From: Armatimonadota bacterium | GTDB taxonomy: Bacteria; Armatimonadota; Fimbriimonadia; Fimbriimonadales; Fimbriimonadaceae | DNA length: 64,000 nucleotides | Reading direction: 5' to 3' | Assembly: GCA_016125185.1 (NCBI GenBank) | Contig: WGMG01000006.1 | Coordinates: 682,001-746,000 of the forward strand | In this document: in pieces, positions 1 through 64,000 of the stretch | Layout of the letters: every line of letters starts with the position of its first letter | Numbering within the stretch: the first letter of the stretch is position 1 | The notes under the pieces: generated by a model | Database searches by the model: none | Seen by the model: only the letters and a program-made list of their open reading frames with translations | What the model was told of the DNA's origin: nothing | Program-made: the position numbers and the translations under genes

Positions 1-63
1 GAAGTCCTAGCTTACGTTTACCGAATGACGAAAAAGGTTCGAAAGTAGGCTTATCTTTCATCC

Positions 64-150
64 GTGAGGGAGTCGATGTCGAATCGCGACGGTGCAACTC
101 TCCCTCATTCGTGAGGGAGACGGTGAGCAGGCCGTAGGCGAACCGGTGGG
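64..150. repeat. dispersed repeat family A (CTCCCTCA palindrome)
   Basis: The core is CTCCCTCA, a 4-base loop, then TGAGGGAG at 100-119. An extra TGAGGGAG lies at 64-71. The flank reads ...GTGAGC...GGCGAACCGG. The reverse complement of 5660-5719 carries the same order of elements: palindrome, GTGAGC, GGCGAAtCGG. Two related intergenic copies in one window indicate a dispersed non-coding repeat family. Confidence 0.55.
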
Positions 151-273
151 AGCAAGAATATATGGTCCAAGCAAAAAACTTTAGAGCAAGGTTTGCAGAT
201 TTGTAATCGGGTCAGCTCACTTAGAGCCGTGAGCATTTCGCTCGCTCAGATAGAGTAGTAGACATGATGCGGC

Positions 274-290
274 CGACCACGAAGTGGTCG
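274..290. repeat. dispersed repeat family B, copy 1
   Basis: The palindrome CGACCACGAAGTGGTCG is followed by CGGACCTTAGCC and, further on, by a stretch similar to that after copy 2 at 1851 (AGGAG...CG...GCCATTATGGCGGC-like). It is intergenic and function is unknown. Confidence 0.5.
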
Positions 291-501
291 CGGACCTTAG
301 CCTGGTGGTCGGAGTGAGGAACGAACGCAGACCCCAGGATAGAAAGTGATTCCGAAATAGTCCGAGGAGCGTCTCGTCTGCCAAAGCATGGCGATGGCGG
401 AAGCGACCCGGTCCTTACGACCGCCATGTCTGAGAGTTGCGAGCAACAAGGGAGGTGCCAGCAAGCCCTAAATCAACTCCAATGACGCGCAAGTAGCCTC
501 G

Positions 502-1053
502 TTACTCATCCGGCCCCTGGTCAAGAACATAATCCCGAATCCAATCGAAGCGCCGCCTAGGATCCTCAAGGAGCCTCGATACATATCCCAATGCCTGGTC
601 CCGCTCAATCCAGCCCCGCTGGAAATTGCCATAAACCCACAGGCTCCGCCGATACGGAGCCGAATTGGGTGGAATGGGCCCCTCCAGGAATTCACCCATC
701 GACGGATCATCGAGATCGATCAGCGCTCGTTCGATATAGAAGCGAACGACGGGATGCGTCTCCTTGGCTCGCATGATCGCGAGAAGCCCAGGCCCTTCTT
801 TCCGGAGTTGACTGAGCGCATCTGCAACTCCGCACCGCATCACCCACCAATTCTCCAAGCTAGAAGCATCAAGCAGAACCGGAAGATCGAGCGGCTTCGG
901 GCTCGCCGCAAGGATGTCGACCGCCAGGATCGTCTCGTTCTTGTCGCCGCTCCAGTAGGCGTTATGGATGTAATCGCGATCATCCGCCCGAAGCGCCCGC
1001 CCCGCCCGAACTGAGTCTAACAGTGTTTGCAAACGATCGAGAGTGGGCGACAT
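502..1053 (-). CDS. conserved hypothetical protein, HEAT-like helical
   Basis: A 183-residue soluble protein with no signal peptide or membrane segment. The middle (about residues 40-125) looks like short paired helices of the HEAT/armadillo kind, with phrases such as LAVDILAAS, VADALSQLRKEG and VRFYIERALIDLDDPS. Such proteins usually act as scaffolds, but no specific role can be read. The ATG is preceded by GAGGG three bases upstream. It stands alone, divergent from the sirtuin gene at 1118, so the two may share a promoter region. Family assignment is tentative. Confidence 0.6.
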   Translation of the reverse strand: MSPTLDRLQTLLDSVRAGRALRADDRDYIHNAYWSGDKNETILAVDILAASPKPLDLPVLLDASSLENWWVMRCGVADALSQLRKEGPGLLAIMRAKETHPVVRFYIERALIDLDDPSMGEFLEGPIPPNSAPYRRSLWVYGNFQRGWIERDQALGYVSRLLEDPRRRFDWIRDYVLDQGPDE

Positions 1054-1117
1054 CTACCCTCTATTTTGCGGGATTCGCACCATCGCCAGCGGCGCGGGCG
1101 TCCATATTCCTTAAGCC

Positions 1118-1795
1118 ATGAATGTTGTCGTCCTTACTGGAGCCGGAATCTCGCGCGAGTCGGGAATCAAAACCTTTCGCGACGAGGATGGCCTTTGGGC
1201 GGGCTACAACATCGAGGAGGTCTGCACTCCGACCGCTCTGGCGCGCGACCCGCAGAAAGTCCTCGACTTCTACAACTTGCGGCGCAGGGAAGTAGCGGCG
1301 TGCGAACCCAACGCTGGTCACTTTGCTCTCGCCGAACTGGAGAAGTATGCCGACGTGACGGTGGTGACGCAGAACATCGACGACCTGCACGAGCGAGCCG
1401 GGAGCACGAACGTGATTCATATCCACGGCGAGGTGTTCAAGGCTCGGAGCATAGACGACGACGAACTCATCGTCGAGGTGCGCGGCGACTTTAACGTCGG
1501 CGATCTCGCGCCGGATGGCGGCCAGCTTCGCCCGCACGTGTGCTTCTTTCACGAGATGCCGTATCGATGGAATGAGGTCGCATTCCTGGCGATGGATGCC
1601 GACGTCTTCGCCGTGATCGGAACCTCGCTGAACGTCTATCCGGCGGCCGGGCTGGTCGATGTCACCAAAGCAAAGTCGATCTACATCATCGACCCGAATC
1701 CGCCAAGGGTGGCGTCGCGGTGGGGAAATATCGAGGTCATCGCCGAGCCTGCGACGACTGGAGTCCAGCAATTGGTTAACCTCTTGCGGAATTAG
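1118..1795 (+). CDS. cobB: NAD-dependent protein deacylase (SIR2 family, class III type)
   Basis: Sirtuins remove acyl groups from lysines using NAD+. The 225 residues carry the NAD-binding GAGIS (8-12), the QNID motif (85-88), the catalytic His in HGE (H103) and the RPHVCFF segment. Tyr52 and Arg55 in FYNLRRRE match the YxxR pair that class III enzymes use to bind succinyl or malonyl groups, so desuccinylase activity is likely. The four zinc-binding cysteines of most sirtuins are absent; only three scattered Cys are present and none forms a CxxC. Divergent from the HEAT-like gene at 502-1053. Confidence 0.85.
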   Translation: MNVVVLTGAGISRESGIKTFRDEDGLWAGYNIEEVCTPTALARDPQKVLDFYNLRRREVAACEPNAGHFALAELEKYADVTVVTQNIDDLHERAGSTNVIHIHGEVFKARSIDDDELIVEVRGDFNVGDLAPDGGQLRPHVCFFHEMPYRWNEVAFLAMDADVFAVIGTSLNVYPAAGLVDVTKAKSIYIIDPNPPRVASRWGNIEVIAEPATTGVQQLVNLLRN

Positions 1796-2134
1796 CGGTT
1801 CTTCCGTCTATCCTCCCGTCCACATGGCCGATCTCGACAGCAGAGTGGCCCGACCACGGAGTGGTCGCAGAGCTTAGCCCGGGGTCGTAGACCCCGGGAA
1901 AGATCCAAAATTGATAGAGTCCTAGGAGTCCCGAGTGTCGGGACGAACCCGCCATTATGGCGGCAGCAAGACCAGTAAGTTTTGATAATAATACGTATAA
2001 TTATATCATTATCGATTAGGAGTGTAAATGGTGTGAAGGTTCAGGTGGGCCTACACCCTAGAAAATCGTGCCAAAATGTGCCACAATTGCTCTGTCGCCC
2101 GAACATTTCTGACCTTTTCTGGCGGCATCCCCTA
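1796..2134 (+). other. intergenic region and probable 5' leader of the DEAD-box gene
   Basis: Repeat family B lies at 1851-1867. From about 1980 the sequence turns AT-rich and contains an AGGAG (2019-2023) placed before a two-codon frame ATG-GTG-TGA (2028-2036). A GTG at 2033 is in frame with the helicase and could give a 34-residue N-terminal extension. No RNA family is recognised. Confidence 0.4.
1851..1867. repeat. dispersed repeat family B, copy 2
   Basis: The palindrome CGACCACGGAGTGGTCG is followed by CAGAGCTTAGCC, parallel to copy 1 at 274-290. Downstream lies another hairpin, CCCGGGGTC...GACCCCGGG (about 1878-1898). Confidence 0.5.
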
Positions 2135-3499
2135 ATGTCTAACTCAAATTCCCCGATTGCGCCTGCCCGCAAGCATGGCTCTGGCGGCTCGCGCAACAAA
2201 TTCCGCAATTACGGCTCCTCGAAGCAGGGGTCCAATAACCGATTTTCATCCCATCAGGAGCGAGGCGGCCTCCAACCCAAGCCGCGCACCGACGAACCCA
2301 AGGTGGTCGCCGTCGATTTTCTGCGACTCGGTATCAGCGAAGGACTCGCCGCTCGACTGGGCGCGAACTCGATTCTGCATCCAACTCCGATACAGGAGAT
2401 GGCGATTCCGGCCGCGCTCACCGGCGACGACCTGATCGGTCTCGCGCAAACCGGAACCGGCAAGACGCTGGCGTTTGGCCTGCCAATGCTAATGACGCTT
2501 GCTAGCAACCAGCAGGGATTGGTGCTTGCACCGACCCGCGAACTGGCGATGCAGATCGACGAGACGTTTCGCAAGCTTGGCGTTCGGACCGCACTGCTGA
2601 TCGGCGGAGCGCCGATGCCGAAGCAGATTTCGCAGTTGCGAGGCAATCCGCGAGTCATCGTGGCAACCCCGGGACGAATGCAGGATCACCTGAACCAGCG
2701 TACCGCTGACCTACGAGATGTGCAGACCGTCGTTCTCGACGAAGCCGACCGAATGCTCGATATGGGCTTTGTCACGGCTATCCGCGCGATCCTCGGCAAG
2801 GTGCCTAAGGGACGCCAGACGATGCTCTTCTCGGCCACGTTCCCTCGATCGGTTGAAGATATTTCGAAGGACTTTATGACCGACCCGACTCGGGTCGAGA
2901 TTCCGCGCGACACGCTGACGGCCGATACGGTGACGCAAGAGCTGATCGTGGTGGAGAAGGACGATAAGCCCGAGATTCTGACCAAGCTCCTCAAGGATAA
3001 CGACGGCTCGATTCTGGTGTTTGCCCGTACGCGCCACGGCGCACGCAAGATCGCAAAGTCGATCAACAGGCAAGGGCACTCCGCCGCCGAAATCCATTCA
3101 GATCGAACGCTGGCTCAGCGCGTAACCGCGCTCAACGGGTTCAAAAGCGGCGAGTATCGGGTGCTGGTGGCAACTGACATCGCGGCACGTGGCATCGACG
3201 TCAAGAACATCTCGCTGGTCATCAACTACGACATTCCCGAGCATGCGGACGACTACGTGCACCGAATCGGGCGAACCGGACGAGCAGGGAAGAAGGGGCA
3301 TTCGATTACGATCGCAACCCCGGAGCAGCACCGCGACGTGCGCGACATCGAGCGACTGATCAAAATGAAGCTCGACTCGTCGAATCTGTCTCAGGCAAGC
3401 TTGCCCGAATGGCAGCCCAAGCCGCCGACTCCGGCGAAGACACGCAAGTTCCGACCAGGTGGAAACCGTGGCGGTAAGGCGTTCGCCGCAAAGCGGTAG
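2135..3499 (+). CDS. DEAD-box ATP-dependent RNA helicase
   Basis: Unwinds RNA duplexes during ribosome assembly or mRNA decay. The 454-residue protein from ATG 2135 has a basic, low-complexity N-terminus (1-55), the Q motif HPTPIQ (about 82-87), Walker A AQTGTGKT (104-111), the DEAD box (about 202), SAT, and HRIGRTGR (about 375), then a Lys/Arg-rich tail. This is the RhlE/CshA-like layout. The open frame extends upstream to 1982, but the residues before 2135 are AT-rich and unlike the family, so I chose the later start; GTG 2033 behind AGGAG is the alternative. The long leader would suit cold-shock regulation, which is inference. Confidence 0.9.
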   Translation: MSNSNSPIAPARKHGSGGSRNKFRNYGSSKQGSNNRFSSHQERGGLQPKPRTDEPKVVAVDFLRLGISEGLAARLGANSILHPTPIQEMAIPAALTGDDLIGLAQTGTGKTLAFGLPMLMTLASNQQGLVLAPTRELAMQIDETFRKLGVRTALLIGGAPMPKQISQLRGNPRVIVATPGRMQDHLNQRTADLRDVQTVVLDEADRMLDMGFVTAIRAILGKVPKGRQTMLFSATFPRSVEDISKDFMTDPTRVEIPRDTLTADTVTQELIVVEKDDKPEILTKLLKDNDGSILVFARTRHGARKIAKSINRQGHSAAEIHSDRTLAQRVTALNGFKSGEYRVLVATDIAARGIDVKNISLVINYDIPEHADDYVHRIGRTGRAGKKGHSITIATPEQHRDVRDIERLIKMKLDSSNLSQASLPEWQPKPPTPAKTRKFRPGGNRGGKAFAAKR

Positions 3500-3525
3500 T
3501 TCTTTACTTCGTTTGCGTTGAGTGA

Positions 3526-3554
3526 AATTGTGGCGGCGATTAGCCGCCACAATT
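3526..3554. terminator. bidirectional hairpin terminator
   Basis: A perfect 12-bp stem (AATTGTGGCGGC, loop GATTA, GCCGCCACAATT) lies between the convergent helicase gene and the GH4 gene. There is little T-tract on either side. Confidence 0.7.
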
Positions 3555-3563
3555 ATGTGAAAA

Positions 3564-4964
3564 CTACTTAAATCCCGGCAGGAACTGAGCTTCGGCTTCG
3601 AACAATCGTCGAGTCAGTTCTTTGACCTCAGCCGGTGAGCACACGGCGGCGGTAAGCGGATCGAGCATCAAAGCCCATTCGGCGAGTTGGATCGATCGTT
3701 GGACGGCCGCGTCGGCAGCGAGGTCGAACATGCGCATGTTCGAGTCGCAGATGGCGGCCATTTGCTTGGGCAGGCGTCCGTACTTGGTCGGCTGGTAGCC
3801 GTTATGGTTGATCAAACAGGCGACTTCGATACAGCCATCGGTCGGAAGGTTGGCGATGCAGCCGTTGTTGGGTGCCATGTTTCCGTACACCACGATCGGG
3901 GCATTCTTCTCGATGGATTCGATGATCCACGCGCCGTATTCGAACGAGCGCTTGAGGTCGAGTTCCTTCTCACCGGAGATCATTTTGTCGCGGTTTTCGT
4001 CGGCGGTTTTGCGCCAGTTCGGCCAGTTGTTGGCGTAGAACGACTCTTCGCCGCGATATCCGGTGTCGGTGTACTTGTCGAGGAGGTCCTTTCGCTTGCG
4101 GTAGTAGGGAAGGTACTCACTGAGGTGGCCGCTGGATTCGGTAATGAAGGCGCCGAAGTGGAGCATCATATCGGAGCGGACCGGCTCCTTGGTGGCAAAC
4201 TCGGACGAGCGGTCGGCGGCCATCGCCATCAGCTTCGGATAGAGCGACTTGCCGTCCGGGCCATTGAACTCCGTGAACCAAGCGAGGTGGTTGATGCCAG
4301 CGCACTGCCACTGAACCTGCTCGTAAGGAACTTCGGCGAACCCGGCGAGCATGCGAGACGTGCCTTGGACCGAGTGGCAAAGGCCGATCTGCTCAATCTC
4401 GGGTACCGCGCGGGTTCCGGCGAGGATCATCATGTTCATCGGGTTCGTGTAGTTGAGCATCCGCGCTTTGGGGCAAAGCTCGCGCATGTCCTGGAGAATG
4501 CCGATGTAGACTGGGATCGTTCGCATGCCCTTCATCAGGCCGCCCGGGCCGATGGTGTCACCGATGTTTTGGCTGATGCCGAATTCGAGCGGGATGTCGT
4601 TGTCGAATCGAACGCAGTCGACGCCGCTGACCTCGATAGAGTTGATGACGTAGTCGGCACCAGGGAGCAGTTCACGTCGGTTGGTGGATTTGACCAGCTT
4701 CCATTTATCGCTCTGGCCGACGGCGTCCACGACCTTCTGCATGAGCTTGGCTTGGAGCTCGAGACGAACCGGGTCGATGTCGCACAGGCGAAGCTCACCG
4801 CCGAGGTTATCAGGGATGAGAATGACATCGCGGAGCACCGAATTCGTGAAGAAGCTTCCCGCGCCCATCATTACGACGTTGATCTTGCGGGGCATCGCGC
4901 CAGGAAGTCCGTTGCGCTCGTCGGGTTTGCTGTGTTCGAGATGTGATTCGGTGGTCGCCGCCAT
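3564..4964 (-). CDS. glycoside hydrolase family 4 (alpha-galactosidase/alpha-glucosidase type)
   Basis: GH4 enzymes cleave glycosidic bonds by an NAD+ and divalent-metal dependent redox mechanism in the cytoplasm. The 466-residue protein has the nucleotide-binding MMGAGSFF (about 32-39), a NYTNPMNM segment, the metal-binding Cys-His in LCHSVQG (around 197) and GINHLAWF (around 225). The full length matches the family. The MelA-like pattern suggests an alpha-galactosidase, but substrate cannot be fixed by sequence alone. It has an N-terminal extension of about 25 residues, so the true start may be the ATG of MPRKINVVMM. Monocistronic by context. Confidence 0.85.
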   Translation of the reverse strand: MAATTESHLEHSKPDERNGLPGAMPRKINVVMMGAGSFFTNSVLRDVILIPDNLGGELRLCDIDPVRLELQAKLMQKVVDAVGQSDKWKLVKSTNRRELLPGADYVINSIEVSGVDCVRFDNDIPLEFGISQNIGDTIGPGGLMKGMRTIPVYIGILQDMRELCPKARMLNYTNPMNMMILAGTRAVPEIEQIGLCHSVQGTSRMLAGFAEVPYEQVQWQCAGINHLAWFTEFNGPDGKSLYPKLMAMAADRSSEFATKEPVRSDMMLHFGAFITESSGHLSEYLPYYRKRKDLLDKYTDTGYRGEESFYANNWPNWRKTADENRDKMISGEKELDLKRSFEYGAWIIESIEKNAPIVVYGNMAPNNGCIANLPTDGCIEVACLINHNGYQPTKYGRLPKQMAAICDSNMRMFDLAADAAVQRSIQLAEWALMLDPLTAAVCSPAEVKELTRRLFEAEAQFLPGFK

Positions 4965-5031
4965 GGAAGCTCAAGGATACCGAACGGGTTTGGGCGCAAG
5001 TATAGGGGAAAAACGATTGATATTTGGGATG

Positions 5032-5690
5032 GCTTGATCATCCCTTCCGTGGTGCAACCTTCCTCTCGATTCGCCAGAGGCTCCTGGGATCCAGCGACAA
5101 TCTTTGGGAATGAGCTAAGTTAGTTGGATTGGGGCAAGATGTCTTTTCCCCTCCGAAGCTCGGAGAGGTGTCAATCCTTGTTTCCGACTTTGGGCGTTAA
5201 CTTTCGTTGCAGGATCGACGGGGAGGATGACTTCGGGTTTTCATCATCCCTTCCGTCGCATCGCCCATAATGGCCGCCGTGCCACCTTCCCAATCTTTGG
5301 GAAAGAGTTGGTTGGTTCGGTGTCGGGAAATAGTTGATTCCCCTCCAAAGCTTGAAGTGGTGTCGATCCGTGCCTCCGACTCGGCACATTGTCTTTCGTG
5401 GCAGGATCGACGGGGTGGATGGCTACGGGTTTTCATCATCCCTTCCGCCGCACCGCCCATAATGGCCGCCGCACCACCTTCCCAACCTTTGGGAAGGAGT
5501 TGGTTGGTTCGGTGTCGGGAAATAGTTGATTCCCCTCCAAAGCTTGGAGTGGTGTCGATCCGTGCCTCCGACTCGGCACATTGTCTTTCGTGGCAGGATC
5601 GACGGGGTGGATGGCTACGGGTTTTCATCATCCCTTCCGCCGCACCGCCCATAATGGCCGCCGCACCACCTTCCTCCCGATTCGCCAAAG
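5032..5690. repeat. 192-bp tandem repeat array
   Basis: Two nearly identical 192-bp units start at 5235 and 5427. A truncated unit of about 70 bp starts at 5619, and a degenerate unit precedes them from about 5032. Each begins GGGTTTTCATCATCCCTTCC. Because 192 is a multiple of three, frames stay open across the array on both strands and yield repetitive peptides (for example about 190 residues from 5270), which I regard as spurious. The array fills the gap between the GH4 gene and cysK. Confidence 0.85.
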
Positions 5691-5699
5691 GCTCACGGA

Positions 5700-5719
5700 C
5701 TCCCTCACTTCTGAGGGAG
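5700..5719. terminator. hairpin after cysK (repeat family A copy)
   Basis: CTCCCTCA, loop CTTC, TGAGGGAG lies 3 bases beyond the cysK stop codon. It is the same palindrome as at 100-119. It could end cysE-cysK transcription; on the minus strand there is no strong T-tract. Confidence 0.5.
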
Positions 5720-5722
5720 AAC

Positions 5723-6634
5723 TTAAAAGAGCCCGTCGATCGACAAATAGCGCTCGCCGGTATCGTAGCAGAAGGTGAGGATGGTCGCGCCGTCGGCGGC
5801 TTCGGGCAGTTTCTTAGCGACGGCCGCCAAGGAAGCACCTGACGAGATTCCCACAAAGATGCCTTCTTCGCGAGCCAGACGGCGGGCGTACTCCATCGCT
5901 TCTTCCTCCGAGACTTGGATCGCTCCGGTGAGGACGTCGGTATGGAGGTTGGCGGGAATGAAACCTGCGCCGATGCCCTGGATTCGGTGGGGGGAAGGCG
6001 ACCCACCTGAAATGACCGGCGACTTTTCGGGCTCAACGGCGAAGACTTGGAGCGAAGGGAACTTGGGCTTGAGTATTTCGGCGACGCCTGTGAGGTGCCC
6101 ACCGGTTCCGACGCCGGTGATCAGGTAGTCGACGCCATCCGGAAAGTCGTTCAGGATTTCAACCGCGGTGGTTTGGTGGTGAGCTTCAATGTTAGCGGGG
6201 TTCTCGAACTGCTGAGGAATCCACGAGTTGGGAATGCTGGCCTGAAGATCGATGGCGCGTTGGATGGCCCCATTGACGCCAAGCTCTTTGGCGGTGAGGT
6301 CGACCTTCGCGCCGTATGCGGCCATGATGCGGCGGCGCTCGATCGACATGGATTCGGGCATGACGAGAATGACTTTGTAGCCCTTGGCGGCGGCGACCAT
6401 GGCAAGGCCAATTCCGGTATTGCCTGAGGTCGGCTCGATAATAGTGGTGTCCGGGTTGATGACGCCATGCTTCTCCGCTTGCTCGATCATCGAAAGGGCG
6501 ATACGATCCTTGATCGATCCTCCCGGATTCTGCCTTTCCAACTTGAGGTAGACCGAAACGCGGTCGCCGAACAGGCGGCTGAGTTTGATGTGCGGTGTGT
6601 TGCCGATCGCTTGGAGAATGGAATCGTATTTCAT
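5723..6634 (-). CDS. cysK: cysteine synthase A (O-acetylserine sulfhydrylase)
   Basis: Makes cysteine from O-acetylserine and sulfide using pyridoxal phosphate. The 303 residues include the PLP lysine in NPGGSIKDR (K42), the substrate loop PTSGNTG (about 68-74), the phosphate-binding GVGTGG, and the ISSGAS segment near the C-terminus. Length is normal. Its ATG overlaps the cysE stop in ATGA, so the two genes are translationally coupled and together carry out the last two steps of cysteine synthesis. Confidence 0.95.
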
Positions 6635-7410
6635 GGCTGTCGCTTCGTGGTGGTGTTGGGCGGGATAGAGGCGGTAACCCAGGAGTTTCCGCCAACGACC
6701 GAGTTGGCCCCAATGACGGTGATACCTCCTAAAATCGTGGCATTGGCGTAAATCACCACATGATCTTCTACGGTGGGGTGCCGTTTAGTATTCGCGAGGT
6801 CCTTGGATACCGAGAGGGCACCCAACGTGACTCCTTGATAGATTTTAACGTGTGAGCCCACTATCGCGGTCTCGCCGACGACCACGCCCGTGCCGTGGTC
6901 GATGAAGCAGTAGGGTCCGATTTCTGCGCCCGGGTGGATGTCGATGCCGGTTTCGCGGTGGGCTTTCTCGGTGATGATGCGCGGAATCAGCGGGTAGCCC
7001 TTTCGCTGCAAGGTGTGGGCGATACGGTAGTGTGCGAGGGCGCGAAAGCTCGGATAGGCGATGACGACCTCGTCGATGGAGGTCGCCGCGGGGTCACCGT
7101 CGAGGGCGGCTTGGGCGTCCGTGAGCAGGACTTCGCGGATGCGAAGCAGCTCATCGGCGGCTTGGCTCAGCGAGAGAGCTTGGTATCCGACAAGGCCCTC
7201 CAGGCGCTCAAAGTCGGACCAGATTTGGCTGAGGTCATCCTGGACGGCGGACTCATTACAGTCGATCTTTAGGCAGAACTGAGGAAAGATGAGGGCCAGG
7301 GCGCGCTCGATCCATTGCTCGGTCCGTGTTTTGAGCAGGGAAGTGGCGTGACTGGTCTCCCTAATTTCGACAAACTTCGAAAGGGTTTCGGTAGAAAGAT
7401 CGTGGTTCAT
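6631..7410 (-). CDS. cysE: serine O-acetyltransferase
   Basis: Acetylates serine from acetyl-CoA to give the CysK substrate. The protein has an N-terminal helical domain with the family's [22 protein letters not shown] phrase, then a left-handed beta-helix of hexapeptide repeats ([29 protein letters not shown]). I placed the start at ATG 7410 (259 residues, MNHDLS...). An ATG at 7425 and a TTG at 7515 are in frame, but none of the three has a well-placed ribosome binding site. First gene of cysE-cysK. The C-terminus is short after the last hexapeptides, and whether it can dock into CysK is unclear. Confidence 0.92.
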
Positions 7411-7574
7411 CCGATAGATTTGCATACGGATCGAGCAGGTTCCTCGTCCGCTTCGGACGGAAGGATTCTCAATCTTGGTAAGATAGATATTGAAGGGAAT
7501 GACTTCGAGAATCAAGCATCTTGTAAAAGAGGTTGCACTACGGCTCAGGAAGATGTCATACTTTTCTTTCGCAC

Positions 7575-7650
<76 letters not shown>

Positions 7651-7657
7651 TTCGAGT

Positions 7658-7733
7658 GCCACGGTAGCTCAGTTGGTAGAGCAAAGCACTGAAAATGCTT
7701 GGGTCGCCGGTTCGAGTCCGGCTTGTGGCACCA
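7658..7733 (+). tRNA. tRNA-Phe (GAA)
   Basis: Acceptor GCCACGG pairs with TTGTGGC; the anticodon stem AAGCA/TGCTT encloses CTGAAAA with anticodon GAA at 7691-7693; T-arm GCCGGTTCGAGTCCGGC; discriminator A and encoded CCA. The downstream coding frame begins within 20 bases of its 3' end. Confidence 0.97.
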
Positions 7734-7750
7734 TATTCCTCCTTTTCGTA

Positions 7751-8692
7751 ATGGCACCGTTGGCTCATGCCGACCAGACCGCCCAGCTTCAAGACGTTGT
7801 CGTCGTTCATTGTCAGTCGGAAAGCCGCCTGAATGGCCGCTACCGAGTGCTGTCAAACGGTTCGATCAATATTCCGTCGCTTGGCCAGATCGTGGTAGTG
7901 ACCCGTTCAAGCGGGTTGATTCAAAGCCTCATTCAAGACAAGATCGCCGACGTTTATGGGATTCGGGATCAGGTGGTTGTGAGCGTGGTAGCCGACCGAT
8001 CTTCGGCAGTGACGATCACCGGTGCGGTGAAGAAGGAACTGCTTTTGACTCCACCCACCAAGATGACGGCCAAAGAACTGCTGAGCCTGGTGGAGGTGAC
8101 CGACTCGGGCGACGCCAGCGCGGCGTCGGTAACGGACGCTGAAGGGCATTCGGTTCCGCTAACTTCGATGGTTCGACCGGGAGACCGAATTCGGGTGCCG
8201 GTCCAGGCAGCCAGGGCCGAAATTTTCGTGATTGGCGGCGTGGAGAAGCCAGGATCGTTTCGTTTTTATGACGGGATGAGCCTCAAGGCGGCGGTGGAAT
8301 CTGCCGGGGGCGTCGGGCCGCGTGGCGACTCGAAGCGAGTCTTCATTATTCGAAGCGTACAGATGGGACCGTTCGACTTGTCGAAGGATGGCGAAGTAAA
8401 GGTCCAGCGCGGTGACTCGATCCGAGTCGAAGCGAAGGCCGAAGTTCAGTATGTGGCGGTGACCGGACTCGTTCGGAAACCGACCAATGTCGTTTGGTCG
8501 GACAAGCTGACGGCGAAAGACGCCATCAAGCAGGCCGGCGGGGTGGCAAATCCCAATTGCTTTGTGGTGGTGAGGTCGCTGGTGAAGGTCAATAAGCCAG
8601 AAGTGAAGGTCCGCTGGCGCGACTTCGATAAGGACAAAAACAAAGATATTCCGCTGGAACCCGGCGACATTGTGGATGTGGTCGAAAAGTGA
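7751..8692 (+). CDS. polysaccharide export-type SLBB protein
   Basis: A 313-residue protein with a Poly_export/Wza-like beta domain (about 15-90; phrases RYRVLSNGSINIPSLGQIVV and VYGIRDQVVVSVV) followed by two or more SLBB-type ubiquitin-like repeats (VRPGDRIRVPV, FVIGGVEKPGSFRFYDGMSL, VTGLVRKPTNVVW). Such proteins form or gate the periplasmic or outer-membrane part of polysaccharide export channels. ATG 7751 leaves only MAPLAHA as leader; the hydrophobic codons just before it (ATA TTC CTC CTT TTC GTA) would complete a signal peptide but have no normal start codon. The gene runs straight on from tRNA-Phe and overlaps the next gene by GTGA. Confidence 0.75.
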   Translation: MAPLAHADQTAQLQDVVVVHCQSESRLNGRYRVLSNGSINIPSLGQIVVVTRSSGLIQSLIQDKIADVYGIRDQVVVSVVADRSSAVTITGAVKKELLLTPPTKMTAKELLSLVEVTDSGDASAASVTDAEGHSVPLTSMVRPGDRIRVPVQAARAEIFVIGGVEKPGSFRFYDGMSLKAAVESAGGVGPRGDSKRVFIIRSVQMGPFDLSKDGEVKVQRGDSIRVEAKAEVQYVAVTGLVRKPTNVVWSDKLTAKDAIKQAGGVANPNCFVVVRSLVKVNKPEVKVRWRDFDKDKNKDIPLEPGDIVDVVEK

Positions 8693-9456
8693 CGGCTCCG
8701 AAGCCGGTCAAGGCTCGTCCGCCCATCAAGTGGGACCGCACGAAGGGGCGTCCCGAGCCCATACGCCTGCTGAACTACATTGATGAGAAAGAGAATGCCG
8801 ATCCGCTCGTCGATCTGCGCATCGAATGTCCCTCGGTTCGAATTCTGCGACCCCAAGTGATCCCATATCTAAGGAGCAAAGTGGCGGGCATGCTGGAGTA
8901 TGCGGCTCGTTCGCTTCCTGAAGGAATTTATCTCGGCGTGATCGACGCTTGGCGACCGTTCGACCGCCAGCAGAGAATCTACGATTTCGTGTGGGAGTGC
9001 GCGAAGATCGCCTTCCCAGATCGCAATAATGTCGCTTTGCGACGGACCGTTTGCCGATGGGTTGCGCCCACCGACCAAAAGGCCCCTCCTGGGCATTGCA
9101 CGGGTGCGGCGGTTGACGTGTGGCTGGTCGACGAGAACAACGAACCGATCGATGTGACTTCGCCCTACGACCGATTTGGGGCGGCTCCAACCTATGCGTT
9201 TGGGCTGACGGATGAGGCGCAGTACAACCGGAGCGTCCTGGTGGAAACGATGCTGGCGGCGGGATTCTCCAACTGTCGCGACGAATGGTGGCACTATAGT
9301 TGGGGCGATGCGGGTTGGGCGGTGCGGATGGGCCTCAAAGAGTGCGTATACGGGCGCGTCGACTTGCCGAAGGAGCTTTACGAAGAGCAGGAACAACTAT
9401 GGATCGCGGCGATGAAGGACCGCGTGAATCCGTTCATCGAACCGTCTTCACCGTGA
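8689..9456 (+). CDS. D-alanyl-D-alanine dipeptidase-like M15 peptidase (VanX/DdpX type)
   Basis: A zinc metallopeptidase of 255 residues with the three family signatures: DAWRPFDRQQ, HxxGxAxD in GHCTGAAVDVW (zinc ligands H136 and D143) and EWWH (catalytic E199, zinc ligand H202). Relatives hydrolyse D-Ala-D-Ala or peptidoglycan peptides. There is no signal peptide, so it is probably a cytoplasmic recycling enzyme rather than a resistance factor, and no vanH/vanA neighbours exist. The GTG start overlaps the SLBB gene's stop (GTGA), indicating coupling. Converges with the gene at 9448 with a 9-base overlap. Confidence 0.85.
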   Translation: MTAPKPVKARPPIKWDRTKGRPEPIRLLNYIDEKENADPLVDLRIECPSVRILRPQVIPYLRSKVAGMLEYAARSLPEGIYLGVIDAWRPFDRQQRIYDFVWECAKIAFPDRNNVALRRTVCRWVAPTDQKAPPGHCTGAAVDVWLVDENNEPIDVTSPYDRFGAAPTYAFGLTDEAQYNRSVLVETMLAAGFSNCRDEWWHYSWGDAGWAVRMGLKECVYGRVDLPKELYEEQEQLWIAAMKDRVNPFIEPSSP

Positions 9457-10884
9457 GGGTGGTTTTGATAGCTTCCAAGTAAGAGGATTACCGCGATCGT
9501 CCGTGCGCCAGGCGGCAAAGTCGTCGATCGTCTTACGATAATCTCTGGTTGGACTGGATTGCTCTAAGTTGACGGGAAAGGCAATTTGAACGGACGGGAA
9601 TCCGGACTCGTTGAGGCGCTTACTTTGGATTGCGACTCCTCGCTCATCGAAGTAATAGTCAAAGCCTGCGTCGCCAACGTGGCCGGGTATTTGGACTCCG
9701 ATTTCGTGCAGATTTGCCGGATAGTGGCCGGTCTTTGCTTTGGCCTCAAGGGACTTGAAGATGGTTTGGATCAGGGCGTTGGTTTCGACATCGATGTTGA
9801 AGTTTTCCAGGATGCTGTCCGCATCGGTCATGCCGTAGACTTGCATGAGCTGGGGCGGGGCGTCGATCATTGCGTCGAAGCAGGCGGCGAACTCGTCCGG
9901 TCGGTCGAAAGGCGTAATTTTTCCGCCGACTAGGTCGGTCATGAACGGCTTCCATCGCTCAAGGCGTCGGCGAAGGAACCGGCGAACGGTGTGGCTCTCC
10001 GGCATATAGTCGTCTTGGCGGACCTTTCCGGCCTTTTCCAGTTCGGAAAGGGAAGGAGCAGGGAAGAGGCGGGCGAGTGGTCCGCTAAATGTCTTCTTGT
10101 CCATCAGAGTTGAATCGAAGGCTCGGGCGGTAACGACTTGAGCCATGAAGTCGCCTTCGAGAATTCGTAAGTCGTTGCCGTGGTGGAAAAAGTCGGGCGA
10201 CGTGAAGTACTGGGCGACTTCGTGAAGCATTCCGGGCTTGGCTTCCACGATTCGAAGTCCGGCGTTTGCCATGATCTTCATGCACGCGGCGCCCAGGAGG
10301 CGCCCAATGAGTTCGTCTCGAGTTTCGCAATGTTGCGTCAATCGCTTGGCCGAGTCGAAATTCCGACGCATGGCCGAGGTGTCGCCCTGCAATGCGGCGA
10401 CATAGGCGGCAAGGGAATAGTCCTTCACTAGCCCCTTCATCGTCGCGAACTCGGGAAGGAGCATGGCGTACCCCTCGTTGTAGTTGTGGGGCACCTGGAG
10501 ATTGGGTTTGGCGGTGAATGCTTTGTCGATTTTGTCGCGAATGGGCTGATTGACGGCGAGGTAGCGGCGCATCGCCGGGAGGTCCGCCTGTGTTCCGGCC
10601 ATCAGGAGGTCGTTGGCGATGCCGACCCGGTACAACGGGCCGTTGCCAAAGCCGTGCTTGTTGAAGAGGAGCGGGGCAATATCAACCCAGGCGTTTTGGC
10701 TATCGGGGATTTTGTGGAAGAAGTCCGTTCCGTTGGTGGCGACGCCCATCGCTTTGTAATCGGCAATGAGGCGCTCGATAGCTCGTCCGTCGGCGTCGTA
10801 TTGGATTTTTGAGGCGACGACCAAGGCTCCCCCAAAAAAGAGGGTGGTAACAGCGACTCCTGCGGCAAAGTGAATGGGCTTCAA
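9448..10884 (-). CDS. membrane-anchored protein of a tandem paralogue family, copy 1
   Basis: 478 residues with an N-terminal signal-anchor helix (about 5-25) and a large extracytoplasmic part. It shares an ordered set of motifs with the next two genes: DGRAIERLIADYKAMGVATN (about 32-51), FHKIPDSQNAW, QVPHNYNEG (about 130), DYMPES followed by a basic helix ending ERWKPFM, and KTGHYPANL near the C-terminus. No known domain is recognised. The TTG start is chosen because AGGAG lies 10 bases upstream, inside the end of the preceding gene. Last gene of a tight minus-strand operon. Confidence 0.75.
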   Translation of the reverse strand: MKPIHFAAGVAVTTLFFGGALVVASKIQYDADGRAIERLIADYKAMGVATNGTDFFHKIPDSQNAWVDIAPLLFNKHGFGNGPLYRVGIANDLLMAGTQADLPAMRRYLAVNQPIRDKIDKAFTAKPNLQVPHNYNEGYAMLLPEFATMKGLVKDYSLAAYVAALQGDTSAMRRNFDSAKRLTQHCETRDELIGRLLGAACMKIMANAGLRIVEAKPGMLHEVAQYFTSPDFFHHGNDLRILEGDFMAQVVTARAFDSTLMDKKTFSGPLARLFPAPSLSELEKAGKVRQDDYMPESHTVRRFLRRRLERWKPFMTDLVGGKITPFDRPDEFAACFDAMIDAPPQLMQVYGMTDADSILENFNIDVETNALIQTIFKSLEAKAKTGHYPANLHEIGVQIPGHVGDAGFDYYFDERGVAIQSKRLNESGFPSVQIAFPVNLEQSSPTRDYRKTIDDFAAWRTDDRGNPLTWKLSKPPSR

Positions 10885-10889
10885 ATCAC

Positions 10890-12359
10890 TTAGTCTCCTG
10901 ACGGCAATGGTGAGGTCGGCCGACCAGCCTTTGGCCGCTGGCCCAATCGGTCGATGACCCCCTTTCGATAGTCTTGGACGTCTTGTTTCTGCTTTTGTTG
11001 CGATTTGAGGGGGAGGTATGTCGTTGCCGGATAGGAAATGATAAAGTCGGGAGCTCCGTCACCGGCGGTGACGGGCCGAGTCTGAAGGATGAATCCGTTT
11101 TCGGTCAGCTTATAGAGAATCCCCCCGAGGACGGAAAATGAACTAAAATCGACCCCGACGGCGTCCAGCTTCGCCGGATATTTTCCGGTCTTTCGTTTGA
11201 CGTCGAGAATCTTCCAGATCGCCTGATTGGCGTCGGCGAGATGCTTGTTCCGAAAGAGTTGTTTGTAGCCGTCCTCGCTCGCTTCCGACGACGGCGAAAG
11301 GTCGTAGACCTTCTTGAGGCTCTCGGGCTCCTGGGATTGAACGCTCAATACAGCTTCGTACTTAGAGAAAGAGGGGAAGAAGTCGTTGCCTTTGGACTCG
11401 ACCACCTCGCGCATGAGAGGTTTCCACGCCTCCATGACGGCGAGGAGATACTTCCGATCGGCCGCGCTTTCCGGCACATAATCGCCCGGGCGGGGGTGAG
11501 CCTCGAAGTAAAGGTCCTCGTCGGTTGGTGCTTTTTTGAGTTTGTTGAGAGGGAATGGCGGCTCGGAAACGTCGATGAGCGGTGAGTCGAAGTAGCGGAT
11601 GCTCGCGATCTGTGATAAGAACTCATACCGGAAAAAGGGCTTCATATCATAGACGACAAATCGGTCGTTTGTCGTCATGAAGTCGCGAATCGGTTGATAC
11701 AGGTTTGGGGCTTCTTCAATGATTCTGAGAGCCGTTTGGATGACGGTCAGCTGAATACTCGTACCGACGGCCCGGGCGATCCAATCGCCTCGTTCGAGGC
11801 ACGAGTTGGCAAAATCGCAGGCCACTTGCAGGTTCATCGTTGCTTCTTCGGCGTTGCCCTGAATCCCGGATCGGAGCGCGGCGACGCGGAACTCACGAGC
11901 CGCATTGCGGAAGAACGCGCATTCGGGCACAAGCACCATGTCCCCTTCGTTGTAGTCGTGGGGCACCTGAATTTTGGGTTTTTGGCCAAGGACCTTGGCG
12001 ATGGCTTCGCGGGCGCTCTTGTTCTGAGCGAGGTATCTGTCGAGGACGTCAAGGTCGGCCTTGTCGGCGAATCGGACGAGGGTCAACGAAATTCCGGGTT
12101 CGAATACGCCCGAACTCCCCTCGGGCGCTCCCTTCTTGATCAGGAGCGGCTGAAGCTCGTCCCAGGCGTTTTCACTGTCGGGAATCTTGTGGAAGTACTC
12201 TTCGCCGTTGGTGGCAACTCCCATTTCCTTGTATTCCTTGACGAGTTTTTCGATGGTTCGTCCGTTTGCGGCATGCTGGAGTTTGCCACGACCCACCAAA
12301 AAGCCGGATACAGCGATGGCACCGACTGCGATTCCGATAGCAATGTGGAAGGGTTTCAA
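10890..12359 (-). CDS. membrane-anchored protein of a tandem paralogue family, copy 2
   Basis: 489 residues from a TTG preceded by AGGA at 8 bases; the longer open frame to 12446 would overlap the neighbour and lacks this signal. An N-terminal membrane helix (KPFHIAIGIAVGAIAVSGFLV) is followed by NGRTIEKLVKEYKEMGVATN, FHKIPDSENAW, QVPHDYNEG, DYVPES...EAWKPLM and KTGKYPAKL. It is the closest relative of copy 1. The C-terminal KTGxYPAxL resembles the GxYP element of pseudopilin-like folds, which is only suggestive. Five bases separate its stop from the next start. Function unknown. Confidence 0.75.
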   Translation of the reverse strand: MKPFHIAIGIAVGAIAVSGFLVGRGKLQHAANGRTIEKLVKEYKEMGVATNGEEYFHKIPDSENAWDELQPLLIKKGAPEGSSGVFEPGISLTLVRFADKADLDVLDRYLAQNKSAREAIAKVLGQKPKIQVPHDYNEGDMVLVPECAFFRNAAREFRVAALRSGIQGNAEEATMNLQVACDFANSCLERGDWIARAVGTSIQLTVIQTALRIIEEAPNLYQPIRDFMTTNDRFVVYDMKPFFRYEFLSQIASIRYFDSPLIDVSEPPFPLNKLKKAPTDEDLYFEAHPRPGDYVPESAADRKYLLAVMEAWKPLMREVVESKGNDFFPSFSKYEAVLSVQSQEPESLKKVYDLSPSSEASEDGYKQLFRNKHLADANQAIWKILDVKRKTGKYPAKLDAVGVDFSSFSVLGGILYKLTENGFILQTRPVTAGDGAPDFIISYPATTYLPLKSQQKQKQDVQDYRKGVIDRLGQRPKAGRPTSPLPSGD

Positions 12360-12369
12360 GGCGCTGTTC

Positions 12370-13734
12370 CTATGGTATCCGCGTTTGGCCGGATTTCGAA
12401 TGTTGTCGCAGATGGAAACGCTCCATCTGCTTCTTATACATAGCAAGCGCTTGGGGCATCAGGGAATCGGAAATTGGAAATGCCATTTGGTGACCGACGT
12501 TACCGTTCGATGCTTCGAAGTAGGTCGAGTCAAGTTGAAAGCCCTTGGTGGTTTGTCGGTATATGAGATTTGGCGGATCCTTTGAGAACGAAGCCTCTTG
12601 AAGATTGGTGGGGAAGCGGCCATGTTTGACTCTGAAGATGAGGACGGCACGGACGACGGCAAGCAGGTTCCTTAAATCGTGGTACGCATCGAAGTGCTGG
12701 TAACTTATGCTTGCACCCTCCATGTCTTCGAGTAGTTTCTTGAGGCGTTCGGGCACCTGCGGGCCGTATTTCATGCTTTCTTCCAAATCGGTTCTTTCTG
12801 GAATGGCTGATTCCTGTGACCGAGGACCGAACTTGAGCATGAGGCTGCGCCAGGATTCCAAGCGTTCCCGAAGTAACGAACGCCCTGCTCGGCTCTGGGG
12901 GACAAAATCGTCCGTGTGTCTGGCACCGGCTTGCCTTAACTCATCATCGGAGGGCCCCGTTATGTGCCGACCGAGCCATCCAGAGAAAGTCGGCTTATCG
13001 AGCAGAGATGAATCGAGATTTCTTACGGTGGTCACGTCCGTCAAGAACGCCGATAAGACAATGCCGCGACCACTAAATGGTGGCCCCCGAAGTTCGCTTG
13101 CAATGGCCATTGTGGTCTCTGGCCGCACTTCGACGATTTTCATTCCGAAGGCCATCAGTTGTTTCCACATGGTCGCACTGAGAATTGATTCCGAACCTGG
13201 GTAGCCCGAGTAGTAGTTAGCGATATAGGCTGCCGCTTTGAAGTTCTTAAGCGTCGACTTGTCATTCCGTTCGAGCGCATCTACGACCGCAGAAAAGGCG
13301 AACTCATTCATGATCGTATAAGCGTCAAAGTAGCTTATTTGACCAAGTGATGCATTCGAGCTAAGGTCCTTTGATTGGATCAAGAATTGGCTCAGGGTCG
13401 CCTTGTTGCCATTCGCATAATCCCTGAATGCGGACGAGTCTGAGGGGCCACCGGCAAACAGCATTGCCTCAATCGAAGGATACTGGTATTTCAGAAGATT
13501 TCCCTCGTAGGCAAAGCCTAAGTTTGTCCGGCTCTCGTCATCGTGCTTGTAGGCTGGGTACTGTTGATCAAATTCAGACTTCGTCGTCGGAACACCGGCC
13601 GATTTGAGCTCCTTGATGATCCGATTGATCGCCTCACCATCGGCGTTATAGGCTCGATTTCGGACGGCGGAAGAGACAAGCGTCGCGATAATGGCGGCGA
13701 CTGCAATTGCAAGAACGATCCTGACCGGTTTCAC
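12370..13734 (-). CDS. membrane-anchored protein of a tandem paralogue family, copy 3
   Basis: 454 residues, GTG start. It is the most divergent of the three paralogues but has the same layout: N-terminal helix (about 4-22), DGEAINRIIKELKSAGVPT (about 33-51), DFVPQS followed by LRERLESWRSLM, and HGRFPTNLQEASF. The FHKIPDS and QVPHxYNEG motifs of copies 1 and 2 are lost or altered. Seven bases after the small membrane gene and ten before copy 2, so all four genes are probably one transcript. Function unknown. Confidence 0.7.
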   Translation of the reverse strand: MKPVRIVLAIAVAAIIATLVSSAVRNRAYNADGEAINRIIKELKSAGVPTTKSEFDQQYPAYKHDDESRTNLGFAYEGNLLKYQYPSIEAMLFAGGPSDSSAFRDYANGNKATLSQFLIQSKDLSSNASLGQISYFDAYTIMNEFAFSAVVDALERNDKSTLKNFKAAAYIANYYSGYPGSESILSATMWKQLMAFGMKIVEVRPETTMAIASELRGPPFSGRGIVLSAFLTDVTTVRNLDSSLLDKPTFSGWLGRHITGPSDDELRQAGARHTDDFVPQSRAGRSLLRERLESWRSLMLKFGPRSQESAIPERTDLEESMKYGPQVPERLKKLLEDMEGASISYQHFDAYHDLRNLLAVVRAVLIFRVKHGRFPTNLQEASFSKDPPNLIYRQTTKGFQLDSTYFEASNGNVGHQMAFPISDSLMPQALAMYKKQMERFHLRQHSKSGQTRIP

Positions 13735-13741
13735 CTTTCGG

Positions 13742-14128
13742 CTACGCTTTCTTCTGCATCTTGGCCACTCCGAACGTCAGCAGACCCAGCAGGACGCCAC
13801 CAAAAGTGCCTTCGATGACAGCAAGAGCGGCAGTCACCGTCCGTGGGCTGATGCCCTGCGGGTAGGCGCTGAGGAGGTCGCCATGAGTGGCCGAATACGC
13901 GTCGAAGAACGCGAACCGGAACGTCACCAAGTAGATACAGCTAATGATGCCGAGCATGAAGCCGTGGAAGAAGAACTGGCCGGTTGCGTGTTTGGCGATG
14001 AAGTAGGAACAGAACCCGAAAATGAACACCCAGAGGATAACCTCGTACATCTGCGGGATGAAGCTGATCGTGGCGATGGCCATCACGAAGGCAAAGAGTG
14101 ACAAGTAGACCAGCAGTCGCCAATTCAT
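13742..14128 (-). CDS. small integral membrane protein
   Basis: 128 residues with four predicted membrane helices (about 5-24, 29-46, 50-70, 98-122) and almost no soluble domain. ATG preceded by GGGG at 6 bases. It heads the operon with the three paralogues at 9448-13734, so it may help place or anchor them. No family recognised. Confidence 0.65.
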   Translation of the reverse strand: MNWRLLVYLSLFAFVMAIATISFIPQMYEVILWVFIFGFCSYFIAKHATGQFFFHGFMLGIISCIYLVTFRFAFFDAYSATHGDLLSAYPQGISPRTVTAALAVIEGTFGGVLLGLLTFGVAKMQKKA

Positions 14129-14943
14129 ATTTTCCCCGGACCCAGTATGTGAAACCTGTTAGAGGAATTTTAGACGGATTCGCCCTTCACTGCAAGGGGG
14201 AGGGCTTCTTTGAACCTAAACTTGCCAGGTTACACGCTTGATTTTCCGTCTGGGACGCCTTGCAAAAGTACGCCCCTACTTTGAAGCGCGTACCTTAGGC
14301 AAGGTTTGACGCAACCTTGGGACTTTCGACCCCGTAAATTTGTATAACAAAGAGATGCCTCGATTTAAGTCCCTTGGGAACGAGCCAACCTTCGAAATTC
14401 CTTCCGATTTTGTTCCATTCGAGGTTATTCCCAATCCGACGCCGATGGTGTCGAAGATAGAACGGCACGCTAAGGACAGTCGGCGTCGGGTGCAATCTCG
14501 CATATGGATTTGCGAGGACATTTCTCACCCCATGCGTGACTTTCTTCTCCTTTGCCTGAAGTTTGTCGGGCACTATAACAGTAGCTTTAGTACTGGTGCC
14601 TACGCCGTGGCCAAGGTGGCGAACTAGTGGGCGGACTCTGCGTTAAGACAGTTCGTCGCTTCTCAAACTGGTTCGTGTTTTCAAGTCGAAATAACGAAAG
14701 TTGGTATTCGTACGTCGAAAGTACTAGATCGGGGGGTTGGGAGAGGCAATGAAGCTTTACTCTTATCGGAGGCAGCGCTGTTCTAGGGGGGGCATTGGCG
14801 CAGACATTGGGGGTCGGCATTCTGTCGAGAGGCAGGGGTGGGTTCGTTCCTGTGGTTATGCATTCCGAATACCAAACAGCTTTGGTTCGCTTGTTACCGA
14901 CAGAAGTCGGAGGGCAAGCCAGATTTTTCTTGTGGGATAACGT
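14129..14943. other. 815-bp region without a convincing gene
   Basis: Lies between divergent transcription units. Open frames of 80-124 codons exist on both strands (for example 14340-14627 plus), but none has a ribosome binding site, a domain or the codon bias of its neighbours. Base composition is more AT-rich than nearby genes, consistent with decayed or non-coding sequence. Confidence 0.5.
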
Positions 14944-15531
14944 ATGCCTGATTGGAAGCAAATAACCGACGACAGTCGACTCCCTAACTCGAACGAGTTA
15001 GAGGGATACGACGTTTATGACGTCTTCGAATCTCAGACTCGACCGAGAAAGGTTGGGTCTCCCGACATCGAGCTTCGCCTAGAGTTAGGGGGACGCCTTA
15101 TGGGAACGCTTGATCTTGGCCGTAATGGAAGCGGGTTATTCCGATTCGGTCTGGCCAAGTACGGCGTCTCGTACCAAGTGACTTCGTCGTCGTGCGGCGA
15201 CACGTTCTATTTGGAAGTCTTTGACTTGGAGTTTGAGCGGCTTTTGGGGCGGGCGATGGCGCATGGCATCGTGAGCCTGGTCCACATTATCGGCCTTGAA
15301 GTCGAGCAATCGGTACTCCTGACCGAGGGGCCGTGCGTCAATCTCATGCGCGGGCGTACTTCGGTAACCAAGACGCCGGTTATAGGAAATGGGGAGCGAG
15401 ACGAATCAGCAATTTGTCAGATTTATGTTCGCAAGGACGTCGAGGAGCCCGATTTGCTGGTACTGAATAGCCTTCTGTTGTCTGATCAAGAAGCGTGGCA
15501 TTCCATTACGGCGCGAGTATCCTCTTCCTAA
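14944..15531 (+). CDS. hypothetical protein, paired family copy 1
   Basis: 195-residue soluble protein rich in beta-strand-like segments (IELRLELGGRLMGTLDL, YLEVFDLEFERLL) with a C-terminal signature QIYVRKDVEEPDLLVLNSLLLSDQEAWHSI. That signature recurs in the next gene (RIHVRKD...LLLLGAMVRMNPDCWHTL), so the two arose by duplication. The fold could be a LURP-one/tubby-like beta-barrel, but this is a weak impression. No signal peptide. 13 bases upstream of its paralogue. Confidence 0.6.
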   Translation: MPDWKQITDDSRLPNSNELEGYDVYDVFESQTRPRKVGSPDIELRLELGGRLMGTLDLGRNGSGLFRFGLAKYGVSYQVTSSSCGDTFYLEVFDLEFERLLGRAMAHGIVSLVHIIGLEVEQSVLLTEGPCVNLMRGRTSVTKTPVIGNGERDESAICQIYVRKDVEEPDLLVLNSLLLSDQEAWHSITARVSSS

Positions 15532-15544
15532 TGAAGCAGGTTAG

Positions 15545-16150
15545 GTGTCAATGCCAAAGCTGACTTCGTTTCATGACGGCGACTCAGGGTTCTCGAAAGC
15601 CGAGCATTTTGAACACTATGCTGCTTTCGAGGTGACCAGCGAAAAGCAGTCCTTCTTTGAGAATCCGGCTGACGGCACTACATACCGAATTTACGACGAG
15701 CGTGGACTCCACGCGACATACATTTCAGGCGCCAACGGTTCGTACACGACCTCTGAGAAGCTGTTCGATGTGCGACGAACGATCGCATACGAAGGAAATT
15801 ACGGCGGTCATTACGGTTTAGAAGCGAGTTTGCCCGGTCAAAACTTGCTCCAACTACAGGCCTTGTATTCGTTCAGCATGTTGGGAGTACAGTCGATCGT
15901 GGCAATTCGCGGCCTCGATTTGATTCGGACGACGGAAAACCGAGAGGTGTCGATAGCAGGAATGCGCAACGGTTCGGTACTTACCGCGAAGGCACCTGTG
16001 TGGAAGGATTCCGATACGAGCAGAGGCGTCTTGTTCCGAATCCATGTTCGAAAGGATCTGACCGGGAACCTATGTGATCTGCTCCTCCTCGGTGCAATGG
16101 TTAGAATGAATCCCGACTGTTGGCACACTCTGATAGAAGACCGGCTGTAA
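15545..16150 (+). CDS. hypothetical protein, paired family copy 2
   Basis: 201 residues from GTG 15545 (ATG 15551 is the alternative). It shares with copy 1 the central glycine-rich strand pattern and the C-terminal [IY]xVRKD...LL...WH[ST] signature. Copy 2 has an N-terminal stretch with YRIYDERGLHATYISGANGS. Transcribed with copy 1 and ended by the hairpin at 16159. No role can be assigned. Confidence 0.6.
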   Translation: MSMPKLTSFHDGDSGFSKAEHFEHYAAFEVTSEKQSFFENPADGTTYRIYDERGLHATYISGANGSYTTSEKLFDVRRTIAYEGNYGGHYGLEASLPGQNLLQLQALYSFSMLGVQSIVAIRGLDLIRTTENREVSIAGMRNGSVLTAKAPVWKDSDTSRGVLFRIHVRKDLTGNLCDLLLLGAMVRMNPDCWHTLIEDRL

Positions 16151-16151
16151 A

Positions 16152-16183
16152 CAAAAAAAGCCCCGGAGAAAATCTCCGAGGCT
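16152..16183 (-). terminator. intrinsic terminator of rpsB-tsf
   Basis: An 11-bp stem with one mismatch (AGCCCCGGAGA / TCTCCGAGGCT, loop AAA) followed on the minus strand by a run of seven T. It is also correctly placed to stop plus-strand transcription from the paired hypothetical genes. Confidence 0.85.
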
Positions 16184-16202
16184 TGTGGACCGAAGTCCGA
16201 AA

Positions 16203-17012
16203 TTACTCGCCCGAACCGACAGCGAGAAGTCGGAATCCGGTAACCGTCGTGCCCTTGGCTTCTTCGGCCAGGTACTGAGCAACGGTCTTGCTCGGGTCGA
16301 TGTAGAACGGCTGTTCGAGCAGAACGGCTTCCTTGATGAACTCCTTGTTCACGCGGCCCTTCGCGATGTTCTCGGCGATGTTGGCGGGCTTGCCTTCATT
16401 GATGGCGCGCGTGTACTGGATGTTGTATTCGTTGTCGAGGAGTTCCTGCGAGAGATCGTCCTTGCTGACGACCTGCGGTCGCGAGGCGACGACCTGGACA
16501 GCGACCTTGCGGACCGCTTCAGATCCGGCGTTGTCGCCGGTCGAATCGACAATGGCGCCCTTCGTACCGTCGTGGTGGACGTACGAAGCAAACTTGCCGT
16601 CGGTCTTGACCTGCTCGGCCAGATTGACCACGCAGTTCTCGCGAAACTTGGCGATCAGTTCCTCGCCGTATTCCTTCATCTTTTCCTCGCTCAGGGTTCC
16701 GTTTTCGAGTGCGTACTTGGCGATCTCTTCGACAAGCTTGACGAAGCCTTCGTTGTTGGAAACGAAGTCGGTCTCGCTCTCGGCGATGGCCAGTCCGGCG
16801 GTCTTTCCGTCGGCGCTCAACGCGATGCCAACGCGTCCGGCGTTGGTGGCTCGACCGGCCTTCTTGCCGGCGCTGGCCTTGCCCTTCTCGCGAAGGATTT
16901 CCTTGGCGCGCTCGTAGTCGCCACCGGCTTCTTCAAGCGCAGCCTTGCACTCCATCATAGGAGCGTCGGTTTCTTCTCGTAATCGCTTTACGTCTGCTGC
17001 TGTGTAGCTCAT
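16203..17012 (-). CDS. tsf: elongation factor Ts
   Basis: Nucleotide exchange factor that regenerates EF-Tu-GTP. 269 residues: the N-terminal UBA-like domain (about 1-50) with LREETDAPMMECKAALEEAGGD, the core motif SETDFVSNNEGF, a second core subdomain from about 140, and the C-terminal QPFYIDPSKTV phrase. Nine bases downstream of rpsB, the usual order. Confidence 0.97.
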   Translation of the reverse strand: MSYTAADVKRLREETDAPMMECKAALEEAGGDYERAKEILREKGKASAGKKAGRATNAGRVGIALSADGKTAGLAIAESETDFVSNNEGFVKLVEEIAKYALENGTLSEEKMKEYGEELIAKFRENCVVNLAEQVKTDGKFASYVHHDGTKGAIVDSTGDNAGSEAVRKVAVQVVASRPQVVSKDDLSQELLDNEYNIQYTRAINEGKPANIAENIAKGRVNKEFIKEAVLLEQPFYIDPSKTVAQYLAEEAKGTTVTGFRLLAVGSGE

Positions 17013-17021
17013 TGCTTTTCC

Positions 17022-17828
17022 TTATGCGCCTTCCTTGTCCGCGCCGAAAGCCTTGAGAAGCTCGTCGTCGACATGGATCGGCGCTTCGTCGTCGAGATCG
17101 GCCGGAGCCTCACCGTCGCCCGTCACGCCTTCGGTGATGGCGTCGCTGAGCGGTCGTGCTTCCAGGATCGCTTCGCTCATCTTCTGGGTCACGAGTCGGA
17201 TCGCGCGGATCGCGTCGTCGTTGCCCGGGATGATGACGTCGGCCATATCCGGATCGCAGTTAGTATCTACGATCGCGACGATGGGAATGTTAAGCTTCTT
17301 GGCTTCGGCCACGGCGATGGCCTCCTTATTGAGGTCGACCACGAACATGACGGCCGGCATTTGGTTCATGTTTCGGATGCCACCGAGGAACCGCTGCAGC
17401 TCGTCTCGCTCGCGTCGTCGCTCCAGAGCTTCCTTCTTGGGCAGTCGCTCGAAGTAGCCGTCGGCTTCCATTCGGTCCAGTTCCTTCAGGCGCTGGATGC
17501 GCAGGCTGATGGTCTTCCAGTTGGTGAGCGTGCCGCCCAGCCAACGTTCGGAAACAAAGAACTGACCGCTTCGCTCGGCGGCTTCCTTGACTGCGGCCTG
17601 AGCCTGCTTCTTGGTGCCGACGAACAGCACGGTGCCGCCGTCTTCGACGATCTTCTTGACGTAGTTGAGGGCGTCCTCGAACATCTTGATGGTCTGGTGA
17701 AGATCCAGGATGTAGATGCCGTTGCGGGCGCCGTAGATGTATCGCTTCATCTTGGGGTTCCAGCGTCGGGTTTGGTGCCCGAAATGCACGCCGGATTCCA
17801 AGAGCTCTTTCATGCTCAATTGAACCAT
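17022..17828 (-). CDS. rpsB: 30S ribosomal protein S2
   Basis: Binds the small subunit head-body junction. 268 residues starting [26 protein letters not shown], then [21 protein letters not shown] and [15 protein letters not shown], all typical of S2. An acidic C-terminal tail (about 235-268) is longer than in E. coli. ATG behind GGAG at 8 bases. First gene of rpsB-tsf; the promoter is presumably in 17829-17985. Confidence 0.97.
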
Positions 17829-17960
17829 TCGTTATTCTCCAGGTTGTATCCTCTGGATCTCGCGGGTTTTACGCACGGTGAACTTTGAGCCCTTATGGGG
17901 TCTTCAGAACCTGGCCGTGCCACGGATCCATGTGTGATCGGGCAAGAGTATACCTTTTTG

Positions 17961-17984
17961 GAGTGCGAGTGCGAGTGCGAGTGC
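17961..17984. repeat. hexanucleotide microsatellite GAGTGC x4
   Basis: Four exact copies of GAGTGC end one base before the stop codon of the minus-strand gene at 17986, inside the rpsB upstream region. It is the only short tandem array of this kind seen in the window. Confidence 0.85.
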
Positions 17985-17985
17985 G

Positions 17986-19302
17986 CTACGATCGCGTCTG
18001 AATCTTGGAGTCCTTAGTTCCGTCTGGCTTCAGTAAAACTAAGTGAGGATGTTCGCCAACCGTTCTGGCAAGGATGTCGCCATTGGGCAACAAGGGATTC
18101 TCAAGCATTAAAGCGACTAGATTGTCGTTTGGGGTACGGAAGGTTGTTTGATATTTGCTCCAGGGGGCAATTGGCTCGTTGAGACCTTGGATCGACAACT
18201 GACTCAGGTCGAAGTACTGATTCCCAGTCCATAGGAAGGTCTTGCTGTCAATATCTTTGTGTCGGGCGTTGATTAGGCACGTCCCGTCGTCGCGAATACC
18301 GACCATCTCGGCCATTTGATATCCATTCGGAATAGGCAGGTAGGTCAGTTGATGGTCTCGCACCATAAGCGGGCGCGACGCCCAGGAGCAATTCTTGACG
18401 GCATTAAGCCCAAGCACGCCACCATTCGACATCACCATTTCCGAGTTGATTTGAACTTGCTCAAGCTCAGGAACCAACTCGAAACCCGTTTCCGTCAATT
18501 GGCAAAGACGAGCTGATCGACTCTCTTCGCAAGCGTAGAGGGATGTACCGCCCCACATTTCACCATAGACCTTGCCTTTTCGGTCCATCACAACCGATTG
18601 AGTCGCAATACTTCGATCGGTCGGTTCAAATATGCCGACCATTCTAAGACCGGCAACGATGGGGCTCTCGACACTTACAGGCTTGCGGCTAATAGTTTGC
18701 GTCGACCCGTTCGAATCGAAAATGAAGTCTTGTTGTGATGCATCGTATCGGATGTTGTAGAACTTTCCACCGGACGACTCAAATAATCGGTTCCGGTCGA
18801 CCGAGGTAGATAGTCGCCTTACAGGATGGTTGGCAACTTCTTCACCATCGACGAGTAGCTTTCGACTGTCCATTTCGCCAACGCACTCGACCAAATGTCC
18901 GTCCCGTGAATATTGGGCGGGATTGAGCCCAAGATATCGATACTCGCCCTTTGGTGATCGAATGAAAAGTCCTTCTTTGGGTTGCCCTTTATAGTCAGAT
19001 GGCATCGTTTTGCCGTCACAGCTAAGAATCAGGTCGCCCAGATCGTTGGTCGACACAGGATTTGAAACGCCGAGGTCTACGGCATGAAAAGAGGGACCAG
19101 ATTCGGGTGCCGAAGCCGGAATCGACGTTCCGTGAGGAATTTCAATGCCAATGCCTTTGGTGAATTGAAAATACGCTTTCTCTCGTTGCTTCCAGAAGCG
19201 ATTCCTCTCGATTACTCGATAGCCGTTTCCAAGTAGGACGGCAGACGCCAATGCCGAAAGAATAATCAGCTTTCCGTATTTCTTAAGGCGAACTAGCAAC
19301 AA
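17986..19302 (-). CDS. membrane-anchored hypothetical protein with repeat-like beta structure
   Basis: 438 residues with a basic N-terminus and a signal-anchor helix (about 10-27), then an extracytoplasmic region. Short repeated blocks such as GLFIRSPKGEYRYLGL, GKVYGEMWGG and DGTCLINARHK resemble the HAF-type or propeller-like repeats of secreted proteins. It starts at TTG 19302 (TTG 19299 is equally possible). Precedes rpsB on the same strand by about 150 bases but is unlikely to be functionally tied to it. Confidence 0.6.
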   Translation of the reverse strand: MLLVRLKKYGKLIILSALASAVLLGNGYRVIERNRFWKQREKAYFQFTKGIGIEIPHGTSIPASAPESGPSFHAVDLGVSNPVSTNDLGDLILSCDGKTMPSDYKGQPKEGLFIRSPKGEYRYLGLNPAQYSRDGHLVECVGEMDSRKLLVDGEEVANHPVRRLSTSVDRNRLFESSGGKFYNIRYDASQQDFIFDSNGSTQTISRKPVSVESPIVAGLRMVGIFEPTDRSIATQSVVMDRKGKVYGEMWGGTSLYACEESRSARLCQLTETGFELVPELEQVQINSEMVMSNGGVLGLNAVKNCSWASRPLMVRDHQLTYLPIPNGYQMAEMVGIRDDGTCLINARHKDIDSKTFLWTGNQYFDLSQLSIQGLNEPIAPWSKYQTTFRTPNDNLVALMLENPLLPNGDILARTVGEHPHLVLLKPDGTKDSKIQTRS

Positions 19303-19380
19303 AGATATTTTAATCTGTTTGTCACCAAGGTAGAAACTAGATTTTCATGCCACTCAATTCTGCACTCGCAAAATAACTGG

Positions 19381-19421
19381 GTGAAGCTGTCTCTCTCTTG
19401 AAGCGAGAGAGACAGCTTCAC
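19381..19421 (-). terminator. hairpin downstream of the PEP-CTERM gene
   Basis: A perfect 17-bp stem (GTGAAGCTGTCTCTCTC with its complement, loop TTGAAGC) 17 bases past the stop of the minus-strand gene at 19438. On the minus strand a loose TTATTTT follows. Confidence 0.75.
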
Positions 19422-19437
19422 CTTTACAGCTTCGTCT

Positions 19438-20415
19438 TTACTTCTTCCGTCGCCGCATAAGCGCCAACGCACCGATGCCTAGCACCGCGAACGAAGCAGG
19501 TTCGGGGACGGGGATGACTTGGATATCGCCCATGTTCGTGCCCGTGGCAATAGTGCTTTCGTAATTCCAGGACGAATTGCCGGAATCATAAAGGAATCGG
19601 TCGATCTTGTTCCCGGTATGGCTGGAAACGAACATCTCCTGCTGATCGGGGCTAAAAGCGACGCCGATCGCACCACCGACGTTCGCGACCACCGAACTGC
19701 CGGTCACCGCGCCGTTGGCGTCGAACTTCACATCGAACACCTGTCCGGTCCCAAAGTCGCTGACATAGAGATCGTCGTTCAGCCATGCGCCGAAGTGGAG
19801 TCCCGAAGCGCCGGAGATCGAGTAGTTGGTGACCGAGGAAGTCGCGAAGTTGTAGCGCGTCAGGGTTCCATTGACACCCTGTGTGGCGTACAGGTTTGCG
19901 CCGTCGGCGGAGAAGGTGACGTCTCGCATCGGACCGCTGAGCAGAGTTCCGTTGGCAGTCGCACTTGACGATGTGATCGAAAAGATTGAGAGCCCACTGT
20001 TGACGTTGGCGGCGTAAAGGTCATTCGTACCCGGACGCACCCACACGCCATGAACGCCAAACAGACCGTTGCCAGTGATGGTGCCGTTCGAAGTGAAGCT
20101 GTCGGTTCCGGCATCGAAGGTGAATCGGGAAATGCTGCTGGCGAAGCTGTTGCCGTGGCGGTTGCCGACAAAGAGTTCGCCACCGTTGTAGAACAGGCCG
20201 ACCGGGTCGGAGACTTGGCTGGCCGAAATTCCGGTCAGCGAGGTAGCCGAAGAACCAGTTCCGCTGAACCCATAGCGCTGAATCCCCTGCCAAAGGTTCG
20301 AGTTCGAGTTACTGCCCATGAACGATTCCGTCACGAGAATCTCGAATGGCGAGGCCATCGCGTGGCTGACGGTCCCAAAAAACAAAGTTGCTAGAGTGAT
20401 CCTCAAAGCTTTCAT
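19438..20415 (-). CDS. PEP-CTERM sorted beta-propeller protein
   Basis: 325 residues: an N-terminal signal peptide (about 1-21, ending SHAMA), a repetitive region resembling a six- or seven-bladed propeller (VGNRHGNSFASSISRFTF, GVHGVWVRPGTNDLYAANVN, VAFSPDQQEMFVSSHTGNKIDRF), and a C-terminal PEP-CTERM tail: PEPAS, a hydrophobic helix, then RRRKK. Such proteins are cleaved and anchored or released by an exosortase, which must lie outside this window. SD AGGAGC precedes the ATG. Divergent from the esterase at 20527. Confidence 0.85.
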   Translation of the reverse strand: MKALRITLATLFFGTVSHAMASPFEILVTESFMGSNSNSNLWQGIQRYGFSGTGSSATSLTGISASQVSDPVGLFYNGGELFVGNRHGNSFASSISRFTFDAGTDSFTSNGTITGNGLFGVHGVWVRPGTNDLYAANVNSGLSIFSITSSSATANGTLLSGPMRDVTFSADGANLYATQGVNGTLTRYNFATSSVTNYSISGASGLHFGAWLNDDLYVSDFGTGQVFDVKFDANGAVTGSSVVANVGGAIGVAFSPDQQEMFVSSHTGNKIDRFLYDSGNSSWNYESTIATGTNMGDIQVIPVPEPASFAVLGIGALALMRRRKK

Positions 20416-20466
20416 TAAATGCTCCTGGGCTCCAGTCGAGCCCTACGAAGACACTGTACAGGCCGA

Positions 20467-20496
20467 GCGTGACAAAGCGTGACAAAGCGTGACGAA
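20467..20496 (+). repeat. three direct 10-bp repeats (GCGTGACAAA)
   Basis: Two exact copies and one variant (GCGTGACGAA) in tandem with a period near one helical turn, in the divergent region between the genes starting at 20415 and 20527. Suited to cooperative binding by a regulator. GTGACA also resembles a -35 hexamer. Confidence 0.7.
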
Positions 20497-20510
20497 TTGT
20501 CTTAGAAAAA

Positions 20511-20523
20511 TGGTACAGTACCA
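20511..20523 (+). promoter_or_regulatory. palindrome with embedded -10 box
   Basis: TGGTACAGTACCA is a perfect palindrome around one central base and contains TACAGT (20514-20519), 7 bases before the ATG at 20527. This spacing would give a leaderless transcript. The candidate -35 GTGACG (20489-20494) is 19 bases away. Confidence 0.45.
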
Positions 20524-20526
20524 GTT

Positions 20527-21609
20527 ATGCTTCTTACCCTTCCTTTGATCATCGGCCTGCAAAGCAAATGGCAGCCGCCCTACCAAGCCGTTGAGCCGCC
20601 CGTGCAAGTGGAAAAATATGCCTCCCAAGTGCGGGAAGGCGACGGGAAAGTCATTTTGGATGGTGACCTGCTTACGTTGGTTGCGAAAGGGAAGGAGAAC
20701 CCGATGTCTGTTCTGAATCGCTTTCCTACGCCGATGAAGCAAGTGGGGGGAACCGACGTCTGGATCGGCCAAGCTCGGTTCAAGGATTGGGACAAAGCGT
20801 TCTTCAGCTACTCGATTCTGCGGGATGGGAAGACCGAGCCTCATCGCTTTCGGGGCCCTCGCGCGCCACGATTTCCATCTGAGGCGAAGATGCTGAAGGG
20901 AAGTGTGACTTCGTACACGCTGACGAGCAAGGATCTGGACGGCGACCGGACCGTCGATGTGTACGTTCCGCCGACGGCTAATGTCGACCTTCCGGTTGTG
21001 GTGATGGCCGACGGGCAGTCATGCAAAGAGTTCGCAACCGTTGCCGAGCCGCTAATTCTGGCCAAGAAGGTCCGACCCTTCGTGATCTTGGGCGTGTACC
21101 ACGGCGACTACACCGGCCCGAAGGACAGCTACGATTTCAGCAAAGACTTCCGAGCGCGCGAGTATCTCAAACTTGCCGACCCCGACCGCTTCGCCGCCCA
21201 CTTACGGTTTGTTTGTGATCAGGTCCTGCCCTGGGCTCGGGACAAGTTTCACGTATCGAGCCGTCGCGAGGACACTGCGGTGTTTGGGTTCTCCAACGGC
21301 GGCGCGTTTGCGCTCATCGCGGCATTGGAGAGGCCGGACGTGTTTGGAGGGTCGATGCCAAGCTCGGTCGCCGCATACGACCCAAAGGATCTGGAATCTC
21401 TAGCCGAGAAAGGCAGGGGCACCAAGTTCTTTTTTGTTGCCGGTGAACTCGAACTCTTTTCGCGAAATACGCGTCAAGCCGTAGATACAGTGAAGCCCAG
21501 GGTGGCGAATTGCACCCTGGACACTTACTACAGTTGCCACGACGAGGGCATGTGGATGCTTGGCTTTGCCAAGGACATTCAGAAGGTCTTTCCGATTCAG
21601 AAGCGGTAG
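20527..21609 (+). CDS. alpha/beta-hydrolase esterase (enterochelin esterase-like)
   Basis: 360 residues: a short hydrophobic N-terminus (1-13) that may act as a secretion signal, a beta-rich N-terminal domain, then an esterase domain with VDVYVPPTANVDLPVVVMADGQ, the nucleophile elbow GFSNGG (Ser256) and a C-terminal His in CHDEG (H338). This is the Fes/YieL pattern found in siderophore esterases and feruloyl or acetyl xylan esterases. With no siderophore genes near, a carbohydrate-ester substrate is at least as likely. Overlaps the DinB gene tail-to-tail by 13 bases. Confidence 0.8.
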   Translation: MLLTLPLIIGLQSKWQPPYQAVEPPVQVEKYASQVREGDGKVILDGDLLTLVAKGKENPMSVLNRFPTPMKQVGGTDVWIGQARFKDWDKAFFSYSILRDGKTEPHRFRGPRAPRFPSEAKMLKGSVTSYTLTSKDLDGDRTVDVYVPPTANVDLPVVVMADGQSCKEFATVAEPLILAKKVRPFVILGVYHGDYTGPKDSYDFSKDFRAREYLKLADPDRFAAHLRFVCDQVLPWARDKFHVSSRREDTAVFGFSNGGAFALIAALERPDVFGGSMPSSVAAYDPKDLESLAEKGRGTKFFFVAGELELFSRNTRQAVDTVKPRVANCTLDTYYSCHDEGMWMLGFAKDIQKVFPIQKR

Positions 21610-22016
21610 ATGCTGTACATGTTCCAATCCGGCTCCAGCGCCATGCGTACCGCTGCCATCTGGCCGACGTGGTAGAACTCATGGGCAATGAAGAAGTCTT
21701 TGGCGAAGTGAGACTCTTCGTCAAACCGCTCCAGAGCGATCGCGGAGGACTTAGCCCTTTCGCTCTGGTACAACGCGATTAACTCGCTCATCGTGCCTTC
21801 GGGGAACTTGTAATTGCCCCAATCGTGCTTCTCGCCTCGGCTGATGGTCTGCACGGCAAGGCAACACTCGGTCATGTGCTCAAGGCACTCCTTCATCGAC
21901 ATCAGATGCTCGACTGGTTTCTTCTCGAAATCGGACTCCGACAACCCCTTCAGGCATGCCATGAATTGAAAATCGCTCTCTTCGAGCAAGGTTTCGGCAA
22001 ATGCTTTTCCTGTCAT
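21597..22016 (-). CDS. DinB family putative metal-binding protein
   Basis: 139 residues from ATG 22016 (MTGKAFAETLLEES...); the frame extends to 22133 but the extra residues look random. A four-helix bundle with the DinB metal triad pattern: HM in LEHMTEC (about 57) and HxxxH in FIAHEFYHVGQM near the C-terminus. Members include damage-induced and thiol-transferase proteins; a specific reaction cannot be stated. Divergent from aat, 21 bases apart. Confidence 0.8.
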   Translation of the reverse strand: MTGKAFAETLLEESDFQFMACLKGLSESDFEKKPVEHLMSMKECLEHMTECCLAVQTISRGEKHDWGNYKFPEGTMSELIALYQSERAKSSAIALERFDEESHFAKDFFIAHEFYHVGQMAAVRMALEPDWNMYSIYRF

Positions 22017-22037
22017 GGCCAAAGTATAGAATGAACC

Positions 22038-22628
22038 GTGCATAGTTCGGAACTCACCCCAGAAATGATTTACTGGGGTTACCGTGAGGGGTGGTTTCCG
22101 ATGGTGATGGACGAGGAAACCGACGAGACGCAATGGCTGAAGCCTCGCGACCGGTGTCTGTTTCCGATCGAGGGGATCCGCCTTTCGCGGTCACTCCAAA
22201 AGACGATCCGACAGGGCAAGTTCGATATCCGGTTCGACACGAGCTTCACGCAGGTGATCGAGAACTGTCGCCGCCCCGAGGCGAACTGGATCAACGACGA
22301 CTTTATCCGTGTGTACTCGCAAATATATACGGAAGGTTGGGGCCACTGTGCAGAATGCTGGTTTTCGGGAAAACTGGTAGGCGGAGTGTACGGCATCGCC
22401 ATCGGTGGCGTGTTTTTTGCCGAATCCATGTTTCATCGGATGACCGATGCGTCAAAAGTCGCCCTTTGGGCTCTCGTCGAAACTTGTCGAGACAAGGGGT
22501 TCGTACTCTTTGATGCGCAGATTATGAACCCTCATTTGTTATCGTTAGGTGCCTATGAGATTCCGAATGAGGAGTACGACCGTCTATTAGGTGAGGCGAT
22601 CGTTCTTGGAACCGAGTGGTCTGCTTGA
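22038..22628 (+). CDS. aat: leucyl/phenylalanyl-tRNA-protein transferase
   Basis: Transfers Leu or Phe from tRNA to N-terminal Arg/Lys of proteins, marking them for ClpAP. 196 residues with GYREGWFPM, INDDFIRVYSQIYTEGWGHCAECW, GGVYGIAIGGVFFAESMFHRMTDASKVAL and FVLFDAQIMNPHLLSLGA, all hallmarks of the family. GTG start. TATAGA (22025-22030) ends 7 bases before it, suggesting a leaderless message. Confidence 0.93.
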   Translation: MHSSELTPEMIYWGYREGWFPMVMDEETDETQWLKPRDRCLFPIEGIRLSRSLQKTIRQGKFDIRFDTSFTQVIENCRRPEANWINDDFIRVYSQIYTEGWGHCAECWFSGKLVGGVYGIAIGGVFFAESMFHRMTDASKVALWALVETCRDKGFVLFDAQIMNPHLLSLGAYEIPNEEYDRLLGEAIVLGTEWSA

Positions 22629-22666
22629 AAACCTGTAAGAAAAGTATTATAAAATAGGATCAGACT

Positions 22667-23158
22667 ATGGCATCGAAGCTAATGTCCATGAGCGAAATCA
22701 AGTCGGCGTACGACCGGCTGTCTCGCGATAACAACATGATGGCCTTATCGGCCGTCCTCCGCATCGGCGCCGAACAGATCGAACGGCGAGGAAAGATCGG
22801 CATTTTCAAGAATATTGTGATTGCGACGGGCGGTATCGCCCTGTGCTTCTCAATTGCCGCCTTTTTCGCACCGGACAACATCAAGCCGTCCCTGCAAATC
22901 TGGCAGATCGTTGCGATCTGTTTGATGGCGATCTCGCTGGGCCTGCTTTGGCGCGTGCGCAACAACATGGAGCAGTTCTTGAAGGACGAACAGGATATTC
23001 GGGTGCTGATGGTGGAAACCGCCCAGCGAATTGTTGGCGTTCCGACCTTCAACCCGACCCCGCTCTCAGAAGAACTGCGAGGAACCTTGAGGAACGCCGT
23101 CGCTCACGTCCGCGTGAAGGCGAGCGACGAACTCACGGCCATCATCGACCGTCACTAA
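22667..23158 (+). CDS. hypothetical protein with two membrane helices
   Basis: 163 residues: an amphipathic N-terminal region (1-45), two transmembrane helices (about 47-67 and 76-94), then a helical cytoplasmic tail with a possible coiled coil (about 98-120). An AGGA lies 8 bases before the ATG. It follows aat by 38 bases and ends overlapping trmH tail-to-tail by 4 bases. No family recognised. Confidence 0.65.
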   Translation: MASKLMSMSEIKSAYDRLSRDNNMMALSAVLRIGAEQIERRGKIGIFKNIVIATGGIALCFSIAAFFAPDNIKPSLQIWQIVAICLMAISLGLLWRVRNNMEQFLKDEQDIRVLMVETAQRIVGVPTFNPTPLSEELRGTLRNAVAHVRVKASDELTAIIDRH

Positions 23159-23772
23159 GACATCTTGATGTCCAGTAGGTGACGGGACTCTTCTCTGATC
23201 GGCTCAAAGCCGGTCTCGTCTGCATATTGCCGGACTATGTGCTGAACCACGATCCCGGTTGCCGTTGCGACGTTGAGCGATCCCATGAGCCCGAACATGG
23301 GAATGGCGATGTGGGCATCACAGTGCCTGAGCACCTCGTCGGGAATGCCGTCCTTTTCGGAACCTACCACTAGGGCCAAGGGAAACCGGTAGGGAAAGGT
23401 CGCGAAATCCACTGCCTCGTCCGAAAGCGTCAGGGCGATCTTTAGCCGATTCGGCTTTTCGGCCAGCGCCTCCAGTGGCGAGAGCCAGCGGTAGGGTTGC
23501 CATCGCGTCGATCCTCGGTTGCCGCTGAAATCGTTAGCGTGGTCTTCCTCGTGGGCAAAAGTGACCATCTCGATGCGAAACGCCTCGGCCGTCCGAAGAA
23601 TTCCACCGTGATTGACGCTCTTGCCGAGTGGACAAGAGACAATCTCCAGCGGCACGCGCGGCGCATTCCGAATCTGCTCGCGGATGGAGCCAGGCAACGC
23701 CTCAACCTCCAGCCACGCGTCCTCACGCGACTCTCTCATGCGCTGTTGACGTTGTTTGTAATTCAGCCTCAA
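23155..23772 (-). CDS. SpoU/TrmH family RNA 2'-O-methyltransferase
   Basis: 205 residues of the SPOUT fold: motif 1 NHGGILRTAEAF, motif 2 LALVVGSEKDGIP and motif 3 IPMFGLMGSLNVATATGI forming the knot that binds S-adenosylmethionine. The N-terminus is short and basic, as in TrmH rather than RlmB. The TTG start at 23772 is supported by a purine-rich GAGAGG 7 bases upstream; an internal ATG at 23739 is the alternative. Target is probably a tRNA, not proven. Confidence 0.85.
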   Translation of the reverse strand: MRLNYKQRQQRMRESREDAWLEVEALPGSIREQIRNAPRVPLEIVSCPLGKSVNHGGILRTAEAFRIEMVTFAHEEDHANDFSGNRGSTRWQPYRWLSPLEALAEKPNRLKIALTLSDEAVDFATFPYRFPLALVVGSEKDGIPDEVLRHCDAHIAIPMFGLMGSLNVATATGIVVQHIVRQYADETGFEPIREESRHLLDIKMS

Positions 23773-23791
23773 CCCCTTGCCTCTCCCCTAG

Positions 23792-23837
23792 AATACTGGA
23801 ATCCCAGTATTTGTAATGGGCTGGATAATTACCAGCC
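23792..23837. promoter_or_regulatory. two adjacent inverted repeats (operator-like)
   Basis: AATACTGG-AATC-CCAGTATT (23792-23811) and GGCTGG-ATAATTA-CCAGCC (23819-23837) lie back to back in the divergent space between trmH and the small Cys-rich gene. Both share a CTGG/CCAG core, so one dimeric regulator may bind two sites. Confidence 0.45.
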
Positions 23838-23903
23838 AAGGAATCTACTAGTCATGCTGGAAGGCCGAACAGGGATGGGCGGCCACAGAGGGATATACAA
23901 GGA

Positions 23904-24110
23904 ATGTCTAAGCGTCACATGAAGGTGGTGCGGCTTCTCGAACCCGAAATGTGTCTTAACTGTCGTTTTGCGCAAATCGCGGATGTCGAGACTGCAAGCG
24001 GAGGAAAGCAGCGTATGATCTACTGCCGCCGACTTGATTGCGACAATTGGGATATGACTAGTGCCGAAACAGCAACCGACGTCCAAGTTCGCGACGATGA
24101 AGCAGCTTAG
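23904..24110 (+). CDS. small four-cysteine (zinc-ribbon-like) protein
   Basis: 68 residues with CxxC (CLNC, 17-20) and a second pair Cys41 and Cys46 in YCRRLDCDNW, a spacing suited to one zinc ion or an iron-sulfur site. The flanks are acidic and polar, with no membrane segment. GAGGG lies 11 bases before the ATG. A terminator follows, so it is monocistronic. I do not recognise the family; a small regulator or RNA-binding protein is possible. Confidence 0.65.
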   Translation: MSKRHMKVVRLLEPEMCLNCRFAQIADVETASGGKQRMIYCRRLDCDNWDMTSAETATDVQVRDDEAA

Positions 24111-24166
24111 GGTGCGGGAGGGTTAACTACTTTTACGCCTTTAGGGGGGTAGTGATCTAAATTCAT

Positions 24167-24205
24167 ACGGGTGTAGGAAGTGGAGGGCCTGCACCCGTCT
24201 TTTCT
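24167..24205 (+). terminator. intrinsic terminator
   Basis: Stem ACGGGTGTAGG / CCTGCACCCGT (one T-G pair) followed by CTTTTCTATTT, placed 57 bases after the small cysteine-rich gene. Confidence 0.7.
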
Positions 24206-24270
24206 ATTTAGCTCCCGGTACTTCTCGGGGGCTCGGCAACTTTTGTACTGAGAGACTTGTTGTTAGTCTC

Positions 24271-25128
24271 GTGCAATCGAAGAAAGTTTCTCGTCGAAAT
24301 ATCCTAAAATGGGGCTCTGCTACCGTTGTGGGTGGCTTGCTTGGCGAGGGACTGATCGAGCCGAACCGGTTGGAGCATGTCGCGATTTCGGTGCCAATCA
24401 AAGACCTTCCAGCATCGTTCGAGGGGTTCAAGATCGGGATTCTGAGCGATATCCATTGGGGACACGCGATCGACTCGAAGTTCATGAAGATGTGCTGTGA
24501 TTCGGTCATGGCGTTCAAGCCGGACCTGATGGTGGTCCCCGGCGACTTTCTGCACGGGATCGATCGTCACACCCGCACCCGGCCACGACTGGAGGGCGTG
24601 ATCGAGTCGCTCGATTCTCCCCACGGCGTATTGGGAGTCCTCGGCAACCACGACCACTGGACCGGCAAATCTTACGCTATCGACCAGGTGCATACCCATT
24701 CGCGGGTTCAACTGATCGACAACCAAGGTGTGATGCTGGAGCGGAACGGCGGACTGCTGGCGGTCGGCGGCGTTGGCGATCTTTGGGAAGATAAGGTTGA
24801 ACTGGATAAGGCGTTCAAGGGTGTCTCGCCGGACACGCCTCGCATTCTGCTTTCGCACAATCCCGATGTCGCCGAGTTCGTCGAGCACGATCCCGGGACC
24901 CGAGTGGACCTCCAGATCAGCGGCCACACCCACGGCGGCCAGTTCGTTCTGCCCGGAATCTATGATGCCACTTGCCGCGTCAGCCATTACGGCAGTAAAT
25001 TCAATCACGGTTTGGTGAACGGCAAACGAAATCGAGTTTATGTGACGAAGGGCGTGGGACGTCCCCACGGCATCCGGCTGTTTGCACCGCCCGATGTGAC
25101 GTGCCTGACGCTCACGAGGGCGGCTTGA
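24271..25128 (+). CDS. Tat-exported metallophosphoesterase (YkuE/LpxH-related), copy 1
   Basis: 285 residues. The N-terminus SRRNILKWGSATVVGG is a twin-arginine signal. The calcineurin-like domain has LSDIHWGH (D60, H62), PGDF, GNHDH and GHTHGGQ, giving the full two-metal site. YkuE-type relatives act on the cell surface. GTG start directly preceded by the palindrome GAGACT-N7-AGTCTC (24252-24270). Coupled to a second copy by a TTGA overlap. Confidence 0.88.
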   Translation: MQSKKVSRRNILKWGSATVVGGLLGEGLIEPNRLEHVAISVPIKDLPASFEGFKIGILSDIHWGHAIDSKFMKMCCDSVMAFKPDLMVVPGDFLHGIDRHTRTRPRLEGVIESLDSPHGVLGVLGNHDHWTGKSYAIDQVHTHSRVQLIDNQGVMLERNGGLLAVGGVGDLWEDKVELDKAFKGVSPDTPRILLSHNPDVAEFVEHDPGTRVDLQISGHTHGGQFVLPGIYDATCRVSHYGSKFNHGLVNGKRNRVYVTKGVGRPHGIRLFAPPDVTCLTLTRAA

Positions 25129-25970
25129 AGCTCTCCCGACGAAAACTCCTCAAATTCGGTTCGCTGGCGGTGGGTGGAGCTTTGTTTGGTGAGGCATTGG
25201 CCGAGCCGAATCGCATTGAGACAATCCGGTTGACGGTGCCGATTCACGACCTGCCCACCGCATTCGAGGGATTCCGTATCGGGCTCCTAAGCGATGTTCA
25301 TTGGGGGCATAACATGGATGCCGACTTTGTGGGGCGGGCGTATGGTTTGCTGAAGCCGTTCAAGCCCGATCTCATTGCGATTCCCGGCGACATTTACCAT
25401 GGTCAAGGACAGACACCTGCGAGCGCCCCAAAGCTAACGGGCGCGTTCGACATGCTCCAGGCTCCGTTTGGAGTGGTGGGCACACTCGGGAACCATGATC
25501 ACCGCATTGGCCGACGGTTCGTCGAGGATCAGATCGCTCGCTACTCAGCTATTCGCTTGCTCGACAACCGAAGCATGGTCATCGAGAAGGGTGGGCAGGC
25601 GATCGCAATTGGAGGAGTCGGCGACTTGATCGAGGATGTGGTTTTGCTCGATCAGGCCTTCGAAGGTTTGCCGCCCGATATCCCCCGGATTTTGCTCTCA
25701 CACAATCCCGAAACGGCGGAGCACATCGACCACGACATGGGAACTCGAGTGGACCTCCAACTCAGTGGCCACACGCATGGCGGGCAGATCGTGATTCCCG
25801 GTATCGTCGATCCCTACTCATGGTTCAGCCATTACGGAAGCAAGTTCAATCGGGGGTTCGTGGAAGGGAAGCGGCACCGCGTGTTCGTGTCGAAGGGATT
25901 AGCCCGGCTCAACCACATGCGCTTGTTCGCTCCGCCCGACGTGGTGTGCATTACGCTTGTTCGGGCGTGA
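25125..25970 (+). CDS. Tat-exported metallophosphoesterase, copy 2
   Basis: 281 residues from TTG 25125, which overlaps the stop of copy 1 (TTGA) and has GAGGG just upstream. The open frame reaches 25101 but the added residues would precede the twin-arginine signal (LSRRKLLKFGSLAVGG) without purpose. All metal ligands are present: LSDVHWGH, PGDI, GNHDH, GHTHGGQ. It is clearly a tandem duplicate of copy 1 along its whole length. Its last 20 bases overlap the convergent TPR gene. Confidence 0.87.
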   Translation: MKLSRRKLLKFGSLAVGGALFGEALAEPNRIETIRLTVPIHDLPTAFEGFRIGLLSDVHWGHNMDADFVGRAYGLLKPFKPDLIAIPGDIYHGQGQTPASAPKLTGAFDMLQAPFGVVGTLGNHDHRIGRRFVEDQIARYSAIRLLDNRSMVIEKGGQAIAIGGVGDLIEDVVLLDQAFEGLPPDIPRILLSHNPETAEHIDHDMGTRVDLQLSGHTHGGQIVIPGIVDPYSWFSHYGSKFNRGFVEGKRHRVFVSKGLARLNHMRLFAPPDVVCITLVRA

Positions 25971-26835
25971 TGGATTGCTCGCGTTTTCGAATCGCGTCCA
26001 GGACATCCTCTTTGATCTGAAGAGCATCAGAGTTTCCGGGATTGAGTTCGAGGGAACGATCCACCCAGTAAATGGCTTCGTTAGCTACATCGAAGTCGTG
26101 ATACAAGAGCCCGGAATAGATTTCCGCCAAAAGCAGGGCAAGCTTGCCGGATTCGGGATCGAGCCGCGCTCCTCGGTTGGCGGCGTCGAGGATTTGCTCG
26201 GATTTGGAAACCCAACCGTCAATGTCTCCCCAGTCGTTTTCAAACATTTGCTTGGCGTACCAGTAGCACACATCAGCATTATTCGGTTCTATCTCTAAGG
26301 CGCGGATTGGGCAGGCGTGGTCGGCTGTTTGAGATTGGACTTCTCGCTGGACTCGGCGGCAATCCTCAACGGTCGAGACATGATCGGCCAAGGCTTCATG
26401 GATGAGATTTGAATGAAAATGATGAAACCGAATGAGGGCGTCAACATCGCCCGGGGTGAGTTCCATCGCCCTGGCGGCAAAATCCTCAACTCGCTTCTTG
26501 ATCCAAAGAGTGGAATAAAAGCGGCAAGCGATGTAGCACTCGTTGACGTCGGAGGTAGAGAGAGTTACCTGTTCACGAAACATCGCGCGAGCTTTGGTGA
26601 CCTCACCATCGATGGCTAACTGAAGAACTCCGGCAATCTCCGGATACTGGGATCCGTACGTGCGGATCAAATCCTCGAAAACTTCCGCATGATGATCGAG
26701 CAACTTAGTAGGTAATCCGAAGATCGGGTCCGCGTCTTCCAAATCTGGATCGCCAAACGGAGAGCCGGATGCCTTCTTTCTATATGCGATCCCGGTAGCC
26801 ACCAATCCAACTCCAATCGCGGCAAGCCAGTTCAT
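25951..26835 (-). CDS. membrane-anchored TPR-like protein
   Basis: 294 residues. A short N-terminal hydrophobic segment (MNWLAAIGVGLVATGIAY) is followed by helical repeats of TPR type, clearest at the C-terminus (YWVDRSLELNPGNSDALQIKEDVL; ALEIEPNNADVCYWYAKQMF; AANRGARLDPESGKLALLLAEIY). TPR proteins serve as protein-binding scaffolds. Divergent from the oxidoreductase at 26874 by 38 bases. Confidence 0.7.
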   Translation of the reverse strand: MNWLAAIGVGLVATGIAYRKKASGSPFGDPDLEDADPIFGLPTKLLDHHAEVFEDLIRTYGSQYPEIAGVLQLAIDGEVTKARAMFREQVTLSTSDVNECYIACRFYSTLWIKKRVEDFAARAMELTPGDVDALIRFHHFHSNLIHEALADHVSTVEDCRRVQREVQSQTADHACPIRALEIEPNNADVCYWYAKQMFENDWGDIDGWVSKSEQILDAANRGARLDPESGKLALLLAEIYSGLLYHDFDVANEAIYWVDRSLELNPGNSDALQIKEDVLDAIRKREQSITPEQA

Positions 26836-26873
26836 GTCTCACTAAAGTATCCTCACCGCTGCATAATAAGTCT

Positions 26874-27824
26874 ATGTTCAAAGTTGGAGTCGTCGGCGCT
26901 GGGCGGCTGTCGCGAGTTCATGTCCGGCACCTGTCTCGAATTCCTGACATCTCATTCCTGGTCTACGATCACCACTTTGAACGGGCCGAGCAGTTGGCAA
27001 CCGAATGCGGAGGCACGGCGGTCGATTCCTTTTCCGGGCTCCTGGAGCAGGTCGATGCGGTCGATGTGATCACTCCCAACGACACGCACGGCGAGTATGC
27101 CGTCAAGGCAATTCAGGCGGGGAAGGCGACCTTTGTCGAGAAGCCTTTGGAGGCGTCGCTGGACGCGGCCAAGCAGATTCTCGACGCGGCCAACGACAGT
27201 GCGGCGACGGTCATGGTCGGTCAAGTGGTTCGTTACTTCGCCATGTACCGACGAGCGCACGACCTGGTCAAGGCGGGTTCGATTGGCAAACCCGCTGCGG
27301 TCCGAATGACACGTGGCGGTGGCATGCCGGGCGGTGAAGCAGGCTGGTTTGCCGACCATTCGCGGTCGGGCGGCGTCTTCATCGACCTCGCGGTGCATGA
27401 CTTCGACTGGTTACTTTGGACGATCGGTCGAGTGACAGAGGTCTATGCCAAATCGGTTGGATCTCAGTCAGGCCAGGGACCTGACTATGGCCTCGCGACA
27501 CTGACTTTCGACAACGGTTGCGTAGCTCATGTCGAATCGACTTGGATGGATAAAAACGAAAGCCGAACCGCGTTTGAAGTCTGCGGCTCCGGGGGCATGT
27601 TGGAGTTCGATTCGCGCACGACCCCGACCTTGCGAAGCGGCAGTCGGCTTGATCAGAACTTCTTGCCCGACGACGATCCGTTCTTCCTTCAACTGAAGGA
27701 CTTTGTGGAGGCGGCGCGCGACCACCGACCAGCACCGGTGCTTGTAGCCGACGCTTTTGCCGCGCTTCAGGTGGCTGATGCGTGTCTGCGAAGCGCTAAA
27801 TCCAACGCACCCGTCTTTCTATGA
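26874..27824 (+). CDS. Gfo/Idh/MocA family oxidoreductase
   Basis: NAD(P)-dependent sugar or inositol dehydrogenase family, 316 residues. N-terminal Rossmann fold VGVVGAGRLSRVH (4-16), the EKPLE motif with the conserved lysine (about 91-95), and a C-terminal GFO_IDH domain containing the conserved DLAVHDFDWL. Substrate unknown. CATAAT ends 6 bases before the ATG, and there is no ribosome binding site, so the message may be leaderless. Overlaps the next gene by ATGA. Confidence 0.88.
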   Translation: MFKVGVVGAGRLSRVHVRHLSRIPDISFLVYDHHFERAEQLATECGGTAVDSFSGLLEQVDAVDVITPNDTHGEYAVKAIQAGKATFVEKPLEASLDAAKQILDAANDSAATVMVGQVVRYFAMYRRAHDLVKAGSIGKPAAVRMTRGGGMPGGEAGWFADHSRSGGVFIDLAVHDFDWLLWTIGRVTEVYAKSVGSQSGQGPDYGLATLTFDNGCVAHVESTWMDKNESRTAFEVCGSGGMLEFDSRTTPTLRSGSRLDQNFLPDDDPFFLQLKDFVEAARDHRPAPVLVADAFAALQVADACLRSAKSNAPVFL

Positions 27825-28243
27825 CCGTCGGCGAACTTCTGGCTGAACTGAGGAACGCGAAGCCGGACTTCGTCCCGTTTCAGCCGTACGTTTGTGGGAT
27901 GCCAACGGCGGACGTGCCGACCGGTCACGATGATCCCATGCTTCGGGCCGCCATTCATGTCTATTTCGGCGACCAGAACGGGGCGCACGACCAGCTTCAA
28001 CCCCTTGAAGCGATGCCGGAGGCGTCGTATCTGCACGGCATCATCCACCGCCGCGAAGGCGACTTCTGGAATGCGAACTATTGGTTTCGGCAAGCCCGAT
28101 CGATCGCCCGCCAAATTGGCATCGATCCCGAAGACCTGACGGAGCGAGTTCAGGCATCTCCAGACCTGGATAACCTGCTCGCCGACGATCTGTTGGCCGA
28201 GTGGAAGTCGCTCGTTGATCTTCGTCTGCGACAACTAGGCTAA
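27821..28243 (+). CDS. conserved hypothetical protein
   Basis: 140 residues, soluble. The centre contains YLHGIIHRREGDFWNANYWFRQA, a phrase I associate with a conserved but uncharacterised bacterial family. Translationally coupled to the oxidoreductase through ATGA, so it likely acts in the same pathway. No catalytic motif can be named. Confidence 0.65.
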   Translation: MTVGELLAELRNAKPDFVPFQPYVCGMPTADVPTGHDDPMLRAAIHVYFGDQNGAHDQLQPLEAMPEASYLHGIIHRREGDFWNANYWFRQARSIARQIGIDPEDLTERVQASPDLDNLLADDLLAEWKSLVDLRLRQLG

Positions 28244-28248
28244 AAAGC

Positions 28249-28272
28249 GGCCAGGCTGATGAGAGCCTGGCC
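28249..28272 (+). terminator. probable hairpin terminator
   Basis: A 9-bp stem (GGCCAGGCT / AGCCTGGCC, loop GATGAG) 6 bases after the preceding stop codon. The T-tract is missing, so efficiency is doubtful. The 235 bases between it and the next gene show no further structure. Confidence 0.5.
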
Positions 28273-28507
28273 CAAGGACTTAACAGCATTTGCTGCCATT
28301 TTGGTTGGTTGTGAGGATCGCTCCAACCTTCCTGCCACTATAACTGCCCCTCGTGACGACCGCGTGACGGGGGCGCCCCGTACACCGTTAACCGTTATCC
28401 GAGAACCGGGAATCCAGAGTTGGATTGCGATTTCTTCGACCCATTTAACGCTTAAGCGAATCCTAAAAATGACACCGATAGTATATAACCACGATTTAGA
28501 ACTCGTC

Positions 28508-31021
28508 ATGGCCATGCCAGAACTGACCACGTGGGAGACTGAGCCGCTCCTCGAAGGCTACGACCCCGAAACCAAAGAAGGGGAATTTAAGATTGCGCCC
28601 GCCAAGTGGATTTGGTTGCCATCCGAGCGCACATTGCCATGCACGTTCGTGATGTTCCGCAAGCAATTCGAACTTGAAAAGGTTCCAAAGTTCGCCCGAG
28701 GGTGGATTGCGGCCGATAGCCGCTATGTTCTGTACGTGAACGGCGAGCGCATCCAATTTGGGCCGGCACCGCACGACCCTCGCCATGCCGAAGCCGACCC
28801 AGTCGATATCGCCCGCTATCTGAAGAAAGGGACCAATGTGATCGGTGTGCACGTGCTGTTCTACGGGCAAGGCGATGGCACATGGCCAACAGGCAAGCCT
28901 GGACTGATTTTCCGTGTGAACGTTGGAAGGGAAGTGATCGCGAGCGACAATACGTGGAAGTGCTCGGTCGATCGTTCACGGACGCCTGGCCGCGCAAAGC
29001 GCTGGTATCTGCGCGCTCTGCAGGAGGACTATGACGCGTCGAAGTTCTGGCACGGCTGGAACTTTGCAAATTATGCGACAGACCTCTATTGGTACGACGC
29101 CGAAGAGTTGAAGACGCCAGGAAATGCGGCGGCGATCGCTAGTCCGTACCCTTCCTACGGGGAAGACATCGCCCTTGCCCAAACCAAGGGCTCGACGCTG
29201 ATCGGCCGGTCGATCCCGATGATGGTGGAGGAAGAACTGCACGCCCCACTCTTCGAGTACTTCCGAGTCAATTGGAAGGGAAATCCGAACGACTGGTTCG
29301 ACTTTCGTGTGCCGGGGCTGATGGAGACCTCGCGTAGCGAACCTCCCGAACGGTTGGGGCCAGGATGCCATCTGCTCACCTACGAACTGCCTTTCCTGAT
29401 GATCGGCTGGCCGGAAGTATTTTGCTCGAAGGCACCCGAGGGCGCGATTATCGAACTGATCTGCCAGGAGAGTCGGTCCGACGATCAGACGTTGTTGGAT
29501 ACACAGTTCTTTGCTTGGACTCGGTTCCGGTTGAGCCCCGACCAGAGCAGGTACGAGCCCTTTGACTACGAAGCTTGTAAGTACATCCAGCTTCACGTCG
29601 AAGTCCCGCCCGGCAAGAGTATGAGTAGACCGAGTGTTTCTTTCCGGCGGCGTGTACTGCTCACTAACCACGCCCAAAGACTCGAGGTCGATAATCCGCG
29701 CCTGCAAATGCTGATGGTGGCGTCCGATCTGACCCTCAAGAATTCGGCCCAAGACATTGTCGTGGATGGCATGGCGCGCGAGCGACAGCAGTACGCCGGG
29801 GACTGCGCCCACCAGCTTCATGCCGTGCGCCAAGCACACGGAAACATCTCCATTTCTCGTCGCTTCCTTCGGCAGTTTGGCTATGGGCAAATGGAGAACG
29901 GCGTGTGGTTTGACTCCTGGCCGGCCTATGACCGCTACGCTCGCTTAGCCCAACGCCAGTTGGGGCTGACCAATTGGGGACCGCTGGTGGATCATTCCAT
30001 CGGGTTCGTGATCGAGCACATTAACCACTGGTTGCAAACCGGTGAGCGCCAACCGTACGAAGAGAATCGGGACCGCATCGTGCGGTTCATGGATTATCTT
30101 CAGACCATCACGGGGCTGGATGGCTTGCTTAGGGTCGAAGACCTTGGTACCGAAGCGGTGTGGCTAGATCATGACTCCTTCCAGGAGCAAGCGCACAAGA
30201 AACTGGCCTTCAATCTCTACGCTCTCCAGATGCGTGTGATGCTGGGCTGGATTGAGGGTGAGCCGCCGAATTTGGACTTGGAAATCGATGCGATCCGACG
30301 TCAGTTCTGGCATGACAAAGTGGGCGCTTTCATCAACAACCGTTACGAAATCGCCTCCCGCGGGGCGCGGTACTGTGACCGGTCGATTTCGCACCTCTTT
30401 TGGCTCCACGCGCACGGTATCGAGATCGCTCCCGACCTGACCAAGGCCATCGACCTACTGGTCCGCCAACCCAAGTCGCTTGGCATCGGCTATCCGGCGA
30501 ATTCGGTTTGGCGGCATTGGGCATTGGCAAGAATCGGGCGCGTTGATCTGATCATCGACGAGTTGATGACGAGATGGGCGACGATGGCCTCGGTTCGGCA
30601 GACGACCACGATTCAGGAGATGTGGAACGCCGTTCCGGGTGGGAAGGATCAGATGAGTCATTGCGCCGTTGCCCCGACCATCGCGATGCACCAAGCGGTG
30701 CTTGGTGCCGGTCAGAATCCTGATGGAAGTTGGTTCATTCGACCGCAGATGGGCAGTCTGAGGTCCATCGATATTCATAGCTGGACTCCGTTCGGCAAGC
30801 TATGCTTCAAGGCAGATCTGGGCTTGGACGACTACGTTTGCCGTCTCATCAAACCGTCGGGAATGCCACTCACAATCCGGACTTCGACGCCACTTGAGTT
30901 ACCATTCCGGGACCGTGGTCATGAGTTCTCGACCGACCTTACCGAGATGTCCCTGGTCGAATTCCGGCTCTCGCCGTACGCGGAGAATAGGCTGATCTAC
31001 GAAATCGAAAAGGTGGACTGA
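28508..31021 (+). CDS. alpha-L-rhamnosidase-like glycoside hydrolase (GH78-like)
   Basis: 837 residues from ATG 28508; the frame is open to 28259 but the extra residues look non-coding and ATG 28469 is the other candidate. The N-terminal part has the rhamnosidase N-domain pattern (FRKQFEL...GWIAADSRYVLYVNGERI...KKGTNVIGVHVLFYG); the middle has the DGMARERQQYAGD block, equivalent to the GH78 catalytic-acid motif, starting an (alpha/alpha)6 barrel; a beta-sandwich follows. No signal peptide, so probably cytoplasmic hydrolysis of imported oligosaccharides. Substrate unproven. Confidence 0.75.
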   Translation: MAMPELTTWETEPLLEGYDPETKEGEFKIAPAKWIWLPSERTLPCTFVMFRKQFELEKVPKFARGWIAADSRYVLYVNGERIQFGPAPHDPRHAEADPVDIARYLKKGTNVIGVHVLFYGQGDGTWPTGKPGLIFRVNVGREVIASDNTWKCSVDRSRTPGRAKRWYLRALQEDYDASKFWHGWNFANYATDLYWYDAEELKTPGNAAAIASPYPSYGEDIALAQTKGSTLIGRSIPMMVEEELHAPLFEYFRVNWKGNPNDWFDFRVPGLMETSRSEPPERLGPGCHLLTYELPFLMIGWPEVFCSKAPEGAIIELICQESRSDDQTLLDTQFFAWTRFRLSPDQSRYEPFDYEACKYIQLHVEVPPGKSMSRPSVSFRRRVLLTNHAQRLEVDNPRLQMLMVASDLTLKNSAQDIVVDGMARERQQYAGDCAHQLHAVRQAHGNISISRRFLRQFGYGQMENGVWFDSWPAYDRYARLAQRQLGLTNWGPLVDHSIGFVIEHINHWLQTGERQPYEENRDRIVRFMDYLQTITGLDGLLRVEDLGTEAVWLDHDSFQEQAHKKLAFNLYALQMRVMLGWIEGEPPNLDLEIDAIRRQFWHDKVGAFINNRYEIASRGARYCDRSISHLFWLHAHGIEIAPDLTKAIDLLVRQPKSLGIGYPANSVWRHWALARIGRVDLIIDELMTRWATMASVRQTTTIQEMWNAVPGGKDQMSHCAVAPTIAMHQAVLGAGQNPDGSWFIRPQMGSLRSIDIHSWTPFGKLCFKADLGLDDYVCRLIKPSGMPLTIRTSTPLELPFRDRGHEFSTDLTEMSLVEFRLSPYAENRLIYEIEKVD

Positions 31022-31068
31022 AAGTCCCCGCCGAAAACCGGAAAAGGCTTAGAATCGTAGGTGAGACC

Positions 31069-32085
31069 ATGATCGCTCCCATCTTTGCCGCCTTTGCCCT
31101 GGCCTCGTTGCAGACTGGCAAACCTTCGATTGCGCTGTCGGCAATGCCGCGCGAGCCATTGGGGGAAGAAACCATGCTCGACGCCCTGCGCGACGAGATT
31201 CGATTGGAGGTTCAGGGAGCCTACGTCAGCGTCAAGTGGAGCGATTTGGAGAATGATCAGCCGTTCAATGCGAAAGCGATGCAGGATGCTCTTGGCATGG
31301 CAAAGTTCATCGGCGGCGACTCGATTGTGGTGTGCATCAAGGCCGTCGATACAAGCGTGAAATCGGTTCCGATCGCCTATGCGACGCGAAAGTTCGACGA
31401 CCCGGAGGTCGTGAAGCACTGGGAAGACATGCTTCAGCAAGTGATTCCGCTCCTGCCGAAGCAGACAAAAGCGATCGCATTGGGCAACGAGGTGGATGTG
31501 TACTTCCACAATCATCCTGACGAGTTACCGAGCTTCATGGAGTTGGTCAAGACGACGCGCGCGTTCCTAAAGGGGGCGGGGGTTAAGGCGCCGATCGGCA
31601 TGATTACAAGTTTTGACGGCCTTCAACGCCATCCCGATTTGGTGAAGCAGATTCAGTCTGGGTTCGACGTGACGATGATGACGTACTACCCGTTGGATCA
31701 GACTTTCCAGGTTCTGCCAATGGAGGATGTGGGCAGGCACTTCGATTCGATGCTGGCAGTCGCGGGATCAAAGCCGCTTTTCCTGACGGAAGTTGGGTGC
31801 CCGGCAGGGGAGTCCAACAAAAGCAGTGAAGACCTACAGGCTCAGTTTGTGGCCAAAGTATTCGACCAGCTTAAGCAGCGGGGAAGCAAGATCAGTTTCG
31901 CCAACTACTTCATGCAGGGCGACTATCCCAACCAAATGCTCGACATGTTCGAGCAGTATTATCAATTCAAGGACGACAACTTCCGCAGCTACCTGGGGAC
32001 GCTGGGACTGAGGAAGTCCGATGGTACGCCTCGAAAGGCGTACGCCGAATTTAAGCGGCAGATGCGCGCCTGGGTGGGCGAGTAG
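31069..32085 (+). CDS. secreted TIM-barrel glycoside hydrolase-like protein
   Basis: 338 residues. N-terminal signal-like segment (MIAPIFAAFALASLQTG). The sequence follows a clan GH-A barrel: IALGNEVDVYF puts a candidate acid/base Glu at the end of strand 4, MMTYYPLD is typical of strand 6, and LTEVGCP supplies the candidate nucleophile at strand 7. AGGTGA precedes the ATG. It follows the GH78-like gene by 47 bases, so the two probably act on the same glycan. The family number is uncertain. Confidence 0.7.
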   Translation: MIAPIFAAFALASLQTGKPSIALSAMPREPLGEETMLDALRDEIRLEVQGAYVSVKWSDLENDQPFNAKAMQDALGMAKFIGGDSIVVCIKAVDTSVKSVPIAYATRKFDDPEVVKHWEDMLQQVIPLLPKQTKAIALGNEVDVYFHNHPDELPSFMELVKTTRAFLKGAGVKAPIGMITSFDGLQRHPDLVKQIQSGFDVTMMTYYPLDQTFQVLPMEDVGRHFDSMLAVAGSKPLFLTEVGCPAGESNKSSEDLQAQFVAKVFDQLKQRGSKISFANYFMQGDYPNQMLDMFEQYYQFKDDNFRSYLGTLGLRKSDGTPRKAYAEFKRQMRAWVGE

Positions 32086-32319
32086 CCTACTTCAGAATTC
32101 GGCGCGTGCCTTTGACCGCCACGTAGAGTCGGGCGTATCGAGAAACCTTCGAACGAAGAAAATTCAACATAAGAACCAAAACCCTCCAATTTCCATCGGA
32201 GACAGGTTGAGTATAAAGCGGTTTGTGAGGTTTTTGAGTTCAGAAACCTAAACCTGGCAGACTTGCCGAGACAAACCCGGTAAAGCGGTCGGGACAGCCT
32301 CTCAAGTAAACTTTGAGGC

Positions 32320-33516
32320 ATGAATCCTGGGTTCGAAACCTGGCTCTCCGACCAACTCCAAGTCCTCCGCGACCAAAACCTGTACAAGGTGCCGAAGATT
32401 CTCGAATCGCCAGCCGGTGGCCGCGTTCGGATGAACGGCAAGGAGGTCGTGAACCTCTCTAGCAATAACTACCTGGGACTTGCGAACCACCCGAAAGTGC
32501 GCCAGGCTGCCCTCGATGCGATCGAGAAGTGGGGCGTCGGCGCAGGTGCGGTCCGATGGATCGGCGGCACGATGACGGTTCACCAGGAATTGGAAGAGAA
32601 GCTGGCCGAGTTCAAGCATACGGAGGCTGTTCTGGTTTTCACCGGTGGATTCACGGCCAACTCCGGGTGCATTCCTGCAGTTTTGACCGATAAGGACGTG
32701 GTCATCAGCGACGAGTTGAACCATGCGTCGATCATTGATGGCGTGCGCCTTAGTCCAGCTGAGTACAAGAAGTCGGCGGGCTGGGTTTATGGCCATAAGG
32801 ACATGGACCAGCTTGAGGACTGTCTGAAGCGAGCCAACGAGAAAGGCTTTGCCAAGAAGATGATCATCACTGACGGCGTGTTCTCGATGGACGGCGATAT
32901 CGCGCCGTTGCCTGCGATCGTCGAACTGGCCGAGAAGTACGACGCGTTCGTGATGGTGGACGATGCCCACGCCAGCGGCGTACTGGGTAAGAACGGCGCC
33001 GGCTCGACGTCGCACTTCAACCTTTATGGTCGAGTCGACATCCAACTCGGAACCTTGTCAAAGGCCCTCGGCGTCATGGGCGGATACATCGCGGGATCGC
33101 AGAACCTGAAGGAGTGGTTGATCAACCGCGGCCGACCGTATCTCTTCAGCACGGGGCACCCGCCGATGGTTGCGGCGGCGCTGATCGCGGCGCTGGATAT
33201 CATGCAAACCGACCCTGAGCCGATGAAGAAGCTTTGGGACAACGCTAACTGGTGGAAGAAGGCTCTGGCCGAGGAAGGCTTCGACACGATGGGTAGCGAA
33301 ACTCCGATTACGCCGGTTTACGTCGGCGATGAAGGGAAGGCCCAGCAGATGGAGAAGATGCTTTGGGATGAGGGCGTCTATGCCCTTGCGATCGTCTTTC
33401 CAACGGTTGCTAGAGGTAAGGCTCGATTGCGCACGATGCCGAGCGCAGCGCATACTCAGGAAGACCTCGATTTTGCGCTTCAGGCGTTCAAGCGGGTTCG
33501 CGACAAGCTGAAATAA
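32320..33516 (+). CDS. kbl: glycine C-acetyltransferase (2-amino-3-ketobutyrate CoA ligase)
   Basis: PLP enzyme of the alpha-oxoamine synthase family that links glycine and acetyl-CoA, working with threonine dehydrogenase. 398 residues: [51 protein letters not shown] and [13 protein letters not shown] with the PLP lysine near residue 247. The family also includes BioF; the match is closer to Kbl and no bio or tdh gene is near. TAAACT ends 7 bases before the ATG. Confidence 0.9.
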
Positions 33517-33546
33517 GAAGAGAGGGCTCAATCGAGCCCTCTCTTC
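33517..33546. terminator. bidirectional terminator
   Basis: Perfect 13-bp stem GAAGAGAGGGCTC / GAGCCCTCTCTTC with loop AATC, between convergent kbl and the outer-membrane-like gene. Confidence 0.85.
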
Positions 33547-33566
33547 AACTTGATCCGTTTTCGAAT

Positions 33567-34163
33567 TTAGACGCGGAAGCCAACGCCAACTGTGACGAGG
33601 TTGCCTGAGTTACCGCCTCGGTGGAGGTACAGGAAACCGGCGTCAATGCTGACTTCGCTCGAAACATGGTACGAGCCCTTCACGCCAGCCATCAGGTTGG
33701 TGGACTTGTCGACCGAGTCGTAGTACAGACCGCCGCAAAGCTGCCAGTTGAGAGGCATTTCGCCCTGGGTGGCCATGTCCTTGAAGTAAAGGAACGTGAA
33801 GTCGTTCTTTCCGTTGAATCCATCACCGCCGAGAACGCCGATTCCGACCGATGCGTCGGACTCAATGTACTGTCGATAGGTGAAGTCCCAGATGTTGGCG
33901 CCGGCAGCTCGTGAGAACATGCCACCGAAGACACCAGGACCCTTTGCGCTCTCGCTAACGGCCTTCTCGAACGAGACGACATAGCCGTTGGAAGAGCCGC
34001 CGCCATTGACGGTGTACCGAGCGAACGGGCTGTAGTTGATGTACAGACCCTGCTTGGTGCTGCTGGAGGCCAGGTCAGACTTCGAAACTGCTCCAAACTG
34101 AGCATTGGCAGAAACAGCTCCAAGTGCCGCCCCTACTACGATTGCATATTTTAGGACTTTCAT
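33567..34163 (-). CDS. outer-membrane beta-barrel-like protein
   Basis: 198 residues from ATG 34163 (SD GGGAGA at 3 bases). A classical signal peptide (MKVLKYAIVVGAALGAVSANA) is followed by alternating beta-strand segments (GLYINYSPFARYTV, VSIDAGFLYLHRGG) and a C-terminus LVTVGVGFRV ending in an aromatic-X pattern, as in small outer-membrane barrels. Suggests a diderm envelope. No family named. Confidence 0.7.
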   Translation of the reverse strand: MKVLKYAIVVGAALGAVSANAQFGAVSKSDLASSSTKQGLYINYSPFARYTVNGGGSSNGYVVSFEKAVSESAKGPGVFGGMFSRAAGANIWDFTYRQYIESDASVGIGVLGGDGFNGKNDFTFLYFKDMATQGEMPLNWQLCGGLYYDSVDKSTNLMAGVKGSYHVSSEVSIDAGFLYLHRGGNSGNLVTVGVGFRV

Positions 34164-34283
34164 TTTCTCCCTACGAAACGGACGATCCATACTCCGTTAC
34201 GGATGCGTGAATTGTACGTGATTTGTTTCGTTCGACGCAAGAAAATTTAGGTTCAAGTGAGTCTGGTACCCTTTAGGGAACCG

Positions 34284-35954
34284 ATGCCAGATGAGAAAAC
34301 AGTGACGTATGACCCGCTGATCGAGCTAATGAAGCGGTTCGAGAACGTTCGGATCAGCGATTCCGGCACGGACGCATTCGAAGGTTTGTCCATTGAGGAC
34401 CAGCTTAAAAAGCACATCGTAGACGGGGTGAAAAAGAACCTTGAATCCCGTTTGGAAGAGGCGCTGAAGACATATTCGCCGCTCGATATCATCAACGAGA
34501 TTCTCCTCGACGGTATGAAGACCGTCGGCGAACTTTTCGGATCGGGCAAGATGCAGTTGCCGTTTGTTCTGCAAAGCGCAGAGGTGATGAAGACGGCGGT
34601 TCGATTCCTCGAACCCCTGATGGAGAAGACCGAAGGATCGGAAAAGGGATCGGTCTTGCTGGCAACGGTGGCGGGTGACGTTCACGACATCGGCAAGAAC
34701 CTGGTCGACATCATTCTTTCTAATAACGGTTACCGGGTTGTGAACATCGGCATCAAGCAGCCGATCTCGGCGATCATCGAGGGAGCCCAGCGCGGCAATT
34801 GCCAGGTGATCGGCCTTAGCGGCCTCTTGGTGAAGAGCACGTTGATCATGCGCGACAACCTTCTCGAACTGAACGAGCGGGGCCTCCATCACTATCCAGT
34901 CATTCTTGGTGGCGCGGCGCTGACGCGAGCTTACGTTGAGGAGGACCTTCGGTCGATCTACCGAGGAAAGGTTTATTACGCACAGGACGCCTTCGAAGGG
35001 CTTCGGCTGATGGAGTCGGTCAATGACATTGATTTCACTGCCGAGACCGACGAAAGTGGGGAAGAGGAGTTTGCGCCGCGAGTGACCTCGCACCGACTGG
35101 ATGCGCTTGAGAAGGACTTGTACGTGTTCGATGGCGTTCGGTCCGAAATTCAGCCACTGGCCGAAAGTCCGGCTCTGCCATTCTATGGTGCCAAAAAGCA
35201 GACTCGATTTGGCATCTTCGAACTTTACAAATTCATCAATCCGATCGCTCTTTACCGCGGCCAATGGCAGTTCAAACGACAAGAGGGGATGGGCAATCTT
35301 GAGTTCAACGAATGGCTGAAGGAGAACGTCGATCCGATCTTTGATCGGATGTGTCGCGAACTTGCGAGTGTGCTTCAGCCGAGAGTGAAGTGGGGCTACT
35401 TCCCGTGTAACAGCGAGGGCAATGACCTGATTATCTATCAGGAGGATGCGGCGACTGAGCGGCTACGGTTCTCTTTCCCGCGTCAGCGGGACGGGCGTCG
35501 GCTTTGTTTGGCCGACTTCTTCCGACCGGTCGGCGAAGCGCCAGACACCGTTGGTTTTCAGATCGTGACCGTCGGCGCGGAAGTCAGCAAGCAAGAGCGA
35601 GCGCTGTTTGAGAAAGGGGACTTTCAGGACTACCTTTTCACGCACGGCATGGGGGTTGAGACGGCGGAGGCGTTGGCCGAATATTGGCACAAAATGGTAC
35701 GGCAGGAGATGGGAATCGCCGACCAAGAGCCGGACGATATGAGGCTCCTGTTCAGCGCGAAATACCATGGTGCGCGGTACTCGTTTGGGTATCCGGCGTG
35801 TCCAAACCTGGAAGACCAGAGCAAGCTTTTCGAACTGCTTCAGCCGGAGGACATCGGTGTGGAGCTAACCGAGGAGTTCATGCTGAACCCGGAGCAGAGC
35901 ACGAGCGCCATCATTGTTCACCACCCTGAAGCAAAGTACTTTAATATCAGGTGA
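34284..35954 (+). CDS. MetH C-terminal half: cobalamin-binding and reactivation domains
   Basis: 556 residues from ATG 34284 (AGGGAACCG before it; GTG 34257 is possible). It corresponds to the second half of B12-dependent methionine synthase: helical cap domain (about 20-105), Rossmann B12 domain with GDVHDIGKN (D132, H134, G137) and a serine loop near LSGLLVKS, then the AdoMet-binding activation domain (about 285-556) with RYSFGYPACPNLEDQ. The homocysteine and methyltetrahydrofolate domains are missing and no partner gene lies nearby. No cobalamin riboswitch is seen upstream. Confidence 0.88.
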   Translation: MPDEKTVTYDPLIELMKRFENVRISDSGTDAFEGLSIEDQLKKHIVDGVKKNLESRLEEALKTYSPLDIINEILLDGMKTVGELFGSGKMQLPFVLQSAEVMKTAVRFLEPLMEKTEGSEKGSVLLATVAGDVHDIGKNLVDIILSNNGYRVVNIGIKQPISAIIEGAQRGNCQVIGLSGLLVKSTLIMRDNLLELNERGLHHYPVILGGAALTRAYVEEDLRSIYRGKVYYAQDAFEGLRLMESVNDIDFTAETDESGEEEFAPRVTSHRLDALEKDLYVFDGVRSEIQPLAESPALPFYGAKKQTRFGIFELYKFINPIALYRGQWQFKRQEGMGNLEFNEWLKENVDPIFDRMCRELASVLQPRVKWGYFPCNSEGNDLIIYQEDAATERLRFSFPRQRDGRRLCLADFFRPVGEAPDTVGFQIVTVGAEVSKQERALFEKGDFQDYLFTHGMGVETAEALAEYWHKMVRQEMGIADQEPDDMRLLFSAKYHGARYSFGYPACPNLEDQSKLFELLQPEDIGVELTEEFMLNPEQSTSAIIVHHPEAKYFNIR

Positions 35955-35986
35955 TTCTGCTGGTAGGTTTGTGAGAAACTAGGGGG

Positions 35987-38900
35987 ATGCCCTTGCTTGT
36001 GCCTTGCGTTGCGCTCCTGCTAGCTTCCTCTGCCAATGCTAAAGTCCACGCCGACCTGGTCGCGAAGAATGAGCCTTCGCGCGACGTGTGGGTGTTTCGA
36101 TGCGTTTTGGACCACTTTCCCCGGATGGCTACGTTGGCCCTTGGTCCGGGCTACTGGCTAAGCTACGACGCCTCAAACTGTGGCCTCTATAAGTTCTGGA
36201 AGGGCGAGGTCAAGTTCGATGGAGCGGTCTACACGACGGTGCACGGCCCACAGCCGACGACTGACGGCCCGGCGATCGAGCAAGGATCGACGACGGATGA
36301 GGCCTGGACGGTCTTCGTCGATGGAAAGGCGCAGAGCGTCAAGCCGCGGTATCGCGGCCATCGTTTCGATCTGAAGGATCGAAACATCGTTCACTTTCAG
36401 TACGACTTCAAAGTCGGCGGTAAGACGGTTCGGGTCAACGAGACCCCGACCCTCCTTTGGAGCGACGGCAAGCCGGTTGGCTTGCGGCGGCAATTCAGCG
36501 TCGGTGACTACACAGCCGACGGGTTCAAGGGGGCGACGATGGGTTCGCTTTCGTTCGAGGTGGCGTTGGGTAATGCCAACGGGACGTTTAAGCACTTCCT
36601 GCCGTCGGGTGGCACATACTCGGTCGAAAACGGCAAGAATGAGTTCAAATTCAGCGGCAATTTGGCGACGGTCGATGCTCTGATGGACCCGGCTCCGGGC
36701 GCTCTTCAGACGGTCATCGACTCAAAGGAGCTTTACGCTTCGATCTCGCCACAAGGGGGAAGTCAGGACCAGCAGAAGAAGGAGCAGGAGTCCGACGTAC
36801 GCGAAGCAGGCTTGGCCTACCGCGGCTACCAGTTGGATCGAGCCTTGCTCTTCATCCCGCGATTGGTGCCAAACCAGACGCCGAACGTGAGCCGCAAGAT
36901 CGACCAGATTCTTTTCTTCGGATCGGACGACTTTGGCTTGCAGGGCAAGATGTACGTCGACATTTCCGGCTGGATCAAGATCAAGAAGCCGGGCCTTTAC
37001 CTGTTCCGCCTCAGTTCGGATGACGGCTCACGACTGACAATCCGTGGCGAAAAGGTGATCGACAACGACGGCGTGCATGAGGCGGTGGCAAAGGAAGGTT
37101 CGCTAGAGCTCGACGCCGGTTCGCACCCGATGAAGCTGGAGTACTTTAACAACACGCCGGATTCATTCCTGCAATTGGAGTGGAAGAAGCCGGGCGACGC
37201 CAACTGGGATGTGGTTCCCGCCGATGCGTTTGAAACATTGGCGGACGAGGTTCGAGTCACGAGCCCTGGAAACAAGAAGGTTATCGACTCGCTGTTCCCG
37301 CAACGACCAGGTGACGGCCGTCCGCTCTTGGACGTTCACCCGTCGTTCGACTTGACGACCCCGCGACCGAAGGACTTCAATCCTCGGGTTGGCGGCATGG
37401 ACTTCTATCCCGATGGGCGAATGGTCATGTGTACCTGGGATCCAGACGGTGCGGTTTATGAGGTTAGCGGAACCGAGACGGGTGATCCGTCGAAGGTGAA
37501 GGTCAAGAAGATCGCAACCGGTCTTTCGGAGCCGCTCGGAATTAAGATCGTTGGCAAAGACATTTACGTGTTCCAGAAAGGCGAAATGACTCGTCTACGC
37601 GACCTGGACGGCGACGGGATCATCGACGAGTATTATTGCCTCTGCAACGGCTTTGGCGTGACCGAGAACTTCCATGAATTCTCGTTTGGTCTGGTCTACG
37701 ACAAAGGCTACCTTTACGGAACATTGGCCATCGGCATGAACGCGGCGGGACGTAGTACTGAGAAGCAGAACTTCGACCGGGGACGCGTCATCAAGGTGAA
37801 CGCGACGACCGGTGACTACCAGTTCGTGGCTTCGGGCCTGCGAACGCCCAACGGCATCTCGAAGGACGCGAAGGGGCGAATCTTCATCACGGACAACCAG
37901 GGCGACTGGCTTCCGTCGTGCAAACTTCTAGAGCTGACGCCGGGGGCATTTTACGGTAACCGGTCGGTCGATCCGGACGGCATGAAGAATACGAAGGATG
38001 TTCTGCCGATCTGCTGGTTCCCGCAGGGCGAAATCGGAAACTCGACCAGCCAGCCGGCATCGTTTGACTACGGACCCTACAAGGGGCAGATGATCGTCGG
38101 CGACGTGACGCACGGCGGTCTCAAGCGCGTGTACATGGAGAACGTCAACGGCCGGCTCCAGGGTACAGCGTTCCGTCTAACTCAGGGCTTGGAAGCGGGC
38201 ATCAATCGCGTCATCATCGGCCCGGATAAGTCGGTCTACGTCGGCGGTATCGGTTCGACCGGTAACTGGGGCCAGGAAGGGAAGGAGCGGTACGGACTGC
38301 AACGCCTGACCTACAACGGCAAGACCACGTTTGAGATGCTGGCGGTTCGCCCGGCGAAGAACGGCGCGGAGATCGAATTGACCGAGCCGCTTCTCGACAA
38401 TGGCTTGCCTTACTACTTGTCAGACTTCTTTGTCTCGACGTGGACGTACGTGCCGGAGAACACTTACGGCGGCCCGAAAGTGGACGAGAAAGAACTGCCG
38501 GTGAAGTCGCTGACGATCTCCAAAGATCGCAAGAAGATCTTCTTGGAATTCGATGGCGTCCAACCCAACCATGTTCTTTACTTCAAGATGCCGTCTGAGC
38601 TTCAGGCGGCGAACGGCGACCTGATGTGGTCGACGGAGGCCTGGAGCACGGTGAACTCGGTTCCGAACCGAACCGGAAAGGTTAGCCCGGCGAAGACGGT
38701 TGCCAACTACAGCGTGATGAGCGCCGAGGAGAAGGCCGAGGGCTTTAAGTTCCTGTTTGATGGTTCGAGCATGGACGCCTTCCGAGGCTACAACCGCAAG
38801 GACCTGCCGAAGGGATGGGTGATTGCCGACGGCGTGCTGGCTTACGTGCCGGGCGTCGAAGGCGGCGACATCATCACCAAGGAGCAGTACGGCGACTTCG

Positions 38901-39337
38901 AACTCCGCATGGAGTGGAAGATCAGCGAAGGCGGCAACTCGGGCATCATGTACCACGTGCAGGAAGGGAAGGGCGCGACTTTCGAGACGGGCATCGAGAT
39001 GCAGGTCTTGGACAACGCTCGCCACAACGACGGCAAGAACCCGCTGACGTCGGCGGGATCGGCGTACGGCCTGTATGCGCCGACGCAGAAGGTTGTGCTT
39101 CCGGCGGACCAATGGAATCGAGTCCGCATCATTTGCAAGGGCAACCATGTGGAGCATTGGCTGAACGGCGTGAAGGTGGTCGAATACGAAAAGGATTCGC
39201 CTGACTTCAAGGAACGACTTGCCAAGAGCAAGTTCAAGGACTGGGCAGACTTCGCGAAGTTCTCGACGGGCTACATCGCTCTGCAGGACCACGGCGACAC
39301 GGTCGCTTTCCGAAATATTCGAATCCGAAAACTGTAA
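35987..39337 (+). CDS. giant secreted PA14/propeller/DUF1080 protein
   Basis: 1116 residues with a signal peptide (1-18). Domains in order: an N-terminal beta-rich region (about 20-270), a PA14-like module (about 275-405; KPGLYLFRLSSDDGSRLTI, LEYFNNTPDSFLQLEWKKP), a glucose-dehydrogenase-like propeller (about 465-865) and a C-terminal DUF1080/LamG-type domain (about 913-1116; FLFDGSSMDAFRGY, SGIMYHVQEG, HWLNGVKVVEYE) of the 3-keto-disaccharide hydrolase kind. Layout resembles large planctomycete secreted proteins but lacks their cytochrome c. Probably binds and degrades sugars at the surface. Stop overlaps corA start (TAATG). Confidence 0.85.
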   Translation: MPLLVPCVALLLASSANAKVHADLVAKNEPSRDVWVFRCVLDHFPRMATLALGPGYWLSYDASNCGLYKFWKGEVKFDGAVYTTVHGPQPTTDGPAIEQGSTTDEAWTVFVDGKAQSVKPRYRGHRFDLKDRNIVHFQYDFKVGGKTVRVNETPTLLWSDGKPVGLRRQFSVGDYTADGFKGATMGSLSFEVALGNANGTFKHFLPSGGTYSVENGKNEFKFSGNLATVDALMDPAPGALQTVIDSKELYASISPQGGSQDQQKKEQESDVREAGLAYRGYQLDRALLFIPRLVPNQTPNVSRKIDQILFFGSDDFGLQGKMYVDISGWIKIKKPGLYLFRLSSDDGSRLTIRGEKVIDNDGVHEAVAKEGSLELDAGSHPMKLEYFNNTPDSFLQLEWKKPGDANWDVVPADAFETLADEVRVTSPGNKKVIDSLFPQRPGDGRPLLDVHPSFDLTTPRPKDFNPRVGGMDFYPDGRMVMCTWDPDGAVYEVSGTETGDPSKVKVKKIATGLSEPLGIKIVGKDIYVFQKGEMTRLRDLDGDGIIDEYYCLCNGFGVTENFHEFSFGLVYDKGYLYGTLAIGMNAAGRSTEKQNFDRGRVIKVNATTGDYQFVASGLRTPNGISKDAKGRIFITDNQGDWLPSCKLLELTPGAFYGNRSVDPDGMKNTKDVLPICWFPQGEIGNSTSQPASFDYGPYKGQMIVGDVTHGGLKRVYMENVNGRLQGTAFRLTQGLEAGINRVIIGPDKSVYVGGIGSTGNWGQEGKERYGLQRLTYNGKTTFEMLAVRPAKNGAEIELTEPLLDNGLPYYLSDFFVSTWTYVPENTYGGPKVDEKELPVKSLTISKDRKKIFLEFDGVQPNHVLYFKMPSELQAANGDLMWSTEAWSTVNSVPNRTGKVSPAKTVANYSVMSAEEKAEGFKFLFDGSSMDAFRGYNRKDLPKGWVIADGVLAYVPGVEGGDIITKEQYGDFELRMEWKISEGGNSGIMYHVQEGKGATFETGIEMQVLDNARHNDGKNPLTSAGSAYGLYAPTQKVVLPADQWNRVRIICKGNHVEHWLNGVKVVEYEKDSPDFKERLAKSKFKDWADFAKFSTGYIALQDHGDTVAFRNIRIRKL

Positions 39338-40302
39338 TGGTTGAAACGAAGGCTCTAGCGATCAACGAGGATAAGTCGATTCACGAAATCGACTATCCCA
39401 CGGCGCTAGAGCGCTTTCGGAAAGGAACCGAGGTCACTTGGATTCATATCTTCGATGAGGATCCGCACGAGAGCGCCCAAATGCTTCTCAATGACTTCGG
39501 GTTCCACCCGGTGGGCGTCGAAGACGCGGTTGGGCGAGACGAGCGGCCTGAACTGAAAGAGTTTGAGGACCATGTGTTTCTTGTTGCTCCGGCGATCGTA
39601 GGCCAAGAGGGTGAGGAGGAAGTTTACGACGAAGTCGGCTTTTTTGTGAAGGGCGAGACCTTGGTGACGATCTCGCACAACAAGATTCCGTGCCTGCTGG
39701 GCCTCATCAAGCGGTGGACGACGCGAATGAGTTTGTCTCGACCAGAGGTGGGGTACCTCGTGTTCGCGTTGCTGGACACCATTCTGGACGACTATTTCCC
39801 GCGTTTGGACGCGATCGAGGACCTAGTCGACTGCGTGTCGGACATGATCTACGAAGGCGACACGCACAAGATGCGAGAGCTTTTGGCGATCAAGCGTCGG
39901 ATGCTGTATATGCGGCGGCGATTGGGGCCGTTTCGCGACGTCATGAACTCTTTGCTTCGGCGCGAACTGGACTTCGTGACGGAGCCGATGGCGCCGTATT
40001 ATCACGACCTGTTCGATAACGTTTTGCGGCTGACGGAGCTTGTCGACACGAACCGCGACGCTCTGACTGGACTTTTGGACATCCATCTATCGACGGTGTC
40101 GAACAACCTGAACGAGGTCATGAAGAAGATGACGGTCATTTCGACCGTCTTGATGACGAGCGCATTGATCGCGGGCGTGTATGGAATGAACTTCAAGATT
40201 CCTGAACTAGATTGGGCGTTCGGATATTTGTACTCGATCATTCTGATGGTCGTGTCCAGCTTGTTTGTGCTGTGGCTGTTTAGGCGAAAGGGCTGGTTGT
40301 AG
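39337..40302 (+). CDS. corA: CorA family magnesium/divalent cation transporter
   Basis: 321 residues: a large acidic cytoplasmic domain, a long helix (about 215-265) and two C-terminal membrane helices. The signature YGMNF (about residue 281) at the end of the first helix is followed by KIPELDW and the second helix, finishing in a short basic tail. Start overlaps the preceding stop (TAATG), so translation is coupled to an unrelated secreted protein. Confidence 0.93.
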   Translation: MVETKALAINEDKSIHEIDYPTALERFRKGTEVTWIHIFDEDPHESAQMLLNDFGFHPVGVEDAVGRDERPELKEFEDHVFLVAPAIVGQEGEEEVYDEVGFFVKGETLVTISHNKIPCLLGLIKRWTTRMSLSRPEVGYLVFALLDTILDDYFPRLDAIEDLVDCVSDMIYEGDTHKMRELLAIKRRMLYMRRRLGPFRDVMNSLLRRELDFVTEPMAPYYHDLFDNVLRLTELVDTNRDALTGLLDIHLSTVSNNLNEVMKKMTVISTVLMTSALIAGVYGMNFKIPELDWAFGYLYSIILMVVSSLFVLWLFRRKGWL

Positions 40303-40340
40303 GATCGGCTTGGATTCCGTTTCGGCAGGGACCAGGTTTT

Positions 40341-40366
40341 GGTGGGCTGGAAGCCCACCTTCCCAG
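40341..40366 (+). repeat. REP element (GGTGGGCT hairpin)
   Basis: GGTGGGCT-GGA-AGCCCACC followed by TTCCCA. The same element occurs beside the transposase gene at 48372-48398, 49048-49074 and 49116-49184. Located after corA. Confidence 0.75.
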
Positions 40367-40502
40367 AATTGTTTGCCGGCAAGTGCAGTGAAATTCGGCA
40401 CCCGTTTGAAGTGTCGCTTCGATCATTAGGATTCAATAAGTACCCGGCATTTATACGGTAGCGAGGAGATTGGGCATGTATCATGCACCAGGGAGAGTGA
40501 TC

Positions 40503-41618
40503 ATGTCTCGAATGTCCTTTTTGTCTCTCGCGGTTTCTTTTAGCCTGGCTGGTGTCGCATCGGCGCAGGGCAGTTTCAACTTTCAAAAGGTCGATATTCA
40601 GGAGGGCTACAACCCGACGTCGATCAATAGCAGCGGCGCAATGCTCGGCGACTTTTATGGAACGACCGAGATGTGGACCCAACAGTATGGCCTGACGCAG
40701 GTTACCAAGCAGTCGGGCGACTCGTATCTTTCGACGATTTCCGAGTCTGGTCGCGTGTATGGCAGTTCGAATGGGTCGATTATTCGGTTCGATCCATACG
40801 GCGGGCGGCAGACCATCGTCACGAACGCAAACACGCAGTTTTCGATCGTGGCGACGAACGACCAGGACAATCTGCTCCTCCGTGGAGTCAGCGCAGCGGG
40901 TACCAGCTACTATGTGTGCGGCTTGGGCGGTCTGCAACAGATCACGATTCCCACGAGCAGCAATTTCACGCCGACCCAGATCATGCGCGACGGATCGGTG
41001 TTCGGAACCGTGCCGGGAGGTACGAATGAGGTAGGCACTCCGGGTGTGAACATCGTTCGGTGGAACGGAGATGGCACGACTTCGGCGGTTGCTCATTCGG
41101 CCCTGAACTTCAGCAGTTACGGCTACAGCAAGTCTCAGTCGTTCGACTATCTGCCCAGCGGGTATTCAGTGGTGAAGACACTCGTGAGCACGTCGGACAC
41201 CAGTTCGAGCAGTCAGGGGTTCAGCTACGATGTCTACGCGCCAGACGGCTCTATGTACGAGGCGACGGCCGACTATTATTCTTCTCACATTGGAGGCTTT
41301 CAGTCGGGCTTTGCGCCGAAGGTCTTTTTGAACGACGGGACGATGATCGGCAGTACGCTGTATCCCTACCAGGCTAAGACGATCTACTCCTTTAGTCACC
41401 CCGAAGGCGTCGAGATGGATTCGTCGTTTTTTGCGACGGGATCGTCGATTCCCGATTCGATTCTGTGCGGCGCGTCGAACGGAAGGATGGTCGGGACGGC
41501 CATGGTCGATGGGCATCAGGAGTACTACATGACAAACTTTGGGACGGTCCCAGAACCGGCGTCGTTGGCCGCGCTAGGACTTGGCGCGTTGGCCCTCCTA
41601 CGACGGCGAAGAAAGTAG
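40503..41618 (+). CDS. PEP-CTERM sorted secreted protein
   Basis: 371 residues from ATG 40503 (GGAGAG 8 bases upstream; the frame extends to 40470). Signal peptide MSRMSFLSLAVSFSLAGVASA, then a Ser/Gly-rich repetitive region with HAF-like units (GAMLGDFYGTTEMWTQQYGL, ESGRVYGSSNGSIIRFDPYGG), and the tail VPEPASLAALGLGALALLRRRRK. Target of an exosortase outside the window. Surface or matrix role presumed. Confidence 0.85.
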   Translation: MSRMSFLSLAVSFSLAGVASAQGSFNFQKVDIQEGYNPTSINSSGAMLGDFYGTTEMWTQQYGLTQVTKQSGDSYLSTISESGRVYGSSNGSIIRFDPYGGRQTIVTNANTQFSIVATNDQDNLLLRGVSAAGTSYYVCGLGGLQQITIPTSSNFTPTQIMRDGSVFGTVPGGTNEVGTPGVNIVRWNGDGTTSAVAHSALNFSSYGYSKSQSFDYLPSGYSVVKTLVSTSDTSSSSQGFSYDVYAPDGSMYEATADYYSSHIGGFQSGFAPKVFLNDGTMIGSTLYPYQAKTIYSFSHPEGVEMDSSFFATGSSIPDSILCGASNGRMVGTAMVDGHQEYYMTNFGTVPEPASLAALGLGALALLRRRRK

Positions 41619-41625
41619 GCATTGC

Positions 41626-41671
41626 AAAAGAAAGAAGGCTCTCGCGAATCGCGAGAGCCTTCTTTCTTTTT
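41626..41671. terminator. strong bidirectional terminator
   Basis: About 21 base pairs: AAAAGAAAGAAGGCTCTCGCG with its complement, loop of about 3. A T-run lies at each outer end. Serves both the PEP-CTERM gene and the atp operon. Confidence 0.9.
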
Positions 41672-41682
41672 GACAGTTGAAC

Positions 41683-42540
41683 TTAGCCGAGGGCTTCGGC
41701 GCCGCCGACGACTTCCAGGATTTCCTTGGTGATCGCGGCTTGGCGTTCGCGGTTTGCCTTCAGCGTGAGCGTGTGGATCATCTTGCCCGCGTTGTCGGTT
41801 GCGGCGGTCATCGCGCTCATTCTCGCACCGAATTCGGATGCGGTGGACTCCAGCATCGCTTGCCAAACAAGGGTTTGGAAGTACCGGGGAAGGAGCGTGT
41901 TGAGAACCACGTCGGCGCTTGGTTCGAATTCGACCTCGCCGCCGAGAGCGCCCTCGCTGGTGTCGGGCGCTTCGATGGGAAGCAACTGGACAACCTGGGG
42001 AATCTGGCGGATGGCGGAAATGAACTTGGAGTAGACGACGTAAACGGCGTCGACCTGCCCAGTTTCGAACATCTCTCTCGCTTTGCGGGTGATAGCGACG
42101 GCATCGGATAGGTCAGCGCCAGCCGACGGGGCCGAGTAGCTATCGACGATGGAGTATCCGCGCTTGCCAAAGAACTGGTTCGCCTTCTTGCCGTAGGTCA
42201 GCAAGTGAAGCGGCTTTCCGTTGAGCGACTTGAAGAAGTCGGTAGCTTTACGAAGAATCGACGTGTTGAACGCACCGGCCAGACCTCGGTCGGAGGTGAG
42301 CACCAGCACCAGCACGTTGTTGACGTCGCGCTTGGTGAGGAGCGGGTGGGCGGGCAGGCTACCCGACGCCGACATGCTGGTCATGATGTCCTTGAGCTTG
42401 TCGGCGTAAGGGCGAGCTTCGAGAACTCGGTCGGTCGCCTTCTTGAGGCGCGCCGCCGCAACCAGCTTCATCGCTTTCGTGATCTGCTGGATGTTCTTTG
42501 CCGCACGGATGCGTTGTCGAATCTGCTTAAGAGTGGCCAT
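41683..42540 (-). CDS. atpG: ATP synthase gamma subunit
   Basis: Central rotor shaft of F1. 285 residues with N-terminal LKQIRQRIRAAKNIQQITKAMKLVAAARLKKA and C-terminal LLESTASEFGARMSAMTAATDNAGKMI...RQAAITKEILEVVGGAEAL, the conserved ends that pass through the alpha/beta ring. Last gene of the atp operon: a terminator follows at once, so atpD and atpC are not downstream. Confidence 0.96.
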   Translation of the reverse strand: MATLKQIRQRIRAAKNIQQITKAMKLVAAARLKKATDRVLEARPYADKLKDIMTSMSASGSLPAHPLLTKRDVNNVLVLVLTSDRGLAGAFNTSILRKATDFFKSLNGKPLHLLTYGKKANQFFGKRGYSIVDSYSAPSAGADLSDAVAITRKAREMFETGQVDAVYVVYSKFISAIRQIPQVVQLLPIEAPDTSEGALGGEVEFEPSADVVLNTLLPRYFQTLVWQAMLESTASEFGARMSAMTAATDNAGKMIHTLTLKANRERQAAITKEILEVVGGAEALG

Positions 42541-42548
42541 CTACCTTC

Positions 42549-44147
42549 TTACATGTTCGCCTTGACGGCGTCTTCGGCGGTGTCCTTGCCGGTGTCGTAC
42601 TGGGTGTAGCCCTTGGGACCCGACTTGGCGAATTCCGCTTCGTATTCCTTGATTGCCTTGGTGAGCGTCTCTTCGGTTTCCTTCGACAGCGCCTTGGTGC
42701 TTCGAACGGTCTCGACGACGTCGCTGTACTTGGCCTTCACGAAGCCAAGCAGGCCCTGTTCGAACGGCTTGACTTGGTCGTTCGATAGGTTGTCCAGCAC
42801 GCCGAGCGAACCGGCGTAGATCGCGATGATCTGATCGACGACGTCGAGCGGGCTGACCAAGTCCTGCTTGAGGAGCTCGGTGAGTCGCTGACCGCGGATG
42901 AGCTGCATCTGCGTGGACTTATCGAGGTCGGAAGCAAACTGAGCGAACGCGGCAACGTCGCGGAACTGCGCCATTTCGAGCTTCAGCTTACCGGCGACCT
43001 GCTTCATAGCCTTGATCTGGGCGTTACCACCGACGCGGCTGACCGAAATACCAACGTTGATTGCGGGGCGAACGCCAGCAAAGAAGAGGTCGGGCTCGAG
43101 GTAAATCTGACCGTCGGTGATCGAGATGACGTTTGTCGGAATGTACGCGGAAACGTCGCCGGACTGCGTTTCGATGATCGGCAGAGCCGTCAGCGAACCG
43201 CCGCCGTTGGCGTCGGACACCTTCGCCGCTCGCTCCAGAAGGCGCGAGTGGAGGTAGAAAACGTCACCAGGATAGGCTTCTCGTCCAGGCGGGCGTCGCA
43301 GAAGGAGCGAGACTGCGCGGTAGGCCTGAGCCTGCTTGGTAAGGTCGTCGTAGATGACCAGAGCGTGCATGCCGTTGTCGCGATAGTACTCACCGATGGC
43401 GGCACCGGCGAACGGAGCGAGATACTGCTCAGCGTTCGAGTCGGAGGCGGAGGCGAGAACGATGGTCGTGTACTCGAGAGCGCCGTGCTCTTCGAGCGTC
43501 TTCACGACGCGGGCGACGTTGGAGGCTTTTTGGCCGCAAGCAACGTAGATGCAGTAGACCGGGCTTCCGCCGGGCTCGTGCGTCTTCTTCTGGTTGATGA
43601 TCGTATCGATACAGATCGCGGTCTTACCCGTCTGGCGGTCGCCGATGACGAGTTCGCGCTGGCCGCGGCCGATCGGGATCATGGCGTCGATGGCCTTAAT
43701 ACCGGTCTGAAGCGGCTCGGTAACTGGCTGTCGGTCGACAACGCCGGGAGCGATGGTTTCGAGAAGTCGGAATTCGTCGGAAGCGATCGGACCCTTGTTA
43801 TCGATCGGCTGGCCCAGAGCGTTGACGACGCGGCCGAGGAGAGCCTTGCCGACCGGCACCTGGATGATTCGACCGGTTTCTCGGACGGGGTCGCCTTCGG
43901 TGATCTTGGTGTCGTCGCCGATGAGAACCGCACCAACGGATTCCTCTTCGAGGTTCAACGCCAGGCCAACGACGCCGTGCGGGAACTCAAGGAGTTCACC
44001 CATCTGACAGTTGGGCAGTCCGTAGACTCGGGCAATACCGTCACCAACTTGGATAACGGTTCCGACATTTTCCTTCTTGGCGCTCTTATCGAACTGCTCA
44101 AGCTGTTGTCGGAGGATGTCTGTAATCTCTTCTGGTCGAATGGCCAT
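42549..44147 (-). CDS. atpA: ATP synthase alpha subunit
   Basis: Non-catalytic nucleotide-binding subunit of F1. 532 residues with Walker [10 protein letters not shown], the [14 protein letters not shown]-terminal barrel phrase and the [17 protein letters not shown] signature. Slightly longer than E. coli AtpA (513) because of a C-terminal tail of charged residues. Six bases after atpH and eight before atpG. Confidence 0.97.
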
Positions 44148-44153
44148 GTGTTT

Positions 44154-44708
44154 CTATGCCTGTTTAAGGGTGTCTTGTCGAAGCGTGTCTCGGAGCCGGT
44201 TGAGGGACCCTCGAACGCTACCGTCGATAATAAAATCTCCGTAAGCAACTCGGACGCCGCCGATGAGGCTTGGATCGATTTCAAACTGTGTCTCGACCTT
44301 CTTGCCCAGTTTGGCAGCGAGTTTTTCGTCGATCTGCTTCTGCTCGGCTTTGGTCAGTTCCACCGCGCTGGTCACCGTCGCGCTGATGGTGCCTTCGTCG
44401 GCTCTTCGAAGTTCGCTGAACTCGGCTCGAATGCCGGGCAGTTCTTCTTCGCGCCGCTTTTCGAGCATGAGCTTGACGAAGCGGCAAGTTAGGGCGGTGA
44501 TGCGATCACCGAAGACTTTGTCGAACAGCGTGATCTTTTCGGTTCGGTCGCGTCCGGGGCTGAGGATAAAGGCGCGGAAGTCGCCGTCATTTGTCAGAAG
44601 CGATTCGATCGTAACGAGATCGGCTTCGACACTGGCCACCACTTTCGAATCCTTGGCGGACTCGAAAAGGGCGGTTGCATAACGGCGGCTTACGCTCTCC
44701 TCTGCCAT
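44154..44708 (-). CDS. atpH: ATP synthase delta subunit
   Basis: Stator cap of F1. 184 residues: N-terminal SVSRRYATALFESAKD, a helical bundle, and the C-terminal VTSAVELTKAEQKQIDEKLAAKLGKKVETQFEIDPSLIGGVRVAYGD typical of OSCP/delta. Its ATG directly abuts the atpF stop. Confidence 0.95.
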   Translation of the reverse strand: MAEESVSRRYATALFESAKDSKVVASVEADLVTIESLLTNDGDFRAFILSPGRDRTEKITLFDKVFGDRITALTCRFVKLMLEKRREEELPGIRAEFSELRRADEGTISATVTSAVELTKAEQKQIDEKLAAKLGKKVETQFEIDPSLIGGVRVAYGDFIIDGSVRGSLNRLRDTLRQDTLKQA

Positions 44709-45422
44709 TTAGTTGGCGACCTCCAGATCGTTCACAAAGTCGGCGACGAGCTTGCGGTTCGTCTCGTTGTCCATGTTCTTGCCAACGACCTTTTCGGCTG
44801 CCAGGAGGGCAAGGTCGGTAACGTGAACTTGGATGTCTCGAAGTGCCTTCGCTTTTTCGCCGGCAATCTCTTCCTGCGCCTGCTTCAGCAGAGCGTCGGA
44901 CTTGGAAGCGGCTTCGGCCATGAGCGATTGGCGCAGGGCTTGGGCTTCCTTGATTTGGGCGTTGATCTTTTCTCGGGCATCGGCTTCGCTGGCGGCGAGC
45001 TTCTTCTCGTAATCCGACTTCATCGTGGCCATTTCGTTGCGAAGCGATTCAACCTCGGAAAATGTGGCTTCCAGGTTGCCGTTTCGCTCGTCGATGGACT
45101 GCTTCAGCGGATCGGTGTAGAAGACTCGGATCAGCGGGAAGGTGATCAGCAGGACGCCGATCGTTGCGATCGAGATGCCTGGATTGATCGGAAGACCCTG
45201 TTCGTCGAGCGTGTTAAGCTGGTCGACTTTCCAGTGACCAACAGGCTCGGCGGGCTTGCCGGATTCCTTGGCTTCTTGCGCGGCGGCTGCAACTTTGGTT
45301 TTGTACTCTTCGTCGGTCAGGTGCAGGGACCTATCCATGAAGGCGCCACCAAACATCAGGACGGCACCGATGATGATGCCAGGCCAAATGCTTCCTTTTG
45401 ATGTCGAATTATCTTGAGACAT
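44709..45422 (-). CDS. atpF: ATP synthase b subunit with an extra N-terminal membrane helix
   Basis: Peripheral stalk subunit, 237 residues from ATG 45422 against about 156-170 normally. A first predicted membrane helix (12-29, IWPGIIIGAVLMFGGAFM) and a polar loop of about 50 residues precede the usual b helix (83-102, ISIATIGVLLITFPLIRVFY), which is followed by the expected long coiled coil (110-215) rich in Ala, Lys and Glu. So the protein appears to cross the membrane twice. The frame extends to TTG 45464 but without benefit. Confidence 0.9.
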   Translation of the reverse strand: MSQDNSTSKGSIWPGIIIGAVLMFGGAFMDRSLHLTDEEYKTKVAAAAQEAKESGKPAEPVGHWKVDQLNTLDEQGLPINPGISIATIGVLLITFPLIRVFYTDPLKQSIDERNGNLEATFSEVESLRNEMATMKSDYEKKLAASEADAREKINAQIKEAQALRQSLMAEAASKSDALLKQAQEEIAGEKAKALRDIQVHVTDLALLAAEKVVGKNMDNETNRKLVADFVNDLEVAN

Positions 45423-45491
45423 TAGTGTTAAAAGGTTGGGGTTGCCCCGCTTAGAGCGGAGCAACGAAAACTGCGTATCCGTGGGTTCTGT

Positions 45492-45689
45492 TTATTTGAA
45501 ACCGCTGGTAGCAAAGACGGTCAAGAAGCCCATCAGCTCGACGAACGCGAGCGCGATCAGCATCTGAACCTGAAGCTTACCGATAGCTTCAGGCTGTCGT
45601 GCCATTCCTTGCAGGGCGCCGTTACCGATCAAACCGAGACCGATACCAACACCAGCGATACCAATACCAACTCCGACTAGGGGACTCAT
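45492..45689 (-). CDS. atpE: ATP synthase c subunit
   Basis: 65-residue hairpin forming the rotor ring. Helix 1 is glycine-rich (GVGIGIAGVGIGLGLIGNG), the polar loop is ARQPE, and helix 2 carries the ion-binding Glu51 in AFVELMGF. The Gln in helix 1 and the Ser/Thr after Glu that mark sodium-type rings are absent, so protons are the likely ion. At the short end of the family range. Confidence 0.95.
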   Translation of the reverse strand: MSPLVGVGIGIAGVGIGLGLIGNGALQGMARQPEAIGKLQVQMLIALAFVELMGFLTVFATSGFK

Positions 45690-45740
45690 ATTCTGTGTTT
45701 ATTTCTCCAAAGGTTTTGTTGCGGGGTTAAATCTTTCTAC

Positions 45741-46490
45741 TTAGTGGGCGTGAGCTTCGTCACCATGACCGTGGCTCGTGACCAAGCCGAGGTAAACGCA
45801 GGTGAGAAGCGTAAATACCAGGGCCTGAACGACGCACGTCAGGATTTTGAGCGGAAGCAGGAACTCGCCAAGGGGAACGAGGTTCAGACCGGGAACACTC
45901 AGGCCGAAAAAGAGGCTATTCATCGACTCTACAGCGGCATGGCCACCGTGCATGTTGGCAAAGAGTCGAATGCTGAGCGACATGTTCTTCATCAGCTCGG
46001 AGAAGATCTCGATGACGAAGATCATGAGCGTGATGGGCAGAAGCGCGAGACCGAGCTTGGGACCGGCGAAGTGAGTCACGTGACCGAAAAATCCGTTTGC
46101 CTTGATGCCTTCGTACTGCACGTAGGCGATGGAGGCGACGGCAAGTCCGACGTTGAAGCTAAGAACCGTCGTTGGCGACATTGGCGCGAGGAGTGCGAGA
46201 ATGTTGCTCACAAAGATCAGAATCCAGAATCCAGCGGCAAGAGGCAGATACTTTCGACCGTGTGGGCCGATCGCGCCGAGGACCATGTTCTCAAGGAACA
46301 GGTAAAGCTGTTCCGCCAATCGAGAAACTTTGCTGGTGAAAACTCGACCGTTGTAGCCTTTCTTGGCGTATCCAAGAAAGACGCAGATGAAGACGATGAC
46401 AATCAGCAAATAGAAGGCCCAACCCTTAAAAGATACGAACTGCTCTTCTTCTGCTAGGGGCAGGGTGGTCAAGCTGCTAAGGTTCATCAT
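45741..46490 (-). CDS. atpB: ATP synthase a subunit
   Basis: Proton channel subunit, 249 residues with five or more membrane helices and the essential arginine in LSIRLFANMHGGH, plus a His-rich C-terminus (GHGDEAHAH). I chose ATG 46490 (MMNLSSL) which overlaps the end of the upstream gene by 14 bases; the open frame to 46535 adds residues that are out of character. Confidence 0.95.
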   Translation of the reverse strand: MMNLSSLTTLPLAEEEQFVSFKGWAFYLLIVIVFICVFLGYAKKGYNGRVFTSKVSRLAEQLYLFLENMVLGAIGPHGRKYLPLAAGFWILIFVSNILALLAPMSPTTVLSFNVGLAVASIAYVQYEGIKANGFFGHVTHFAGPKLGLALLPITLMIFVIEIFSELMKNMSLSIRLFANMHGGHAAVESMNSLFFGLSVPGLNLVPLGEFLLPLKILTCVVQALVFTLLTCVYLGLVTSHGHGDEAHAH

Positions 46491-46782
46491 CTGCTCTTCG
46501 ATTCTGTCGAAAACCGTACACGGCCATGCCGACAACGGTGCAGAAGTATACCAAGCATACTCCGATGATTGCGCCGTTCACATCGGCCCTATTTGTGGAT
46601 TTGGCGATTTTTAATACGTAGATGACGCCGGGAAATTTGAGCCCGAGTCCAAAGGCGAAGTTGGCCGCCGCGCCGAGAGAATTCGCCTTTCCGGCTTCGC
46701 CAAAAGCCCGGACGATGCACCACGATCCGCAGACGAATACGAAAGTCACGAAGAGGCTTATGACGAAAGTAACCGGATTCAC
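46477..46782 (-). CDS. atpI: AtpI-like membrane protein of the atp operon
   Basis: 101 residues with three membrane helices (about 5-25, 42-58, 71-90). Placed between atpZ and atpB, where AtpI assembly factors normally sit. Sequence identity to known AtpI cannot be judged by eye, so the name rests mainly on position, size and topology. GTG start abuts the atpZ stop (TAA-GTG). Confidence 0.65.
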   Translation of the reverse strand: MNPVTFVISLFVTFVFVCGSWCIVRAFGEAGKANSLGAAANFAFGLGLKFPGVIYVLKIAKSTNRADVNGAIIGVCLVYFCTVVGMAVYGFRQNRRADDEP

Positions 46783-47259
46783 TTAAAGGCGGTTCTCGTT
46801 GCGATTCGTCACCATGGCGACCCATATGATGCCGATGATGCTGCCGAGCAGGGTTAGCCAAATCTGCCAACCTTGGGCACCCGTCAGCTTATTCATGAGG
46901 AGCCCTGCTCCGTAGCCGACGATCGGTGCGCCGATGATGGTGTAAGCGAGGGTTAGGCCGAGGCCCATCGAAAGGCTGGATTTTTGGTCGAGGCCCCCGG
47001 AGAAGGAGTCGCGCTTGGGTTCGGAGGTGGCGCGAGTGGCTTTGGCTTTGCGAATCTTCTCGTCCAGTTCGTCCAGCTTTTGCTGATAGGCGTCGTGCTC
47101 TTCTTCATCGAGACGGTCGGCCTTGGTGTTGGCGAGAATGTCGTCGAGTTTGGAGTCCACGTCGTCGAGATCGACGCCGAGATTGTCGCGAATCTTGGCG
47201 AAGCGGGCTTCGATCTCCTCATCGGAAGGTAGTTCGGGTCGCTCCGGATCGGTGGACAT
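46783..47259 (-). CDS. atpZ: AtpZ/AtpI family protein (ATPase_gene1)
   Basis: 158 residues from ATG 47259. The acidic N-terminal half (1-90) is a helical, charged extension; the C-terminal part has two membrane helices (LGLTLAYTIIGAPIVGYGAGLLMNKLTG...IWLTLLGSIIGIIWVAMV) as in AtpZ. AtpZ/AtpI pairs help assemble the c-ring and have been linked to Mg/Ca transport. First gene of the operon. Confidence 0.8.
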   Translation of the reverse strand: MSTDPERPELPSDEEIEARFAKIRDNLGVDLDDVDSKLDDILANTKADRLDEEEHDAYQQKLDELDEKIRKAKATRATSEPKRDSFSGGLDQKSSLSMGLGLTLAYTIIGAPIVGYGAGLLMNKLTGAQGWQIWLTLLGSIIGIIWVAMVTNRNENRL

Positions 47260-47381
47260 GATTATTAGTTTACAGCTTTCAGGCTTAAGGATTGAGTTGC
47301 GACTCTGCCGCTTCGCTTGTACCGCGCTCAGCGACCTCTCTCGCCCTTGGCTAGCTGGATGTTCTAGTTGCCTTGACAGTT

Positions 47382-47756
47382 CTACGGTGTCTCTTCGAGC
47401 ATCTTCAGATACTTGGGCGGTGCAACGGCGCGATAGGCCTCCTTCAGAAGGTCGGCGAGTTCGTCCCAATCGACTTCGCCGTCGAGGTTCACGCCGACCC
47501 AACCGCGCGGGCCGACGTACGGCGGCCGGTAGAACTTCTCGCCATCGCTTTGGATCAGCATTTCTTGGGCGCCGGGAGGGGCTGCCATCCAAATTCCCAG
47601 CCTCATGCCGTGGTGGTAGGTGCAGAACATGGCGAACGACTTCTTGCCGTCCACGAACCAAGTCGGCTCGCCGTGGCTGAGCTTCTCGGTTACCAACGGG
47701 AGGGCCAATGCCGCCTTCCGCGTCTCGGTTAAGACTTTTTCTGCCAGCGGATCCAT
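47382..47756 (-). CDS. MmcQ/YjbR family DNA-binding-like protein
   Basis: 124 residues with the YjbR fold (CyaY-like): KVLTETRKAALALPLVTEKLSHGEPTWFVDGKKSFAMF at the N-terminus and YVGPRGWVGVNLDGEVDWDELADLLKEAYRAVAP at the C-terminus. The family is thought to bind DNA, but its biological role is unknown. Not coupled to the atp operon (122 bases away). Confidence 0.85.
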   Translation of the reverse strand: MDPLAEKVLTETRKAALALPLVTEKLSHGEPTWFVDGKKSFAMFCTYHHGMRLGIWMAAPPGAQEMLIQSDGEKFYRPPYVGPRGWVGVNLDGEVDWDELADLLKEAYRAVAPPKYLKMLEETP

Positions 47757-47780
47757 ATGCTCGTATTATAGATAGTTGCC

Positions 47781-48365
47781 ATGGATGCCGCTGCGATCGA
47801 CAGTCCTTTGCCGGAGGATACTTCTCCTCCTTCTCGCGTCGAGATTCCGTTCAAGCGGATCCTCATCTATGGTGTTACTGGTTCGGGTAAGACCACGATG
47901 GCCCGGCATTTGAGCGAAGAGACAAGCATCCCTTGGACCGAGGTCGATACCCTCACTTGGGACCCCGGCTGGGTCGAGGTGCCGGTCGAGACTCAACGAG
48001 ATCGGATTCAGGCGATCTGTGCTCAGGATGAATGGATTCTCGATTCAGCCTATGGGAAGTGGCTTGAGATTCCGCTTGAACGGGTTGAGTTGATCATCGG
48101 GCTCGACTATCCCCGTTGGCGCTCTCTGCGACAGCTTTTGTGGCGGACGGTCAGCCGCTCGATCACCAAAGAGAAGGTGTGCAACGGGAATGTGGAGTCC
48201 TTGCGCGGGATGTTCTCGAGGGATAGCATCATTGGCTGGCATTTCAAGTCCTTTGCGAGGAAGCGGGAGCGGGTGTACCAATGGGCGAAGGACCCGCGCT
48301 GGACGGTGGTGATTCTTCGGCATCCACGTGAGCTTGATGCGTGGCTTGCTGAGGTGATGAGTTAG
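47781..48365 (+). CDS. P-loop nucleotide kinase-like protein
   Basis: 194 residues. Walker A IYGVTGSGKTTMARHL (about 29-44), then EVDTLTWDPGWVEVP and WILDSAYGKW, the pattern of adenylate-kinase-like topology modulation (FlaR) proteins, and Arg-rich lid segments (RSLRQLLWRTVSRSITKEKVCNGN). Nucleotide or small-molecule kinase activity is plausible but the substrate is unknown. TATAGA ends 8 bases before the ATG. Confidence 0.75.
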   Translation: MDAAAIDSPLPEDTSPPSRVEIPFKRILIYGVTGSGKTTMARHLSEETSIPWTEVDTLTWDPGWVEVPVETQRDRIQAICAQDEWILDSAYGKWLEIPLERVELIIGLDYPRWRSLRQLLWRTVSRSITKEKVCNGNVESLRGMFSRDSIIGWHFKSFARKRERVYQWAKDPRWTVVILRHPRELDAWLAEVMS

Positions 48366-48371
48366 GCAACC

Positions 48372-48398
48372 TGGGAGGGTGGGCTTCTAGCTCACCAA
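48372..48398 (-). repeat. REP element, left flank of the transposase gene (inverted)
   Basis: On the minus strand it reads TTTGGTGAGCTAGAAGCCCA followed by CCCTCCCA, matching the element at 49048-49074 with 2-3 changes. It lies 22 bases before the transposase start and in the opposite orientation to the right-hand copy. Confidence 0.75.
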
Positions 48399-48420
48399 AT
48401 TTTGTAGAATTACCTCGTTG

Positions 48421-48999
48421 ATGTCCGATCACAAAGGTTGGTATACGCCAAGGAAATTGCCTCACTATGATACTGGGGACGTTAACCAATTCATTACCTT
48501 TCGTCTCGCCGACAGTGTGCCAACGAATCTGCTGGATCAACTTGAAGAAGAGCTAAGACTCCTTAAGGGCGATGTTGAACGAGAAAGGACTGCTCGCGTG
48601 GAGAAGTTGCTCGACTTGGGCCATGGCTCCTGCGTACTTCATCAAACGATGTGCGCGGAGATCGTTCACGATTCTCTCCATTTTCTTGATGGCACCCACT
48701 ACGATCTTGTCTCGTGGGTCATCATGCCAAACCATGTCCATTTTCTGGCTCGGTTCAACCAAGGTCAATCAATGCCGAAAGCGCTTCATGCTTTGAAGTC
48801 GTTTACTTCCAACGAGATCAAGAAGGTTCATCCTCAGATGGGCGCTGTGTGGATGGAAGGCTACTTTGATCGGTTCATGAGAAGTGAGGAGCATTATTTG
48901 AGAACGATTGGTTACATCCACGGAAATCCGGTGGTGGCTCGGCTTTGTGACGAGCCAGGTGAGTTCAGGTGGAGTAGCGCGTATGGCAATTTCGACTAG
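48421..48999 (+). CDS. REP-associated tyrosine transposase (RAYT, Y1_Tnp)
   Basis: 192 residues. Single-strand DNA nuclease of the IS200/IS605-like HUH class: HVH (H105, H107) in WVIMPNHVHFL, candidate catalytic Tyr148 in MEGYFDRFMRSEEHY, and the conserved IGYIHGNPV near the end. RAYTs are single-copy chromosomal genes that are thought to spread REP hairpins. Inverted REPs flank the gene on both sides, which strongly supports the call. ATG 48421 with TTG 48418 as alternative; TAGAAT ends 7 bases before the TTG. Confidence 0.92.
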   Translation: MSDHKGWYTPRKLPHYDTGDVNQFITFRLADSVPTNLLDQLEEELRLLKGDVERERTARVEKLLDLGHGSCVLHQTMCAEIVHDSLHFLDGTHYDLVSWVIMPNHVHFLARFNQGQSMPKALHALKSFTSNEIKKVHPQMGAVWMEGYFDRFMRSEEHYLRTIGYIHGNPVVARLCDEPGEFRWSSAYGNFD

Positions 49000-49047
49000 G
49001 TGGTTGGAAGATGCTCTATTAGTTGCAGGCATCTCACTAATGAAGGC

Positions 49048-49074
49048 TTGGTGGGCTGGAAGCCCACCCTCCCA
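49048..49074 (+). repeat. REP element, right flank of the transposase gene
   Basis: TTGGTGGGCTGGAAGCCCAC followed by CCTCCCA; an 8-bp hairpin plus a conserved tail. Nearly identical to 40341-40366 and inverted relative to 48372-48398. Confidence 0.8.
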
Positions 49075-49115
49075 TGCGGCCTAACCTTTGTTGGACTCTG
49101 CTGCTTACGATGGCT

Positions 49116-49184
49116 CTGGTGGGCTGTCCCGATTCGCTCTGCTCATTTCCCTTTGGCGGGAGCTTCGTAAAGCCCACCCTCCCA
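49116..49184 (+). repeat. interrupted REP element
   Basis: CTGGTGGGCT (49116-49125) and AGCCCACCCTCCCA (49171-49184) are the two halves of a REP separated by 45 bases. The downstream sequence (ACGGCCTGAC...GGGACTGCA) repeats that after the previous REP (GCGGCCTAAC...GGACTCTG), so the whole unit appears duplicated. Confidence 0.6.
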
Positions 49185-49229
49185 GACGGCCTGACTTTTT
49201 TTGGGACTGCAGAACCACCTTCTAAGGGA

Positions 49230-50357
49230 TTATCGACTGACGTTACAGGTTGCGAATGCGGCGATGCCTTCTCCGCGACCGATGGCGCCCAAGCCTTCTT
49301 GGGTTGTCGCCTTGATGCTTACGCGGTCTAGGTTGATGTCGAGCAGTCCGGCGATTCGCGTTCGGATGTCGAGCGCTCTCGGCATGATCTTTGGCTTTTC
49401 GGCCTGGATCGCGATGTCGAGGTTGACGACGGTCCAACCGACTTCATCAATGAGGCGCTTGGCTTCCAGCAAAAACTCGGCTGAGTCGCGGTTCTTGTTG
49501 GTCGCGTCGGTGTTCGGGAAGAGCTGACCAATGTCGCCGGCGGAGATGGCTCCGAGGAGGGCGTCAACGACTGCGTGGAGCACCACGTCGGCATCGGAGT
49601 GCCCCTCAAGCCCAACCTCTCCCTCGAACAGGATGCCGCCTAGCCAGCACGGGCGAGCGGGATCGGTCGAAAATCGGTGGATATCGTAGCCGAGCCCGGT
49701 GCGGGTCTCCATCCTAGCCAGGGACCTGGCGCGCAAGAGGTCCTCGGGATTCGTAATTTTGAAGTTTGCCGCGTCGCCCATGACCCAGCCGGTATTGTAT
49801 CCGGCTTTGCTCAGGACTTCCATATCGTCGGTGCAGGGCTCCTGAACGGCGGCAAACGCTTTGACGAACATCTGGACGGGGCCCCCTTGAGGTGTCTGCA
49901 TCGCCACGAGGGATTTGCGCTGAAGATGCTCGACGATCGCGCCATCGTCGGCCCGCTTCATGGTGTCGATGCTGGGGATGGCGGCGGCAACGGCTTCTCC
50001 CGCCCTCACCCGCTCGATGACCCGATCGATAATGTCGGCGGAGACGAAGGGACGAGCAGCATCATGGAAAAGGATTCCGTCGCAGTTGGTCTTGGATGCC
50101 TTCCAGAGTCCGGCGATGGTGCTCGCCGTGCGGGTGTCGCCCCCGAGGATGACTTCGGCGGACTCGCCGACTTCGGCTTTGATGGCCGGATAGTTGTTTT
50201 CAGAACAGACGACGATGACTTCGGCGACCTCGGGATGGTTTAGATAGGTGAGGAAGCTGTGCTTCCAAATGGGGACGCCGCGCAGTTTGTACGCGAGCTT
50301 GTCACCGCCGAACCGAGTTCCTGAGCCTGCGGCGAGAATCACCGCCGCAATCTTCAT
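49230..50357 (-). CDS. ispDF: bifunctional IspD/IspF (MEP isoprenoid pathway)
   Basis: 375 residues joining two enzymes. IspD (about 1-215) has AAVILAAGSGTRFGGDKL, FHDAARPFVS and MQTPQGG; it makes CDP-methylerythritol. IspF (about 217-375) has GLGYDIHRF, GLEGHSDADVVLHAVVDALLGAISAGDIGQLFP and SIKATTQEGLGAIGRGEGI; it cyclises the phosphorylated product. The IspE step between them is coded elsewhere. ATG overlaps the stop of the PIN-TRAM gene (ATGA), a common arrangement. Confidence 0.95.
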   Translation of the reverse strand: MKIAAVILAAGSGTRFGGDKLAYKLRGVPIWKHSFLTYLNHPEVAEVIVVCSENNYPAIKAEVGESAEVILGGDTRTASTIAGLWKASKTNCDGILFHDAARPFVSADIIDRVIERVRAGEAVAAAIPSIDTMKRADDGAIVEHLQRKSLVAMQTPQGGPVQMFVKAFAAVQEPCTDDMEVLSKAGYNTGWVMGDAANFKITNPEDLLRARSLARMETRTGLGYDIHRFSTDPARPCWLGGILFEGEVGLEGHSDADVVLHAVVDALLGAISAGDIGQLFPNTDATNKNRDSAEFLLEAKRLIDEVGWTVVNLDIAIQAEKPKIMPRALDIRTRIAGLLDINLDRVSIKATTQEGLGAIGRGEGIAAFATCNVSR

Positions 50358-51496
50358 GTGTGGTGCCGACGGACGCCGGGACGGCGCGGCGGCTCGTCCT
50401 CGCCCGGCACCTCGGCAAAGATCAGTTTGCCGCGCTCGGTTTGGATGACTTGGGTGACCATCACGTCGATCGTCTCACCGATGTGGCGTCGACCGTTTTC
50501 GATGATGACCATGGTTCCGTCTTCGAGGTAGCCCACGCCCTGGCCAGACTGGTTGCCTTCGCGGTGGACCAAGATTTCCAGATGCTCCTGCGGTAGTACA
50601 TTCGGACGAAGCGAAAGAGCGAGATCGTTAATATTGAGGACGCGAACCTCTTGGAGGGTCGCAACGCGGTTCAAATTGTGATCGTTGGTGACGAGGTCGC
50701 CGCCAACCGCGAGGGCGAGGCGCACCAGTCGGGCGTCAACTCCGTCGCCTTCATCCAGCGCGAGTTGGTCATGGGTTCCGACTTCAACCTCAAACTCCGA
50801 CTGCATCAGCTTGAGAATCTCCAGACCTCGGCGTCCACGCTGTCGGCGCAGGCCGTCGTGGCTATCGGCGATGTACTGAAGCTCTTCGAGAACGAACTTG
50901 GGCACGTAGACGTTGCCCTCGATGAATCCGGCGCGGGCGACATCGTAGACACGTCCGTCGATGATGACGTTGGTGTCGAGAATCTTGATGCCGGTTCGCT
51001 TGCCGCGTACCTTGCCGCGGTACCAAGGCAGGGACTCCTTCATCGAGTGCAGGCCGAAGATCGTCAGCACTGAGAAGAGGATGGCGAGGCCGAACACCAA
51101 CAGCGCGACGATCGGCTTTTGGATATTGAACTGCGAGAACAGCGTGATGAAAAAGGTGGCGGCCAGAAATCCGGTGACGCCGCCCACGAACCAGGTGACC
51201 TTTTCTGAATCATCGGTGCGGTCCCATCGTCGGCCAAATCGCTCGGTCGAGCGGATGAGGAGTGAGCCGAGGAACCAGCCCAGCATGATGCCGCCGACGA
51301 CCAGCGGCACCGTCGTGACGATAATCGAATTGGGCGGCTGATATTCGTCGTTGAGGCGCTTAGCGAAGTCATCGACGACCTGAGGGCCATAGGCGCCGCA
51401 AAGAGTCGCGGTAAAGATGGCGAAGACGGCAGGAATCGCGACCTGCAGGACGCTTTTCGTCTTCTGGCTCTTTATCTGAGGCTGTGGTTTTTCCAT
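50354..51496 (-). CDS. PIN-TRAM membrane protein (YacL-like)
   Basis: 380 residues: four hydrophobic helices (about 17-35, 60-80, 103-121, 130-148), a PIN nuclease-like domain starting ILDTNVIIDGRVYDVA (about 172) with acidic residues in VLEEL and LVTNDHN, and a C-terminal TRAM domain (GQGVGYLEDGTMVIIENGRRHIGETIDVMVTQVIQTERGKLIFAEV). YacL-type proteins are presumed RNA nucleases next to isoprenoid genes in many bacteria. Coupled to ispDF. Confidence 0.88.
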   Translation of the reverse strand: MEKPQPQIKSQKTKSVLQVAIPAVFAIFTATLCGAYGPQVVDDFAKRLNDEYQPPNSIIVTTVPLVVGGIMLGWFLGSLLIRSTERFGRRWDRTDDSEKVTWFVGGVTGFLAATFFITLFSQFNIQKPIVALLVFGLAILFSVLTIFGLHSMKESLPWYRGKVRGKRTGIKILDTNVIIDGRVYDVARAGFIEGNVYVPKFVLEELQYIADSHDGLRRQRGRRGLEILKLMQSEFEVEVGTHDQLALDEGDGVDARLVRLALAVGGDLVTNDHNLNRVATLQEVRVLNINDLALSLRPNVLPQEHLEILVHREGNQSGQGVGYLEDGTMVIIENGRRHIGETIDVMVTQVIQTERGKLIFAEVPGEDEPPRRPGVRRHHT

Positions 51497-51502
51497 CGTG
51501 GT

Positions 51503-52924
51503 TTAACTCTTTTGCTCAAGTACTTCCATGTGAGCGTTTGCCAGGATCGTGAAGGTAAATGCCTGATCGACGTTTCCCTGACTTAGTTTAACATGGGTTG
51601 CGGTAAAGAAGTCCGAGGAAGGCACACTATCCAGCCCCAGCCAATCGTATCCTGTCCAAACTTCAACCCAGGCGTGATAATAAAAGTTTCCTTCGAAATT
51701 AACTAATCCGCTGGCGAGTCGTGCCGGAATTCCGGCGGCGCGACACAGCGTGACGGTGAGGATGGCATAGTCGCGACAGACGCCCTCTTTTGCGTCCAAG
51801 ACCTCGCTAGCATCGCGGAGGACACCGATGCCGGCGTTTGGCGTCATGATCGAGTTGACGTAATTTCGGATATCCAGCGCTGCCGACTTCACGTCGGTGT
51901 CCTTCTTAAGGATGGTTTTGGCGAGCTTGGTGAAGCGGGGCGAATCGGCAGGAATGTGCAGACTCGGCTTGATCCAATCCGGCTGTTGCTTCTTGGCTAC
52001 GTCGATACTGACGGTCTTGGAGTCTTTCAATTGGGTCGGCCGGACGTTGATGATCCAAGCTTTGCCGTCGGGGCGAGAGCGCTGTTGGGGATCGTTAGGA
52101 ATCTGCGGCAGGTTGTCGGCCGAGAGTCGGATGCGAAGGTTTTTGGTAGCAAGAGGGTTCTCGATCGGTACGCTGGGCTTGACGCTGGTCAGGTCGGCGA
52201 TGTCCGGCTGATTGTTGGTCGAGACCTTGCCCATCGCCTCCTCCTTGGTCGCGGGCACCATCTCCATGCCGATGGTGGTGGTGATCTTGACGATGTCGCC
52301 CTTGCCGCTGGTGTACACGGTCGTGTTCATGCGTGGGTCGGCGATGAGGATGGCGTTAGCCGAAATCTGCCTGCCGTTGACCGTGATGTCTTCTTTGCCA
52401 GTGAGCTTCGCGGTGTTCTTGACGAGGCTGACGGTAGTGGGGTCGAGGATATAAAACGTCTTGGTCGCCCCGGCGGCGGTCGGATGAAGGGCAAATTCGG
52501 CGACGGGGTCATCGACGATGGTTCCATCCTTCGGATATTGGAGCGTCTCTTTGGTTTTTGCGCCGTTGTTGTCGACTTCAACACGGATCGCTTTCGGCTC
52601 GAACCAGGCGTCCATCACCTGCTGACGACCGCCGCTGGACTGCACGAAGTGCATCTGCACCGGCTTTCCGCTGACCGTGATGGTTTCCGAGTCGATGGTC
52701 ATTTCGAGCGGCGAGCCGATCAGGCCGACTTTGAGTTCGGTCTTGCTGGTGGACTTCTCGGCGGGCTTGCCCTGGTACTGAATGGACTCGGACGCGTAGG
52801 AGGAATAGCCGATCTTGGCACCCTGCATCCAGACGGTGAAATAGGTCACGTCCGGTTGGAAAGCGGTGAGGGCGGAAAAGATCAGCGGAGCCAGCATCGT
52901 GTAGTAATGACGTTCTTTCGTCAT
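51503..52924 (-). CDS. secreted transglutaminase-like protein
   Basis: 473 residues from ATG 52924 (the frame extends to 52990). The signal peptide includes TMLAPLIFSALTAFQP. A long beta-rich region (about 25-330) precedes a transglutaminase-like domain with the Cys-His-Asp triad in GVCRDYAILTVTLCRAAGIPARLASG, YYHAWVEVWTGYDWLGLDSV. Members act as cysteine peptidases or amidases on extracytoplasmic proteins. Six bases upstream of the PIN-TRAM gene, so co-transcribed with it and ispDF. Confidence 0.82.
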   Translation of the reverse strand: MTKERHYYTMLAPLIFSALTAFQPDVTYFTVWMQGAKIGYSSYASESIQYQGKPAEKSTSKTELKVGLIGSPLEMTIDSETITVSGKPVQMHFVQSSGGRQQVMDAWFEPKAIRVEVDNNGAKTKETLQYPKDGTIVDDPVAEFALHPTAAGATKTFYILDPTTVSLVKNTAKLTGKEDITVNGRQISANAILIADPRMNTTVYTSGKGDIVKITTTIGMEMVPATKEEAMGKVSTNNQPDIADLTSVKPSVPIENPLATKNLRIRLSADNLPQIPNDPQQRSRPDGKAWIINVRPTQLKDSKTVSIDVAKKQQPDWIKPSLHIPADSPRFTKLAKTILKKDTDVKSAALDIRNYVNSIMTPNAGIGVLRDASEVLDAKEGVCRDYAILTVTLCRAAGIPARLASGLVNFEGNFYYHAWVEVWTGYDWLGLDSVPSSDFFTATHVKLSQGNVDQAFTFTILANAHMEVLEQKS

Positions 52925-52941
52925 AAGGAATTCAGCACATT

Positions 52942-52971
52942 TTGAGAACTTTTGAAAAAAATTGGTACAGT
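52942..52971 (+). promoter_or_regulatory. sigma-70-like promoter of topA
   Basis: TTGAGA (52942-52947), an A/T-rich 18-base spacer, TACAGT (52966-52971), about 62 bases before the topA ATG. Confidence 0.6.
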
Positions 52972-53032
52972 TGCGTCGGGTTGAGGACATTATTATCCAG
53001 GTAAGGTCCCGCTCGGACCTATCGGATACTTT

Positions 53033-55663
53033 ATGGCTTCAAAACTCGTCATTGTCGAATCTCCCGCAAAGGCCAAGACAATCGGTGGCTACTTGGGCAA
53101 GGATTACGAAGTCCTTGCCAGCATCGGTCATATCCGCGACCTCGTGCCCAATGCCAAGGGGCTTCCGCCGGAAGTCAAGAAGAAGTGGTGGGCGGATTAC
53201 GGCATCGACATCGACCAGGATTTTGAACCTTACTATGAGGTGCCGAAGGAAAAAGCGGCGCAGGTTTCCAAGCTCCGAGCCGCGCTGAAGGACAAGGACG
53301 AATTGGTACTCGCGACGGATGAAGACCGAGAGGGTGAGGCGATTTCGTGGCACCTTCTCGAAGTTCTGAAGCCGACCAAGAAGCAGAAAGTCTCGCGCAT
53401 CGCGTTCCACGAGATTACGAAAGACGCGATTCAGCGAGCCGTGGCCACGCCGAGGACGATCGATCTGGATTTGGTCGAAGCTCAGGAAACGCGGCGCATC
53501 CTCGACCGACTTTACGGCTACACGCTTTCGCCGGTTTTGTGGACGAAGGTCACCAAGAACCTATCGGCGGGACGTGTGCAGAGCCCGGCGGTGAAGCTGG
53601 TGGTCGAGCGCGAAAAGGCGCGGCGCGACTTCGTTTCCGCCGAATATTGGGATTTGAAGGCCAAGTTCCAGGCTACCGCTGGTGTGGTGCTGGCGGACCT
53701 TGTGGAGGTCGAAGGCAAGCGGGTTGCGGCGGGGCGAGACTTTGACGAGCACACGGGCAAGCTGTCGGGCAAAGCCGACGTGCTTTGGGTCGATGGCGCT
53801 CTGGCGGTCGAACTGGCCACTGCCGCTAAGGCGGCTAAGCCGTACGTTGTCGAATCGCTGACCGAGAAAGAGGGGCAACAGAAGCCTCAGCCGCCGTTTA
53901 TGACGACCACGCTCCAGCAGGATGCGAACCGCAAGTTCGCCTACGGCGCGGAGCGAACGATGCGCATTGCGCAGACGCTTTATGAAGGCGTGGAGATCGG
54001 CGGAGAGACGGCGGGTCTCATTACTTATATGCGTACCGACTCGCTGACGCTGGCGGAGGACGCCCTGCATTCGATCCGTGGATACATCGCCCGGCACTAC
54101 CCGGATGCGCAGACGGACAAGCCGGTCAAGTACTCCAACAAGGTGAAGAACGCCCAGGAGGCGCACGAGGCGATCCGACCGACGGACATCAGCCGCTCGC
54201 CAGACAAGGTGCGGAGCTTCCTGACCGACGACCAATTCAAGATTTACTCGCTCATTTGGCAACGAACCGTTGCCTGCCAGATGAAGCCGGCCAAGGTGCT
54301 TCGAACCGAAGCCAAGATCGGCTCGGATTCGGCCAAGGGGCACCTAGTGTTCCAGGCGAACGGCTCGCAGGTCGTCGATCCTGGCTTCTTGAGTGTTTAC
54401 ATGGAAGGGAAGGACGAGGAGGACGACGGCGACCGAATCCTGCCGCGAATGAGTCAGGGCCAAGAGGTTACGCTGGCCGAGCTCGACCCTTCTGAGCACC
54501 ACACGATGCCGCCGTCCCGGTATACGGATGCGACGCTGATCCGCCGCTTGGAAGAGCTTGGCATCGGCCGACCGTCGACGTATGCGTCGATCATTTCGGT
54601 GATCGTGGATCGCGGCTATGTGCGCAAGGCGGGCAAGCAATTGGTGCCGACTTGGCGAGCGTTCATGGCGATGGACGTGCTGGACGTCCACTTCCAGGAA
54701 CTGATGGACTTTGGCTTCACGGCCAAGTTGGACGACGTTCTCGACGAGATTTCGGAAGGTAAGGCGGACTCGAAGGTGTACTTGAAGGAATTCTTCATGG
54801 GCGACGCCAACAAGCCGGGCCTCAAACCGATGGTGGAGGAGCGGCGGCTTCAGATTCCATTCCCGAACCTGGAGATTGGCAAGCATCCCGAGAGCGGGGA
54901 AGGGATTCGCGTTCGCTCGGGCAAGGACGGTAGCCCGTTCCTTCAGCTTGGCGACCAGAAGGTTTACGCGAATATTCCCGACGATTTGGCTCCCGCCGAC
55001 CTGACGCTCGAGAAGGCGCTGGAACTTTTCGCCCAGCGGTCTCCGGCGGCCGAGGTGGTCGGAGTTCACCCGGTGTCGGGCCGAAACCTGCTGTTGAAGT
55101 TCCGCCAGGGGTACTACCTGGAGGCGGAGCGAACGCCGGAAGAGATCGAGGCGAAGGTGAAGCCGACGTGGATTTCGCTCCCGCCGGGCATCACCCCGCA
55201 GGAGCTTTCGCAGGAGGATTTGGACATCCTGTGTGCGTATCCGAAGCTGATCGGCAAGGATGGGTCCAGCGAGGTTTGGTTCCGAATGGGCAAGTTTGGT
55301 CCGTACGTTGAAGAGGGAACCGAGCGGCGCACGATCGAGGATTGGCGAAAGGGCGTTGCGATGACCTTGGAAGAAGCCAAGGCGATTTTGGCTCAGCCCA
55401 AGACGTCGGGAGCGGCTTCTAAGAAGGGGCCGATTAAGGAGATGGGTGAACTACCCGGCGCGGCAGGCCCTGTGCGGGTCATGACCGGCTTCTACGGTCC
55501 GTACGTGACCGATGGCGTGACGAATGCCACGATTCCCAAGTCGATCGATCCGCTTGAGATCACCAACGACCAGGCCAAAGAGCTTTTGGACAAGAAGCGC
55601 GAGGCCGGGCCATCGACCAAGAAGCGGACGTTTAAGCGGAAGGCGACGGCGCGGAAGAAGTGA
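53033..55663 (+). CDS. topA: DNA topoisomerase I
   Basis: Relaxes negative supercoils. 876 residues: Toprim domain with VIVESPAKAKTIGGYLG and ATDEDREGEAISWHL, RILDRLYGYTLSPVLW, the catalytic tyrosine in GLITYMRTDSL (about 330), and KAGKQLVPTWRAF. The C-terminus has no Cys4 zinc fingers; instead three or more Toprim-C-type repeats (GKDGSPFLQLG, GKFGPYVEEG, GFYGPYVTDG) lead to a basic tail (KKRTFKRKATARKK). Overlaps the GNAT gene by GTGA. Confidence 0.96.
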   Translation: MASKLVIVESPAKAKTIGGYLGKDYEVLASIGHIRDLVPNAKGLPPEVKKKWWADYGIDIDQDFEPYYEVPKEKAAQVSKLRAALKDKDELVLATDEDREGEAISWHLLEVLKPTKKQKVSRIAFHEITKDAIQRAVATPRTIDLDLVEAQETRRILDRLYGYTLSPVLWTKVTKNLSAGRVQSPAVKLVVEREKARRDFVSAEYWDLKAKFQATAGVVLADLVEVEGKRVAAGRDFDEHTGKLSGKADVLWVDGALAVELATAAKAAKPYVVESLTEKEGQQKPQPPFMTTTLQQDANRKFAYGAERTMRIAQTLYEGVEIGGETAGLITYMRTDSLTLAEDALHSIRGYIARHYPDAQTDKPVKYSNKVKNAQEAHEAIRPTDISRSPDKVRSFLTDDQFKIYSLIWQRTVACQMKPAKVLRTEAKIGSDSAKGHLVFQANGSQVVDPGFLSVYMEGKDEEDDGDRILPRMSQGQEVTLAELDPSEHHTMPPSRYTDATLIRRLEELGIGRPSTYASIISVIVDRGYVRKAGKQLVPTWRAFMAMDVLDVHFQELMDFGFTAKLDDVLDEISEGKADSKVYLKEFFMGDANKPGLKPMVEERRLQIPFPNLEIGKHPESGEGIRVRSGKDGSPFLQLGDQKVYANIPDDLAPADLTLEKALELFAQRSPAAEVVGVHPVSGRNLLLKFRQGYYLEAERTPEEIEAKVKPTWISLPPGITPQELSQEDLDILCAYPKLIGKDGSSEVWFRMGKFGPYVEEGTERRTIEDWRKGVAMTLEEAKAILAQPKTSGAASKKGPIKEMGELPGAAGPVRVMTGFYGPYVTDGVTNATIPKSIDPLEITNDQAKELLDKKREAGPSTKKRTFKRKATARKK

Positions 55664-56094
55664 ACTGCTCGGTCGTCGCCCATGAATCGCCGGAGTACTG
55701 GGCGGCGGTCGAACTGAGAAGGCAGGTTTTGCGCTTTCCTTTGGGCATGGATTACACGCCCGAGCAGCTCGCGAGCGAGGGTGATTCGACGCACTTTGCC
55801 ATATTGGATGGCGCTGTGGCGGTGGCTACGGCGATGGCGACACCCTACACGGACGAGATTGTGAAGATTCGGCAGGTCGCAGTTGATCCTTCGCGCCAGG
55901 GCCAGGGCCTTGGACGGCAGGTGATGTTCTACGCCGAGGATTGGGCACGGGCTGAGGGCTTTGCCGAAGCGGTCCTCCATGCGCGGCAGGTGGCTGTCGA
56001 CTTCTATCTGAGGATCGGATACGAAATCTTCGACGAGCCGTTTGAAGAGGTCGGCATTCCGCATCGGAAGATGCGGAAGCGGTTACTTCTTTAG
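55660..56094 (+). CDS. GNAT family N-acetyltransferase
   Basis: 144 residues with the acetyl-CoA loop VAVDPSRQGQGLGRQVM (about 73-89) and the FYLRIGYEIFDEPFEEVGIPHRKMRK segment typical of ElaA-like/PA4794-like members. Substrate unknown. GTG start overlaps the topA stop (GTGA), so it is translated with topA. Last 12 bases overlap the convergent gene at 56083. Confidence 0.85.
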   Translation: MNCSVVAHESPEYWAAVELRRQVLRFPLGMDYTPEQLASEGDSTHFAILDGAVAVATAMATPYTDEIVKIRQVAVDPSRQGQGLGRQVMFYAEDWARAEGFAEAVLHARQVAVDFYLRIGYEIFDEPFEEVGIPHRKMRKRLLL

Positions 56095-56520
56095 CTTATC
56101 GGCGGCGGCTTTGGCGGCTTCTTTGGCTCGGGCGGGTAAGGCCTTGGGCTTCCTTTTGGGAAAGTTGACCCCATGCTCTTTGGCCATTTGGTAGGCGCGC
56201 AGAACGAGCCCGAATCCGGCGATGTATGGCGCGAATTTGCCCACGAGTTGAGTGCTCGCAGAGGTGAAAGCCTCAGCGGTGGACATCAGCCGGGTGGAAG
56301 TACTGCTGAGGTCTTTGACGCGACCTTGGACCTCACCGGCGATCATGTCGACCTTTTCGGAGATGGAATCGACTCGATCCGAAATCCTTTCGATCTTGGG
56401 TTTCATCTCCTGCGCGACCTGCATCACCTTGATGAGGGCGACGATGAGGACGCAAAAGAACACGATGTTGACGAGAAAGAATATCCCGGACACCCATAGC
56501 CAAGCTTGAGGAATCTCCAC
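56083..56520 (-). CDS. membrane-anchored coiled-coil protein (DUF948-like)
   Basis: About 145 residues if started at GTG 56520 (an ATG at 56562 adds 14 residues). One membrane helix (IPQAWLWVSGIFFLVNIVFFCVLIVALIKV), then a helix with coiled-coil heptads (MKPKIERISDRVDSISEKVDMIAGEVQGRVKDLSSTSTRL), then a basic Ala/Lys tail. Similar to DUF948 proteins linked to cell envelope stress, but not identical enough to name. Confidence 0.6.
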   Translation of the reverse strand: MEIPQAWLWVSGIFFLVNIVFFCVLIVALIKVMQVAQEMKPKIERISDRVDSISEKVDMIAGEVQGRVKDLSSTSTRLMSTAEAFTSASTQLVGKFAPYIAGFGLVLRAYQMAKEHGVNFPKRKPKALPARAKEAAKAAADKLKK

Positions 56521-56590
56521 GCTTACAATGATAGACGGTTTTGGCGGGGAAAGGTAGATCAACGGTCCCGCACGCGGTAACGAGAAATGC

Positions 56591-57589
56591 CTAACGGCAG
56601 CGAGAAACGGCGAGCATCTGTTTGCCTAAGCCAAGGTCGAGTTTACGGATGGTGTGAGTGAGAACATCGACGGTGAACAGCCTTCCATCCCAGTCGCCGA
56701 CCAGGGCTGTGCGGTCGTCGAGTTCTGCACATGACGCCAAATTGAGATCGTTTGGACCGACGGAGATTGTGCGGCCAGTCTTCATGGAAAGCAGGGCCAG
56801 TTGACCGTTCCCTGCGCTCGGCCTGGTGACAAATCCGAGAATTCCAACTTGAGGATGCCATGTGTACCTTCCGTCCATATGGTCATCGACCAGCTGCTGG
56901 TGGCCAGAGTCCGTGTTGAAAACCACCAAGTGCGATAGAGGGCCTAATCCGTCTCCGCCCGTAGTCAACATCCTAATTACCAACAGGGACTTCTCCGGAT
57001 AAGTGGCGATGATATCTCGTTGAAATTCGTCAGTCGGAATAGCTTGAAGCCTCTTGCCGTTTGAATCTAGGTGGATGATCGTGTGGAGGCGAGCTTTGGG
57101 GTCCCATTTGCTCAACCAGAGGGTGTCGCCATCAACGGTCATTTCGTTGGTTGTGATGTCCGAAATCGGAGATTCCTTCCAGGTGCCTTCGGAAGGAGCC
57201 CATCGGGTGAGCGGCTGTTTCGTGCCCACATAAACGATGCCTTTGCCGAACCATGATGCCACGCAATAGTCATCGAAGTGATGGCTGGCAATTTGGCCCG
57301 TATGATCGACCACCAGAAACTCGCCAGTGGTCCTCTTCGTGTCAAAGTTGTATTTCTCGAGGGTGGCGAGGGCCATGGTTCCGTCTGGAGACATGCGGAT
57401 ATCGCGACAATCTTCGGGGACTTCCAAGCTTGCGAGGGTTTTTGCCTTGCAATCGAGGAAGGTCCAGGTCTCCTTGTCGTCTGTCGATGTTTCGACTCGG
57501 ACGACTGCCGCAGGATTGAGCGCTTTCGCCAGACTTTTGACGAACGTTTCATCGGTCTTTGGCATTCCCAAAAGCGCAGAAATGAACAT
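56591..57589 (-). CDS. hypothetical beta-propeller-like protein
   Basis: 332 residues with WD40/TolB-like repeated blocks (DIRMSPDGTMALATLE, LVVFNTDSGHQQLVDDH, ALVGDWDGRLFTVDVLTHTIRKLDLG). No clear signal peptide (MFISALLGMPKTDE is weakly hydrophobic). AGGA is 8 bases before the ATG. Binding or scaffolding role is likely; no family recognised. Confidence 0.6.
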   Translation of the reverse strand: MFISALLGMPKTDETFVKSLAKALNPAAVVRVETSTDDKETWTFLDCKAKTLASLEVPEDCRDIRMSPDGTMALATLEKYNFDTKRTTGEFLVVDHTGQIASHHFDDYCVASWFGKGIVYVGTKQPLTRWAPSEGTWKESPISDITTNEMTVDGDTLWLSKWDPKARLHTIIHLDSNGKRLQAIPTDEFQRDIIATYPEKSLLVIRMLTTGGDGLGPLSHLVVFNTDSGHQQLVDDHMDGRYTWHPQVGILGFVTRPSAGNGQLALLSMKTGRTISVGPNDLNLASCAELDDRTALVGDWDGRLFTVDVLTHTIRKLDLGLGKQMLAVSRCR

Positions 57590-57635
57590 AGGTTCTTCCT
57601 TTTGGACGGTCCAACGACCTCGCGGTTTCTTGGCG

Positions 57636-58097
57636 CTAGATTCCGGGCAGGGACATCACGATGTCCCACTCTTCTTTCGTCACGGGCATGACGCTGAGGC
57701 GCTGACCCTTGCGGACGACAAACATGTCTTCGAGGCCCGGAGTCTCGCGCAGTTCGGCGAGGGTGATGCAGCGGTTGAATTTGCTGACGAACTCGACGTC
57801 GCGCAGGAGCCACCGTGAGCCGTCGGCAGGAGCTTTGGGATCGAAATAGTCAGACACGGGATCGAACTGCGTGGGGTCGGGATAGGCTTCACCAACCACA
57901 CGCATCGTGCCGACGATGCCGGTCGGGTTGGCGACGGAGTGGTAGAAGAACGCCATGTCGCCATCGGCCATCGAGTCTCGGAAGAAGTTACGCACCGTGT
58001 AGTTGCGGCACCCTTCCCACATCGCCGGTTTGCCCACGCGCTTGAGGTCATCGATCGAGTAGGTTTCCGGTTCGGACTTGAAGAGCCAATAGTTCAT
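57636..58097 (-). CDS. EVE domain protein
   Basis: 153 residues covering a whole EVE domain (PUA-like fold): NYWLFKSEPETYSIDDLKRVG, WEGCRNYTVRNFFRDSMADGDMAFFYHS, GIVGTMRVVGEAYPDPTQFD, LSVMPVTKEEWDIVMSLPG. EVE proteins read modified DNA or RNA bases and occur both as housekeeping genes and in defence islands. Nothing defence-like is adjacent here, so a housekeeping RNA role is more likely. Confidence 0.92.
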   Translation of the reverse strand: MNYWLFKSEPETYSIDDLKRVGKPAMWEGCRNYTVRNFFRDSMADGDMAFFYHSVANPTGIVGTMRVVGEAYPDPTQFDPVSDYFDPKAPADGSRWLLRDVEFVSKFNRCITLAELRETPGLEDMFVVRKGQRLSVMPVTKEEWDIVMSLPGI

Positions 58098-58121
58098 GTC
58101 TAACCAAATCTTGGCATAAAG

Positions 58122-58643
58122 TCAGCGGCGAGGAAACAGTCGTTGGAACCACGATTTCTTGGTTGCCGGAATATCGACGGTGATCTCAGTCGCATGAGCG
58201 GTGATGTAGTCAAGCAACCGTTCGACGATTGGATCGGGATATTGCTGGAACTCGGCGTCCAAGGTATCAAAGTCTGCGCTTATTTCAGAATTGTGGAGAC
58301 CATCGATGTCGGTAGCCTTTTTGCCGGTTGCCTGGACGGCCCTTTCGACGATGGACGCCGCAGTGGGGCAGCTGATAGCCTTGAGCGCTTCAATTGCTGG
58401 GGCGACACACTCGGGCGAGTAATCGAAGAACGACGAGAATCCGCCCGAATTTACTTGATCTTCCAACTCTTCGACAACCAGGATTGCAAACTCGACTTTA
58501 GTGTAATTCGTGCCTCTCGCCTGACGGTGGAGTCGATCACGAATGGCCATCACGAGCGAGTCGTCACGATAGGCTCCGCGCAGAGACAAGAGTTGCGCAA
58601 GCGACCGTTGACCGTCGTCCTCGAAGAAGGGAAGCTCGGGCAT
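58122..58643 (-). CDS. DMP19/DUF4375 family protein
   Basis: 173 residues from ATG 58643, chosen because TAGAAT ends exactly 7 bases upstream with a TTGAAC 17 bases further, a leaderless promoter; an ATG at 58652 lies inside this element. The family phrase ILVVEELEDQVNSGGFSSFFDYSPECVAPAIEALKAI is clear. DMP19 of Neisseria mimics DNA and binds a repressor; whether this relative does so is unknown. Acidic overall. Confidence 0.78.
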   Translation of the reverse strand: MPELPFFEDDGQRSLAQLLSLRGAYRDDSLVMAIRDRLHRQARGTNYTKVEFAILVVEELEDQVNSGGFSSFFDYSPECVAPAIEALKAISCPTAASIVERAVQATGKKATDIDGLHNSEISADFDTLDAEFQQYPDPIVERLLDYITAHATEITVDIPATKKSWFQRLFPRR

Positions 58644-58650
58644 GGGACCC

Positions 58651-58679
58651 ATTCTAGCAGGTACGAAAGTTGAGTTCAA
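58651..58679 (-). promoter_or_regulatory. leaderless promoter of the DMP19 gene
   Basis: On the minus strand: TTGAAC (58679-58674), 17-base spacer, TAGAAT (58656-58651), then 7 bases to ATG 58643. The transcript would begin at or next to the start codon. Confidence 0.6.
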
Positions 58680-58783
58680 ACGGAACGTTTCGTTTTGGAT
58701 GAATCGCATCCGAAACAACGTGAGTGCTGTAAAAAACGCTAGTACATTCCGGCGAAAGACCTGGGTATCGTTGAACCTTAGGG

Positions 58784-59500
58784 ATGAGACAGACGATTCT
58801 TGATTTAAGCGATGCCCGAGAGATTTTCGACAGCATCATCAAGCATTGGCAGAATTCAAATCAGTCTCTCCGGGGTTCTGGAATCGTTCTCAAAGGGAAC
58901 TACACCGTCGATTCGTTTGTGGCCGCTGTGGCCCAGTTCGACGAGATGTCAGCGAACATCGACTCAGTGGTCGAGCAGCGCGACAAGGCCAGCGAGCAGC
59001 TTTGGCTCTTTAAGACCAATATGCGGCTGACCATGCAGCGGTTTGCGTTCCTGGTTCGGGGCCTTCAGCCGGAGTATGCGAAGGACCTGCCAGCCCTGCC
59101 CGACGTTCGGTCGCACGAAGCCAAGTTCATGGCGAGCGTGGAGAAGACTCAGCAGGTTTGGAAGCGGATCAGCCGGATTCAGCCGATCGTCATGCCGGAT
59201 GGCACGACCTTTGAGGCGTTCAGCCAAGGCATCCAAGTGCTTCGGGTCTCATTCAAGGCGCGCGAGCGGGCCTTTGCCCAGGAGCGACACCTTCGAGCGC
59301 AGCGCCGCCAGCACCACCAAGCGCTGATTAACCGTGCGGTGCAGTACCGCTCGCTCGTGTTGGGAACGTTTGGCGAGGAGAATGTGCTCTCCAAGACCCT
59401 GCCGTACCTTTGGCCGAAGCAGGATCGGACGAAGAAGCCGAAGAGCCGCGAACAGAAGCTGGAAGTCATCGATACGGAAACGATGCTCCGCGTTATTTAG
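58784..59500 (+). CDS. hypothetical helical protein
   Basis: 238 residues, mostly alpha-helical and rich in Gln, Arg and Lys, with a probable coiled coil (about 150-200, FKARERAFAQERHLRAQRRQHHQALINRAV) and a basic Lys/Arg C-terminus before IDTETMLRVI. No signal peptide or membrane helix. Monocistronic, followed by a hairpin. I do not recognise the family. Confidence 0.6.
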   Translation: MRQTILDLSDAREIFDSIIKHWQNSNQSLRGSGIVLKGNYTVDSFVAAVAQFDEMSANIDSVVEQRDKASEQLWLFKTNMRLTMQRFAFLVRGLQPEYAKDLPALPDVRSHEAKFMASVEKTQQVWKRISRIQPIVMPDGTTFEAFSQGIQVLRVSFKARERAFAQERHLRAQRRQHHQALINRAVQYRSLVLGTFGEENVLSKTLPYLWPKQDRTKKPKSREQKLEVIDTETMLRVI

Positions 59501-59522
59501 TTTTCTATCTGGCACCCCAAAA

Positions 59523-59545
59523 CCCCTTCCGCGTGCGGGAAGGGG
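59523..59545 (+). terminator. hairpin after the helical protein gene
   Basis: CCCCTTCC-GCGTGCG-GGAAGGGG, 23 bases past the stop codon, without a T-tract. Could be a terminator or a member of a dispersed palindrome family. Confidence 0.45.
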
Positions 59546-59551
59546 AGAGCC

Positions 59552-59580
59552 TTGCTTCCGATTGGGTTATTGCCTATAAT
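59552..59580 (+). promoter_or_regulatory. leaderless promoter
   Basis: TTGCTT (59552-59557), 17-base spacer, TATAAT (59575-59580), then 8 bases to GTG 59589. Confidence 0.65.
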
Positions 59581-59588
59581 TGTAGGCA

Positions 59589-59855
59589 GTGTATAGCGTC
59601 ATTGTTGGTTTCTTGACCTTACTCACCTTCGTGAGTTTGGCGCTTTCGATAGTCGAAGTCGGCACTCAGAAATCCCCCTATGGATTCCTGTTCTCACTCG
59701 CGAACATGGCCATTTTGATCCTCAGCATCTGGGCCCTCTGGACTCACAATTCGATTTGTTGGGTCGTTGTACCAGTAGCCATATTTGGGTCGGTGATGGT
59801 CGTTGTTGCGCAGTTGACCAGGGTTTTCGAGCCATCGCGTCGGTATGAACCTTAA
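59589..59855 (+). CDS. small membrane protein
   Basis: 88 residues with three membrane helices (about 2-21, 33-50, 57-77) and a short polar tail. GTG start. There is no ribosome binding site, but a consensus promoter ends 8 bases before the GTG, which supports translation of a leaderless message. No family recognised. Confidence 0.6.
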   Translation: MYSVIVGFLTLLTFVSLALSIVEVGTQKSPYGFLFSLANMAILILSIWALWTHNSICWVVVPVAIFGSVMVVVAQLTRVFEPSRRYEP

Positions 59856-59927
59856 CGTAAAGTTCGTCTATTTTCACCATTCATGGTCTAGATTCACCAT
59901 CGGGGTCCCTGGCAGACAAACCTGGTA

Positions 59928-59956
59928 TTGAAGTACCCGCGACTCCCTGATACGCT
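59928..59956 (+). promoter_or_regulatory. leaderless promoter of a PEP-CTERM gene
   Basis: TTGAAG (59928-59933), 17-base spacer, TACGCT (59951-59956), then 6 bases to GTG 59963. Confidence 0.6.
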
Positions 59957-59962
59957 GGGTTT

Positions 59963-60688
59963 GTGAAATTCCTTGGTTTTGGAGTCCTGCTTGGGCTTTC
60001 CTCTCTCGCTTCGGCTCAGACGCTTTTGCACGACGGGTTCGACTCGTATTCTTTTTCGACAGTGGACGGTCAGGGCGGCTGGTTTACGTCGTCGCCGACA
60101 TCGTTCTTTGTGGTTCCCCAGGGCGGCGACAATCCGCCTGCGACCAGCGGAACGCAGATGCTGGCCTCCAACGGCCTCAATACCACCGTTGGCAACTTCA
60201 TCCAGCCTGCATGGAATGCGCGCGACCCGTTCAAGAACATGCTGATCGCGGAGACCGATCTGTATGTTCGTAGCGACGACACCTCGGGTCGGTCGCTGAA
60301 CTTTGGCATCGTGAGCGATGCAGGGCAGACCTTGGCCGACATCGGCTATGCGTGCAACGGCGATGCCTTCTTCGTTTATTCACAGACCGAAGGCTATGGC
60401 CAAGGACCTTCCGGGTCGAGGAATGCCTGGCACCATTTCATGATCAAACTGGATTTTGACGCCAAGTCCACTCAATACTTCGTCGATGACGCTCTGATTG
60501 GGTCGGGTTCGTTCCATTCGGATGAGGTCATCAATTCCGTCAAGTTCAACTCGGTGATAGGGACGGCGGCTCCCGATGCCTATTGGGATTCGGTGAACAT
60601 CAAGGCGGTGCCGGAGCCAGCGTCGATTTTTGCTGTGGGGTGGGGCGGTCTGCTCCTTCTTCGACGCCGAAAGCGGTCTTCAAGTTAG
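59963..60688 (+). CDS. PEP-CTERM sorted LamG-like secreted protein
   Basis: 241 residues: signal peptide (MKFLGFGVLLGLSSLASA), a jelly-roll-like domain (LLHDGFDSYSF...GGWFTS, WHHFMIKLDFDAKSTQYFVDDALIGSG, WDSVNIK) as in concanavalin/LamG carbohydrate-binding proteins, and the tail VPEPASIFAVGWGGLLLLRRRKR. Third PEP-CTERM substrate in the window. Start is GTG with a promoter abutting it. Confidence 0.85.
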   Translation: MKFLGFGVLLGLSSLASAQTLLHDGFDSYSFSTVDGQGGWFTSSPTSFFVVPQGGDNPPATSGTQMLASNGLNTTVGNFIQPAWNARDPFKNMLIAETDLYVRSDDTSGRSLNFGIVSDAGQTLADIGYACNGDAFFVYSQTEGYGQGPSGSRNAWHHFMIKLDFDAKSTQYFVDDALIGSGSFHSDEVINSVKFNSVIGTAAPDAYWDSVNIKAVPEPASIFAVGWGGLLLLRRRKRSSS

Positions 60689-60727
60689 GGTTTGGCCGTT
60701 CAGCGAGTTTAGGTTAGAATAAGTGAC

Positions 60728-61156
60728 GTGAATCGTGAGCGGGCGTTCAATCTGGTCGGCGCGGCATGGTTGATACTGGGGCCGCTCGGGTTATGCGTTC
60801 CGGCTCTCTGGGTTCTTGTCACCCACTATCACGATCAGCGGATTTCCGCGGTCATGATTAGTAGTGCAGGGTCGGCTATCTTGGAAGTGCTTTCGATTTT
60901 CAGAGTTGTCGGCCTTTGGCGTCGTAACGAACTGAAAGCGATGGTGATCAAGAGTGCGAAGATTGCGGTTGGCGCGTTTCTGGTTTTTGGACTGCCTTGT
61001 GTACTTGAGGCGTTTCGTTCTCCCTCCCTCCTGAAGTGTATGGGCCTCTATACTCTTTGCGTGATTGTGAGTTTGGTTTTTGGGCCGTCGATCGCGCTGA
61101 TGTTGACGAAAGAGCCCGTTCGGAAGCCGATTTCGGCGCGTGATATACGCCTCTGA
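60728..61156 (+). CDS. small integral membrane protein
   Basis: 142 residues with four membrane helices (about 8-30, 39-58, 74-90, 102-123) and a short basic tail. GTG start with TAGAAT (60715-60720) ending 7 bases upstream and TTGGCC as a weak -35. No family recognised. Followed 28 bases later by the GH127 gene. Confidence 0.6.
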   Translation: MNRERAFNLVGAAWLILGPLGLCVPALWVLVTHYHDQRISAVMISSAGSAILEVLSIFRVVGLWRRNELKAMVIKSAKIAVGAFLVFGLPCVLEAFRSPSLLKCMGLYTLCVIVSLVFGPSIALMLTKEPVRKPISARDIRL

Positions 61157-61184
61157 CATCTTCAATCAGAGGTAAAACCGGGGC

Positions 61185-63323
61185 ATGGTCGGGATTGCGC
61201 TCGCCCTTTTTACCATTGCTCAAGTCGGCCTGTACCGGGTTGCCGACAAGTTGCCCGATGTCATGCGAGAGTCTTCGCCAGCGGAGGTCCATCTCGCGGG
61301 CTACATCGGTCAGCGCATCGCTGATAGCGAGGTCAACCGTTTGCGCACGGTTGACCTCAAGCCCCTGCTGGAAGGGTTTCACCATCGACCGGGGAGCCAT
61401 CCTTGGATCGGCGAGCACATCGGCAAATGGATCCATGCCGCGACGCTGGCTTGGGCGAATACAAGAGATTTTGAGCTGAAGACTAAGCTCGATTCGGCGG
61501 TGAAGGAGCTGATCTCTTGTCAGGAACCCGACGGCTACCTGGGTACCTACACGCCGGACAAGCGCTTTGGGCTGTATGAGAACGCCGACTGGGATGTGTG
61601 GGTGCACAAGTACGATCTAATCGGTCTGCTGACCTACTACCGGTTTACCGGTTACAAGTCGGCGCTGGATTGCAGTCGAAAGATCGGCGACCTCATGATC
61701 GCGACTTTCGGTCCCGGCAAGAAAAGCATTCTGTCGGCGGGAACGCACATGGGCATGGCGGCGACCAGCATTTTGGAGCCGATGACATTGCTTTATCGCC
61801 ATACCGGCGAAGCCAAGTATCTCGACTTTGCCAAGTACATTGTGAGTTCATGGGAGGAGCCAGGCGGGCCGAAGATCATGTCCACCTTGGAGGCGGGAAA
61901 GCCGATCGACCAGGTCGGGAACGGCAAAGCCTACGAGATGCTTTCGAATCTGGTTGGCTTGTGCGAACTGGCGCGAGCAACCGGCGAGAAACGCTATCTT
62001 CACGTGGCCGAACTGGCGTGGGCCGACATTGTCAAGCACGAACTGTACATCACGGGGACGGCCAGCTACTACGAGCATTTTCACCCGGGTACCGACCTGC
62101 CCAACCAAACCTCCAAGAACGTCGGCGAGACGTGCGTGACAGTGACGTGGATGCAACTATGCCAACAGCTTTTGCGCCTCACTGGCGAGGCCAAATACGC
62201 GGAAGAATTTGAGCGATCGGAATACAACCACCTTGCCGCCGCGCAAAAGCCGGATGGAAGCGCCTGGTGCTATTACACATCGTTGGAAGGGAAGAAGCCG
62301 TACACCACCGAGACCTGCTGTTGCCTGTCAAGCGGGCCGAGGGGGATGGCGATCATTCCCGAGACGGCGTACTTGACGGGATCCCTCGATGGGCAGAACA
62401 CTATCTTCGTGAACACCCTTGAGACCAGCCACGCCACGGTGAACCTGCCTGGATCGACGACCACGGTCGATCAGCAGTCGAGCTTTCCCAACGCAGGAAA
62501 GTCGAACATCACCTTTGCCACCCACTTTAAGGCAGAGACTCCAATGGGCGCGGCGAAGTTGGCGATCCGTATTCCGAAGTGGGCGACGAACTTCCGCGCC
62601 GATGTTCCCGGCACGATTCGTAACGGGTGGTATGTCATCAAGCCCAAGCGAGAGGTCACGTTGCGAGTTCATCTTTCGTTTGACATGCCATTGGTCAAGA
62701 ACGAGTCAATGATTGGTGGCGAGACCTATTTGGCGTGGACCAAAGGACCGTTTGTGCTTTGCAAAGACATGAGCAAGGCGGCGGATGACGGTCTTGTTCG
62801 GTTTGCCGACATCGTCGATGACCGCTATCGAATCTGGCTTCCGACTCAACCGTTGGCGACCTCGGCCTTCCAGGATGCGAAGGAGTCAAGATCGGTGGAA
62901 GGCAATGTGGACGGCTCCATTTGCGATGGCGATCCGGGAACCTTCGTGGTGACGTTTGACGGGAAGAAGCACGAATCTGCTTGGTTTGCCTTGAACCTGG
63001 AGTCTCCGGTAGAGGTCAGCCACTTCGAGTTTGTGCTGGGCGGGCTGTTTCACGACGGCGGATGGTTTGACTCATCAGTTGAACCGCCAAAGTTTGAGGT
63101 TCAGATCGCAAAGGACGGCAAGTGGATGACGATTGCACCGGTGGTCGGGTATCCGAAGACCACGGCGACGGATCGAGGGAGCCTGAAGGCGGGAGACGCC
63201 TTTAAGGTCGATATGCTGAAAAGCCTGAAGGTGTATGGCGTTCGGGTGATTGGGACGCCGGCCTGTGGCGACAATCCTCTGCAGTCGTTCGCGTCGTGCG
63301 GCGAGTTGATCGCCCGGCCATAA
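61185..63323 (+). CDS. GH127-type beta-L-arabinofuranosidase (DUF1680)
   Basis: 712 residues. A weak signal peptide (MVGIALALFTIAQ), then the (alpha/alpha)6 catalytic domain (about 30-420) with HPWIGEHIGKWIHAATLAWA, QEPDGYLGTY, YYEHFHPGTD, GETCVTVTWMQLCQQLLRLTGEAKYAEEFERSEYNHL and ETCCCLSSGPRG; the Cys cluster matches the zinc/cysteine nucleophile centre of GH127. Beta domains follow, and the last 120 residues resemble an F5/8 (CBM32-like) module. Cleaves beta-L-arabinofuranose from plant glycoproteins or arabinans by family analogy. Confidence 0.87.
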   Translation: MVGIALALFTIAQVGLYRVADKLPDVMRESSPAEVHLAGYIGQRIADSEVNRLRTVDLKPLLEGFHHRPGSHPWIGEHIGKWIHAATLAWANTRDFELKTKLDSAVKELISCQEPDGYLGTYTPDKRFGLYENADWDVWVHKYDLIGLLTYYRFTGYKSALDCSRKIGDLMIATFGPGKKSILSAGTHMGMAATSILEPMTLLYRHTGEAKYLDFAKYIVSSWEEPGGPKIMSTLEAGKPIDQVGNGKAYEMLSNLVGLCELARATGEKRYLHVAELAWADIVKHELYITGTASYYEHFHPGTDLPNQTSKNVGETCVTVTWMQLCQQLLRLTGEAKYAEEFERSEYNHLAAAQKPDGSAWCYYTSLEGKKPYTTETCCCLSSGPRGMAIIPETAYLTGSLDGQNTIFVNTLETSHATVNLPGSTTTVDQQSSFPNAGKSNITFATHFKAETPMGAAKLAIRIPKWATNFRADVPGTIRNGWYVIKPKREVTLRVHLSFDMPLVKNESMIGGETYLAWTKGPFVLCKDMSKAADDGLVRFADIVDDRYRIWLPTQPLATSAFQDAKESRSVEGNVDGSICDGDPGTFVVTFDGKKHESAWFALNLESPVEVSHFEFVLGGLFHDGGWFDSSVEPPKFEVQIAKDGKWMTIAPVVGYPKTTATDRGSLKAGDAFKVDMLKSLKVYGVRVIGTPACGDNPLQSFASCGELIARP

Positions 63324-63370
63324 GTCTTGATCAATTTAGTCCACATGAGCGTCAATATAAATGAGGAATA

Positions 63371-63604
63371 ATGATAAGGATGGCGAGTTCCAATCTACAC
63401 ATTGAAGACCTTGATGACAAGGTTCCGGAGGCAGTTCGAATGGCTGTCCGCGAGGCGTATCTTCATCATTTTCAAGAGGGACGTGTACTCATCATTTCAA
63501 AAGACGGCCAATTGTTGCAGAGACAACTTGGAAAGGACGATGTTGTGCTCAAGAGCCTGCCTCCTCGTCGAAAGGTGATGTTGGTAAAGAAGCCAGCAAG
63601 TTAA
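63371..63604 (+). CDS. putative antitoxin
   Basis: 77 residues, small and charged, with no recognised DNA-binding motif. SD GAGGA lies 4 bases before ATG 63371. Its stop overlaps the next start (TAATG), the usual order antitoxin then toxin. Calling it an antitoxin rests on size, coupling and the P-loop partner. Confidence 0.55.
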   Translation: MIRMASSNLHIEDLDDKVPEAVRMAVREAYLHHFQEGRVLIISKDGQLLQRQLGKDDVVLKSLPPRRKVMLVKKPAS

Positions 63605-64000
63605 TGGACCTTTCTGTTCCACGGTTACGAATGATTGCCGGGCCAAACGGCTCCGGCAAATCCACTATCAAGAAGAAGCTCGACGACTTGAAGGGTTCGC
63701 TTGGGGATTTGATCGTGACTTTCGTAAATGCAGACGAGATTCAGGACCAATTTCGCCAATTTGGAATTCTCGATTTCTCTCAGTTCGGCCTCTCGATCGA
63801 CATTGATGATCTGCGCGACTTTATGGAGCAAAGTACACAGTTGCGCCGCTCGGAAACCTCTGTCCAGGCCCTGGAGCTTTCATTGGAGGGCGACCGTCTT
63901 TCGATAGGCAAAGGTGAACCTAACGGCTACTTCGCTGCTACCATTGCTGACTTTGTTCGCTCACGACTTTTAAAAGAAGGCAAGTCGTTCACGTGCGAAA
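63604..64000 (+). CDS. zeta-toxin-like P-loop kinase (3' end beyond window)
   Basis: At least 132 residues, cut by the window edge. IAGPNGSGKS (Walker A, about 11-20), then VNADEI and a variable region up to FTCE. This is the N-terminus of zeta-toxin/UDP-N-acetylglucosamine kinase-like proteins, which block cell-wall synthesis. Coupled to the 77-residue gene before it. The catalytic Asp and later motifs lie outside the window, so toxicity is not shown. Confidence 0.75.
   Translation, partial: MDLSVPRLRMIAGPNGSGKSTIKKKLDDLKGSLGDLIVTFVNADEIQDQFRQFGILDFSQFGLSIDIDDLRDFMEQSTQLRRSETSVQALELSLEGDRLSIGKGEPNGYFAATIADFVRSRLLKEGKSFTCE

Follow-up and report, generated by a model that had tools for sequence, protein, structure and literature searches.

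A tandem gene array in an Armatimonadota genome, most likely a local expansion within a widespread envelope protein family that has no name, with a predicted pilin-like end

The four-gene cluster

The window, that is, the whole stretch of 64,000 nucleotides analysed here, is part of contig 6 in a 4.52 Mb Armatimonadota genome. On its minus strand it carries a cluster of four genes, one for a small membrane protein and three for longer, mutually similar proteins (paralogues 1 to 3, numbered in the 5'->3' gene order), which are listed below together with the C-terminal domains of the latter (G002 and G009 are two genomes of the same genus):

14128-13742, minus strand: four-helix membrane protein of 128 aa, first gene of the cluster (ORF, and reciprocal best matches at 43-48% identity in both G002 and G009)
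13734-12370, minus strand: paralogue 1, 454 aa, GTG start; anchor, helical body and degenerate pilin-like end (ORF, alignment, family profile match)
12359-10890, minus strand: paralogue 2, 489 aa; begins with TTG at 12359, just after AGGA, and has the MKP start common to the paralogues
10884-9448, minus strand: paralogue 3, 478 aa; begins with TTG at 10884, just after GGAG (AlphaFold model, reciprocal best matches in G009 and G002)
12451..12714, minus strand: C-terminal domain of paralogue 1 (GRFPTNL, then sheet), by alignment to paralogue 3 and relatives
11004..11279, minus strand: C-terminal domain of paralogue 2 (GKYPAKL, then sheet), by alignment to paralogue 3 and relatives
9550..9822, minus strand: C-terminal pilin-like domain of paralogue 3, residues 355-445 (model of the domain alone and its VIA-align matches)

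The ORFs confirm the positions that the initial annotation had given for the four genes, as well as its gaps of 5-10 bp, which measure 7, 10 and 5 bp in gene order. The open frame of paralogue 2 extends upstream to 12446, and a start at that position, which would overlap paralogue 1 by 77 bases, was rejected; since the MKP N-terminus at 12359 matches that of the other paralogues, the latter start is adopted in spite of the longer open frame. At the downstream end of the cluster, the gene of an M15 peptidase (8689-9456, plus strand) is convergent with paralogue 3 (minus strand) and overlaps it by 9 bases, at 9448-9456.

The three longer proteins are 34% (E 2e-83), 26% (8e-30) and 22% (6e-16) identical to each other in pairwise BLASTP, with E-values that argue for true paralogy, far above chance, and the pairwise alignments extend this homology over their length. 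This supports the tandem expansion that had been proposed from the sequence. The shared motifs described at that time are present as well, QVPH-YNEG in two of the three copies; in the remaining one, paralogue 1, it is missing and the version of KTG-YPA-L is KHGRFPTNL. Searches of Pfam, NCBIfam, PADLOC and PDB sequences (the latter searched by phmmer with one of the three paralogues, and also with the family profile) give no family name, in agreement with the earlier statement that no known domain is visible. A likeness of paralogue 1 to GspL (NCBIfam, E 0.07, residues 2-54) was discarded because it covers the membrane-helix stretch only. For the four-helix protein, the candidates FraD and ZorA2 (E 9e-4 and 0.27) were set aside, their scores being 18 and 10 bits where the cut-offs are 400 and 700, and no permease match above cut-off was obtained in Pfam or NCBIfam.

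A large unnamed family

Among fetched loci of the phylum, iterated profile searching converged at 72 ORFs, mostly of more than 400 aa, including all three window proteins. The initial annotation had suggested such a search for distant homologues. At a threshold of E 1e-5, a broad profile built from 56 members (A3) finds matches in 40 of 41 genomes; the window genome has 12 of them and others have up to 22, and pairs or triplets in tandem are common. The family also reaches beyond the phylum: a search with a consensus of C-termini from the relatives brought up 43 loci bearing organism names, from Armatimonadota, Planctomycetota and Verrucomicrobiota plus a few MAGs labelled otherwise, and the family profile matches all 43 of these multi-phylum ORFs, in several cases along the entire profile, with no match among reversed-sequence controls. 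The narrower profile of the window's clade (13 members) recovers 8 of the 43 at E 1e-3 or better. No relative was found with the three-paralogue alignment as query against the genome contigs, a tblastn search of plasmids with a Verrucomicrobial member gave no match, and a literature search found no paper on the family.

The complete plan of the family profile (anchor, G-P...NA motif, helical body and GxYP C-terminal domain) is recognisable in all three paralogues, and their QVPH-YNEG corresponds to a segment of the wider family that reads, for instance, YPIHYEEGF..LP in Verrucomicrobia. Thus, what could be read as a set of proteins peculiar to this locus turns out to belong to a large multi-phylum family, of whose envelope proteins the three genes are most likely a local tandem expansion. 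The residues conserved in at least 90% of the 56 members are only M1, G47, N64 and P389; with N64 as the sole nearly invariant polar residue, this speaks against an enzyme.

Anchor and helical body

The monomer structure prediction proposed with the initial annotation was carried out for paralogue 3 (AlphaFold, 13 sequences), yielding a model with a pLDDT of 84.3 and a pTM of 0.83. In it, an anchor helix (3-45) is followed by a helical body up to about residue 363, a helix at 364-385, the GHYPANL motif and three strands; the N-terminal hydrophobic helix is in line with the membrane anchoring that had been noted. Furthermore, a lipobox is present in several relatives, which fits an extracytoplasmic body.

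Among the matches listed, the search for a known fold of the whole chain yielded only generic helical repeats, designed ones and VPS35 among them, with Z at most 7.4, which is within the chance range for helical folds. Pfam TPR matches are weak and each occurs in one of the 56 members (TPR_2 at 5.7e-4, TPR_9 at 0.008, TPR_16 at 0.016). The body of the family resembles TPR and other helical-repeat scaffolds in being all-helical, with a GD---A--d---A hairpin, although, unlike in them, no regular repeat array is recognised in it.

The C-terminal domain and its likeness to pilins

The initial annotation had pointed to a resemblance between the GxYP end and pseudopilins, which is borne out by several lines of evidence. 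In the relatives, the C-terminal end reads GRYPxxL...DPFSGKPL...YSVGPDGKDDGG...DDI, and Pfam T2SSG, with E-values up to 1 allowed, matches 6 of 28 such ends, the best at 1.4e-5; with the window proteins themselves T2SSG (PF08334) gives no match, even at E 5. Likewise, with E-values up to 0.5 allowed, NCBIfam GspG matches 4 of the 56 full-length members, the best at 0.0045. When the profile of the family end is compared with that of eleven GspG-like proteins from this genus and order, P is 2.8e-5 and the probability 74%. When the end of paralogue 3 was modelled alone (pLDDT 84.2), type IV pilins occupied the first eleven rows among the chains that VIA-align had aligned to it, headed by Thermus PilA4 (6xxd; Z 7.8, 2.4 A, 78 residues). 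Row 12 is an entry named PilM with a Z of 4.2, and Z is down to 3.2 at the first entry that is clearly unrelated. Foldseek by itself returned pilin matches of this end without a significant E-value, and the case for a pilin-like end rests on VIA-align and on the sequence motifs of the relatives. The C-terminal domain of paralogue 3 is thereby predicted to fold like a type IV pilin or GspG head.

As in those heads, the family end consists of a helix, then GxYP and a small antiparallel sheet, and the relatives keep DPF-G-PL and YSVGPDG-DDGG-DD motifs that resemble those of GspG. Unlike them, the family head comes at the very end of a helical membrane protein without a class III signal, and neither the DP nor the DDGG motif survives in the window copies. 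The DP(W/F) and the calcium-loop motif (G-D-GG...D), present in many relatives, are missing from these copies and their clade. Calcium stabilises T2SS pseudopilins (PMC5131608), and since the GspG-type DP and D-D-GG loop are lost in the window's branch, such stabilisation is probably absent there, and any calcium-stabilised docking has probably been lost or changed.

Does a pilin-like head make these proteins pilins? Pilins are defined by an N-terminal class III signal peptide motif (PMC10191384). A motif search of 56 N-termini found no such (prepilin) signal in the 13-member clade of the window, and a loose version of the motif had a single match among the 56 members (L081), outside the anchor start. 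In addition, the pilin-like helix (364-385) and the anchor helix (3-45) lie about 320 residues apart in the same model, so the former is not the membrane helix. Because of this and of the missing prepilin signal, the paralogues are probably not true pilins, and the resemblance, correct in itself, does not hold as a sign of pseudopilins. A parallel exists in the modular minor pilins (PilB and PilC of S. sanguinis; GspK), in which a pilin head is also joined to another domain, but theirs is an N-terminal prepilin helix with a grafted extra domain (PMC8179133, PMC10191384), whereas in the family the pilin head follows the helical body and ends the chain.

Gene order and divergence

In two of the 19 congeners searched, G002 and G009, the corresponding site holds the small membrane gene as well, together with five paralogues in each genome, so that the gene order, whose conservation the initial annotation had left to be checked, is kept in two further species. 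In all three, the array (3 copies in the window genome, 5 in G002 and 5 in G009) lies between tsf (EF-Ts) and the gene of the M15 D-Ala-D-Ala dipeptidase, itself adjoining an SLBB export gene; in G009, two of the five paralogues are upstream of the small membrane protein's gene. The remaining congeners either have tsf and the M15 gene on separate contigs or at a distance of over 20 kb, or gave no match for tsf, and the array is thus a trait of one sub-lineage, found in three congeneric species only. The 43-48% identical reciprocal best matches of the four-helix protein are likewise restricted, among 61 genomes, to G002 and G009. Except for this gene in the three species, no recurrent partner was seen directly beside the family genes.

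In the tree, the array genes cluster together (support 94/90, just below full) with a long-branch relative from G018, which adjoins a glmS-like gene. Some orthologue pairs are resolved: paralogue 3 with G009_5 and paralogue 1 with the third copy of G002 (G002_3), the latter also being the best match of paralogue 1 (28% identity). The reciprocal best matches of paralogue 3 are 37.7% identical in G009 and 35.7% in G002.

Family sequences diverge faster than most neighbouring genes, in a comparison that covers a handful of neighbours and is not a genome-wide rate. When the window genome is compared with G009, identity amounts to 91% for tsf and 80% for the M15 protein, and to 38% for the best array pair; across the three species, syntenic family copies have 26-45% identity and tsf and the M15 peptidase 75-91%. 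At a second locus, a family gene 35% identical stands beside a gene at 92%, and at a third, itself an array, the copies are 27-45% identical and number 4 in the window genome and 7 or 8 in G009. Other envelope genes nearby diverge too (SLBB 65-66%, the four-helix protein 43-48%). No focused hypervariable region was seen, the divergence being spread along the protein, and such a pattern would be compatible with selection and with relaxed constraint alike.

Some further observations concern the surroundings of the family genes. The array at the third locus, a second tandem array of the family, corresponds to L161:6618-11557 on contig 4 of the window genome and L163:1222-11221 in G009. Between the array of the window and tsf, two adjacent genes on the plus strand (14944-15531 and 15545-16150) encode proteins (195 and 201 aa) that end alike, in I-VRKD, and have no Pfam match; they look like another tandem paralogue pair. 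As for the SLBB export gene (7490-8692, plus strand), its longest ORF starts before, then crosses the genes of tRNA-Asp and tRNA-Phe (7575-7733), so its true start must be further downstream.

Proposed function and alternatives

With a probability of roughly 0.55, we infer that the paralogues are binding or scaffold proteins which are anchored in the membrane, lie outside the cytoplasm and carry a pilin-like cap. Each protein would be placed on the outer face of the cytoplasmic membrane, held there by its anchor, while the helical body would act as a binding scaffold in the fashion of TPR proteins and the pilin-like end as a compact cap or docking module, not as a filament subunit. The upstream four-helix protein, because it is found only with the array, is probably a dedicated membrane partner of it, three species being the basis for this. 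As to the multi-subunit surface complex suggested by the initial annotation, the paralogues may or may not form one; their number differs between the species (3, 5 and 5), and the four-helix gene is the one recurrent partner seen.

The pilin-fold end, the existence of real GspG genes in the same genomes and the precedent of modular pilins with grafted domains (PMC8179133, PMC10191384) would also suit unusual minor pseudopilins, with a helical domain before the pilin head, that join a type IV pilus or a T2SS pseudopilus, for example at the tip as GspK does. This is improbable, given that the window copies have no class III signal (the one loose match in 56 members being outside the anchor start), that some 320 residues part the helix of the head from the membrane helix and that several relatives have lipoboxes; nor do the arrays, inspected by eye, show a standout pilus gene alongside. 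The fast divergence could point in another direction, that of recognition or conflict proteins (self/non-self recognition, immunity or a surface facing phages or predators), with selection driving the diversification of their tandem arrays. Changes in copy number (3, 5 and 5 here; 4 against 7 or 8 at the second array) and syntenic copies at 26-45% identity near genes at 75-95% are what such a role would lead one to expect, but the same pattern is expected from relaxed constraint, other envelope genes nearby diverge as well (four-helix protein 43-48%, SLBB 65-66%), the divergence has no single hypervariable patch, and no toxin or defence gene was recognised alongside, nor any PADLOC match, which leaves this reading unlikely.

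The paralogues might instead serve a transporter as its accessory domains outside the cytoplasm, the four-helix protein being the membrane part. There is the example of a Planctomycete member (L146) in which the family domain is fused to an ABC-2-like permease region (6.5e-5, below cut-off), and two others (L121, L123) have three or four extra N-terminal membrane helices. Nevertheless, the window cluster has no ATPase, the four-helix protein no permease match above cut-off, and no transporter gene recurs directly beside the family genes, so little weight is given to this option. The family could conceivably constitute a non-pilin envelope class of up to 22 copies per genome, with the pilin head used as a C-terminal docking module without prepilin processing and diversified rapidly via tandem arrays, perhaps for recognition or for cargo docking on type IV or type II filaments; this is a speculative idea, and an unlikely one.

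The family is abundant in three phyla, yet for the members scanned neither Pfam nor NCBIfam has a model that covers their length with a score above cut-off. The pilin-like end, together with the fast divergence, would give many genes now called "hypothetical" an architecture in common. For annotators there is also a caution: such proteins should not be called pseudopilins.

Finally, a few members deviate from the usual plan of the family at their N-terminus. The fusion in L146 (1364-4204, Paludisphaera soli) is an ORF of 947 aa that combines an N-terminal region resembling an ABC-2 permease (Pfam ABC2_membrane_4, 6.5e-5, below cut-off) with the helical part and YSVGPDG end of the family, and may be a clue to function. 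In L121:903-2666 and L123:2648-4285, the three or four extra N-terminal helices are in effect a fused membrane part.
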